Of a stretch of 40,841 nucleotides of DNA, positions 1-40,841 are shown one piece after another (the first letter of the stretch is position 1; every line of letters starts with the position of its first letter). The notes beneath the pieces are model-generated. The model did no database searches and was not told the DNA's origin. It saw only the letters and a list, made by a program, of their open reading frames with translations. Source of the stretch: Deltaproteobacteria bacterium. Its GTDB lineage: Bacteria > Desulfobacterota > Binatia > UTPRO1. The translations under genes and the position numbers were made by a program. The stretch covers positions 1 through 40,841 of the forward strand of contig JADLHM010000100.1 in the NCBI GenBank assembly GCA_020848745.1, in the 5' to 3' direction.

Positions 1-1172
<1,172 letters not shown>

Positions 1173-1176
1173 GTCG

Positions 1177-1584
1177 ATGGCCGACGCTCCCCGTCTCCGC
1201 ATCCTCGTCGCGAAGCCCGGCCTCGACGGCCACGACCGCGGCGCCAAGATCATCGCGCGCGCGCTCCGCGACGCCGGCATCGAGGTCATCTACACGGGCC
1301 TGCACCAGACGCCCGAGATGATCGCCGAGGCCGCAATCCAGGAGGACGTCGACGCGATCGGGCTCTCGATCCTGTCAGGCGCCCACAACACGCTCTTCCC
1401 GGCGGTCATCAAGCTCATCCGCGAGAAGGGCGGCGACGACATCGCGATCTTCGGCGGCGGCATCATCCCTGAGGAGGACATCCCGAAGCTCAAGGAAGCC
1501 GGGGTGCGCGCGATCTTCACGCCGGGGGCGACGACCGATCAGATCGTCGCCTGGGTCCGCGAGAACGTGCGGCCGCGGGCGTAG
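1177..1584 (+). CDS. B12-binding small subunit of acyl-CoA mutase
   Basis: A 135-residue cobalamin-binding subunit that pairs with the catalytic subunit just upstream (4 bp gap, evidently one operon). The Rossmann-like B12 domain fills the chain: [12 protein letters not shown] carries the DxHxxG loop whose His coordinates cobalt in the base-off/His-on mode, followed by the SILSGAH serine motif and the GGGIIP glycine motif that line the nucleotide tail pocket. Length and motifs match the separate C-terminal or small subunits of methylmalonyl-, isobutyryl- and 2-hydroxyisobutyryl-CoA mutases. Start at the ATG after TGTAGGTCG; a Shine-Dalgarno sequence is weak (AGG at about 1171), which fits translational coupling to the upstream gene. 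The subunit alone does not settle the mutase substrate. Confidence 0.95.
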
Positions 1585-1631
1585 CTCGCTCGCCGTCGGC
1601 GCGAATCGCGCAGGCGACTGGAATCCTCGCC

Positions 1632-1700
1632 GGTGTGTGCGTCCGAGCCGGCCTCGTCGACGAAACGCTTGATGAGGGCGCTCGTGTCGAAGTAGTTCAT
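1632..1700 (-). pseudogene. VapC toxin remnant (PIN-domain N-terminus only)
   Basis: Beginning at an ATG whose ATGA overlaps the stop of the antitoxin gene (4 bp overlap, typical of vapBC), the frame reads MNYFDTSALIKRFVDEAGSD. This is the classic start of a PIN-domain ribonuclease toxin, including the first catalytic aspartate (DTSAL). Homology stops after about 23 codons. The frame then continues through Arg/Ser-rich nonsense antisense to the end of the B12-subunit gene and stops at 1539. More than 100 residues of toxin, including the other acidic active-site residues, are absent, so no active nuclease can be made. The deletion joint is close to 1632, 47 bp from the mutase operon stop. Confidence 0.7.
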
Positions 1701-1990
1701 CGACGGTCGGCGACGATCGTCCGCGACAGCGGAACGCCGCCGACGCGGACGCGGGAGACGCGACCAGCGAGCCCGCATTGCGGCGCGGTGACCTCACCCC
1801 GAGCCGCCAGCGCCGCGACCCGTGATTCCAAACTCCGCGGCGTTCCGGCCCGAAGGCTCTGCAGGACGGCGACCGGCTTGCCGCGTTCGGTCACGATGAC
1901 TTCCCGATCGGCTTTGACGAGCTTCAGGTAGGTCGTCAGGCGATTCTTCAGCTCCCGCACACCGACCTCGACGGCGATGCGATCCTTCAT
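1697..1990 (-). CDS. Type II antitoxin, Phd/YefM-VapB family (toxin partner truncated)
   Basis: A 97-residue protein with the N-terminal DNA-binding/dimerisation pattern of Phd/YefM-type VapB antitoxins: VEVGVRELKNRLTTYLKLV, then VIVTERGKPVAVLQ. It ends with the PLSRTIVADRR tail typical of antitoxins paired with PIN toxins; this tail normally wraps into the toxin active site. A longer frame begins at 2026, but MKDRIAVEV at 1990 is preferred because it gives the usual family length and places an inverted-repeat operator immediately upstream. The toxin gene overlaps the stop codon but is only a 23-codon stub, so this is an orphan antitoxin. It could still autoregulate or neutralise a related toxin elsewhere (inference). 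Confidence 0.8.
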   Translation of the reverse strand: MKDRIAVEVGVRELKNRLTTYLKLVKADREVIVTERGKPVAVLQSLRAGTPRSLESRVAALAARGEVTAPQCGLAGRVSRVRVGGVPLSRTIVADRR

Positions 1991-2009
1991 GTAGCCACAG
2001 TAGCTACAT
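1989..2009. promoter_or_regulatory. Inverted repeat, probable antitoxin operator
   Basis: ATGTAGC (1989-1995) and GCTACAT (2003-2009) are perfect 7-bp arms around a 7-bp spacer. One arm overlaps the antitoxin start codon. GTAGCTAC-like palindromes at the start are characteristic of VapB/Phd autoregulation. The position makes steric repression of both transcription and initiation plausible. Confidence 0.55.
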
Positions 2010-2072
2010 GGAGGATCCTTGGCCAAGGCAAATGCTTCGATCGGCGCGGCGGATAGTGCCCGGTGCGAACGG

Positions 2073-2453
2073 TCAGGCGGCGCGGCGCGCCAACACCGTC
2101 CGCACCGCCTGCACCAGCTGCTGGCGCGTGAACGGCTTGCCGACGGAGTAGTCGGCGTCGAGCGTCGTGCTGAAGTGGGTGCCGTGATATCCGACCCGCG
2201 CGCTCACGAGCACGACCGGCAGGTCGCGGCAGATCGGGTCCGAGCGGAGGCCGTGCAGGAACTCGGTGCCGGTCATGCCGGGCATCATGATGTCGAGGAC
2301 GATGCCGTCCGGGGTCGTGTGGCCGAGGATCTTGCACGCCTCCATGGCGCTCGTCGCGACGATCGTCCTGTAGCCGGCGCTTTCGAGGTAGCGCGCGCTG
2401 ATGCGGGCGATGTCGGCGCAGTCGTCGATGATCAGGATGGTGGGGGTCATCAT
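2073..2453 (-). CDS. Single-domain response regulator (receiver only)
   Basis: A 126-residue CheY-like receiver with no output domain. Visible active-site residues are the acidic pair Asp10-Asp11 (ILIIDD), phosphoacceptor Asp54 (LDIMMPG), Ser84 (LVSAR) and Lys106 (GKPF). The open frame runs up to 2663, but the extra 70 residues are Arg/Pro-rich and lack folded-domain character. The ATG at 2453 has a perfect GGAGG at 2460-2464 with six bases of spacing, which decides the start; a second ATG follows immediately. Neither neighbour is a histidine kinase, so its partner lies elsewhere. Single-domain receivers commonly act by protein-protein contact or as phosphate shuttles. Confidence 0.9.
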   Translation of the reverse strand: MMTPTILIIDDCADIARISARYLESAGYRTIVATSAMEACKILGHTTPDGIVLDIMMPGMTGTEFLHGLRSDPICRDLPVVLVSARVGYHGTHFSTTLDADYSVGKPFTRQQLVQAVRTVLARRAA

Positions 2454-2684
2454 CGGGTTCCTCCGTCGGCCCGGCGAGGAGCAAGCCCGGGGCCGCGGGG
2501 TGCCGCGACCGCGCGGGCGGCGCGGACGGCGCGCGAAGGGTCCGGGACGGCGACGGTTTCGGCGCTTCGTGCTGAGGCGGTTGGGAAGGCGAGCGGCCGC
2601 ACGGGCGGCGCGTGCGCGGCTGCGCGATCGTCGTCGCGTCCCGCGCGCCTGCAAGCACGCCACGACAAGTGCCGCGACAAGTGA
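2454..2684. other. Intergenic region, no gene seen
   Basis: A 231-bp gap between the alcohol dehydrogenase stop and the receiver gene start, both leftward. It holds the receiver Shine-Dalgarno at 2460-2464. The open frames crossing it are Arg/Pro/Ala-rich and lack any recognisable domain. No clear -35/-10 pair was found. Confidence 0.5.
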
Positions 2685-3719
2685 TCACGGCGTGAGGACG
2701 ATCTTCAGCGCCTCGCGCCGCGCATACGCCGCGTAAGCTCCCGGCGCGTCCGCGAGGGGCGCGTGCCGGCTGACGAGCGGCGTCGGATCGAGCAGCCCGG
2801 CCGACATCATGGCGAGCACCGGATCGACGTGGGCGATCACGTTCGCCTGTCCGGTCTTCAGCGTGAGCGCCTTGATCCAGACGATGCCCATGTGGACCTG
2901 GCAGCGCTCGGAGTAGACCCCCGTCACCGAGACGGTGCCGCCGCTGCGCGCGAGCCGGCAGGCGAGGTCGAGCGCGTCGGGATGGCCGACGGCGTCGATG
3001 CAGGCGTCGGCGCCGCGGCCGCTCGTCGCCTTGCGGACGGCGGCCTTCGGGTCCTGTTCGCCGCGGTGCACGGCCTCGGCGCCGAAGCGCTCGGCCATGG
3101 CGAGGCGCTCCGGCACGTCGTCGACGGCGATCACGTGGCCCGCGCCGAGCGCGCGCGCCGCCTGCACCGCGCAGAGCCCGACGGGCCCGAGCCCGAGCAC
3201 GACCACGACGTCGCCGGGGGCGACCTCGGCGCTCCGGATCGCGTGGAAGCCCGTGCCCATGACGTCACCGGCGAAGAGCGCGGCGTCGGATGAGAGTTCC
3301 GGCGGCACGCGGCGGAGCGTCAGGTCGGCGTGCGGCACGAGCACCTGCTCGGCCTGCGCGCCGGGCAGGCCGCCGAGCGTCTTGCCGTGTCCGAACACGC
3401 GGCCCTCGACGCACTTGTGGAAGTCGCGGCGCCGGCAGAAGAAGCAGCGGCCGCAGGCGGTGACGAAGCAGCCGAGCACGCGGTCACCGACCGCGACGTC
3501 GGTCACGTCGGGTCCCGCGGCCGTGATGGTGCCGACGAACTCGTGCCCGAGGATGAAGCCGGCCTCGAGCGGGATGCGGCCGTGGTAGAGGTGCAGATCG
3601 GAGCCGCAGATGCCGCTCGCTTCGACGCGGACGATGGCGTCGTCGGCGGCGCCGAGCGTCGGATCGGGGCATTCCTCGACGCGCACCTGGCCGGGCGCCT
3701 GGAACGTGACTGCCTGCAC
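2685..3719 (-). CDS. Zinc-dependent alcohol dehydrogenase (MDR family)
   Basis: A 344-residue medium-chain dehydrogenase/reductase, oxidising an alcohol or polyol with NAD(P). Catalytic zinc ligands are visible as Cys38 (GICGSD) and the GHE motif at His59-Glu60. The structural zinc site is Cys89, Cys92, Cys95 and Cys103 (CGRCFFCRRRDFHKC). The nucleotide-binding loop is LGLGPVG, followed by an acidic strand end (AVDD) that favours NAD over NADP. The frame is open to 3776, but the GTG at 3719 is preferred: AGGAGG at 3725-3730 sits five bases upstream and the protein then begins VQAVTFQAPG as in the family. The zinc pattern suits the threonine/sorbitol/formaldehyde-type dehydrogenase group; the substrate cannot be fixed. 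Confidence 0.93.
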   Translation of the reverse strand: MQAVTFQAPGQVRVEECPDPTLGAADDAIVRVEASGICGSDLHLYHGRIPLEAGFILGHEFVGTITAAGPDVTDVAVGDRVLGCFVTACGRCFFCRRRDFHKCVEGRVFGHGKTLGGLPGAQAEQVLVPHADLTLRRVPPELSSDAALFAGDVMGTGFHAIRSAEVAPGDVVVVLGLGPVGLCAVQAARALGAGHVIAVDDVPERLAMAERFGAEAVHRGEQDPKAAVRKATSGRGADACIDAVGHPDALDLACRLARSGGTVSVTGVYSERCQVHMGIVWIKALTLKTGQANVIAHVDPVLAMMSAGLLDPTPLVSRHAPLADAPGAYAAYARREALKIVLTP

Positions 3720-3768
3720 GGGAGCCTCCTCTACGCGGCGCGATCGGACGCCGTCGTGTGGTTCCGTA

Positions 3769-3824
3769 GCCCGCATTTCTCACCAGGTCCACGTCGCAGC
3801 AGGGACCTGGTGAGGAATGCGGGC
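3769..3824. repeat. Long near-perfect palindrome (22-bp arms, 12-nt loop)
   Basis: Arms 3769-3790 and 3803-3824 are complementary at 21 of 22 positions around a 12-nt loop (ACGTCGCAGCAG). It lies between the divergent dehydrogenase and metallo-hydrolase genes, within 50-110 bp of both starts. There is no flanking T tract on either strand, so an intrinsic terminator is unlikely. The compact palindrome in a short intergenic space resembles REP/RAYT-type or other miniature palindromic elements. A large operator is the alternative. Confidence 0.75.
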
Positions 3825-3843
3825 CAGCGCACGGCGTCCGGGT

Positions 3844-3872
3844 TTGTCAGGTCGGACGGCGCCGGCTATGCG
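3844..3872 (+). promoter_or_regulatory. Predicted promoter of the metallo-hydrolase gene
   Basis: TTGTCA at 3844-3849, a 17-bp spacer, then TATGCG at 3867-3872. The start codon follows after only six bases (3879) and has no Shine-Dalgarno, implying a leaderless or near-leaderless transcript. The -35 is good and the -10 mediocre. Confidence 0.35.
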
Positions 3873-3878
3873 ACCCGC

Positions 3879-4640
3879 ATGTCCGTCCGCTTGTTCGCGC
3901 TCACGTGCGGCTGGCTCACCGGGCCGCGCGCGCTCTTCGTCGAGGGGGGGCAGGGCAGCGTGCGCGTGCCGGTGCCCGTCTTCGTGGTCGAGCATCCGCG
4001 CGGGCTCGTGCTCTTCGACAGCGGCCTGCACCGCGAGCTCCAGGACGATCCGGTCACGCGGCTCGGCGTGGCGGCGTCGCTGTTCACGCCGCACTTCGGC
4101 GCCGGCGACGACGTGGCGGCGCGGCTCGCGGCGGCCGGCCTCGACGTCGGCGCCGTGCGCTGGCTCGTGAACTCGCACCTCCACTTCGACCACGCCGGCG
4201 GCAACGTGGCCGTCCCCAACGCGAGCGTCGTCGTGCAGCGCCGCGAATGGCGGGCGGCGCACGACGAGGCGGGGATCGCCGCCAACAACTACACGCCGGG
4301 CGACTACGACACCGGGCAGCCGCGTCTCGAGGTCGACGGCGAGCACGACCTCTTCGGCGACGGGCGCGTCGTGTGCCTGCCGACGTACGGCCACACGCCA
4401 GGCCATCAGTCGCTGCTCGTGCGGCTCGACGGCGGCGATGTCGTGCTCGCGGCCGACGCCTGCTACTTTCGCGAGACTCTCGAGGAGCTGAAGCTGCCGC
4501 TCGTCGTGCACGACCCCGAAGCGATGCTGGCGTCCTTGCAGCGGCTGCGCGCGCTCGCGGCGGTGGGCACGCGGATCGTCTACGGGCACGATCCCGAGAC
4601 GTGGGCGACGATGCCGCAGGCGCCGCACGCCCTCGACTGA
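3879..4640 (+). CDS. Metallo-beta-lactamase-fold hydrolase, AHL-lactonase-like
   Basis: A 253-residue MBL-fold enzyme with a complete dinuclear zinc set: HLHFDH (His100, His102, Asp104, His105), His172 or His176 in YGHTPGH, Asp193 in AADACY, and His237 in YGHD. Overall layout (N-terminal strand pair, LFDSGLH segment, C-terminal YGHDPETW) matches N-acyl-homoserine lactone lactonases and related N-acyl hydrolases, so ring-opening of a lactone or a related ester is the most likely reaction. No signal peptide, hence cytoplasmic. The chosen ATG lies just after a predicted promoter. The glycosyltransferase follows 14 bp downstream and is probably co-transcribed, though no functional link is obvious. 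Confidence 0.85.
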   Translation: MSVRLFALTCGWLTGPRALFVEGGQGSVRVPVPVFVVEHPRGLVLFDSGLHRELQDDPVTRLGVAASLFTPHFGAGDDVAARLAAAGLDVGAVRWLVNSHLHFDHAGGNVAVPNASVVVQRREWRAAHDEAGIAANNYTPGDYDTGQPRLEVDGEHDLFGDGRVVCLPTYGHTPGHQSLLVRLDGGDVVLAADACYFRETLEELKLPLVVHDPEAMLASLQRLRALAAVGTRIVYGHDPETWATMPQAPHALD

Positions 4641-4654
4641 GCGGGGCGCGTCCG

Positions 4655-5662
4655 ATGGCGGCGCCGCTCGTCTCCGTGCTCCTGCCCGCGCGCGACGCGG
4701 CGGCGACGCTCGCGGCGAGCCTCGCGAGCGTGCGGCGCCAGCGCTTTGCCGACTGGGAGTGCGTCGTCGTGGACGACGGCTCGCTGGACGAGACCGCCGC
4801 GGTCGCGCAGCGGTTCGCGGCCGCCGACCCGCGCTTCGTCGTGGTCCCGGCGGCACGCGCGGGTCTGGTGGCGGCCTTGAACGCCGGCCTGGCGCGTTGT
4901 CGCGGGGCGTTCGTTGCCCGCATGGACGCCGACGACCTGATGCACCGCGACCGCCTCGCGGCGCAGGTCGAGGCGCTCGCGTCGTCGCCCGCGCTGGCGG
5001 CGGTCGCGGCGCACGTCCGCATCTTTCCGCGTGGCCACCTCGCCGCGGGATGGCGCGCCTACGAGCGCTGGGTGAACGGAATCGCGTCGGCGGCCGACGT
5101 GCGCGCCGAAGCGTTCGTCGAGTGTCCGGTCGTCCACCCGACGCTCACCTTCCGCCGCGCGGCGCTCGCGACGCTCGGCTACCGCGATGCCGGCTGGCCC
5201 GAGGACTACGACCTCGTTCTGCGCGCGCTGGCGCGAAACCTCGAGATCGGCGTCGTGCCGCGCCGCCTGCACGCGTGGCGCGATCGTCCGGGGCGGCTCT
5301 CGCGCACCGGGGAGGCGTACGCGCTGCCGCGCTTCACCGCGCTCAAGGCGGCGTTCCTCGCGGAGCGCTTTCTCGCGGCCTCGGACCGCTACGTGCTGTG
5401 GGGCTACGGGGGCACCGGGCGCGCCCTCCACCGGGCGCTCGCCCTCCACGGAAAGCGCGCGACGCACGTCGTCGAGGTGCATCCGGGACGCGTCGGCAAC
5501 ACCATCCACGGCGCGCCGGTGATCGGTCCCGACGCGCTCCGCGCGCTCCCGCCGGCGCCGATCGTGGTGTCGGTCGCGCGCAGCGGCCCGCGGGGTCTGA
5601 TCCGCGCCGCGCTCGCGGACATGGGATTCCGCGAGCTCCGCGATTTCGTCTGCGCCGCGTGA
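4655..5662 (+). CDS. Family 2 glycosyltransferase with C-terminal Rossmann-like domain
   Basis: A 335-residue protein. Residues 5-210 form a GT-A fold with VVVDDGS (37-43) for nucleotide binding and MDADD (90-94) as the metal-binding DxD, then a WPEDYDLVLR acceptor-side motif, as in inverting GT2 enzymes that extend surface polysaccharide or glycolipid chains. Residues from about 246 form a second domain beginning YVLWGYGGTGR, a glycine-rich nucleotide loop like that in sugar-modifying Rossmann folds, ending with ALADMGFRELRDFV. No membrane segment is visible. Its stop codon is directly adjacent to the stop of the convergent next gene, with no intervening base and no room for a separate terminator. 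Confidence 0.88.
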   Translation: MAAPLVSVLLPARDAAATLAASLASVRRQRFADWECVVVDDGSLDETAAVAQRFAAADPRFVVVPAARAGLVAALNAGLARCRGAFVARMDADDLMHRDRLAAQVEALASSPALAAVAAHVRIFPRGHLAAGWRAYERWVNGIASAADVRAEAFVECPVVHPTLTFRRAALATLGYRDAGWPEDYDLVLRALARNLEIGVVPRRLHAWRDRPGRLSRTGEAYALPRFTALKAAFLAERFLAASDRYVLWGYGGTGRALHRALALHGKRATHVVEVHPGRVGNTIHGAPVIGPDALRALPPAPIVVSVARSGPRGLIRAALADMGFRELRDFVCAA

Positions 5663-6211
5663 CTACCGGACGACGGGATCCAGCGCGGGCGCGACCTGTG
5701 GCTCGGCGTCGCCGAGCTGCTCGAGATAGGCGCGCGCGGTCGCGTTGGTCGGATCCACCGTGAGGGCGCGGCGGAGCCAACGCTGCGCCTCGTCGGGATC
5801 GCCGCCGAGCCAGCGCGGCAGCTTCACGAGCAGGGCGCCTTTGGCGGCGAGGGCCTCGGGATCGTCGGGCGCGAGCGCCAGCGTCGCCTCGATCTCGCGC
5901 CGCAGGCGGCTCACCATGCGCCAGGTCCCGAGCCCGACGCCGGCGAGGCCGGTCGCCTTGCCGAGGTTGCAGACGATCGCGTAGTGCGCGTGCGCCGAGC
6001 GGTCGTCGAGGTCGACGGCGCTTTCCGCGATCGCGAGCCCGCGCGCCAGGACCGGCAGGCGCGCTTCCGGCGGCAGCTCGTCCGCGATCGCGCAGAGCGC
6101 GATCGCGTCGTTCGCGTGCCGTTCAGCGGCGGCGCGCTCATCGAGATCCTGCGCGGCGGTGCTCGCTGTTACGACGACGGTGAGCAACGCCGCCACCGTC
6201 GTTGCGCGCAC
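5663..6211 (-). CDS. Exported TPR-like helical repeat protein
   Basis: A 182-residue protein with a predicted Sec signal (VRATTVAALLTVVVTASTAAQ) followed by helical repeats: AHAHYAIVCNLGKATG, then LALAPDDPEALAAKGALLVKLP and LTVDPTNATARAYLEQLG, both with tetratricopeptide spacing. The open frame begins at 6508, but the GTG at 6211 directly precedes the signal peptide and has GAGGAAGG about ten bases upstream. The HYAIVCNLGKATG region recalls RMD/TPR-type proteins, which are protein-interaction scaffolds; no enzymatic residues are seen. Probably periplasmic or envelope-bound. Confidence 0.7.
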   Translation of the reverse strand: MRATTVAALLTVVVTASTAAQDLDERAAAERHANDAIALCAIADELPPEARLPVLARGLAIAESAVDLDDRSAHAHYAIVCNLGKATGLAGVGLGTWRMVSRLRREIEATLALAPDDPEALAAKGALLVKLPRWLGGDPDEAQRWLRRALTVDPTNATARAYLEQLGDAEPQVAPALDPVVR

Positions 6212-6448
6212 ACGTCCGACGCCTTCCTCGCGGGTGCGGGGGCACGCTCGAGCTCGCCTCGGTGGCGCTGGATGGCAGCGCGTGTCCATCGTCGTGGCGC
6301 TGACTCGACGATACCGTCGTCGACGCGCTCCGACTACGCGAAAAGCGTATCGCATTGCACGGTACACCGCGTCGTCGGGTGTCGGTTTTCTGGCGGATCC
6401 GGCGGGCGTGGTCGCCGCCTGGCCGCCTTCGAGACCGGCGGGCCGTGG
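6212..6448. other. Divergent intergenic region
   Basis: The space between the leftward TPR-like gene and the rightward flavoprotein gene. Long open frames cross it on both strands, but they are Arg/Ala-rich and show no domain. I could not place a convincing promoter for the leftward gene here. Confidence 0.4.
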
Positions 6449-6477
6449 TTGCACGCCCGCCCGCCTTCTCTTAGCTT
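6449..6477 (+). promoter_or_regulatory. Predicted promoter of the flavoprotein gene (leaderless type)
   Basis: TTGCAC at 6449-6454, exactly 17 bp, then TAGCTT at 6472-6477. The GTG start is at 6486, eight bases after the -10, so transcription should begin at or within about two bases of the start codon. No Shine-Dalgarno is present. The -10 hexamer is identical to that before ispF. Confidence 0.5.
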
Positions 6478-6485
6478 CCGCGCCC

Positions 6486-7676
6486 GTGGAGCGCCGGGAC
6501 GTTGTCATCGTCGGAGGGGGACCGGCCGGATCCGCGACGGCGCTCTTCCTCCTGCGTCATGATCCCGCCCTCGCCGGACGGATCCTCCTCCTCGAGAAGG
6601 CGCGCCACCCGCGTCCGAAGGTCTGCGCCGGCGGCCTCATCCCGCACGCGCTCCAGTGTCTCGACGAGCTCGGCGTCGGCCTCAGCGTTCCGCACGTCAT
6701 GGTCGACCGCGCCCGCGTGGAGGCGCCGGCCGATCGCGTCGAGGTCGAAGGGGCGCGTTTCTGCGCGGTGGTCCGCCGGGACGAGCTCGACGCCTCGCTG
6801 CTCGCCGCCGTGCGCGCGCGCGGGGTCGAGGTGCGCGAGGAGGAGAAGGTCGTGGCGCTCGGGCGCGTCGCGGCCGGCGTCGAGGTGGCGACGACGCGCG
6901 CCACGTACGTCGCCCCGATCGTCGTCGGCGCGGACGGCTCCGGAAGCCTGGTGCGGCGCCGCCTCGTCGACGCGTCGGGGCGGCGCGAGGAGGTCGCGCG
7001 CGCGGTCATGGCCGACGTGCCGGTTGGCCCGGGCGCGAGCCGGTGGGACGGCCACGCGCGCGCCCGCTACGACTTCGACTTCCGCGCCGTGCCCCGCGGG
7101 CTCGCCGGGTACGCGTGGGCGTTCCCCTGCCTCATCGACGGCGCGCCGCACGTGAACGCGGGCGTCTACGCGTGGCGGCGGACGCGGATCGATGTGCGGG
7201 CGCTCCTGCGCGAGCTGCAAGCCGAGCTCGGAGGCGCGCCGATCCGGCACCAGGCGGCGCCGATCCGTTGCTACGGCAAGGCGCCGTTCGTGGCGCCGCA
7301 CGTGCTCCTGGTGGGTGATGCGGCGGGCGTCGAGCCGCTCATGGGGGAGGGCATCTCGTTCGCGCTCGAGTACGGCCGGTGGGCGGCGGCGGAGGTCGCG
7401 GCAGCGCTCGGCGCCCGGGACTACGCCTTCGCGGCGTCCGAGGCGCGCTTCCGGCGCGACTGGGTCGGGCGAAAGCTCCACCGGCTCGGGCAGGCGGCGA
7501 CCATGTTCTACGGACCCGGCGCGCGTCTCTGGCTCGGGATCGCGGCCCGCTGGCGGGGAGCCCAGGAGGTCGGGCTCCGCTGGTACAACGGCGTCGAAGG
7601 ATGGGATCGCCGCACCGGATGGGACGCCTTCACTACGGCGGTGCGGTGGTCGATCGCGCACGCCCTCCGCGCCTAA
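6486..7676 (+). CDS. FAD-dependent oxidoreductase, geranylgeranyl-reductase-like
   Basis: A 396-residue PHBH-fold flavoprotein. The N-terminal VVIVGGGPAGSATALFL binds the FAD ADP moiety (GGGPAG at 10-15). The KVCAGGL segment and the second FAD motif GDAAGVEPLMGEGI (from about 277) are typical of geranylgeranyl reductases and archaeal/bacterial isoprenoid or lipid saturases, as well as related halogenase-like enzymes. Likely reaction: reduction of polyprenyl double bonds in a lipid or quinone side chain (family inference). The GTG at 6486 is chosen because the nucleotide-binding strand starts immediately after it and a well-spaced promoter sits just before. Upstream in-frame residues are low-complexity Arg-rich. 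Confidence 0.85.
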   Translation: MERRDVVIVGGGPAGSATALFLLRHDPALAGRILLLEKARHPRPKVCAGGLIPHALQCLDELGVGLSVPHVMVDRARVEAPADRVEVEGARFCAVVRRDELDASLLAAVRARGVEVREEEKVVALGRVAAGVEVATTRATYVAPIVVGADGSGSLVRRRLVDASGRREEVARAVMADVPVGPGASRWDGHARARYDFDFRAVPRGLAGYAWAFPCLIDGAPHVNAGVYAWRRTRIDVRALLRELQAELGGAPIRHQAAPIRCYGKAPFVAPHVLLVGDAAGVEPLMGEGISFALEYGRWAAAEVAAALGARDYAFAASEARFRRDWVGRKLHRLGQAATMFYGPGARLWLGIAARWRGAQEVGLRWYNGVEGWDRRTGWDAFTTAVRWSIAHALRA

Positions 7677-7753
7677 CCCCGCGGACCGCCGGTTGCCTGC
7701 CGTCGGCACGTGGTGCATTAGGGTACGTCGCGATTCGCCAATCCCCACGCTTC

Positions 7754-7758
7754 GGAGG
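7754..7758 (+). promoter_or_regulatory. Shine-Dalgarno of the thiolase gene
   Basis: GGAGG eight bases before the ATG at 7767, unlike the leaderless-type starts elsewhere in the window. The 90-bp upstream gap also contains CATTAGGGT near 7716, a weak candidate -10. Confidence 0.6.
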
Positions 7759-7766
7759 AGGCCCCT

Positions 7767-8945
7767 ATGCACAAGCCCGTGATCGTCGCCGCCACTCGTA
7801 CGGCCATCGGAACGTTCGGCGGAACCCTCGCCCAGACCCCCGCGCCCGAGCTCGCCGCGATCGTCATCCGCGAGGCGCTGCGCCGCGCCGGAAACGTCCC
7901 GGGCGACCAGGTCGACGAGGTCATCCTCGGGAACGTGCTCGCCGCCGGCCTCGGCTTGAACCCGGCCCGCGTCGCGTACCTGAAGGCGGGCATTCCGAAG
8001 GAGGTTCCGGGGTACACCATCAACAAGGCGTGCGGCTCGGGGCTGAAGGCGGTCGCGCTCGCGGCCCAGTCGGTCGCCTCGGGCGACGCCGAGATCGTCG
8101 TCGCGGGCGGCATGGAGAACATGAGCGCCGCCCCCTACCTCCTCACCAAGGCGCGCACCGGCTACCGCATGGGCCACGACCAGATCATCGACTCGATGAT
8201 CAACGACGGCCTCACCTGTCCGATCACCTTCACCCACATGGGCATCACCGCCGAGAACGTCGCGACCAAGTACGAGATCCCGCGCGCCGAGCAGGACGAG
8301 TTCGCGATCGAGAGCCAGGCGAAGACCGCGGCGGCGATCAAGGGGGGCAAGTTCAAGGAGGAGATCGTCGCGGTCGAGATCCCGGCGAAGAAGGGCGATC
8401 CCATCAAGTTCGAGACCGACGAGCACCCGCGCGAGAGCGCGCCGGACAAGGTCGCGGCGCTGAAGCCCGCGTTCAAGAAGGACGGCTCCGTCACGGCGGC
8501 GAGCGCCTCGGGCATCAACGACGGCGCGGCGGCGGTCGTGGTCATGTCGGAGGAGCGCGCGAAGAAGCTCGGCCTTCCCGTCCTCGCGCGCATCCGCGCC
8601 GCCGCAGCGGCGGGCGTCGACCCGGCCATCATGGGCATGGGTCCCTGGCCGGCCTCCGAGAAGGCGCTCAAGAAGGCCGGGCTCCGCAAGGAGGAGATCG
8701 ACCTCTGGGAGCTGAACGAGGCCTTCGCCGCGCAGTCGCTCGGCGTGCTCCGCGAGCTCCGCATTCCGAAGAACCGCGTCAACGTGAACGGCGGCGCGAT
8801 CGCCCTCGGTCACCCGATCGGCGCGAGCGGCGCCCGCATCCTCGTCACCCTGATCCACGCCATGAAGGACCGCGACGCGAAGCTCGGCCTCGCGTCGCTC
8901 TGCATCGGCGGCGGGCAGGGCATCGCGATGATCATCGAGCGCTGA
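7767..8945 (+). CDS. Acetyl-CoA C-acetyltransferase (thiolase)
   Basis: A 392-residue type II thiolase, full family length. It condenses two acetyl-CoA or cleaves acetoacetyl/3-ketoacyl-CoA. Catalytic residues are visible: nucleophile Cys89 ([12 protein letters not shown]), His349 in [14 protein letters not shown], and Cys379 in LCIGGGQG. The N-terminal [13 protein letters not shown] and the [15 protein letters not shown] segment are standard for the biosynthetic/degradative AtoB-PhaA-ThlA group. Shine-Dalgarno at 7754. Fits acyl-CoA metabolism together with the mutase, ligase and dehydrogenase genes in the window, though they are not adjacent. Chain-length preference cannot be read from sequence. 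Confidence 0.96.
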
Positions 8946-8963
8946 GGCGCTACCGGTCGGTTC

Positions 8964-9653
8964 GTGGCGGTCGCGGCGTTCTTCGACATCGACGGCACGT
9001 TGATCGCGAAGAACACCGGACCGCTGTACATGAAGTTCCTCCGCCAGCGCGGGGAGATACGGCGGCGCGATGCGGCACGGACCGTCTACCTCTTCCTCCG
9101 CTACAAGCTCGGGCTCCTCGACATCGAGCGCGCGGCGGCGAGCTCGAGCGGGTGGATCCGCGGACGCAGCGAAGAGGCGGTCGCCCGGCACTGCCGCGTG
9201 TGGTACCGCGACATGGTGCGCCAGTACCTGCAGCCGACGCTGGTGCGACGCGTGCGCGAGCATCGCGAGGCGGGACACGTCGTGGCGTTGCTCTCGAGCT
9301 CGACGCCGTACCTCGCGACGCCGCTGGCCGAGGATCTCGGCATCGAACACATGCTGGTGTCGCGTCTGGTGATCGAGGACGGCCGCTTCACGGGTGAGGT
9401 CCATCGGCCCATCTGCTACGGCGCCGGCAAGATCCACTGGGCGCGGCGGTTCGCCGAGGAGCACGGGATCGATCTCGCCGCGAGCTGGTTCTATACGGAT
9501 TCGGTGACGGATCTCCCGATGCTCGAGATCGTCGGGCATCCCGAGATCGTGAATCCCGATCCGCGCCTCCGCCGTCAGGCGCGCAGGCGCGGTTGGCCCG
9601 TCATGCACGTGAGCGTGCGCGACGCGCCGGAGGAGGCGAGCGCGGGACCATGA
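8964..9653 (+). CDS. HAD-IB family phosphatase (SerB-like)
   Basis: A 229-residue haloacid-dehalogenase hydrolase of subfamily IB. Motif I is FFDIDGTL with nucleophile Asp8 and acid/base Asp10, motif II is the LLSSSTP serine, and motif IV is YTDSVTDLPML with the Mg-binding aspartates; the IHWARRFAEE segment supplies the motif III lysine. A helical cap (residues about 15-95) lies between motifs I and II. Family members dephosphorylate phosphoserine, phospholipid intermediates or small metabolites. GTG start, 18 bp after the thiolase stop, suggesting one operon. The ATG of the next gene overlaps its stop by 4 bp. Confidence 0.88.
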   Translation: MAVAAFFDIDGTLIAKNTGPLYMKFLRQRGEIRRRDAARTVYLFLRYKLGLLDIERAAASSSGWIRGRSEEAVARHCRVWYRDMVRQYLQPTLVRRVREHREAGHVVALLSSSTPYLATPLAEDLGIEHMLVSRLVIEDGRFTGEVHRPICYGAGKIHWARRFAEEHGIDLAASWFYTDSVTDLPMLEIVGHPEIVNPDPRLRRQARRRGWPVMHVSVRDAPEEASAGP

Positions 9654-9928
9654 CGAGGCGGAGACGGAAGCGGGGCGGGGCGACGTGGTGGACGATCGTG
9701 CTGGCGATCGCGGCGGCCGGGATGCTTGCGTGGTGGTTCTCCGCGCGCCGCGCCGAGACTCCGGGCCTGCCCGCGAGCCAACCGGGGGCGCGCGCGCTGT
9801 CGGAGGCGCCCGGCGGCCCGCGCGCGGGGCAACCCGACGAGCACGGGCACGACGAGATCACGGGCGACGAGAAGGCGGAGCTCGAGCGTCTGATCCGCGA
9901 GCGGGGCGCCGCGAGCCCCTGGCACTGA
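9650..9928 (+). CDS. Small single-pass membrane protein, hypothetical
   Basis: A 92-residue protein with a basic N-terminus (MTRRRRKRGG), one hydrophobic segment (WWTIVLAIAAAGMLAWWF, about 13-30), a Gly/Pro/Ala-rich linker and a charged C-terminal helix that begins in an unusual cluster, DEHGHDEITGDEKAELERL. The basic N-terminus predicts the tail is outside the cytoplasm. Start chosen because its ATGA overlaps the stop of the HAD gene. No family recognised. The His/Asp/Glu cluster could bind a metal, which would suit the neighbouring corrinoid/metal-binding protein gene, but this is speculation. Confidence 0.65.
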   Translation: MTRRRRKRGGATWWTIVLAIAAAGMLAWWFSARRAETPGLPASQPGARALSEAPGGPRAGQPDEHGHDEITGDEKAELERLIRERGAASPWH

Positions 9929-9941
9929 CGCGGTCCCGAGC

Positions 9942-10748
9942 GTGACGGACGATCTCGGTCGCGAGGTGGCGCTGCCGGAAGCGCCACGACGGATCGTGTC
10001 GCTCGTCCCGAGCCTCACGGAGACGCTCTTCGCGCTTGGCGCGGGGCCGGCGCTCGTCGGCGTCACGCGCTGGTGCGAGGAGCCGGCGCGCGAGGTCGCG
10101 GCGTTGCCGAAGGTCGGGGGGACCAAGAACCCCGACGTCGAGGCGATCGCGGCGCTCGCGCCGGACGTCGTCGTCCTGAACGCCGAGGAGAACCGCCGCG
10201 AGGACTTCACCGCCCTCACCGACCTCGGGATCGCGTGCTTCGTCACCGAGCCGAAGACGATCCACGACGGCATCCGTCTGATCGCGCGGTTGGGCGCGCT
10301 CGTCGGGCGCATCGACGCCGGCGCGGCGATCGCCGCCGAGCAGGAGCGCCGGGTGCGCGCGCTCGTCGCCGCGGTCGCGGGTCGGCCGCCGGCACGCTAC
10401 TTCTGCCCGATCTGGCGAAAACCCTGGATGTCGTTCAACGCCGACACCTACGCGCACGACATGCTGCGGGCCGCCGGCGGCGCGAACGTGTGCGCGGCGG
10501 CGCGCGAGCGGTACCCGACCGTGACGCTGGCGGAGATCGCCGCGGCGGCGCCCGAGGTCGTGTTGTTGCCCGACGAGCCCTACCGCTTCACCGAGAAGGA
10601 CCGTCCGGCGCTGGCGCCACTCGCCGGCACGCCGGCGTTCCGGCTCGGCCGCGTACACTTCGTCGACGGGAAGGCGCTCGCGTGGTACGGGCCGCGCATC
10701 GCCGACGGTCTCACACGTTTCGCGGCGATCTTTTCCGATGCACGCTGA
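9942..10748 (+). CDS. Cobalamin-binding protein, BtuF/helical-backbone metal-receptor family
   Basis: A 268-residue protein of the class III periplasmic binding fold. RRIVSLVPSLTETLFALG is the signature first strand and backbone start; GVTRWCEEP, VGGTKNPDVEAIAALAPDVVVLN and the C-terminal HFVDGKALAWYGPR complete the two-lobed BtuF-like pattern. It lacks a signal peptide: the chain begins MTDDLGREVALP, already at the first domain residues. No btuC/btuD permease genes follow. It may be a cytoplasmic corrinoid-binding protein serving the B12-dependent mutase, or be exported by an unrecognised route. GTG start 13 bp after the small membrane protein gene; part of the same run of genes. Confidence 0.82.
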   Translation: MTDDLGREVALPEAPRRIVSLVPSLTETLFALGAGPALVGVTRWCEEPAREVAALPKVGGTKNPDVEAIAALAPDVVVLNAEENRREDFTALTDLGIACFVTEPKTIHDGIRLIARLGALVGRIDAGAAIAAEQERRVRALVAAVAGRPPARYFCPIWRKPWMSFNADTYAHDMLRAAGGANVCAAARERYPTVTLAEIAAAAPEVVLLPDEPYRFTEKDRPALAPLAGTPAFRLGRVHFVDGKALAWYGPRIADGLTRFAAIFSDAR

Positions 10749-10757
10749 CGTTTCGTG

Positions 10758-10786
10758 GTGACTTTCGCGCGGACGGGGTCTATACA
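10758..10786 (+). promoter_or_regulatory. Predicted promoter of dnaB
   Basis: GTGACT at 10758-10763, 17-bp spacer, TATACA at 10781-10786. The predicted transcript start is near 10793, giving a leader of roughly 18 nt that contains the CCCCCGGGGG self-complementary run. Both hexamers match consensus at four or five positions. Confidence 0.4.
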
Positions 10787-10810
10787 CTCCCTCCCCCGGG
10801 GGTGGTGACG

Positions 10811-12235
10811 ATGGCTTCGATCGAGGAGAATCTCCGCAAGATTCCGCCGCAGAACCTCGAAGCCGAGGAATCGGTGCTGGGCGGCATCCTCCTCGACAAC
10901 CACGCCTGCAATCTCGTCCTGCCGATCCTGCGCTCGGAGCATTTCTACCGGGAAGCGCACCGCAAGATCTTCACCGCGATGGTCGGCCTGAACGAGAACG
11001 GCGCGCCGGTCGACATCGTGACGCTCACCGAGGCGCTCCGTCAGCGTGGCCAGCTCCAGGACGTCGGCGGCGCCACCTTCATCGCCGAGCTCGCGAACCG
11101 CGTGCCGACGGCGGCCAACGCCGAGCACTACGCCAAGATCGTCCGTGAGAAGGCGATCCTGCGCGGCCTCATCTCCACGGCCACCGAGATCGCGACCGAG
11201 GCCTACGGCAACCAGACCGACGTCGAGAAGTTCGTCGACATCGCCGAATCGAAGATCTTCGCGATCGCCGAGCAGAAGGTGACGACGGAGTTCTACCCGA
11301 TCGGCGACCTCCTGCCGCCCGCCATCAAGGAGATCGAGAAGCTCTTCGACCGCAAGGAGATGGTGACCGGCGTGCCGACCGGCTTCCACGATCTCGACCG
11401 GATGAGCTCCGGCATGCACCCCGGCGACCTCATCATCGTCGCCGGGCGTCCCGGCATGGGCAAGACCGCACTGGCCCTCAACATCGGCACCAGCGCCGCG
11501 CAGCAGGCCGGCATCGGCGTCGCCATCTTCTCGCTCGAGATGTCGAAGGAGCAGCTCGTGCTCCGCATGCTCTGCTCCGAGGCGCTGGTGAACTACCAGG
11601 ACGTGCGCTCGGGGCGGCTCCACGAGAAGGATTTCGCGAAGCTCGCGAGTGCCGCCGGCGCGCTCCACCAGTCGGTGATCTACATCGACGACGCGGCGGG
11701 CCTGTCGGTGCTGGAGCTCCGCGCCAAGGCCCGGCGCCTGAAGCGCGAGATCCACGCCCGCGGCGGACGCCTCGGGCTCATCGTCATCGACTATATGCAG
11801 CTCATGCGCGGGTCCGGCCGCACCGATTCGCGCGAGCAGGAGATCTCGGAGATCTCGCGCTCGCTGAAGGCCCTCGCCAAACAGCTCGAGCTCCCGGTCA
11901 TCGCGCTCTCGCAGTTGAACCGGCGCGTCGAGGAGAAGGGCGCGGACCGCCGGCCGGTCATGGCCAACCTCCGCGAGTCCGGCGCGATCGAGCAGGACGC
12001 CGACATGATCCTCTTCGTCTACCGCGAGGCCGCGTACAACAAGGAGCTCGGGCCCGAGGAGGAGCGCGAGGCCGAGATCATCATCGGCAAACAGCGCAAC
12101 GGTCCGACCGGCACGGTGAACGTGACCTTTCGCAAGGAGTTCATGCGCTTCGCCGATCGCGCCCTCTCGAGCGACGAGGCCTACGAGCACAGCTCGCCGT
12201 TCAGCGAGCGCGACTACGACATGCCGGAGATTTAG
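10811..12235 (+). CDS. dnaB: Replicative DNA helicase DnaB
   Basis: A 474-residue hexameric helicase that unwinds DNA at the fork and recruits primase. The N-terminal domain (about 8-120, PPQNLEAEESVLGGILLD) is standard. The linker helix precedes the RecA-like C-terminal domain with Walker A GRPGMGKTA (212-220), FSLEMSKEQL, Walker B LIVIDYMQLM and the arginine-finger region MANLRESGAIEQDAD. Full length, no intein in the usual insertion sites. Start at the ATG at 10811; two GTG codons at 10802 and 10805 are in frame and possible. ThiE converges on it with a 30-bp gap. Confidence 0.97.
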   Translation: MASIEENLRKIPPQNLEAEESVLGGILLDNHACNLVLPILRSEHFYREAHRKIFTAMVGLNENGAPVDIVTLTEALRQRGQLQDVGGATFIAELANRVPTAANAEHYAKIVREKAILRGLISTATEIATEAYGNQTDVEKFVDIAESKIFAIAEQKVTTEFYPIGDLLPPAIKEIEKLFDRKEMVTGVPTGFHDLDRMSSGMHPGDLIIVAGRPGMGKTALALNIGTSAAQQAGIGVAIFSLEMSKEQLVLRMLCSEALVNYQDVRSGRLHEKDFAKLASAAGALHQSVIYIDDAAGLSVLELRAKARRLKREIHARGGRLGLIVIDYMQLMRGSGRTDSREQEISEISRSLKALAKQLELPVIALSQLNRRVEEKGADRRPVMANLRESGAIEQDADMILFVYREAAYNKELGPEEEREAEIIIGKQRNGPTGTVNVTFRKEFMRFADRALSSDEAYEHSSPFSERDYDMPEI

Positions 12236-12265
12236 CAGGATGCTGCACGGAGATCCGGCGGCGCT

Positions 12266-12886
12266 CTACCGCTCGAGCAGCGCCAGGAGCTCGGCGGTTG
12301 CGCGTTCGACGTCCGGCGCGCGCGCGAGCGCGCCGATCACCGCGACTGCGTCGGCGCCCGCGGCGAGCACGGCGGGCGCGGTCGCGGCGGTGATGCCGCC
12401 GATCGCGACCAGGGGGATGGTCGTGAGCGTGCGCGCGTTCTTCAAGCGCTCGCAGCCGAGCACGGGATCCGCGGTGCGCTTGCTGGTCGTCGCGTAGATC
12501 GGCCCGAAGGCGAGGTAGTCGGCGGCTGCGCGGCGCGCGTCGGCGAGCTGGGTCTCGCTGTGGGTCGAGAACCCGACCAGGCGACCCGGCTCGAGCACGG
12601 CGCGGGCCGCGGCGACCGGGAGGTCTTCCTGACCGAGATGCACTCCATCGGCGCCGCACGCGCGCGCGACGTCGGCGCGGTCGTTCACGATGAAGGTCGC
12701 GCCAGCGGCGGCGGTGAGCTCGCGCACTCGCTCCGCGGCCGCCAGGAGATCGCCGGTGGCGGCGGTCTTGAGGCGGAGCTGGAGCAGGCGCGCGCCGCCG
12801 GCCACCATGGCGCGCGCGAGCGCGACCGGATCCCGCCCGGTGTCGAGCGGATCGACGATCGCGTAGAGCCTCGAGGGCAGCGTCAC
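12266..12886 (-). CDS. thiE: Thiamine phosphate synthase
   Basis: A 206-residue TIM-barrel enzyme joining the pyrimidine and thiazole phosphates to make thiamine monophosphate. RLYAIVDPL opens the barrel, LLQLRLK is the pyrophosphate-binding strand, FIVNDRADVA and GADGVHLGQEDLP are the signature blocks, YLAFGPIYATTSKRTADP carries the phosphate-binding TxTK-type loop, and VAIGGITAATAPAVLAAGADAVAVIG closes the barrel. The start ATG overlaps the stop of the ntrC-type gene by 4 bp, so it is translated from the nitrogen-regulator mRNA. No other thi gene is nearby. Confidence 0.95.
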   Translation of the reverse strand: MTLPSRLYAIVDPLDTGRDPVALARAMVAGGARLLQLRLKTAATGDLLAAAERVRELTAAAGATFIVNDRADVARACGADGVHLGQEDLPVAAARAVLEPGRLVGFSTHSETQLADARRAAADYLAFGPIYATTSKRTADPVLGCERLKNARTLTTIPLVAIGGITAATAPAVLAAGADAVAVIGALARAPDVERATAELLALLER

Positions 12887-14310
12887 GAGCCGCCGCGCGG
12901 GACGGGGATGCCGAGCGCGGTCAGCTTCTTCCGGAGCGTGTTCCGGTTGATGCCGAGGAGGTCCGCCGCGCGCAGCTGGTTGCCGCCGGTCTGCTCGAGC
13001 ACGAGCTCGATGAGGGGTCGTTCGACCGCCGCGACCACGGCGGCGTGCAGGTCCTTGCCGGGACGACTCGGGTCGTTCACCAGGGCGGCGACGGCGCTGC
13101 GCAGAGTCTCGGCGAGGGAGCCGGCGAGCGCGGGCGGGGGCGCCGCCTCGGGGAGCTGCAGGTCGGCCTCGGTCAGCGTCTGTCCCGGCGCCAGCACGGC
13201 GGCGCGCACGAGCGTGTTCTCGAGCTCCCGGACGTTCCCCTGCCAGGGATGGCGGACGAGCAGCGCCTCGGCCTCCGGCGTGATGCCGCTGATATCGGTG
13301 CCCATCTCCGCGTTGGTCTTCGCGAGGAAGTGGCGGATGAGCTGCGGGATGTCGCCGCGGCGCTCGCGGAGCGGCGGCACCGCGATCGGGACGACCTTCA
13401 GGCGGAAATAGAGGTCCTCGCGAAAGCGTCCCTCGCGGACGGCGCGCTCGAGCCCTTGGTTGGTCGCGGCGATGATGCGAGCGTCGGCCTTGATGACGGC
13501 CGCGCCGCCGACCCGGCTGAACTCCTTCTCCTGGAGCACGCGCAGGAGCTTCACCTGCAGCTCGATCGGCATGTCGCCGATCTCGTCGAGGAAGAGGGTG
13601 CCGCCGGCGGCGGTCTCGAAGCGGCCGATCCGGCGCTCGTTGGCCCCCGTGAAGGCGCCGCGCTCGTGGCCGAAGATCTCGCTCTCGAGGAGGTCGCGCG
13701 GGATCGCCGAGCAGTTGAGCGCCACGAACGGTCCGCTCCAGCGCGGCGAGTGCGCGTGGATGGCGCGCGCGATCAGCTCCTTGCCGGTGCCGCTCTCGCC
13801 TTCGATGAGGACCGTCGCGTCGCTGTTCGCGAGCCGGCCGATCGTCTTGAAGATCTCCTGCATCGCGGGGCTCGTGCCGATCAGGGTGACGCCGGGCTCG
13901 TAGCGGCCGGCGACCTCGGTGCGGATGCGGCCGACGGTGTCCTTGAGCTTGTGCATCTCGGAGGCGCGCATGACGAGCGTCCGCGCCTCGTCGAGATCGA
14001 AGGGCTTGGTGAGGTAGTTGAAGGCGCCGCGCTTCATCGCCTCGATCGCGTTCGCCATCGTATTCTGCGCGGTGATGACGATCACGATCACGGGTGTCCC
14101 GACCTCGCGGACGCGTTGCAGCACGTCGAGCCCGCTCATGTGCGGCATGCGGACGTCGAGGATGGCGACGTCGAACGCGCCGCCGATCAGCCGCGCGAGC
14201 GCCTCGTCGCCCGTGCTCGCCACCTCCACCTCGTGGCCCGCCTGCGTGAGCGCGGTCGAGAGGACGAGGCGAATCGACTCTTCGTCGTCCGCGATCAGGA
14301 CCCGCGCCAT
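12883..14310 (-). CDS. Sigma-54-dependent response regulator, NtrC family
   Basis: A 475-residue, three-domain activator. The receiver (1-120) carries Asp8-Asp9 and phosphoacceptor Asp52 (LDVRMP). The AAA+ domain has Walker A GESGTGKE (171-178), the sigma-54 contact loop GAFTGA (218-223), Walker B GGTLFLDEIGD (236-246) and the arginine-finger segment FREDLYFRLKVVPI. The C-terminal Fis-type helix-turn-helix is NQLRAADLLGINRNTLRKKL. It activates promoters read by RNA polymerase with sigma-54 after phosphorylation by its kinase. Its ATG shares one base with the TGA of the upstream kinase gene (TGATG), the usual ntrBC coupling. It closely follows the NtrC layout, so nitrogen control is the best guess. 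Confidence 0.93.
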   Translation of the reverse strand: MARVLIADDEESIRLVLSTALTQAGHEVEVASTGDEALARLIGGAFDVAILDVRMPHMSGLDVLQRVREVGTPVIVIVITAQNTMANAIEAMKRGAFNYLTKPFDLDEARTLVMRASEMHKLKDTVGRIRTEVAGRYEPGVTLIGTSPAMQEIFKTIGRLANSDATVLIEGESGTGKELIARAIHAHSPRWSGPFVALNCSAIPRDLLESEIFGHERGAFTGANERRIGRFETAAGGTLFLDEIGDMPIELQVKLLRVLQEKEFSRVGGAAVIKADARIIAATNQGLERAVREGRFREDLYFRLKVVPIAVPPLRERRGDIPQLIRHFLAKTNAEMGTDISGITPEAEALLVRHPWQGNVRELENTLVRAAVLAPGQTLTEADLQLPEAAPPPALAGSLAETLRSAVAALVNDPSRPGKDLHAAVVAAVERPLIELVLEQTGGNQLRAADLLGINRNTLRKKLTALGIPVPRGGS

Positions 14311-15470
14311 CAGCTCGACTCCCCGGGCATCGCGACCGGGAGGCTCACGCGAAAGCGCGTCCAGCGCCCGGGCTCGCTCTCGACGCGCAAGAGGCCGCCG
14401 TGCTGCGCCACCAGGCGGTCACTCACGGCGAGTCCGAGGCCGGTGCCTTTGTTCTTGGTGGTGAAGAACGGCGTGAAGATGCGTTCATGGTCTTCGGGCT
14501 CGATGCCCGGCCCGCTGTCCTCGACCTCGACCGAGAGGTACTGACGGCTCCGGCCCTGACCAGCGGTGCGGACGTGGAAGTCCGTCTCCATGCGGGTGGT
14601 GATCGTGAGCGTCCCCCGGCGTTCCATCGCTTCGAGCGCGTTCTTGACGAGGTTCAGGAACACCTGGCGGATCCGCGCCTCGTCGGCCCAGACGTCCGGC
14701 AAGCTCGGGTCGAAGTTCAAGCGGACGGTGAGCTTGTTGGCGGCGGCGGCGCGCTCGAGGGTCAGCACTTCCTGCAACAGGCGGTGGATGTTGACCGCGC
14801 CGAGCCGGAGCCGAGGCGGCCGGGTGAGCTCGAGGAGCTGCTCGAGCAGGTTCGAGACCCGATCGACCTCGCGCGTGATGAGCGAGGTGAAGCGCAGTCC
14901 CTCGGGATCCGCCTTCAGCGTGTCCGCGAGGAGCTGGGCCGCACCCTTGATGCCGCCGAGCGGGTTCTTGATCTCGTGGGCCAGACCCGCGGCGACCGCC
15001 GCGAGCTCGCCGACCCGGCTGCCGCGCTCGCCGGTGTCCGTGAGCGCGCGCGTCGCGACGACGTCGTGGAGGACCAGCATGCTCCCGACGGTCATGCCTT
15101 CGCTGTCGATCACCGGAGACGCCGTGAGGCGCACCGTCGCGCGCCGTCCGAACGGCGCGGCGAGCTCGCCGCTGTCGGCGACGCGCCGGCCCTCACCGTG
15201 GAGGAACGCCGTGATCCGTTCCGCGAGCCAGTGGTGGCCGGCGAACATCTGGATCGCCGGCTTGCCGCCCGCGTGCTTTGCCGAGACCGCGGTCAGGTCT
15301 TCGGCGCCGGGGCTCATGAAGACGACGCGCCCGGCGGTGTCGAGAAGGATCAGGCCGTCGCCGAGACTCGCGAGGACGTCTTCGGCGTACTTGTTCAGGA
15401 ACTGTTCGGCGGGGGCCGCGGCGGTTTGGGGGTCGAGGTCGACCACGCGGTGGCGCGCTGGATCGCTCAT
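14310..15470 (-). CDS. NtrB-type sensor histidine kinase
   Basis: A 386-residue cytoplasmic kinase with no membrane segment, as in NtrB/GlnL. A PAS domain (about 28-140) is followed by the HisKA H-box GLAHEIKNPLGG with phospho-acceptor His165, N-box NLVKNALEAM (Asn273 and Asn277), the DSGPGI G1 box and FTPFFTTKNKGTGLGLA (F and G2 boxes). It phosphorylates the adjacent NtrC-type regulator, overlapping it by one base. The frame extends to 15536, but the ATG at 15470 (MSDPARHRVV) gives the normal length and leaves a 96-bp divergent promoter space to ispF. Known NtrB proteins are controlled by PII; no glnB is in this window. Confidence 0.92.
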   Translation of the reverse strand: MSDPARHRVVDLDPQTAAAPAEQFLNKYAEDVLASLGDGLILLDTAGRVVFMSPGAEDLTAVSAKHAGGKPAIQMFAGHHWLAERITAFLHGEGRRVADSGELAAPFGRRATVRLTASPVIDSEGMTVGSMLVLHDVVATRALTDTGERGSRVGELAAVAAGLAHEIKNPLGGIKGAAQLLADTLKADPEGLRFTSLITREVDRVSNLLEQLLELTRPPRLRLGAVNIHRLLQEVLTLERAAAANKLTVRLNFDPSLPDVWADEARIRQVFLNLVKNALEAMERRGTLTITTRMETDFHVRTAGQGRSRQYLSVEVEDSGPGIEPEDHERIFTPFFTTKNKGTGLGLAVSDRLVAQHGGLLRVESEPGRWTRFRVSLPVAMPGESS

Positions 15471-15529
15471 GACTCGAAGGGCGCACGCTATCACGGCCCG
15501 TTGCGTCCCGCACCGGGATGGGGGGCGGT

Positions 15530-15558
15530 TTGACACCCGTTCCGACGGCTCCTAGCTT
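15530..15558 (+). promoter_or_regulatory. Predicted ispF promoter (leaderless type)
   Basis: Perfect TTGACA at 15530-15535, 17-bp spacer, TAGCTT at 15553-15558. The GTG start is at 15567, eight bases after the -10, so the mRNA should start at or very near the initiation codon. No Shine-Dalgarno. The geometry is the same as at 6449-6488. Confidence 0.6.
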
Positions 15559-15566
15559 CGCGCTCC

Positions 15567-16049
15567 GTGTCGGCGTTTCGGATCGGGCAGGGCTACGACA
15601 TCCATCCCCTCGCGAGCGGCCGTCGCCTCGTACTCGGCGGGGTCGAGATCCCGCACGATCGCGGCCTTGCGGGGCATTCGGACGCGGATGCGGTCCTCCA
15701 TGCGGTGACGGACGCGCTGCTCGGCGCGCTCGGCGCGGGGGACATCGGGCGGCACTTCTCCGATCGCGATCCGCGCCACCGGGATCGGCCGAGCCGCGAG
15801 TTCGTCGCCGAGACGATGGCGATGGTGCGCGCCCGGGGGTGGCGCGTCGCGAACGTCGACGTGACGGTGCACGCGGAGGCGCCGAAGCTCGCGCCATACC
15901 TCGACGCCATGCGGACGATCCTCGCCGAGCTTCTCGGCGTCGCGTCCGACGCCGCCAACGTGAAGGCGACGCGCGGCGAGGGGCTCGGCGCGATCGGCCG
16001 CGCCGAGGGGATCGCGGCGCAGGCGGCGGTCCTGCTCGAGAGAGCGTGA
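15567..16049 (+). CDS. ispF: 2-C-methyl-D-erythritol 2,4-cyclodiphosphate synthase
   Basis: A 160-residue enzyme of the non-mevalonate isoprenoid pathway, converting CDP-methylerythritol 2-phosphate into the cyclic diphosphate with loss of CMP. Zinc ligands Asp11, His13 (GYDIHPL) and His45 (HSDADAVLH) are in place; [15 protein letters not shown] and the C-terminal [22 protein letters not shown] bind substrate and CMP. Full length. ispD, often fused or adjacent, is not here. The isoprenoid made could feed the geranylgeranyl-reductase-like enzyme at 6486, a loose link only. Confidence 0.97.
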
Positions 16050-16059
16050 CGCCGGGCAT

Positions 16060-16112
16060 AGAGCCAATCCCACACGGTGCCGCGGCCGGCGGCACCGTGT
16101 GGGACAGGCTCT
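16060..16112. terminator. Long palindrome between convergent genes, possible bidirectional terminator or REP-like element
   Basis: Arms 16060-16083 and 16089-16112 pair over 24 positions with a two-base mismatch (AA against TG) around a 5-nt loop (GGCCG). It begins 11 bases after the ispF stop and touches the last base of the convergent FmdB gene. The stem could stop transcription from both sides, but no T run follows on either strand. Its size is close to that of the 3769-3824 palindrome while the sequence is unrelated. Confidence 0.65.
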
Positions 16113-16474
16113 CAGTCGTCGCCCGAGTCGCCGCCGCCGGCGTCGTCGTCGAAGGATCCCGACGCCATCTCCTCCGCCATCTCGTCGACGTCGCCGCCAC
16201 CGCCGACCTCGTCGCCCATCTCGCGGTTCATCTTCTTCATCCAGCGCGCGACGCTCGCGGGGTCGTTCTCGTCGAGTCCGCTCAGGCTCGACGGGTCGGT
16301 GAGCGACTCGAGCCGTGACTCCTCCGAGCGACCCATCGCGAAGCGCGACATCACGCGCTCGAGCGTGCGGGCGCCGCAGCGGTCGCACACCTCGTCGACG
16401 GTCTCGCTGGCGCGCAACGTGAGGATCGTGACGCGCTTCTTGCAGCTCGTGCAGCGGTACTCGTAGAGCGGCAT
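16112..16474 (-). CDS. FmdB-family zinc-ribbon protein
   Basis: A 120-residue protein starting MPLYEYRC, the hallmark of the FmdB/CxxC-CxxC small regulatory family. One zinc ribbon is formed by Cys8, Cys11, Cys30 and Cys33 (CTSC and CDRC). The rest is a charged helix (WMKKMNREMGDEV) and a strongly acidic Gly/Asp tail. The ATG at 16474 is chosen over the open frame to 16522 because the family begins at MPLYEY. Function is not established for the family; a role in regulation or complex assembly has been proposed for relatives. It ends inside the palindrome shared with ispF. Confidence 0.85.
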   Translation of the reverse strand: MPLYEYRCTSCKKRVTILTLRASETVDEVCDRCGARTLERVMSRFAMGRSEESRLESLTDPSSLSGLDENDPASVARWMKKMNREMGDEVGGGGDVDEMAEEMASGSFDDDAGGGDSGDD

Positions 16475-16675
16475 CGGGCCGCACCTTGCGACGATCGACG
16501 CCGACGCGCAAGCGCGACGCATTGCGGCCGCGACCCCTCTACGACGGCGACGCAGGCGGGCCGCTGCCGGGGGAATACGAATCCGCGGCGCGCCGGCGTC
16601 GCATGCATCGCACGCCGAGCCGGCAGAGGTGCCTCATTGTGGAGCGGAGCTTCGCGACCCAGGGCATGTTTTCTC
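16475..16675. other. Divergent intergenic region
   Basis: Space between the FmdB-family gene and the promoter of the next rightward gene. I see no conserved open frame, repeat or RNA gene in it. Confidence 0.4.
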
Positions 16676-16704
16676 TTGGAGGGCGAGTGTCCGTACGCTA
16701 AGGA
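16676..16704 (+). promoter_or_regulatory. Predicted promoter of the exported propeller genes
   Basis: TTGGAG at 16676-16681, 17-bp spacer, TAAGGA at 16699-16704. Predicted start near 16711, leaving about 50 nt of leader before the GTG at 16761, which has GGAG at 16748-16751. Confidence 0.4.
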
Positions 16705-16760
16705 ACACCTGCCGCCAGTCGGTCGAGATCCGTCGTGACGCAAGTTCGGAGTCGTTCCTG

Positions 16761-17888
16761 GTGGGACGTCTTGTAGTCACATTCGCAGTCGGAGCTGCCC
16801 TCGCGTTCCTCACGGGCACGAACGTGGCCGGAGAGGCGCGGCCGAGCTTCGAGTTTCGGCCCGGCGTCATCGTGGATCCGAACCGGCGCCTCGTGTATGC
16901 GATGCGCCCCGAGAAGGGCGTCCAAGCAATCGACGTGGTCACGGGCAAGGTCGTCTGGACGTCCGAGGCGGGAGACAAGCCGCTCGGCGTCCTGCGCGGC
17001 CGCCTGGTCGTGCAAGCGGACACGCCCGATCGATCCGCCGCGCTGCGGATCGTGATCCTCGAGGCGGGCGACGGCACGATGCGTTCGCAGGCGGAGGCCA
17101 TGCTGCCGGCCGAGGTCCGTCCCGCCATCGACGAGACGCCGACGTCCAGTTTCGCGACGAGAGGGTGGCAGCGCGCCGGAAAGGTATTTGTGTCGTGGGC
17201 GTTCTCGCGCCGGGTGCCGAGCGGCGTGGACACGGGCATGAGCGCGACCCAGCTTCACGGCGTCGTGGCGGTCGACGTGGCGACCGGCCGGGTCGAAACG
17301 CGCGAGCGCGAAGCTCACGACGAGACGGTGCCGTTCTCGGCCCCCGTCCGCCACGCGATGGCGGCCGGGAAGATCCCCCGAGCGCCATGGCGGACGGGAA
17401 CGCTCCTCACGGCCACTGTCCGCGCGCACGACGGCGGCAACCGCACCGTGCTCGAGCGATGGCGCGCCGATACCGGCGAGGTGCTGCCGGACGTGGTGTT
17501 GTTTCGCGACGAGGACCGCTGGTCCGTTCGCTACCCTTCGGCGGACGGCGTGCACCTGCTGGTCAGCCGCCCGACCGGCAACGCCGACGGCTCGTACACG
17601 TGGCGATTTTTTTCCCTGGAAACCGGAAGTCACATCGCCGACGTGACGGGCAGCGGACCCGGAGCACGGTTCTTCATTGCCGACGCGACTCTCGTTCATG
17701 ACGTGCGGCGGTCGGGTCGACTGGTCGGCGCTCGCTTCATCGGCGAGCAGCCGCTCAGCCTGCGGGGCGTCCGACTCGCTGACGGCTCCGAGGTCTGGTC
17801 CCAACGCCTCCGGGACACGACGCTCCCCACTGATCAACAGTACCCACCCACGACCGGGCAACCGACCGGCGTGGATTCACCGCGGTGA
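16761..17888 (+). CDS. Exported PQQ-like beta-propeller protein, hypothetical
   Basis: A 375-residue protein with a predicted signal peptide (VGRLVVTFAVGAALAFLTG, cleavage probably near VAGEA). The body has repeated beta-strand units with the ID(V)VTGKVVW, VAVDVATGRVE and RWRADTGEVLPD pattern of PQQ-like/quinoprotein-type propellers, where each blade carries an acidic residue, TG and a hydrophobic strand. Catalytic PQQ ligands are not recognisable, so a structural or binding role is more likely. The frame is open from 16629; the GTG at 16761 is chosen for the signal peptide and a GGAG nine bases upstream. The 1233-residue secreted protein follows after 69 bp on the same strand. Confidence 0.6.
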   Translation: MGRLVVTFAVGAALAFLTGTNVAGEARPSFEFRPGVIVDPNRRLVYAMRPEKGVQAIDVVTGKVVWTSEAGDKPLGVLRGRLVVQADTPDRSAALRIVILEAGDGTMRSQAEAMLPAEVRPAIDETPTSSFATRGWQRAGKVFVSWAFSRRVPSGVDTGMSATQLHGVVAVDVATGRVETREREAHDETVPFSAPVRHAMAAGKIPRAPWRTGTLLTATVRAHDGGNRTVLERWRADTGEVLPDVVLFRDEDRWSVRYPSADGVHLLVSRPTGNADGSYTWRFFSLETGSHIADVTGSGPGARFFIADATLVHDVRRSGRLVGARFIGEQPLSLRGVRLADGSEVWSQRLRDTTLPTDQQYPPTTGQPTGVDSPR

Positions 17889-17957
17889 CGCATTGGACAG
17901 CCACCGGGCCACGCCGCTGGCGCGGCCGGCATGGCTCCAGCACTGGAGGATCATTCG

Positions 17958-20900
17958 ATGAGCGAGAAGCGATCCTGGAAGCCGGACCATACGTCCTTCG
18001 GCCGGGCTCTGGTCGTCATGGTCGTTCCGTTGATGCTGGCGCTGGCACCGTCAGGCGCCGCAGCGGACGTTCCAGCACCCCCGGACGACGATCGAGTCGA
18101 ACGCATCGACGCTGGCCCTCCCCGACCGCGCGCTGCTTTACCGGCGCCGCCGCTCGCGGCGCTTCCCGTGACCGGCGCCGGCTGGACGGCGCAAGGTCCG
18201 GGACCGACGACGGGCGGCCAGGTGGAGGGCAGCACGATCCAGAACGGTGAGGTCGTGGGCGCCGTCCACGCGGTCGTGACCCATCCGACCGACGCCGACA
18301 CGATCTGGATCGGCGCGGTAAACGGCGGCTTGTGGCGAACGACCAACGCGACCGCGGCGAGCCCGGCGTGGACTCCGCTCATCGACGATTTCCCGTCGCT
18401 TTCGATCGGTGCCTTGGAGCTCGACCCGACCGACGCGGCCAATCGGACGCTGGTCGCCGGGATCGGTCGCTACAGCTCGTTCGGTAGTACGGGCGGCGCG
18501 CTGAGAGGCATCCTGCGAACGACGGATGGCGGCGCCACGTGGACGGAGCTCGGGGCCGTCGATCTCGCGGGGCGCAACGTGAGCGGCGTCGGTCCGCGCG
18601 GTGCCACGATCCTCGTCGCGGCGAGCAGTCGCGGATCCATCGGTGCCGGCATGTACCGCAGCACCGACACCGGCGCGTCCTTCCAAAACATCTCGGGGCT
18701 GAACGGCCTCGATTTCGGTGAGGTCTTCGATCTCGTCGGCGACCCGTCCGATCCCAACCGCTTCTACGCGGGGCTTCCCACCGGCGTGTTCCGCACCGAC
18801 GACGCCGGGGTGAACTGGATCGACGTGACCGACGCCGCGATCGGGGCGCTGGTGAGTGCCGCGACCAACAACATCGAGTTCGCCGTGAGCCCGGTCGCGC
18901 CAAATCCAGTCTACGCCGGCATCGTGAACAACGGACAGCTCCGCGGATTCTTCCGATCCGGGGACCAAGGTGCCACCTGGACGGCCATGGACCTGCCGCA
19001 GGTCGTGGCGGGCGCGTTCGCGATCACGAACGCGACCAACGCGACGCCGATCGTCATCACCTCGAACAACCACGGGCTCACCAACAACGAGCAGCCGCAG
19101 GTCCGTATCAGCGGAGTCACCGGCAACACGGCGGCGAACGGCGACTTCTTCGTGACCGTCATCGACAACAACAACTTCTCGCTGAACGGCAGCGCCAGCA
19201 ACGGGGCTTACGGGGGCGGCGGCACGTGGGGGAAGATCACCGGTCTCGAGCCGCGCTTCGAGCCAGGCTCGCAAGGTGCGACGCACTTCTCGATCGTCGC
19301 CGACCCCGGCGCCGTGAATCTCGTCTACGTGGGCGGCGATCGGCAAGACTTTCCGAACCCGCTCGGGGCAGCGACCTTCAGCGGGCGCCTGTTCCGCGGG
19401 GATTTCGCGATCGCACCCGGGGGGCCGGGCACCATTCCGTCGCCGCAGTGGACGTCGCTGACCCACGTCGGTACGGGCGCGAACTCGGCGCCGCACGCCG
19501 ATTCCCGTGAGATGCGCTTCGATGCGAACGGGGACATCATCGAAGGTGACGATGGCGGCATCTATCGCCGGACCGATCCGGGACTCACCACCGGTGATTG
19601 GGCGTCGGTGATCGGCGACCTGCAAGTCACCGAGTTCCACGACATCGCCTACGACACCAACTCGAACATCATCATCGGCGGCGCTCAGGATACCGGCACG
19701 CCCGAGCAGACCGCGACGGGGAGCACCACCTGGCGCAGCGTCTCGACCGCAGACGGCGGCGACGTCGCCGTCGACGACACGAGCGTCGCCGGTCAGTCGA
19801 TGCGCTATTCGAGCACGCAGAATCTCGGCGGTTTCCGGCGGCGCACCTGCGACAACGCCAACAACTGCGGCGGCGCCACGGCCGTCGGCCTCAACGTGAC
19901 GAGCGGATCGGCGCTGCAGCGCCAGTTCGTGACGCCGATCGAGCTGAACGTCGCCGATCAGACCCGTCTCGTCATCGGCGGCGCCAACGGCGTGTACGAA
20001 TCCGCCGACCAGGGCGACAACATCGCCCAGGTCGGCACCACGGGCCCGACGGTGTGCATCGGCGGTGGCAGCGCCGGCAACGCGTGCGGCGTGGACGCCA
20101 ACTGTCCCAATGGCGTGTGCGGCTATCTCGTGAACCGCAACGCGATGGCCTACGGACATCAGAGCAACGCCGACCTGATCTACGTCGGCTCCAATGCGCG
20201 CGTCCTCGTCCGGACGACCGCCGCCGGCACCATGGATCCGACGCCGACCGCGTTTCCCGGCGGCACGGTGCTCGACCTCGTCGTCGCGCCCTCGGATGCC
20301 GATCGCCTCTACGCGATCGACGTCGCTGGCGTCTACGAGACCACCGACGGCGGGACGACCTGGACGGACGTCACGGGCAATCTCAGCGACGACGGGGCGA
20401 CGAACTTCCGGAGTCTCGTGTACATCGAGGGCGCCGGCAACGATCTTCTCGTAGTCGGTACCAGCCAGGGGGTCTTCGTCTCGATCGAGTCGGATTTCGA
20501 TTCCTGGCTCGAGCTCGGCGGCATCCCGAATGCGCTGGTATGGGATCTCGACTACGACGCCACCGACCGGCTCCTCGTGGCCGGTACGCTCGGCCGGGGC
20601 GCCTGGACGCAGCTGATCACGATCGCCGATCTCGCGATCGAGAAGGCCGCCTCGCCCGACCCCGTATCGCCGGGACAGACGCTCACCTACGAGATCACGG
20701 TGACGAACAACGGCCCGGAGGCCGCGGCCGGCGTCATCGTCACCGACCTCCTGCCGCCCGAGGTGAGCTACGTCAGCGACACCGACGCCTGCGTGGAGGG
20801 ACCTCCCGGCACGCTGACGTGCAGCGTCGGCAACATCGCGAGCACGCAGAGCGTCACGTTCGAGATCGAGGTGGAGGTCGATCCGGATCTCGTCCAGCCC

Positions 20901-21659
20901 GCCTGCGAGCCGTTCTCGATCAGCAACACGGCGTCGGTCGTCGCACCGGTCCTGGATCCCGATCCCGACAACAACGCCGTCACGATCGAGACGGCAGTCG
21001 CGTTCCCGCTCGATCACTTCCTCTGTTACGAGGTCGAGCTCCAACCGTTCGGAAGCTGGACGGGGGTCACCCTCGACGACGCGTTCGGTCAGGGGATCGT
21101 CGACGTGAGCAATCTGAAGCGGCTCTGTACCCCCACCGACAAGAACGGTGAAGACCCGACGGCACCCCTCCAACCCTGCCACCTCACTGCGTACGAGATC
21201 GATCAGAGTCCGCCTCCGCCGATCCGGAGCGGCGTGCAGGTCGACAATCAATTCGGCGTGGTGACGGTGGACGTCGGCCGTCCCGAGCGCCTGCTGGTGC
21301 CGACCGCGAAGGAACCGAACGCGGCGCCGCCGCCGCTCGTCGCCCCGACCATCGATCACTTCAAGTGCCATCGCGTGCGCGGCGCCCGCACGCGCGTCAA
21401 GGGGCTGACCCTGACCGACCAGATCGACGAGCGCGGCGGCAGCGTCATCCGGCCGCTCCGCCTCTGCAGCCCGGCCGACAAGAACGGCGGGGGGATCATC
21501 GATCCGAGCGTCCATCTGATGTGCTACCAGGTGCGCACGCGACCGCGGCGCCCGACGTTCAGTGGCCCGTTCGGGATCGACAATCAGTTCGACGGCTTCG
21601 CCATCAACCTCACCGGCGTTCGCGAGCTTTGTGTGCCCTCGACGGTGACGATTCCGTAG
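17958..21659 (+). CDS. Large secreted mosaic protein: Asp-box propeller, FCCH-like insert, DUF11 and C-terminal Cys repeats
   Basis: A 1233-residue protein; ATG at 17958 with GGAGGA at 17945-17950. Signal peptide 1-37 (ALVVMVVPLMLALAPSGAAA). Residues about 60-880 form a sortilin/BNR-type propeller with at least five Asp-box motifs: TTDGGATWTE, STDTGASFQN, TDDAGVNWID, SGDQGATWTA, TTDGGTTWTD. A block at about 354-426 (ATPIVITSNNHGL, NNFSLNGSA) resembles the FCCH repeat of phage and surface proteins, inserted between blades. A Cys cluster (CIGGGSAGNAC, CPNGVC) lies near 700-722. A DUF11 domain (SPGQTLTYEITVTNNGPEAA) spans about 890-1010. The C-terminus (1016-1233) holds two roughly 100-residue repeats, each with DHF.C, LC.P.DKNG and NQFG/NQFD motifs. 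No membrane anchor or sorting tail; probably secreted or surface-bound. Confidence 0.85.
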   Translation: MSEKRSWKPDHTSFGRALVVMVVPLMLALAPSGAAADVPAPPDDDRVERIDAGPPRPRAALPAPPLAALPVTGAGWTAQGPGPTTGGQVEGSTIQNGEVVGAVHAVVTHPTDADTIWIGAVNGGLWRTTNATAASPAWTPLIDDFPSLSIGALELDPTDAANRTLVAGIGRYSSFGSTGGALRGILRTTDGGATWTELGAVDLAGRNVSGVGPRGATILVAASSRGSIGAGMYRSTDTGASFQNISGLNGLDFGEVFDLVGDPSDPNRFYAGLPTGVFRTDDAGVNWIDVTDAAIGALVSAATNNIEFAVSPVAPNPVYAGIVNNGQLRGFFRSGDQGATWTAMDLPQVVAGAFAITNATNATPIVITSNNHGLTNNEQPQVRISGVTGNTAANGDFFVTVIDNNNFSLNGSASNGAYGGGGTWGKITGLEPRFEPGSQGATHFSIVADPGAVNLVYVGGDRQDFPNPLGAATFSGRLFRGDFAIAPGGPGTIPSPQWTSLTHVGTGANSAPHADSREMRFDANGDIIEGDDGGIYRRTDPGLTTGDWASVIGDLQVTEFHDIAYDTNSNIIIGGAQDTGTPEQTATGSTTWRSVSTADGGDVAVDDTSVAGQSMRYSSTQNLGGFRRRTCDNANNCGGATAVGLNVTSGSALQRQFVTPIELNVADQTRLVIGGANGVYESADQGDNIAQVGTTGPTVCIGGGSAGNACGVDANCPNGVCGYLVNRNAMAYGHQSNADLIYVGSNARVLVRTTAAGTMDPTPTAFPGGTVLDLVVAPSDADRLYAIDVAGVYETTDGGTTWTDVTGNLSDDGATNFRSLVYIEGAGNDLLVVGTSQGVFVSIESDFDSWLELGGIPNALVWDLDYDATDRLLVAGTLGRGAWTQLITIADLAIEKAASPDPVSPGQTLTYEITVTNNGPEAAAGVIVTDLLPPEVSYVSDTDACVEGPPGTLTCSVGNIASTQSVTFEIEVEVDPDLVQPACEPFSISNTASVVAPVLDPDPDNNAVTIETAVAFPLDHFLCYEVELQPFGSWTGVTLDDAFGQGIVDVSNLKRLCTPTDKNGEDPTAPLQPCHLTAYEIDQSPPPPIRSGVQVDNQFGVVTVDVGRPERLLVPTAKEPNAAPPPLVAPTIDHFKCHRVRGARTRVKGLTLTDQIDERGGSVIRPLRLCSPADKNGGGIIDPSVHLMCYQVRTRPRRPTFSGPFGIDNQFDGFAINLTGVRELCVPSTVTIP

Positions 21660-21680
21660 CGTCGGCGCTTCGTCCGACGC
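21659..21680 (+). terminator. Stem-loop after the mosaic protein gene
   Basis: GCGTCGG and CCGACGC form a perfect 7-bp stem with an 8-nt loop starting at the last base of the stop codon. No T run, so termination is only suggested. Confidence 0.35.
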
Positions 21681-21721
21681 GCGGGAGAATCGCTGACGAA
21701 CGACAGTCGCGGGCCACCGCC

Positions 21722-21751
21722 TTGACGTCCGCGTCGGGCGACGCATAGCAT
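21722..21751 (+). promoter_or_regulatory. Predicted promoter of the small subunit/GMC operon
   Basis: TTGACG at 21722-21727, 18-bp spacer, TAGCAT at 21746-21751. A transcript starting near 21758-21763 would exclude an ATG at 21750 as the operon start and leaves the ATG at 21780. Confidence 0.45.
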
Positions 21752-21779
21752 GCGCGCCGCTGATGCGAGGCGTCGATTG

Positions 21780-22385
21780 ATGGATGACCGCGCGACGCTC
21801 GAGGAATTGCGCGTCGACCTGACGCGCCGGCGCCTCCTGCAGACGGGCTTCGGCGGCGCCCTGCTCCTGGCCTTCGGCTCCGTGCTCCCCTCGGGGTGCA
21901 CGCGCTATTCTCCGGTCGAGAGCGCGCTGCGCTTCCTGACGCGCAAGGAGTACGCGGTCGTGACGCAGGCGGCGGTCCGCATTCTCGGGCTCCCGGACGA
22001 GGAGCGCGAGCGCCTCGGCGGCTTCATCGACGGTCTGCTCGCCGATCTCCCGCCGACCTCGCAGGGCCAGGCCCGGCTCATGCTGCGCGTGGTCGAGCAC
22101 GGGACGCACCTCTTCGACCTGAAGCCGCGGCGCTTCACGCGGCTGTCGCCCGCCGACCAGGACGCCTACCTGCGCGGGTGGATGGAGAGCACGCTCGGGG
22201 CGCGGCGTGTGATCTTCCGCGCCCTCAAGACACTCGCCGCGCTCGGGTACTATGCGCAGACGCAGTCGTTCGCCGAAATCGGTTATGACGGCCCGTGGCT
22301 CGGGCGCATCGAGGCGCCGTCGCGTGTGACGCACGAGGCGCCCGTCGATCTCGCGACCGTGCTCGCCGCGCGGCGAGCGTCATGA
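21780..22385 (+). CDS. Small Tat-type subunit associated with GMC oxidoreductase (gluconate 2-dehydrogenase subunit 3-like)
   Basis: A 201-residue protein with a twin-arginine-type leader: TRRRLLQTGFGGALLLAFGS, followed by a Cys (LPSGC) that could be lipidated. The mature part is helical, with LRFLTRKEYAVVTQAAVRIL near its start. This matches the small subunit that escorts membrane-bound FAD dehydrogenases such as gluconate 2-dehydrogenase. Its stop overlaps the ATG of the GMC gene by 4 bp, typical of the pair. The Tat signal would carry the folded, FAD-loaded partner across the membrane as a complex, since the large subunit has no signal of its own. Start at 21780 follows the promoter and GAGGCG. 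Identity is by context and general pattern. Confidence 0.7.
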   Translation: MDDRATLEELRVDLTRRRLLQTGFGGALLLAFGSVLPSGCTRYSPVESALRFLTRKEYAVVTQAAVRILGLPDEERERLGGFIDGLLADLPPTSQGQARLMLRVVEHGTHLFDLKPRRFTRLSPADQDAYLRGWMESTLGARRVIFRALKTLAALGYYAQTQSFAEIGYDGPWLGRIEAPSRVTHEAPVDLATVLAARRAS

Positions 22386-23914
22386 TCCTCGACACCGCGA
22401 CCGTCGACGCCGACGTGCAGCTCCGCGCCGACGTGTGCGTCGTCGGCTCGGGCGCGGGAGGCGCGGCCGTCGCCGCGGAGCTCGCCGAGGCCGGCCATTC
22501 CGTCGTCCTGGTCGAGGACGGTCCGTATCTGCGCGGCGAAGACTTCGTCCAGCGCGAGGACGTGATGTACCCGCGGCTCTACCGCGAGGGCGGCACGAAG
22601 GCGACGGCGGATTACACCGTGCTCGTCTCGCAGGGCCGGGCGGTCGGCGGTTCGACGGTCGCGAGCTTCTGTCTCTGCGTGCGCCCCCCGCGTCCGCTGC
22701 TCGGCTACTGGGCGCGGCAGCTCGGTCTCGCGGGCCTCGAGCACGAGGCGATGCACCCGTTCTTCCGGACGGTCGAGAAGCGCATCGGAGCGCAGCCCAT
22801 CCGGCCCGAGCAGGTGAACGGCAACAGCGCCAAGCTCCAGCACGGGAGCGAGAAGCTCGGCTACCGCGGGTATCGGCCGTTCCACAATCGCGTCGAGTGT
22901 CTGGGCGCGGGCTACTGCGCCCTCGGCTGCACCTACGACCGCAAGGGCGATGCGCTGACGACCTACGTTCCGGCCGCCTCGCGCGCGGGGGCGGTGATCG
23001 TCCCGGACTGCCAGGTGACGCAGGTTCGCATCGGCAAGGGGAGGGCCGCGGGCGTCGCGGGCGTGTTCCGCCGCTCGCGGACCGGTGCGGCCCACACGCT
23101 CGACGTCGCCGCGAAGGTCGTCGTGCTCGCGGCGGGCGCCGTCAACTCGCCGCGGATCTGGCGGCAGAGTCGGTTGCCCGATCCCTCGGACACCGTCGGG
23201 CGCAACCTGCGCTTGCAGCCGCAGGTCGTCGTGACCGCGCTCTATCCCGAGCCGATCGAGTCGTGGAAGGGCATCCCGCAGGGCTACGTCGTCGACGAGT
23301 TCCTGACGATCGGCGGGCGCTCCGCCGGCTCCGGCTATCTCCTCGTGCCGGCGTTCGCGCACCCCGTCGCCGCGGCGAGCATGCTGCCCGGCTACGGCGC
23401 CGAGCACCGCGAGCTCATGGGGCTCTATCCGCGGCTCGGCGCCATCGCGGTGCTGCTGCACGATCACACGCGCGGCCGCCTCGAGCTCGAGGAAACGGGG
23501 CCGCCGGCCGTGAGCTATCGCCTCGGCGGCAGCGACGAGGACCAGCTGATGGACGCGCTCGAGAAGGCCTGCGACATCAGTTTCGCGGCCGGCGCGGAGA
23601 AGGTGTTCCTGCCCTACAACGAGGTCGTCACGATCGCGAAGCGCGGGGCGTACCAGCCGATCCGCGACCGCGGCGTGCGGATGAACGATCCGCTGTTCCT
23701 GTCGTACCAGCCCCAGGGCACGCTTCGCATGGGCGGCGACCGTCGGAAGTCGGTCGTCGACCCGCAGGGCGAGGCGCACGCCGTGCGCGGGCTCTTCGTC
23801 GCCGACGCGAGCGTGTTCCCGACGAGCGTCGCCGTGCCGGCGCAGGTGACGGTGATGGCGCTGGCCACGCGCACCGCACAGCACATCGTCGATCACGCCG
23901 ACCGCTACTTCTGA
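22382..23914 (+). CDS. GMC-family FAD oxidoreductase with atypical active site
   Basis: A 510-residue flavoprotein. The N-terminal FAD loop is VVGSGAGGAAVA (22-27 glycines), GRAVGGSTV is the GMC signature 1 region, VVLAAGAVNSPRI resembles signature 2, and LFVADASVFPT leads into the C-terminal FAD contact. ECLGAGYCALGCTYDRKGDAL is a Cys-rich segment found in long-chain alcohol/sterol and gluconate-type members. The two usual catalytic residues are replaced: the His of the HPxGTxRMG block is Gln (YQPQGTLRMG), and the His/Asn of the C-terminal NPxxT-type block is Pro (AVPAQVTVMA). The first change is one base away (CAG against CAC). It may oxidise by another mechanism, bind without turnover, or form a diverged subclass. 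Translated with its Tat-type partner. Confidence 0.88.
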   Translation: MILDTATVDADVQLRADVCVVGSGAGGAAVAAELAEAGHSVVLVEDGPYLRGEDFVQREDVMYPRLYREGGTKATADYTVLVSQGRAVGGSTVASFCLCVRPPRPLLGYWARQLGLAGLEHEAMHPFFRTVEKRIGAQPIRPEQVNGNSAKLQHGSEKLGYRGYRPFHNRVECLGAGYCALGCTYDRKGDALTTYVPAASRAGAVIVPDCQVTQVRIGKGRAAGVAGVFRRSRTGAAHTLDVAAKVVVLAAGAVNSPRIWRQSRLPDPSDTVGRNLRLQPQVVVTALYPEPIESWKGIPQGYVVDEFLTIGGRSAGSGYLLVPAFAHPVAAASMLPGYGAEHRELMGLYPRLGAIAVLLHDHTRGRLELEETGPPAVSYRLGGSDEDQLMDALEKACDISFAAGAEKVFLPYNEVVTIAKRGAYQPIRDRGVRMNDPLFLSYQPQGTLRMGGDRRKSVVDPQGEAHAVRGLFVADASVFPTSVAVPAQVTVMALATRTAQHIVDHADRYF

Positions 23915-23928
23915 ATCGGGAGGCGGGG

Positions 23929-25359
23929 CTATTTCAGCGTCTTCGCCGAGAAGCCGCGGTCGTTGAAGGTGAGGAGCGTACGCTTGCCCGCGAGCACGGT
24001 CTCGAGCACGACCTCGCGGCCCCAGAGCCGGTAGACGTAGCCGAGGGTCTTCTCGCCGTTCTCGAGCTGTAGGTCGCGGCCGTCGTGGTCGTGCATGAGG
24101 TAGAGCGTGCGCTTGTGGCCGAAATCGGCGTCCTCGATGCGGATCACCGGAATGCCTCCCATGCCGACGCTGCGGATCAGCTGCTCCTTCACGGCCCGCC
24201 AGCCCTGCTCGTCGGCGACCTTGCTGATGACGAGGTCGTCGCCTTTGGGCTCGTACTCGAAGAGGTCCATCTCCCGCATGAGCTCCTCGGTGAGGAAGCG
24301 GCGGAGGAAGGACTGGTCGCGGTCGGTCTCGCGCACCTCGAGGAGCTTCTGCATCCCGGTCTTGGCGGGCGTTCCGTGCTCGCGGATCTCTTCCGGCGTC
24401 GGCTCGTCGAAGCGGCGCTTCAGGTCGGTCCAGATCTTGAGGCCAAGGTGGTACGGGTTGATGCCGCCCGGCGTCGGCCGCACGACCTGGTTGTGGCGTA
24501 CCAGGAACTCGAGGTGCAGATCCTGGGGCAGCTCGATCGCGTTCAGGATCTCGCGATGGACCCAGGAGGCCCAGCCCTCGTTCATGATCTTGGTTTCGAT
24601 CTGCGGGATGAAGTAGCGCGCCTCCTCGTCGACGACGGTGAGCAGGTCGCGCTCCCAGTTCGCGAGGTAAGGGTTGTGGTCACGGATGAAGAGCAGGATG
24701 TCGGGCTCGGGCGAGAGCGGCGCTTTTTGCAGATCGGGCTCGACGTAGTCGGGCCGGCGGTGGATGCTCTTGAACGGATCGTGAGCGGCCTGGGCGTTTC
24801 GCAGCATCTCCTGCCGCTCTTCCTCGGGTGACAGCTTCTTCACGGCGAGGTTCCGGCGGCGCTGCAGCGACAGCGCGTGCGCGGCGTCGAGGATGTTCTC
24901 GACCTTGTCGGCGCCGATCGACGGATCCTCCGTGTAGGCGCGGACGCGCTCCGCGTGGGCTTTGAAGGTGCCGATCGTGAACTCGGCGCGCGTCGACTTG
25001 AACGTGAAGTTGTTCTTGAAGAAGTCGTTGTGGCCGTAGACGTGCGCGATCGTCAGCACCTGGAGGCAGAGGGAGTTGTCGCGCATCAGGTAGGCGAGCG
25101 CCGGGTTCGAGTTGATGACCATCTCGTACGGCAGGCCGGAGAGGCCGTACTCGTAGAGGGTCTTCAGCTTCTCGAAGGCCTTGCCGTAGGACCAGTGCGG
25201 GTAGTGCGACGGGATGCCGGAATACGCCATGTACGCCAGCATGTCGCTGTGGTTGCAGAGCTCGAACTCCTGCGGGTAGCAGTCGAGTCCGAGGGCGTCG
25301 ACCTGCGCGCGAATCTTGGCGTCCCAGTAGGCGAGATCGTCGAGGCTCCAACCCGGCAT
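23929..25359 (-). CDS. spoVR: SpoVR/YcgB family protein
   Basis: A 476-residue protein matching SpoVR (Bacillus spore cortex) and E. coli YcgB over its length: LDCYPQEFELCNHSDMLAYM, GLPYEMVINSNPALAYLM, AHVYGHNDFFKNNFTF, MNEGWASWVHREIL and NPYHLGLKIWTDL. The conserved His/Glu residues in the HVYGHNDFF and EGWASW blocks look like a metal or active centre, but biochemistry is not established. Last gene of a three-gene leftward operon: only 4 bp separate it from the YeaH-type gene. The lineage shows no other spore genes here, so the role is presumably stress or starvation physiology rather than sporulation. Confidence 0.95.
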   Translation of the reverse strand: MPGWSLDDLAYWDAKIRAQVDALGLDCYPQEFELCNHSDMLAYMAYSGIPSHYPHWSYGKAFEKLKTLYEYGLSGLPYEMVINSNPALAYLMRDNSLCLQVLTIAHVYGHNDFFKNNFTFKSTRAEFTIGTFKAHAERVRAYTEDPSIGADKVENILDAAHALSLQRRRNLAVKKLSPEEERQEMLRNAQAAHDPFKSIHRRPDYVEPDLQKAPLSPEPDILLFIRDHNPYLANWERDLLTVVDEEARYFIPQIETKIMNEGWASWVHREILNAIELPQDLHLEFLVRHNQVVRPTPGGINPYHLGLKIWTDLKRRFDEPTPEEIREHGTPAKTGMQKLLEVRETDRDQSFLRRFLTEELMREMDLFEYEPKGDDLVISKVADEQGWRAVKEQLIRSVGMGGIPVIRIEDADFGHKRTLYLMHDHDGRDLQLENGEKTLGYVYRLWGREVVLETVLAGKRTLLTFNDRGFSAKTLK

Positions 25360-25363
25360 CGCG

Positions 25364-26671
25364 TCAGTCCTGCTGCTTGTCCTTGGCGAGGAAGGCCTTG
25401 AAGCTCGGCCAGATGTCCTCCTTGCGCTCGATCAACACCGTCTGGAAGTTGTCGGCGTCGAGGCGGCGGAAGATGTTCAGCATCGAGCTCTCGTAGTACC
25501 GCGAGCCGAGCGGCTTGATCTCGCCGTAGCCGAAGAGGTTGCAGATGTCGGCGAGCTCGTGTGCGGCTCTCAGCGCGGCGGTGTTGTCGGAGTCGAAGTT
25601 GTCGCCGTCGGAGCAGTGGAAGGCGTACACGTTCCAGAGCGACGGGTGGTAGCGCTCGGCGACGATGTCGAGCGCCTTCTGGTACCCCGACGAGATGAAC
25701 GTCCCGCCCGACTCTCCCTTGTGGAAGAACTCGTCCTCGCTGACCTCGTTGGCTTCCGTGTGGTGGCTGATGAAGACGATCTCGACGCTCCGGTACTTGG
25801 TGCAGATGAACTGGTAGAGCAGGAAGAAGAAGCTCCGGGCGAGGTACTTCTTCATCGTGTCCATCGAGCCCGACGTGTCCATGATGCAGATGACCACCGC
25901 GTTCGACTCGCGGCGCATCTGCGTCGTGACGTGGCGGTAGACCAGGTCGTCGACGTGAAAGGGGAAGCGCCGCGCCGGCTGTGCCGGAGTGGCGTGGATG
26001 CCGTCCTCGTCCGCGGCTTCGGCGTCGCCCGGGGCCGCGAGCGCCGCCGCTCCCGTGGCGGCCTCGAGGGCCGCGTCGCGCGCGGCGTCGATCGGGTTCG
26101 CCTCGTCGGCCGCGCGCCGGCGCCGCTCGGCGGCGAACCGCCGCTTGATGCGGGACTTCACGGTCCGATGCTTGTCGAGGCGGATGCGGATGCCGACCTG
26201 GCGGTAGCCGCGCCGCTTCGACGAGCGCGGCGCCTCCAGCTGGCGGAGCGCTTTCCGCTCGAGATCCGGAAGGTCGAGGTCCTCGAACATGATGTCGATG
26301 AGCTCTTCGAGGGTGACGTCGGTCTCGTAGTAGTCGACGCCGGGGCGATCGCCCGCTTTGTCTTCGCCCTGACCTTCGCCTTCCTGGCCGTTCTTGCCGA
26401 CGACCTGGCCGGGTTGCGAGTCGCCGTCGCCCTGGCCGACGCCCGGCGTGTTGTCGCCGTAGACGAAGCGGTACTCGCGGATGCCGCGGATCGGGACCTT
26501 GATCACCCGATCGCGGCTTTTCCCGATGATCGACTCTTCCGCGATGATGTCGGCGATATTCTCGCGGATCGACTCGCGGATCTTCTGCCGGTGCCGAAGC
26601 CGGTCGCCGGCACTGCGGTCGCTGCGCTCGGCTTCCGAGCTTCGGAACGGGCGGAAGATCGTGTCGACCAT
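25364..26671 (-). CDS. yeaH: YeaH/YhbH family protein (DUF444), VWA-like
   Basis: A 435-residue partner of PrkA. The N-terminal half is charged, with a Gly/Gln/Asp-rich linker (about 75-105), the acidic ETDVTLEELIDIMFEDLDLPDLE block, and a basic RLDKHRTVKSRIKRRF helix. The C-terminal half is a von Willebrand A-like fold with the MIDAS motif DTSGSM, SHHTEANEVSEDEFF and GGTFISSGYQKAL. In E. coli YeaH works with the kinase YeaG in nitrogen-starvation survival. An Ala-rich stretch (DAARDAALEAATGAAALAA, about 196-214) is an extra insert. It lies 15 bp after prkA and 4 bp before spoVR; the order prkA-yeaH-spoVR is a well-known conserved set. Confidence 0.95.
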   Translation of the reverse strand: MVDTIFRPFRSSEAERSDRSAGDRLRHRQKIRESIRENIADIIAEESIIGKSRDRVIKVPIRGIREYRFVYGDNTPGVGQGDGDSQPGQVVGKNGQEGEGQGEDKAGDRPGVDYYETDVTLEELIDIMFEDLDLPDLERKALRQLEAPRSSKRRGYRQVGIRIRLDKHRTVKSRIKRRFAAERRRRAADEANPIDAARDAALEAATGAAALAAPGDAEAADEDGIHATPAQPARRFPFHVDDLVYRHVTTQMRRESNAVVICIMDTSGSMDTMKKYLARSFFFLLYQFICTKYRSVEIVFISHHTEANEVSEDEFFHKGESGGTFISSGYQKALDIVAERYHPSLWNVYAFHCSDGDNFDSDNTAALRAAHELADICNLFGYGEIKPLGSRYYESSMLNIFRRLDADNFQTVLIERKEDIWPSFKAFLAKDKQQD

Positions 26672-26686
26672 GTGACGGATGCCGCG

Positions 26687-28624
26687 TCAGTCCTTCCAGA
26701 GGTTGTTGGCGGCGTACTTGAGGACGACGTCGACGCAGCTCTCGCAGTACCCGTTGTCGAGGAGGTTGCGGACCATGGCGTTGTACTTGGTGGTCTGCTC
26801 CTCGTCGCGGGTGCGCGCCGTGGTGATGATGCGGGAGAGCTCGCGCACCGACTCGGTGAGCTTCTTTTCGATCGCCTCCTTGAGCGGCTCGTAGCTCTTG
26901 TAGGTGATGCGCTCGCCGCGTCGCGAGAGCGCCCAGAGGTACGCGATGACTTCCTGTCGGAATCCTTCGGCCGCCGAGCCGATGATCGCGATCTGCTCCT
27001 CGATCGACTTGAGGAACGCCTCGTCGGGCTGCAGCTCCTCGCGGGTGTTGCGGTCCTTCACGCGCGTCTTGTTCACGAACGCCTCGGCATGGTCGAGGTA
27101 GTTCTGGAAGAGCGCCTCGGCCTGCTCCGAGTAGGCGTAGACGAAGCCCTTCGTGATCTCCTTCCGGAGCACGTCGAGGTACTCCTTGTGGAGGGTGTCC
27201 TGCAGGAACTCGAGGTGCTGCTTCCGCATGTCGTCGGCGATGTCCGCTTCCTTCACCATCGCGATCAGGGACTCACGGACGTTGATGGGGTTGATGCAGT
27301 TGCCGTCGATGTTGTCGGAGAGCGCGTTGTCGAGCGCCTTCATGATGAAGCGCGTCGAGATGCCGCTCATGCCTTCGCGCTTGGTGTCCTCGCGCAGCTC
27401 CTGCACGTCGATCTTCTTGGTCTTGCCCTTCTCGACGACTTCCTCGCCGTTGTAGAGCTTGAGCTTCGTCATGAGGTCGCACTTGTTGTTGGGCTCGAGG
27501 CGCGAGAGGATCGCGAACATCGACGCCACTTCCAGCGTGTGCGGCGCGACGTGGGCGCGGAAGTCCGAGTTGCGGATGATCTTCTGGTAGATCTTCACTT
27601 CCTCGGAGAGGCGGAGGTTGTAGGGCACCTTCACGACCACGATGCGGTCGAGGATGGCTTCGTTGGTGTGGTCGGCGCGGAACTTCTGCCACTCCGCCTC
27701 GTTCGAGTGGGCGGCGATGACGGCGTCGACGTAGACGAGGCCGTGGCGTCCCGGAGCCGGGATCACCTTCTCCTGGGTCGCCGTGATCATGGCGTGCAGG
27801 TACTCGGTTTCGTTCTTGAAGACCTCGATGAACTCGGCGATGCCGCGGTTGCCGACGTTGAGGGCGCCGTTCAAGTCCAGCACGCGCGGATCGCCTTCGG
27901 AGTAGACGTCGAGCTTCGAGATGTCCTCGCTGCCGATCAGGACCGACGTGTCCTGGTTGTTCGGGTCGACCGGCGGCACGACGCCGATGCCGACGCGATT
28001 GCGCTTCGAGAAGTTCTTCGTGACGATCGGCACCTCCTCGTAACGGCCGCCGAACTCGTCCTTCAGGCGGAACCGGCACACCGGGCAGAGGTCGCCCTCG
28101 ATGTGGGTGCCGAGCATCTTCTCGAACTCCTTCCGCAGATGCCGGGGGAGGAGGTGCAACGGCTCCTCGAACATCGGGCAGCCGTCGATCGCGTAGAACG
28201 GATCGCTCGACTCGAGGCCGCGCTGGAGCTTTTCGACGAGCGAGCTCTTGCCGGAGCCGACCGGCCCCATCAAGTAGAGCACCTGGCGGCTCTCCTCGCC
28301 CTTCAGCGAGGCCGCGTGGAAGTAGCGGACGATCTGCGAGATCGTCTTCTCGATCCCGAAGAACTCGTCACGGAAGAAGCCGTAGGACTTGATGGACTCG
28401 TCCTTGTAGAGCCGCTTCACGCGGGGGTCGTCGGTGTCGTGGAGATCCGTCGTCCCCATCCGCAGGATGATGTCGTAGACGCGGGAGTGCGCGAGCTTCG
28501 GGAGCGTGGGATCCTCGCGCACGCGTTCGAGGTACTCGAGAAAGGTTCCGCGCCAGTTCTTCTGCTCGTGGACGGCGCGGTCGTCTTTGATCAGCTTCTC
28601 GAAGACGCTCTTCCCGTTTTCCAT
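26687..28624 (-). CDS. prkA: PrkA family serine protein kinase (YeaG-like)
   Basis: A 645-residue protein with an N-terminal AAA+ domain: Walker A MGPVGSGKSS (119-128), RFRLKDEFGG, and VYVDAVIAAHSNEAEW in the Walker B/sensor region. It carries a CPVCRF cysteine pair in the middle and a C-terminal PrkA kinase-like helical domain (ISTRFIMKALDNALSD onward). Homologues phosphorylate proteins in starvation and spore formation. ATG at 28624 preceded by AGGAAGGAG. It heads the operon with yeaH and spoVR; the roughly 85-nt leader contains two hairpins (28636-28650 and 28666-28692). Confidence 0.96.
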   Translation of the reverse strand: MENGKSVFEKLIKDDRAVHEQKNWRGTFLEYLERVREDPTLPKLAHSRVYDIILRMGTTDLHDTDDPRVKRLYKDESIKSYGFFRDEFFGIEKTISQIVRYFHAASLKGEESRQVLYLMGPVGSGKSSLVEKLQRGLESSDPFYAIDGCPMFEEPLHLLPRHLRKEFEKMLGTHIEGDLCPVCRFRLKDEFGGRYEEVPIVTKNFSKRNRVGIGVVPPVDPNNQDTSVLIGSEDISKLDVYSEGDPRVLDLNGALNVGNRGIAEFIEVFKNETEYLHAMITATQEKVIPAPGRHGLVYVDAVIAAHSNEAEWQKFRADHTNEAILDRIVVVKVPYNLRLSEEVKIYQKIIRNSDFRAHVAPHTLEVASMFAILSRLEPNNKCDLMTKLKLYNGEEVVEKGKTKKIDVQELREDTKREGMSGISTRFIMKALDNALSDNIDGNCINPINVRESLIAMVKEADIADDMRKQHLEFLQDTLHKEYLDVLRKEITKGFVYAYSEQAEALFQNYLDHAEAFVNKTRVKDRNTREELQPDEAFLKSIEEQIAIIGSAAEGFRQEVIAYLWALSRRGERITYKSYEPLKEAIEKKLTESVRELSRIITTARTRDEEQTTKYNAMVRNLLDNGYCESCVDVVLKYAANNLWKD

Positions 28625-28635
28625 AAACGCTCCTT

Positions 28636-28692
28636 CCTGGCTGGGCCAGGAGCTCGGGTGGCCCGCATGGCGCGCAGCGCGTACGCGCCATG
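28636..28692 (-). promoter_or_regulatory. Structured leader of the prkA operon (two stem-loops)
   Basis: On the transcript, CATGGCGCG (28692-28684) pairs with CGCGCCATG (28674-28666) as a perfect 9-bp stem with a 9-nt loop. Further down, CCTGG (28650-28646) and CCAGG (28640-28636) form a 5-bp stem abutting the AGGAAGGAG Shine-Dalgarno. Placement between the predicted promoter and the start codon suggests control of translation or mRNA stability. Confidence 0.4.
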
Positions 28693-28715
28693 TGAACGAT
28701 CAGAGCTTCGCGGAA

Positions 28716-28744
28716 AGTATAGTGGCCGGTCTGTGCAGTGGAAA
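28716..28744 (-). promoter_or_regulatory. Predicted promoter of the prkA-yeaH-spoVR operon
   Basis: On the minus strand, TTTCCA (28744-28739), 17-bp spacer, TATACT (28721-28716). The -10 differs from consensus at one position. It lies 92 bp upstream of the prkA ATG. No sigma-54 GG-N10-GC element was noticed. Confidence 0.45.
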
Positions 28745-29022
28745 GCCCGATGCCGCGCGGCGACGATCGCGACATGCGACGCACCGCAATGCCGACGCGC
28801 GTCGTGCGACGCGGTGGGGGAGGCGGACTCAGCTCCACCGGATGCCGCCACGGCAAGCCGATGGTTCCCGTCGTCATCCGCCGGCCAACGCATGGCCATG
28901 CTCACCCCGCCCCCGAAGACACGTAGCACCGGCCTTCTCGAAGTGTCAACGCGAAACCCGCGCACGATGCCGTGCGCGTCGCCAGCTTGACCGCGCTGGA
29001 GTTTCGGAACACACACTCCGCG
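28745..29022. other. Divergent intergenic region between prkA promoter and ligase gene
   Basis: No gene seen. TTGACC at 28987-28992 could be a -35 for the rightward ligase gene, but its expected -10 (CACACA near 29010) is poor. Open frames through the region are low-complexity. Confidence 0.4.
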
Positions 29023-30528
29023 ATGGATGCGACCGAGGCGCTGCGTCGCGCCGCGCGCCGGTGGCCCGAGCGCGAGGCGCTGCGCGACGGCGATCGGAGC
29101 GTCGCCTTCGCCGAGCTCGATGCGCGCGCGAATCGCCTCGCGCACGAGCTCGTGCGCGCCGGGGTCGGTCCCGGCGACCGGGTCGCCACGTTCCTCCCGA
29201 ACTCGATCGCGCACGTCGCCGCTCAACAAGCGATCCTGCGCGCGGGGGCGGTCTGGGTCGGCATCAACCGCCGCCTCGCCCCGCCGGAGGTGGCGTTCAT
29301 GCTGGAGCACGCGGCCGTGCGCGTCGTCCTCGCCGGCGCCGACGGGCTCGGCGCCGCGCGCCAGGCCGAGGGAGCGGCCGTCTGGGACGTGAGCGGCGCC
29401 GACGCCGCTCGCGAGCGCCGGCTCGCGGGGGCGCCCGCCACACCGCCGCGGCCGCCCGCCGCCGAGCACGACGTCGCCCGTCTCCGCTACACCTCGGGAA
29501 CGACCGGGCGTCCGAAGGCGGCCGTCCTCACCCACGGGTGCGCCCTCGCGTCGCTGCGGAACCTGCTCGCCGAGCTCCACGAGCTGTCCCCGAGCGATAC
29601 CGTCGCGCACGTGGCCCCGCTCACCCACGCGAGCGAGGCGCTCCTCGCCCCGGCGTTCTGGCGGGGCGCGCGCAGCATCCTCTGCCACGATTTCCATCCC
29701 GCGGCGTTCCGCGAGCTCGTCGCGCGCGAGCGAGTGACCTTGATCTTCCTGGTGCCGACGATGATCGCCGCGCTCGTCGCGGACCCGGCGCGGAAGGAGA
29801 TGCTGGCGAGCCTCCGCACGGTCGTGTACGGCGCCGCCCCGATGCCGGAGGACCTCATGGTCCGGGCCCTCGACGTGCTCGGGCCCGTGCTCCTGCAGAT
29901 CTACGGGCTCAGCGAGTGCCCGTTTCCCATCACGACCCTGCGGAAGGATGACCACCTCGATCCGCGCCGCCGGGGAAGCTGCGGGCTGCCGACCGCTTCG
30001 AACGAGCTCCGGGTCCTCGACGCCACCGGCGTGCCGCAGCCGCCCGGCGAGGTCGGCACGATCGCCGTCCGCGGCCCGCAGTTGATGCGCGAGTACTGGT
30101 GCGATCCCGAGGCGACCGCCGCCGCGCTCGTCGACGGCTGGCTCCGGACCGGCGACCTCGGCCGCCTCGACGACGCCGGCTTCCTCACGCTCGTCGACCG
30201 CAGCGACGACGTCATCATCAGCGGCGGCTTCAACGTCTACCCGCGCGAGGTCGAGGTCGTTCTCGAGGCGCACCCGGCCGTCGCGGAGGCGGCCGTCGTC
30301 GGCATCCCGCACGAGCGCTGGGGCCGCGGTGTGGCCGCGTGGGTGGTCCGACGGCCGCGTGCCGAGGTCGGTGAGCACGAGTTGATCGACTTCTGCCGCG
30401 CCCGGCTTGCCGGCTACAAGAAGCCGCTGCAGGTGACGTTCGTCGAGACGCTCCCGAAGAGCTCGACCGGGAAGCTCCTGCGTCGGGCGTTGCGCACGGA
30501 TGCGGCCACCTCCCGATCCGCACGATGA
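29023..30528 (+). CDS. Class I adenylate-forming enzyme, acyl-CoA ligase
   Basis: A 501-residue AMP-forming ligase that activates a carboxylic acid with ATP and joins it to CoA. Core motifs: YTSGTTGRPKAAVLTH (P-loop), APLTHASEAL, IYGLSECPFPI (A5 motif), GWLRTGDLG (ATP-ribose aspartate), DRSDDVIISGGFNVYPREVE (hinge), and PKSSTGKLLRR with the catalytic C-terminal lysine. Similar in length and motifs to medium/long-chain fatty-acid and aromatic acid CoA ligases; substrate open. The ATG at 29023 is preferred over 28972 because MDATEALRRAARRWPEREAL aligns with family N-termini. No Shine-Dalgarno is evident. Confidence 0.92.
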   Translation: MDATEALRRAARRWPEREALRDGDRSVAFAELDARANRLAHELVRAGVGPGDRVATFLPNSIAHVAAQQAILRAGAVWVGINRRLAPPEVAFMLEHAAVRVVLAGADGLGAARQAEGAAVWDVSGADAARERRLAGAPATPPRPPAAEHDVARLRYTSGTTGRPKAAVLTHGCALASLRNLLAELHELSPSDTVAHVAPLTHASEALLAPAFWRGARSILCHDFHPAAFRELVARERVTLIFLVPTMIAALVADPARKEMLASLRTVVYGAAPMPEDLMVRALDVLGPVLLQIYGLSECPFPITTLRKDDHLDPRRRGSCGLPTASNELRVLDATGVPQPPGEVGTIAVRGPQLMREYWCDPEATAAALVDGWLRTGDLGRLDDAGFLTLVDRSDDVIISGGFNVYPREVEVVLEAHPAVAEAAVVGIPHERWGRGVAAWVVRRPRAEVGEHELIDFCRARLAGYKKPLQVTFVETLPKSSTGKLLRRALRTDAATSRSAR

Positions 30529-30555
30529 CGCCCGGGCATCCTCGGATGAGAGGCG

Positions 30556-30820
30556 ATGAGAGCGACGTCATCATCGCGAATGTCGGGCCGGCGGCGCCGC
30601 GGCGGCATCGCTCGTGCCGCTCGGTCGGCAGAGGCGCTCGCCGACGTAGGTGAGGAAGGGGGGCGCGCCCGGCCGGACGCCGAGCTGCCGATCGGGGGAA
30701 CGGCGTCGGGGCGGCGGGTGCGTGCGACGAGGGGTTCCAGCGTCTCGACCGTCGATCGCCGGGCCACTTCGAGCCACTCCGCTTCGTTGGCGCGGGCGCG
30801 CATCACCGGGCGTGCCGCCG
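30556..30820 (-). pseudogene. Possible decayed coding fragment
   Basis: On the minus strand the frame contains NEAEWLEVARRSTVETLEPL (around 30810-30740), which looks like genuine amphipathic helix. A neighbouring frame reads PPFLTYVGERLCRPSG. Between them the coding character changes frame and becomes Arg/Ser-rich. This would fit a frameshifted remnant, but I cannot assign a family with confidence. No promoter or Shine-Dalgarno was found. Confidence 0.2.
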
Positions 30821-30961
30821 CCGAAGCCGAAGACCTGCCGGATGAGCGGCAAGGGCCGGAAAGAACGCGTGATGTCGCTGTGGGCACGAACCCCACGCGG
30901 CTCTTGATGTATCCTGGGTCGAAAGCTTCTCTTCCCGCTGGAGCTATGAACGGAGAACCCG

Positions 30962-31249
30962 ATGTTCATCCGCGTCATGGTGTTGCTCTGTGGTCTCTCC
31001 ATCGCCGCATGTGGCGGCGGGGGAGGCGGGGGAGACGATGGAGATCAACCGAGGTTGACCGCGACGCCGATCCTCACTGCGACACTGCTCCGACTGAGCG
31101 GCCTTCCCGGTGTCGACCACCAGCGGTCCGAGCGCGCTCGTGAACGCGAGCCCGGCCGGCGGCGTGGCCTTCGGCTGCCCCTTCTGCGGTTTGATCGCGT
31201 ACGCCTCGAGGTGGGTGACGTCGCCGAGCAGCTCGCCGGCCCCGGGTGA
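30962..31249 (+). pseudogene. Truncated lipoprotein gene (intact signal, body lost)
   Basis: The frame opens MFIRVMVLLCGLSIAACGGG: a lipoprotein signal with lipobox IAAC, then a Gly/Asp linker of the kind that precedes a folded domain. A good GGAG lies just upstream of the ATG, so this was a real gene start. After about 30 residues the frame becomes Arg/Leu-rich and runs antisense through a coding fragment that belongs to the other strand. The signal therefore now leads into non-native sequence, and no functional mature protein is likely. It is probably the 5' end of a gene cut by a rearrangement near 31045. Confidence 0.45.
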
Positions 31250-31455
31250 GATTGGGCGCGCACTCCTGGATCGGATCTTTGAAGTTCCACCCGAAACAGA
31301 TCAGCGAGCTGCCGTAGTGATTGCTGGTGAGCGCGCTCGTGACGGCGTAGTTCTGGTCGAAGACGGTGACACTTCCGAACGTGACGTCGACCTCGAGCCG
31401 GTAGAAGCCGTCCGCGTCCGGCGTGACACGCACCGCGTCGCTGACGCGTAGATCA
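31045..31455 (-). pseudogene. Frameshifted fragment of an exported-type protein
   Basis: Two adjoining minus-strand frames both look native. The first, from 31454, reads RVTPDADGFYRLEVDVTF and later SSLICFGWNFKDPIQECAPN. The second, from about 31240 down, reads GELLGDVTHLEAYAIKP and GLAFTSALGPLVVDTGKAA. They join only by a one-base frame change inside the GC run at 31236-31246. A third frame ends VAVRIGVAVNLG with a stop at 31045. The 5' part begins directly after the stop of the DUF748-type gene with no start region or signal peptide, so the fragment is both truncated and frameshifted. Strand- and beta-rich; family not recognised. Confidence 0.55.
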
Positions 31456-34400
31456 GGGGGTCTTCTTCGTCGGGGGAGCGTTAGCACTGGAACCGGAAGC
31501 CTTCGGCGCGGCGGTGCCGAGGCCGATCGCGACGACCGAGCAAGCGGACGCATCGACGGCGGGCTCATCGAGCACGACGCGGGAAGCATCGACCCCCTGC
31601 CCGCTCGCGAGCTTCGTACGGACCTCGGTTGCGCGGGCGGACGCCAGCTGTCTGAGCGCGTCGTCGTCGACGCTCTGCTCGGCGACGGCGGCGTCGAACC
31701 ACGGCTGATGCTCGGCGGGAATGTCGCCGGGTGTGCCCTCCGCACGCGCGGTGAGCGCGGCGAGCACCGCCTTTCGCGCACCGCGCTCGCCGACGTAACG
31801 GAGAGCGCCGAGACCGCTACTCTCCTTCTCGAGCTTGGCCCGGAGCGCGTCCTCCTGAATCCAGCGCCGATCCGCGTTGCCTGCTTCGCCACGGAGATGC
31901 AACGTGAGGCCGGGGGCTTCGGCGAGCAGGCTCGCGACCGGCGCGAGCTTCGGCACCTCGCCGTCGACAAGCGTCGCGCGGCCCGGCGCGAACGCGAGCG
32001 GCGGGGGCGCGAGCGAGGCCGGCTTGTCGCCGATACGCGCGACCGCGCCGATCAGCTTGAGCGGCGACGTCACCGCGTTCAGTATCGCGCGCGTGAGGGC
32101 GTTCGCGATCAACGTGCCGACGTCGGTGCGCATCCCCTTCGCGTCGCCTTTGATCGGGAGATCGAGGACGATGTTGCCCCGCAGGTCGGTCAGTAACGAG
32201 AGCGCGACGTCGAGCGGCATGCCGAAACGGTCGAGAAAGAGCGTGTTGCCCTCCCCGCTGCGGACGTCGAGCTCGTTGAGTGTGATACGGCTCTTGGTGT
32301 CGTACGCGCTCTTGTCGATCGCAATCGCCGATTCGAGCCCGGCCGTGCCACCGCCGATGCCGTAGCCGGTGCTGGTCGCGTACGGATTGAATGGCTCGAG
32401 CAGCAAGCTCGCGAGCTTGGCGACGAGCCGGGTTCGCTCGGGGGCGACGTTGCCCGTGATGGTGAGGATGGCGCCGTCCGCGCTCTTGGCGACGAGCTTG
32501 ACGTCTTTGGCCGAGGGCCCCGGCCAGCCGACCTCGGTCGCGTGCAGATCGATGGGATCGAGGGTCGAGTGGAAGAACGGCTGCACGGTCGTGTCGGTCG
32601 TCGCGACGCGCATCGCTTCGATTGCGACGCGATTGGTGCGAATGCGGATGTCGTGCGCGGGCGGCGACGCGGCGGCGGGTGCGGCCGCCGGCGGGAGCGG
32701 GGCCGCCGACGGGCTTGCCCCACCGACTGCCGCGGGGAGCGCGATGCCGGTCGCGGTTCGCACCAAGGTGAAGTCGGGACGCGTGAGGGTGATGGCGCGG
32801 ACCGCGGCGTCGATGACATTCGGCGCCGCCGTGCCTCCAGGCGCGAGCACACCCGGCGCGGTGAGCGCGCCGAGATCGACCGTGAGCTGCTTCCAGCGCA
32901 CCGCGAAGGTGGAAGGATCTTCGCCCGCGACGTCGACGTCGGCAAGGCCGATCGTGCCAGAGATGCGGACGCCGTCGGGTGGGGCGTTCGCGGCGACGCC
33001 GGCGACGATCGCGAGGTCGAGATTCGCGCGGCCGTCCTTCAAGAGACGCGTCGGTGCCGTCGCGACCGGTCGCGTGAGCGGCGGGAGCTTCAGGTCCGTG
33101 GTCTCGAGCGTCCCGTCGAATCCGAGCGGCGCCTGCGTGAGCGCGCCGGCGACGTCGAGCGTGCCACCCGACGACGGCACGAGCTTCAGCTGAATGGTCA
33201 TCGGCTCCTCCGGGACGCTCGTGACAGGCGCGGCCTCGGCGGTGACGTCGATCCCGAGTGGACCGTCACCGCCGATCGCCTGCACATGACCGTCGGTCAG
33301 GGACACTTTGCCGATCGCCCACGTCCACGGCTTCGCGCTCTCGGTCGAAACGGTCGGAGCAGTGACCGCCGCGGGCGGCGGTGAGGTCGCGTCCGTGGAT
33401 GCGGCAGTCACTACGCCTTCAGGTGAGGCCTTGGACGGCGCGGGCGATGCGACCGTCGTTGGCAAGACGACGGGTGTCGCCGACGCGACCGCGGTTGGCA
33501 CGATCGTCGCCGTCGCCGCCGGATGCGGCGTTGGCATTGCCGCTGCGACCTTCTCCGCCGCCGCCGCGAGTAACCCACGCAGCACGGGCAACGGCTCAGA
33601 GCCCGAGGGTCGCGTCATGAGGCGGGGGCCGTCGAGCGTCACCGTTTTTATCTCCGCGTGTTGGGCGACGAAGTCGATGCCGGCAAGGTCGACGCGGAGG
33701 CTCTTCCAGGAGAGGGCGGGATCGTCGAGCTCGGCGACCCGTACGTCGAGGTCACGGAGGCCGGCCGTCCCGTGTGCCGTGTGAGCACCCTGCGACTCGA
33801 AGCGGTGTATCAGATCCGCGTCGAGGTAGCCGGTCAGCCCGCTCCATCCCATCTTTGGAAGGTAGAGCCGCGAGTCGGCGATCGGGACGTTCGCGAGCAC
33901 GACGTGCGATTCATACGCCGGCCCGGCCGGCAGGCTCTCGATCGAAGCCTCGAGGTGGAGCGTGCCGTCCCGGATTCCGACGTCGAGCGTGACCTTGCCG
34001 GGCTGGAGGCCGCTCTTCGTGATCCGCAACGCGAGCTGCCGCGCATCGAGCGTCGACAACGCCACCTCCACGCGCTGCGGCGGATCGCTGACCGCGAAAT
34101 CGCGGAAGCCGATGCGCCCGTCGTGCAGCGCGACACTCTGGATGAGCACGCCCCATCCGGGAGCTTCGCTCGGTGGCTGCGGCGGTTCGTTCGACGGTAC
34201 GGCGGTCGGCAAGAGCACCGTTCCATCTTTCGCGCGATCGAGGCTGACCGCGACGCCGTCGAGCGTGATCCGCTGCACCTCGACGGTTCGGTGCAGCAAC
34301 GGAAGGAGAGTGATGTCCACGGCGAGAGTCTTGGCGGAGAAGACGGGGGCCGATCCAGGTGGACCCTGCCTCGCTTCGGGCGGCGCCCCGGTGCGCGCCG

Positions 34401-34737
34401 CCACTGGCTCAACGGGGGCATCCAGCGCTGCGGATGCCTCGGCGCCAGCCGTCGAGGCCGGTGCTGTCGACTCGACCGGCGTTGCCTCGGTGCTGAAGAC
34501 CCGAAGGCCGTGCAACGTGAGTCCTCCCGTCAGGGGCGCGAGATCGATGTCGTCGATCTCGACGCGACCCACCAGCGCCTCGTCGGCCTGTGCGACGACG
34601 ACGCGGCGGAGCACGGCCGGCAACGCGATCCGTACGATGACGGCCAGCAGCACCAACCCGAGCACGACGCGATACCGCCGGCGCGCGAGCAGCCGACGCC
34701 AGAACCGCGGTGCCATGGGAGGAACGGTCTCGGTCAT
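31453..34737 (-). CDS. DUF748/AsmA-like envelope protein
   Basis: A 1094-residue protein anchored by one N-terminal membrane helix (YRVVLGLVLLAVIVRIALPA, about 22-41) after a basic cytoplasmic start; the remainder is periplasmic. Repeated beta-rich modules with AVDITLLPLLHRTVEVQRIT and DGTVLLP are characteristic of DUF748, related to the AsmA/TamB group that spans the periplasm and moves lipids or assists outer-membrane assembly. Two Pro/Ala/Thr-rich low-complexity linkers (about 399-466 and 669-695) interrupt the modules. The C-terminus (GLTLHLRGEAGNADRRWIQE and LRQLASARATEVRTKL) has the OmpA-like ending often seen in DUF748 proteins. No neighbouring lipid-transport genes. Confidence 0.82.
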   Translation of the reverse strand: MTETVPPMAPRFWRRLLARRRYRVVLGLVLLAVIVRIALPAVLRRVVVAQADEALVGRVEIDDIDLAPLTGGLTLHGLRVFSTEATPVESTAPASTAGAEASAALDAPVEPVAARTGAPPEARQGPPGSAPVFSAKTLAVDITLLPLLHRTVEVQRITLDGVAVSLDRAKDGTVLLPTAVPSNEPPQPPSEAPGWGVLIQSVALHDGRIGFRDFAVSDPPQRVEVALSTLDARQLALRITKSGLQPGKVTLDVGIRDGTLHLEASIESLPAGPAYESHVVLANVPIADSRLYLPKMGWSGLTGYLDADLIHRFESQGAHTAHGTAGLRDLDVRVAELDDPALSWKSLRVDLAGIDFVAQHAEIKTVTLDGPRLMTRPSGSEPLPVLRGLLAAAAEKVAAAMPTPHPAATATIVPTAVASATPVVLPTTVASPAPSKASPEGVVTAASTDATSPPPAAVTAPTVSTESAKPWTWAIGKVSLTDGHVQAIGGDGPLGIDVTAEAAPVTSVPEEPMTIQLKLVPSSGGTLDVAGALTQAPLGFDGTLETTDLKLPPLTRPVATAPTRLLKDGRANLDLAIVAGVAANAPPDGVRISGTIGLADVDVAGEDPSTFAVRWKQLTVDLGALTAPGVLAPGGTAAPNVIDAAVRAITLTRPDFTLVRTATGIALPAAVGGASPSAAPLPPAAAPAAASPPAHDIRIRTNRVAIEAMRVATTDTTVQPFFHSTLDPIDLHATEVGWPGPSAKDVKLVAKSADGAILTITGNVAPERTRLVAKLASLLLEPFNPYATSTGYGIGGGTAGLESAIAIDKSAYDTKSRITLNELDVRSGEGNTLFLDRFGMPLDVALSLLTDLRGNIVLDLPIKGDAKGMRTDVGTLIANALTRAILNAVTSPLKLIGAVARIGDKPASLAPPPLAFAPGRATLVDGEVPKLAPVASLLAEAPGLTLHLRGEAGNADRRWIQEDALRAKLEKESSGLGALRYVGERGARKAVLAALTARAEGTPGDIPAEHQPWFDAAVAEQSVDDDALRQLASARATEVRTKLASGQGVDASRVVLDEPAVDASACSVVAIGLGTAAPKASGSSANAPPTKKTP

Positions 34738-35197
34738 GATGCGTAGACCTTTACACGCAACGCGGAACGCGTGCCCGAGGATTGTAGTCGCGCCGCGCCG
34801 CGCATGAACGACGACGGCGGCGAGGCTTCGACGTCAATCTGGTCGTCGCCTCCACGTCCGATCGACACTGAACGCGAGCGGGCCCGAACAATACGCTGCG
34901 AAGCACTCTTGACGAGGTTGAGGACTCGAAGCCGGATTCCGGTTTCCCGCCCGCTCCAACGTCAGGATCTTCACCACCGGATTGCTCGGACGTGTCGCGG
35001 CCAGAATGGTGTTCAGCCGCGCGGCGACGGCCCGGCTTTCCAGGATCGAAGTGTGCGTCTCCTTGAAGCCGCGGATCGAACGCGCCTCTTCTTGCACCTC
35101 GTCGCGGAGCTGACGTTTCGACGCGCGCAGCCGCTTGGCTGTTTCCGACGACTGCTCTCTGCGCGGCCTGAAGCCGTCCCAACCCGCGCGGGCACCG
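34738..35197 (-). other. Sparse region with one doubtful short open frame
   Basis: A 460-bp stretch between the lipoprotein stop and the DUF748-type start. One minus-strand frame, with a possible GTG at 35097 and a stop at 34834, reads IRGFKETHTSILESRAVAAR and then NPVVKILTLERAGN, more protein-like than the other frames, and extends upstream as TAKRLRASKRQLRDE. It has no Shine-Dalgarno and an unconvincing C-terminus. It may be a small unrecognised protein (up to about 87 residues) or a decayed fragment. No repeats or RNA gene seen. Confidence 0.25.
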
Positions 35198-35614
35198 CTA
35201 CTGCGGCGGCGCGGGCGTTGCGACCGCCGCTCGCGCCGCCGCCTTTACCGCCTCCACGGCGTTTCCGGCCGCCGCCTTCGCGTCGGCAGCTGCGTCGGCG
35301 ACCTTGTCGGCTGCGGCCGCACTCGCCTCTCGTGCCGCTTCGGTGCCTTGGCGTGCGGTGTCCGCCGCTTTGTCCGCAGCCTTCTTCGAGAGATCCGCGG
35401 CGTCTTTGGCGGCGCCGCGCATTGCCTGTCCTGCCGCCGCCGCGCCGTCGGCGGCCTTCTTCGCCGCCTCGTCGGTCGCGACCTTGGCGCGATCGACGGC
35501 TTCGTCGATCTTCTGGCCGGCCTGTTGCGCCGTGTGATCGTCAGGGCTGCAGCCAGCCAGTACCAGTGCCGAGAGCGCCGCCAGGGCTAGCATTGCTCGA
35601 CGTGCGTCTTTCAT
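35198..35614 (-). CDS. Ala/Lys/Asp-rich lipoprotein with LEA-like repeats
   Basis: A 138-residue lipoprotein: signal MLALAALSALVLAGC with lipobox LAGC, Cys22 being the lipid site. The mature chain is almost entirely Ala, Lys, Asp and Glu in loosely repeated amphipathic units (AKDAADLSKKAADKAADTA, AAADKVADAAADAKAAAGNA), like group 3 LEA or apolipoprotein-type helices that fold on membranes or on drying. ATG at 35614 with GGAGG upstream. It lies in the same orientation as the LysM/BON and GlsB genes, suggesting an envelope stress set. Low complexity prevents a firm family assignment. Confidence 0.75.
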   Translation of the reverse strand: MKDARRAMLALAALSALVLAGCSPDDHTAQQAGQKIDEAVDRAKVATDEAAKKAADGAAAAGQAMRGAAKDAADLSKKAADKAADTARQGTEAAREASAAAADKVADAAADAKAAAGNAVEAVKAAARAAVATPAPPQ

Positions 35615-35677
35615 CGTGTCCCTCCTTCGTCGCCGCAGCGACGGTGCCGAGATCTCGGTAGGCTTTGGCGACGACCC

Positions 35678-36366
35678 TCAGCCTTCCAGCGGCGGAATGC
35701 GGAGCATCTGTCCCGGATAGATCTTGTCGGGGTGCTTCAGCATCGGCGTATTGGCCTCGAAGATCTTCTGGTACTTGTTCGGATCGCCGTAGAACTGCTT
35801 CGAGATCTTCGAGAGGTTGTCACCCTTCGCGACGGTGTAGAACTGCGCCTCGGGCTCGGTACGGTGCACCTCGATGCGTTCGTCGACGTGCTCGACTCCC
35901 TCGACGTTCCCGCAGCACAGCACGATCTTCTCCTTGGTGGCCTGATCGGAAACACTGCCGGCGACGACGACCGTGCCTTCGCCGCACTCTGGCTGATGCC
36001 CAGGAGCCACGACTTCACGGCCGCGGCGTCCTGCGGCGCCTTGGTCTCGAGCAGGCCCGCCAGCTGACGAAGCGCATCGACCGACTTGGTCCGGATCTCC
36101 GGCGGTTTGCTGCCCTTCAACTGCGCCGTCAGACCCTCGCGCGCGATGCCGCGTCCGTCCGAGGTCTCGAGCTCCGCCACCAGCGCCTTGACGAGCTCGC
36201 TCGCACCGCTCTTGCCGGACGTCATGGCCTGTGCGGACGAGAAACTCTCCTTGAGCATCCCCCATAGGCCGCTCGGCTCCGCGACGCTCACCGCAATGCC
36301 CGCCATCATCACCCCCTCCAGCATCCGCTTCCATTCATCGGGCGTGAAGCTCGCTTTGTTGGCCAT
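35678..36366 (-). pseudogene. LysM/BON peptidoglycan-associated protein (YgaU-like), frameshifted
   Basis: The first frame starts at the ATG at 36366 (AGGAAG upstream) and encodes a helical N-terminal domain (FTPDEWKRMLEGVMMAG, PSGLWGMLKESFSSAQAM) up to about residue 130. Real coding then continues in the other frame to a stop at 35678: VVVAGSVSDQATKEKIVL and NVEGVEHVDERIEV are a BON domain, and FYTVAKGDNLSKISKQFYG to YPGQMLRIPPLEG is a complete LysM. The pair BON-LysM matches E. coli YgaU/Kbp, a potassium-responsive envelope protein, with an extra N-terminal domain. The change of frame (-1) lies in 35971-35990; no classical slippery heptamer is present, so a one-base deletion or an assembly error is likely. 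Without correction only a 209-residue truncated product is made. Confidence 0.8.
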
Positions 36367-36495
36367 TGCTTCCTTTCACGAGACATCGGGGGAGCCTCGG
36401 GCTCTGCACCCATCGAAACATGCGTGCACCAGGACGTCTGAGCGACATCCCGAGAGCGCAGCACGACCGTGGAGACGGATGGACTGCGGCGACGG

Positions 36496-36744
36496 TTACG
36501 CGAAGACGCCGGCCGTCTTGAGCAGGAAGATCAGTACGGCCGCCCCAGCGACCGCGACCAGCCAACCCATGATCGGGCCCGCGGCAACCAATCCCAACGC
36601 CCCGGCCAACCAGAAGCCGAGGGCCGAGCCGACGATGCCGACGAGAATGTTGGCAACGGCTCCCATCTGCGCATTGGTATTCATGGCCATACTGGCGAGC
36701 CATCCAACGATGGCTCCGACGATGATCGTCACGATCCAGTTCAT
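36496..36744 (-). CDS. GlsB/YeaQ/YmgE family stress membrane protein
   Basis: An 82-residue protein of three hydrophobic helices: [38 protein letters not shown] and a C-terminal [18 protein letters not shown]. The glycine-zipper pattern and the GWLAS...[12 protein letters not shown] core are diagnostic of the transglycosylase-associated (GlsB/YeaQ/YmgE) family, induced in general, acid and osmotic stress in enteric bacteria and enterococci. ATG at 36744 with GGAGG upstream. Precise molecular function is unknown. Neighbours are LysM/BON and the LEA-like lipoprotein. Confidence 0.93.
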
Positions 36745-36959
36745 TGGGCCCTCCGAACGGCTACGCGCGTTTTCGGGATCTGCGAAGTCGACGGTCCCTC
36801 AACTAGCTGGTCGCCGCTGCGAGCGCAATGAAATCGGGGTTCTGCAGATAGGGGACGGGTCATACGTCCTCGATCACGTTGCTGACGTCGTTCGGCACCA
36901 CCTTCGGCGCTCGATGCCATGGGGTGTCGCGTGCCCGTCCACGCGGGACGAACCTCATG
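36745..36959. other. Intergenic region upstream of the GlsB-type gene
   Basis: Holds the leader and presumably the promoter of the leftward GlsB-type gene; no hexamer pair was convincing. No conserved open frame. Confidence 0.35.
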
Positions 36960-36981
36960 GGCGCGGCGAGGACGCCGCGCC
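36960..36981 (-). terminator. Hairpin after the acyl-CoA dehydrogenase gene
   Basis: GGCGCGGCG (36960-36968) and CGCCGCGCC (36973-36981) form a perfect 9-bp stem with a 4-nt loop, 12 bases after the leftward gene's stop. There is no U run, but its position and strength fit a terminator. Confidence 0.45.
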
Positions 36982-36993
36982 TTCGGGGTTGGT

Positions 36994-38853
36994 TCAGAAC
37001 GCCGTCGAGAACCCGCCGTCGGGCATGTCGAGTGCGCTCCGGTCGCCGCTCACGATCGCGCCGACCTTCGCGTGCACGCCGGGCAGGACGAAGTTCACGA
37101 AGTGCTTCGCCGCCATTACCTTGCCGCTGTAGAAGTCGACCTCGTGCCGGTTCGGCTCGTCGTCGTCCTCGTCCTTGGTGCGCTTCGCGTCGGCGACCAC
37201 GGCCGCGCCGAGCAGGAGATGCGCGATGGTGACGTCCGCCATCACCTCGAGGAACGGGTTCGCGACGAGGGTCACCTGGTCGATCTTGCCGCTCATGAAG
37301 TACTCCATGAGCGCGCCGGCGGCGCGCTGCAGCGCCGTCGAAGCCTCGCCGAGCGCGCGGACCTCGGCCCCGAGGCCGGGCTTGTCGGAGTGCGCGGCGA
37401 CGAACTCCGAGATCTCGGTCAGGAACGCGGTGAAGTTCTCGCCGCCGTGCTGCTGGAGCTTCCGCGCGACGAGGTCGAGCGCCTGGATGTGGTTCGTGCC
37501 CTCGTAGATCGAGAAGATCTTGGCGTCGCGGCAGTACTGCTCGACGGGATTGTCCTGGACGTAGCCTGCGCCGCCGTAGGTCTGGATGGCGAGCTCGGCG
37601 ACCCGGAACGCCTGATCCGCGCAATAGGCCTTCACGATCGGGGTGAGGAGATCGACCTGGCCCTGGTGGTAGATCGCCTTCGCTTCGTCGACCTCGTGGA
37701 GCGCGTGGGCGAGGTCGTGGTGGAGCGCCAGCTTGATGCAGAGCGTCCGCATGCCTTCGACCTTGGCTTTCATCTCGACCAGCATGCGGCGCACGTCCGA
37801 GTGCTCGATGATCGGCACCCGCGGGGCGTTCGGATCCTTGAATTGGCGCACCGAGGAGCCCTGGAGACGCTCGCGGGCGTAGCGGAGCGCATTCAAATAT
37901 GCCGCCGACGCCACCGACAGGCCCTGCACGCCGACGGCGATGCGGGCACCGTTCATCATGCGGAACATCTGCTTCATGCCCATGTGCGGCGTGCCGCCGA
38001 CGAGGAGGCCCCGGCAGCCGTCGTTGTCGCCGAAGTTCAGCACGGCGGTCGCGGAGGCGCGGATGCCGAGCTTGTGCTCGATCGAAGCGGTGGCGACGTC
38101 GTTCGGCTCGCCGAGCGAGCCGTCCTCGTTCACCCAGATCTTCGGCACGATGAAGAGCGAGATTCCCTGCGTGCCGGCGGGCGCGCCCTCGATGCGCGCG
38201 AGCACGAGGTGGACGATGTTCTCGGCGAGGTCGTGGTCGCCGGCCGAGATCCAGCACTTCGTTCCGGTGATCTTGTAGATGTTGCCTTCGAGGTGCCTGG
38301 CGCGCGTCCTGGCGGCGCCCACGTCCGAGCCGGCGTGCGGCTCGGAGAGGCACATGGTGCCGGCGAAGCGACCCTCGACCATGGGGGGGAGGAAGCGCTC
38401 CCGGTCTTCCGGGAGGGCGAAGCTCGAGATCACGTCGGCGGCGCCGTGCGTGAGGCCGGAGTACATGTTGAAGGCGCAGTTGGCGCCGCTCTGCAGCTCC
38501 TCGAGCACGACCGCGATCGCGTGCGGGCCGCCGAGCCCGCCGTCGGCAACCGGCATCGGGAATCCCATGAGGCCGAGCTCGAAGAGCTTCTTCCAGGCGT
38601 CCTTGAAGCCCGCCGGCGTCTTGCAGACGCCGTGCTCGAGCTTGCACCCCGCGCGGTCGGCCGTGCCGTTGATCGGACCCGTGACCTCGTTCACGAAGCG
38701 GTGGCACTGCTCGATGATCGCGTCGCATTCCTCCCGGGAGATGTGGGAAAATGCCGCGAGATCGAACAGCTGCTGGACGTTCAGGTGCTCGTAGAGCGTG
38801 AACCGGATCGCGCGCAGATCCGCCTTGAAGTGATTGACCGCAGCTTCGGACAT
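36994..38853 (-). CDS. Acyl-CoA dehydrogenase, long (about 600-residue) type
   Basis: A 619-residue flavoprotein introducing a 2,3-double bond into an acyl-CoA. Order: N-terminal helical domain, FAD/substrate domain with AGTMCLSEPHAGSDVG and WISAGDHDLAENIVHLV, C-terminal helical domain with IQTYGGAGYVQDNPVEQYCRD and the catalytic base Glu451 in IYEGTNHIQALDLV, then an extra C-terminal domain. Length and extra domain match the AidB/DmdC-like subgroup (including 3-methylmercaptopropionyl-CoA dehydrogenase and relatives) rather than the short 380-residue type. The ATG at 38853 (MSEAAVNHFK) has AGGAA upstream; the frame is open to 38982. Not beside etfAB or other beta-oxidation genes. Confidence 0.94.
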   Translation of the reverse strand: MSEAAVNHFKADLRAIRFTLYEHLNVQQLFDLAAFSHISREECDAIIEQCHRFVNEVTGPINGTADRAGCKLEHGVCKTPAGFKDAWKKLFELGLMGFPMPVADGGLGGPHAIAVVLEELQSGANCAFNMYSGLTHGAADVISSFALPEDRERFLPPMVEGRFAGTMCLSEPHAGSDVGAARTRARHLEGNIYKITGTKCWISAGDHDLAENIVHLVLARIEGAPAGTQGISLFIVPKIWVNEDGSLGEPNDVATASIEHKLGIRASATAVLNFGDNDGCRGLLVGGTPHMGMKQMFRMMNGARIAVGVQGLSVASAAYLNALRYARERLQGSSVRQFKDPNAPRVPIIEHSDVRRMLVEMKAKVEGMRTLCIKLALHHDLAHALHEVDEAKAIYHQGQVDLLTPIVKAYCADQAFRVAELAIQTYGGAGYVQDNPVEQYCRDAKIFSIYEGTNHIQALDLVARKLQQHGGENFTAFLTEISEFVAAHSDKPGLGAEVRALGEASTALQRAAGALMEYFMSGKIDQVTLVANPFLEVMADVTIAHLLLGAAVVADAKRTKDEDDDEPNRHEVDFYSGKVMAAKHFVNFVLPGVHAKVGAIVSGDRSALDMPDGGFSTAF

Positions 38854-38912
38854 ACGAGGGATTCCTTTCTCGTGGAAGGTACGGGCCAGGTCCCGACGGG
38901 GCGGGTCGCGAG

Positions 38913-38940
38913 AAGCTGCCCTAAAATCCGCGGAAGTCAA
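38913..38940 (-). promoter_or_regulatory. Predicted promoter of the acyl-CoA dehydrogenase gene
   Basis: On the minus strand, TTGACT (38940-38935), 16-bp spacer, CAGCTT (38918-38913). About 60 bp from the start codon. Spacing is slightly short and the -10 modest. Confidence 0.3.
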
Positions 38941-39000
38941 GTTTTCCGATCCGCGACGTCGTGACGGCCCGTCGGTGGCCAAGCGCGGGAATCCCCGCCC

Positions 39001-39052
39001 GCGGATCGCGGCCGGGATCGGCGCCGAGCGGTGCGGATCGCGGCCGATCCGC
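39001..39052. repeat. Short direct and inverted repeats upstream of the small exported protein gene
   Basis: GCGGATCGCGGCCG occurs at 39001-39014 and again at 39033-39046 (32 bp apart). The second copy is also one half of a palindrome, GCGGATCG (39033-39040) with CGATCCGC (39045-39052). The arrangement could be an operator pair or a stem-loop in a leader; the high GC content makes chance similarity possible. Confidence 0.35.
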
Positions 39053-39163
39053 CGTGTCGTCGTGCGGATTTGCGGCGGACCGCGGGCTTGCGGCCGTCAC
39101 ACACGTGAGGCATCCCTATTGGCGGCCGCATGGCGGCACGCGGGTTGCTTGAGGGAGGGGTGT

Positions 39164-39442
39164 ATGGATGATCGAACGCATCGACGTGCGCGTTTGGCGG
39201 TGCGTGCGGCGCTCTTCGCGATCGCGGCCACGGCGCTCTCGCCCGTACCGGCGCGCGCCGACTTCTGGTGCTGGCTGCTCGGCGATTGCGGCAACGGCGG
39301 TCGGGACGCCACCTCCGCCCGCGAGGCCGCGCCGGAGCAGGGCGCGCCCGAGATCGATCCGGGGACGCTTGCCGGCGCCCTCGCGGTCGCGACCGGCGGC
39401 GCCGCGATGCTCGGCGATCGCGTCCGGCGTCGCCGTCACTAG
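39164..39442 (+). CDS. Small exported protein with PEP-CTERM-like sorting tail
   Basis: A 92-residue protein. ATG at 39164 with GAGGGAGG upstream. The N-terminal signal is LAVRAALFAIAATALSPVPARA, cut before DFWCWLLGDCG, whose two cysteines may form a disulfide. A short Gly/Ala/Glu linker follows. The end is tripartite: PEIDPGTLAG, a hydrophobic helix (ALAVATGGAAMLG) and the basic cluster DRVRRRRH. That order (Pro-Glu motif, membrane helix, Arg cluster) is the layout of exosortase/rhombosortase-processed PEP-CTERM-type signals, here with PEID instead of PEP. No exosortase is in the window. The mature peptide would be only about 35-45 residues. Confidence 0.6.
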   Translation: MDDRTHRRARLAVRAALFAIAATALSPVPARADFWCWLLGDCGNGGRDATSAREAAPEQGAPEIDPGTLAGALAVATGGAAMLGDRVRRRRH

Positions 39443-39517
39443 AGCCCGCTCTTCGGCGCGGCGCTTCGTCGACGACGTGCCCCGCGCTCCGGCTTCGACG
39501 TCCGCCACGCGGCGCGC

Positions 39518-39523
39518 TAGGAT
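39518..39523 (+). promoter_or_regulatory. Candidate -10 box of glnS (leaderless type)
   Basis: TAGGAT nine bases before the ATG at 39533, with TTCGAC at 39494-39499 as a weak -35 (18-bp spacer). No Shine-Dalgarno. Resembles the -10/start geometry at 6472 and 15553. Confidence 0.35.
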
Positions 39524-39532
39524 CCCGCGCCC

Positions 39533-40841
39533 ATGCCAGAGCGCGTCTCCGAGTCCCCGTCGCACTTCATCCGTGAGATCATCGAAGACGATCTCCGCAC
39601 CGGGAAGCACGCGCGCGTCGTCACGCGTTTTCCCCCCGAGCCGAACGGCTACCTGCACATCGGGCACGCCAAGAGCATCTGCCTGAACTTCGGTCTGGCG
39701 CGGCAGTACGGGGGTGTCTGTCATCTGCGCTTCGATGACACCAACCCCGCCAAGGAGGACGTCGAGTACGTCGACTCCATCATGGAGGACGTGCGCTGGC
39801 TCGGCTTCGACTGGGGCGACAAGCTCTTCTACGCCTCCGACTATTTCGACGCGCTCTACGATTTCGCGATGCGGCTCGTGGACGAGGGGAAGGCGTACGT
39901 CGACAGCCTCTCGGCCGACGAAATCCGCGCCCACCGCGGCACCTTCACGGAGCCCGGCCGCAACAGCCCCTACCGCGATCGCAGCGTCGCCGAGAACCGC
40001 GACCTCTTCGCGCGCATGCGGGCGGGCGAGTTTCCCGACGGGGCGCACGTGCTGCGGGCGAAGATCGACATGGCGTCGTCGAACCTCAACCTGCGCGACC
40101 CGACGCTCTACCGGATCCGCCGGATCGCGCATCACCGCACCGGCGACCGTTGGTGCATCTATCCGCTCTACGACTTCACGCACTGCCTCTCCGACATGCT
40201 GGAGCGGATCACGCACTCGATCTGCACGCTTGAGTTCGAGAACCACCGTCCGCTCTACGACTGGGTGCTCGACGAGCTCGCGACGCCGTGCCACCCGCAG
40301 CAGATCGAGTTCGCGCGCTTGAACCTGAGCTACACGGTGATGAGCAAGCGGAAGCTGCTCGCGCTCGTGCAGGGGGGCCACGTGCGCGGCTGGGACGACC
40401 CCCGCATGCCGACCATCGCGGGCTTCCGGCGCCGCGGCTACACGCCGGAGGCCGTCCGTGACTTCTGCGAGAGCGTCGGCGTCGCCAAGCGCGACGGTAC
40501 GGTCGACGTCGCGCAGCTCGAGCACGCCATCCGCGAGGATCTGAACAAGCGGGCAGCGCGGGTCATGGCGGTGCTGCGGCCGCTGAAGGTCGTGATCGAG
40601 AACTATCCGGAGGATCGGGTCGAGGAGATGGAGGCGGTGAACAACCCGGAGGATTTCGCCGCCGGGACGCGCCCGCTGCCGTTCGGCCGCGAGCTCTTCA
40701 TCGAGCGGGACGACTTCATGGAGGAGCCGCCGAGCAAGTTCTTCCGGCTGGCGCCCGGGCGCGAGGTGCGCCTGCGCTACGCCTACATCATCAAGTGCGA
40801 GCGCGTGGTGAAGGACGCGAGCGGCGCCGTCGTCGAGCTGC
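39533..40841 (+). CDS. glnS: Glutaminyl-tRNA synthetase (3' end outside window)
   Basis: 436 residues visible of a class I aminoacyl-tRNA synthetase charging tRNA-Gln. Catalytic core: [17 protein letters not shown] with the HIGH motif (42-45), [16 protein letters not shown] (characteristic of GlnRS/eukaryotic-type GluRS), [37 protein letters not shown], and VMSKRK as the KMSKS signature. The DDTNP and YDF/THS forms identify GlnRS rather than bacterial GluRS. The frame is intact to the right edge inside the anticodon-binding beta-barrel region. No Shine-Dalgarno; a TAGGAT box lies nine bases upstream. Presence of GlnRS means tRNA-Gln can be charged directly. Confidence 0.95.

Follow-up and report, generated by a model that had tools for sequence, protein, structure and literature searches.

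Judging from its sequence, the genome examined here, which belongs to a lineage that is probably the order UTPRO1 of the Binatota, very probably places sigma-70 promoters directly against the start codons of about a tenth of its non-operonic genes, ispF among them, and would thereby produce leaderless or nearly leaderless mRNAs. The window, a stretch of 40,841 nucleotides, is contig C100 of this 4.88-Mb genome, which is held in 155 contigs (G000). In genes of this class a promoter abutting the start codon would replace the Shine-Dalgarno (SD) leader, and the SD-less mRNA would be translated as leaderless messages are, by 70S ribosomes binding to a start codon at the 5′ end (PMC9031893). We infer both the start of transcription at these codons and the 70S initiation. 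The first-pass annotation had arrived at leaderless mRNAs from four sites in the window, and the reading of promoters abutting start codons gained support from the placement of a TTG at N17 from the −10 box, from the exclusion of SD motifs and from the near-restriction to non-operonic starts. It was further supported by the behaviour of decoy ORF starts, by the conservation of the ispF promoter in six genomes and by a class-wide count that made no use of annotation.

Probable start-abutting promoters in the window

Direct reading of the window sequence bore out the positions and spacings of all four annotated sites. The gene ispF (PF02542) begins with a GTG and occupies 15567..16049 on the + strand. 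It is preceded by a putative housekeeping promoter of the sigma-70 type, TTGACA-N17-TAGCTT, whose −35 element (15530..15535, +) was recognised by reading of the sequence and whose −10 element (15553..15558, +) ends 8 nt before the GTG. The neighbouring PAS/HisKA/HATPase kinase gene (14310..15470, −; gene call and Pfam) is divergent from ispF; as it starts at 15470 and leaves 96 bp, a separate ispF promoter has to lie in those 96 bp or inside the kinase gene. A FAD-binding_3 flavoprotein gene (Pfam; GTG start, 6486..7676, +) shows the same layout, with TTGCAC (6449..6454, +) located N17 from TAGCTT (6472..6477, +), which again ends 8 nt before the GTG at 6486. Its orthologue in a genome of the same family (G003) carries TAGCGT 11 nt before its ATG.

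The third site belongs to a metallo-beta-lactamase-fold hydrolase (PF00753; ATG start, 3879..4640, +), with TATGCG (3867..3872, +) ending 6 nt before the ATG at 3879. A TTGTCA (3844..3849, +) exactly N17 from this box had been missed in the first reading, and brings to three of the four (ispF, flavoprotein and metallo-hydrolase) the sites with a −35 element at exactly N17. The fourth gene, coding for a class I tRNA synthetase of the Glu/Gln type (glnS-type; PF00749, PF03950; 39533..40841, +, running off the window), is preceded by a −10-like TAGGAT (39518..39523, +) 9 nt before its ATG at 39533, with a weak −35 candidate, TTCGAC at N18. No SD motif (GGAG, GAGG or AGGA, 4–12 nt before the start) was found at any of the four sites, and GGAG-type SD motifs are present at 7767, 17958, 28624 (−) and 36744 (−); both observations agree with the earlier annotation.

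Because the −10 element of ispF ends 8 nt before the GTG, RNA polymerase should start at, or within 1–2 nt of, position 15567, and the 5′ end of the ispF mRNA is predicted to coincide with that position or to lie no more than about 2 nt from it, which would render the transcript leaderless. Where 6 nt separate a −10 hexamer from the start codon, the usual sigma-70 start falls on the first base of the codon, and a distance of 7–9 nt calls for a small downstream shift or for a leader of up to about 3 bases. Two observations count against the reading of these sites as leaderless promoters: the 8–9 nt distances permit a leader of 1–3 nt, and glnS has no good −35 element.

Enrichment of the TA box and its −35 partner

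Genes were called in a sample of 694,388 bases, which contained the window and made up 14% of the genome, with a caller that relies on coding score and start-codon preference alone and makes no use of upstream motifs. Some of its starts are surely wrong, as at 18168, which was given rather than 17958 or 17931. The 553 genes obtained included 533 with usable context, the 20 others lacking either 100 nt upstream or a neighbour. Their starts were divided into 351 non-operonic ones (divergent, or with a gap of at least 30 nt to a co-directional gene before them) and 182 operonic ones, and were taken as SD-led where GGAG, GAGG or AGGA ended 4–12 nt before the start. On this definition 32% of the non-operonic starts are SD-led, against 9% after shuffling. 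No 16S rRNA gene from which to read the anti-SD was found in this genome, so SD use is judged from motif enrichment. Backgrounds were obtained from 100 dinucleotide shuffles, and the TA box was scored as a TA ending 9–14 nt upstream of the start, equivalent to the TA of a hexamer ending 5–10 nt upstream.

A TA was present in this interval at 61 of the 238 SD-less non-operonic starts, compared with 22.2 ± 3.5 in shuffled sequence, and at 14 of the 113 SD-led non-operonic starts, compared with 11.4. At the SD-less starts there was no excess further upstream, with 11 against 21.3 at 20–25 nt and 16 against 21.8 at 40–45 nt. At the same place AA, TT and the reversed motif ANNNTA were flat, and AT was mildly high (60/238 vs 43.8 shuffled). 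SD-less operonic starts displayed a smaller excess (14/104 vs 5.9 shuffled), and among 8,956 in-frame ATG/GTG codons inside genes, used as decoys, 4.9% had a TA there. The TA-box excess amounts to about 11% of non-operonic starts, which is probably a floor as miscalled starts dilute it. The remaining 177 of the 238 SD-less starts are without a TA box, and at these initiation is unexplained or the start is miscalled. Start-abutting genes are a minority class in this genome, SD leads being commoner.

The annotation had described the box as TAGNNT at a fixed distance from the start codon. Enrichment of this hexamer at the claimed distance was confirmed against shuffled sequence: TAGNNT lay 6–10 nt before 8 of the 238 SD-less non-operonic starts (0.7 shuffled; highest of 100 shuffles, 4), before none of the 113 SD-led starts and before 0.0% (rounded) of the 8,956 internal decoys. 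As a definition of the class it proved too narrow, since it captures only those 8 starts and only 28 of 68 boxes read TAG; the third base was G in 28, C in 21, T in 12 and A in 7, and the sixth base was T in 44% of the 25 box and −35 pairs described below. The class as a whole is covered by TA(G/C/T)NN(T) together with a TTG at N17. Proximity of the box to the start likewise held, and the distance is not fixed but ranges over 5–9 nt.

The −35 element had played no part in the choice of boxes and thus provides an independent test of their promoter nature. Upstream of the 68 boxes a TTG occurred 4 times at N16, 17 times at N17 and 6 times at N18, and the remaining 29 spacings (8 to 39) hold 17 TTG in total, about 0.6 each. 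Complete pairs, TTG-N16-18-TANNNN ending 5–9 nt before the start, were found at 25 of the 238 SD-less non-operonic starts and at none of the 113 SD-led ones (Fisher p 6.6e-5), or 25 of all 351 non-operonic starts against 1 of 182 operonic ones. Their distances to the start were 5 nt (1), 6 nt (8), 7 nt (4), 8 nt (8) and 9 nt (4).

These distances bear on a possible, if doubtful, alternative, namely that the mRNAs possess very short leaders of about 1–10 nt, transcription starting slightly upstream of the codon and translation relying on short-leader, SD-independent initiation. Such leaders would suit the observation that pairs at 7–9 nt are as common as those at 6 nt, and that 7 further pairs lie at 10–14 nt. 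RNA polymerase can, on the other hand, move its point of initiation to a purine that follows a pyrimidine, and most of the start codons begin with a purine and most are preceded by C (40/58). SD-led starts share this context (73/113); taking all non-operonic starts of this genome, C immediately precedes the codon in 57% and A or T in 12%, SD-led and SD-less alike.

The ispF start and its putative promoter

Initiation at the called codon is the reading that we prefer, and at ispF the start is set by homology, independently of the motif-free gene caller. The GTG at 15567 is the first ATG, GTG or TTG in its frame and is closely followed by the conserved RIGQGYD. Each of the six family genomes (the window's own, G001 and G002 of the same genus, and G003–G005 of the same family) has TTGAC(A/T)-N17/18-TA box-N7-9-GTG/ATG at ispF, although the flanks have diverged. 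In the alignment of the ispF upstream regions the TTGAC columns are invariant, and the boxes read TAGCTT, TAGCGT, TAGCTT, TAGCGT, TAACCT and TAGCCT. The letters for G002 were taken from locus L002, and the box of G003, which was gapped across in the automatic alignment, was taken from the unaligned sequence. A total of 30 ispF loci had been collected, six from the family; among the nine outside the family in which the start region was located by motif, none had a TTG-N17/18-TA just before the ispF start. The nearest named IspF relatives come from metagenome-assembled genomes (MAGs), namely Deltaproteobacteria SJ588 (92% identical), ‘Polyangiaceae bacterium UTPRO1’ (89%) and NC_groundwater_1023 (78%).

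The promoters could be real and the called starts wrong, the true start codons lying further downstream behind ordinary leaders. The choice of starts by coding score alone, with its evident errors such as 18168, would allow for this, but we regard it as very improbable. At ispF no ATG, GTG or TTG occurs between the GTG and RIGQGYD, and in G003 the box precedes an ATG that is itself directly followed by RIGQGYD; the flavoprotein start, read by eye, lies about 8 residues before its GGGPAG motif. Moreover, pairs at SD-less starts concentrate at 5–9 nt (25), with 7 at 10–14 nt and 0–3 in each later bin, whereas at SD-led genes they are scattered from 10 nt outward without any pile-up near the start. 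A compositional or ORF-geometry artefact, in which the upstream TAG or TAA is merely the stop codon bounding the open frame, as it is in frame for 15 of the 68 boxes, was ruled out by decoy ORFs, given that 2,675 spurious ORFs of the same geometry carried a TA before their leftmost start in 8.6% and a pair in 0.19% (5/2,675), that the excess persisted once boxes forming in-frame stops were removed (48/238 vs 19.2 shuffled), and that stop-codon geometry cannot generate the TTG spacing.

A repeat near the putative metallo-hydrolase promoter

Upstream of the metallo-hydrolase promoter, at 3766-3826 of the window, lies a palindrome with two arms, GGACCTGGTGAGRAATGCGGGC. This site is one among 26 matches in the genome (G000; up to 2 mismatches, 0 matches for the backward control). 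Six arm pairs on other contigs (C23, C56, C98, C109, C116 and C143) are opposed and exactly 156 bp apart, a spacing that suggests a miniature mobile element. The end of one arm copy (G000:C5:2620-2660), GCGGGCTAG, falls shortly before an ATG, and start-abutting promoters may therefore in places owe their −10 box to the repeat.

Distribution across the class

The same pipeline was applied to 120–200 kb from each of ten relatives, contigs under 5 kb being left out in G010 and G045. Counts of TA at SD-less non-operonic starts against shuffled sequence were 24/84 vs 6.8 (G012), 17/49 vs 5.3 (G010), 17/66 vs 6.0 (G011), 13/66 vs 7.2 (G004), 16/81 vs 8.6 (G050), 14/78 vs 8.7 (G002), 11/54 vs 6.9 (G003), 15/82 vs 11.6 (G071), 14/64 vs 11.8 (G021) and 15/66 vs 13.5 (G045). 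The pattern is replicated in G004, G010, G011, G012 and G050. In G002, of the same genus as the window, the TA excess was weak, but 7 pairs were found at 4–8 nt against a background of 0.8, and the whole-genome count described below was 38 to 5. E. coli K-12 taken through this pipeline gave 21/57 vs 19.6 for TA, and among its 110 starts none had a pair at 4–8 nt. The positive control, a D. deserti plasmid, responded modestly (19/78 vs 10.9) and showed no −35 peak.

We also counted TTG-N20-TA-N10-ATG over whole genomes, free of annotation, with the N19 spacing as control and the pattern read backwards as a second control. The window's genome gave 46 against 7, and the six family genomes together 279 against 52, each at p <0.01. 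Over 98 genomes of the class the total was 4,382 against 2,172, with 93 of the 98 above their control and 54 at p <0.01, uncorrected. Ratios were highest in families f6 (6.4), f1 (5.4), f7 (4.6, one genome), f11 (3.8) and f8 (3.4), and lowest in f9 (1.25), f2 (1.36) and f5 (1.39). The backward-read control left f14 (80 vs 95) and f16 (41 vs 58) unsupported and f15 (268 vs 224) and f9 (410 vs 380) barely supported, and because it weakens some families in this way, spread across the class is firm only for f1, f6, f8 and f11. The ‘lineage-wide habit’ of the annotation thus applies to the window's family (6/6) and several others, and is weak or doubtful in f2, f5, f9 and f14–f16. In the low-signal families f2, f5 and f9, the sampled genomes G021 and G045 have a G+C content of 59% and 56%, below that of the positive genomes.

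For the outgroups, E. coli was left out of the pattern controls and 13 of 14 were covered. These 13 records gave 814 against 779 in total (N20 vs N19), most of them near 1, as in Paraburkholderia xenovorans (58 to 63) and Dictyobacter (246 to 259); the exceptions were an Omnitrophota MAG (L070, genome G105; 35 to 13) and Castellaniella denitrificans (16 to 6).

Orthologue concordance in the class genomes sampled was sparse: 128 reciprocal-best pairs yielded 62 non-operonic ones, which comprised 4 TA/TA, 8 TA/none and 2 SD/TA, the rest being 18 SD/SD, 23 none/none and 7 none/SD. A search of 19 genomes located ribosomal protein bS21 in 18, that of the window included, which rules out a dependence on its loss; since the window's genome retains bS21, the feature is independent of losing it. 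The one genome in which bS21 was not found, G010, shows a strong leaderless signal, and its completeness is 99%.

Taken over the whole class, which is probably Binatia, the chances appear about even that start-abutting, probably leaderless genes are ancestral and widespread, with a strong presence in the high-GC families f1, f6, f8 and f11 and near-complete loss in f9, f2 and f5. The order UTPRO1 has been assigned to the phylum Binatota (PMC8262859). Unlike in that assignment, the MAG Polyangiaceae bacterium UTPRO1 (L002, NCBI taxid 1961108) is filed under Myxococcota at NCBI.

Relation to known leaderless systems

Zheng et al. in 2011 defined as leaderless those genes in which a TA-like signal precedes the start by about 12 bp, and reported them in 207 of 953 bacterial genomes; among the delta-Proteobacteria 8 of 33 genomes were positive, on average for 15.8% of their genes (PMC3160421). 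The genes described here resemble their TA-led genes in having a TANNNT-like box at about 12 bp and no SD, and in the degenerate TAnnnT form seen in high-GC genomes (PMC3160421). They differ in coming from a lineage known from environmental assemblies rather than from the 2010 RefSeq genomes of that survey (PMC3160421), and in that a −35 element at N17 is shown statistically here.

In Deinococcus-Thermus the −10 role of start-adjacent boxes has been tested experimentally and complete reference genomes have been scanned (PMC12340547). There too the box lies close to the ORF, at 6–7 bp, and RBS-led and −10-led genes coexist, although the share there is about one third of genes in D. radiodurans (PMC12340547), compared with roughly one non-operonic start in ten in our genome. 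The −35 element is a regular partner of the box here, whereas the D. deserti plasmid sample showed no such peak. Mycobacteria (PMC3898074, PMC4633059) and Streptomyces are likewise high in GC and have −10 boxes abutting start codons; transcript starts have been measured in those organisms and are predicted from sequence here.

The kind of expression is thus already known, and it is apparently the lineage that is unrecorded. Leaderless expression in Binatota was not found in the literature searched, where an entry may be hidden in supplementary tables. The name ‘Binatota’ is absent from the main text of PMC12340547, and PMC10434106 holds both ‘Binatota’ and ‘leaderless’, the latter only in the title of a reference. 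The same searches returned no paper on leaderless genes with GeneMarkS-2 or in metagenome-assembled genomes.

Overall, these results add a little-studied lineage to those in which leaderless expression appears common, and annotators of such genomes will need a start model based on the −10 box in addition to SD models. Since families of a single class differ strongly in this respect, they offer a natural series for dating the gain or loss of leaderless genes and for examining the role of G+C content. Were leaderless expression confirmed as ancestral and widespread, the class would join the Actinobacteria and Deinococcota as a lineage in which its gain and loss may be followed family by family.
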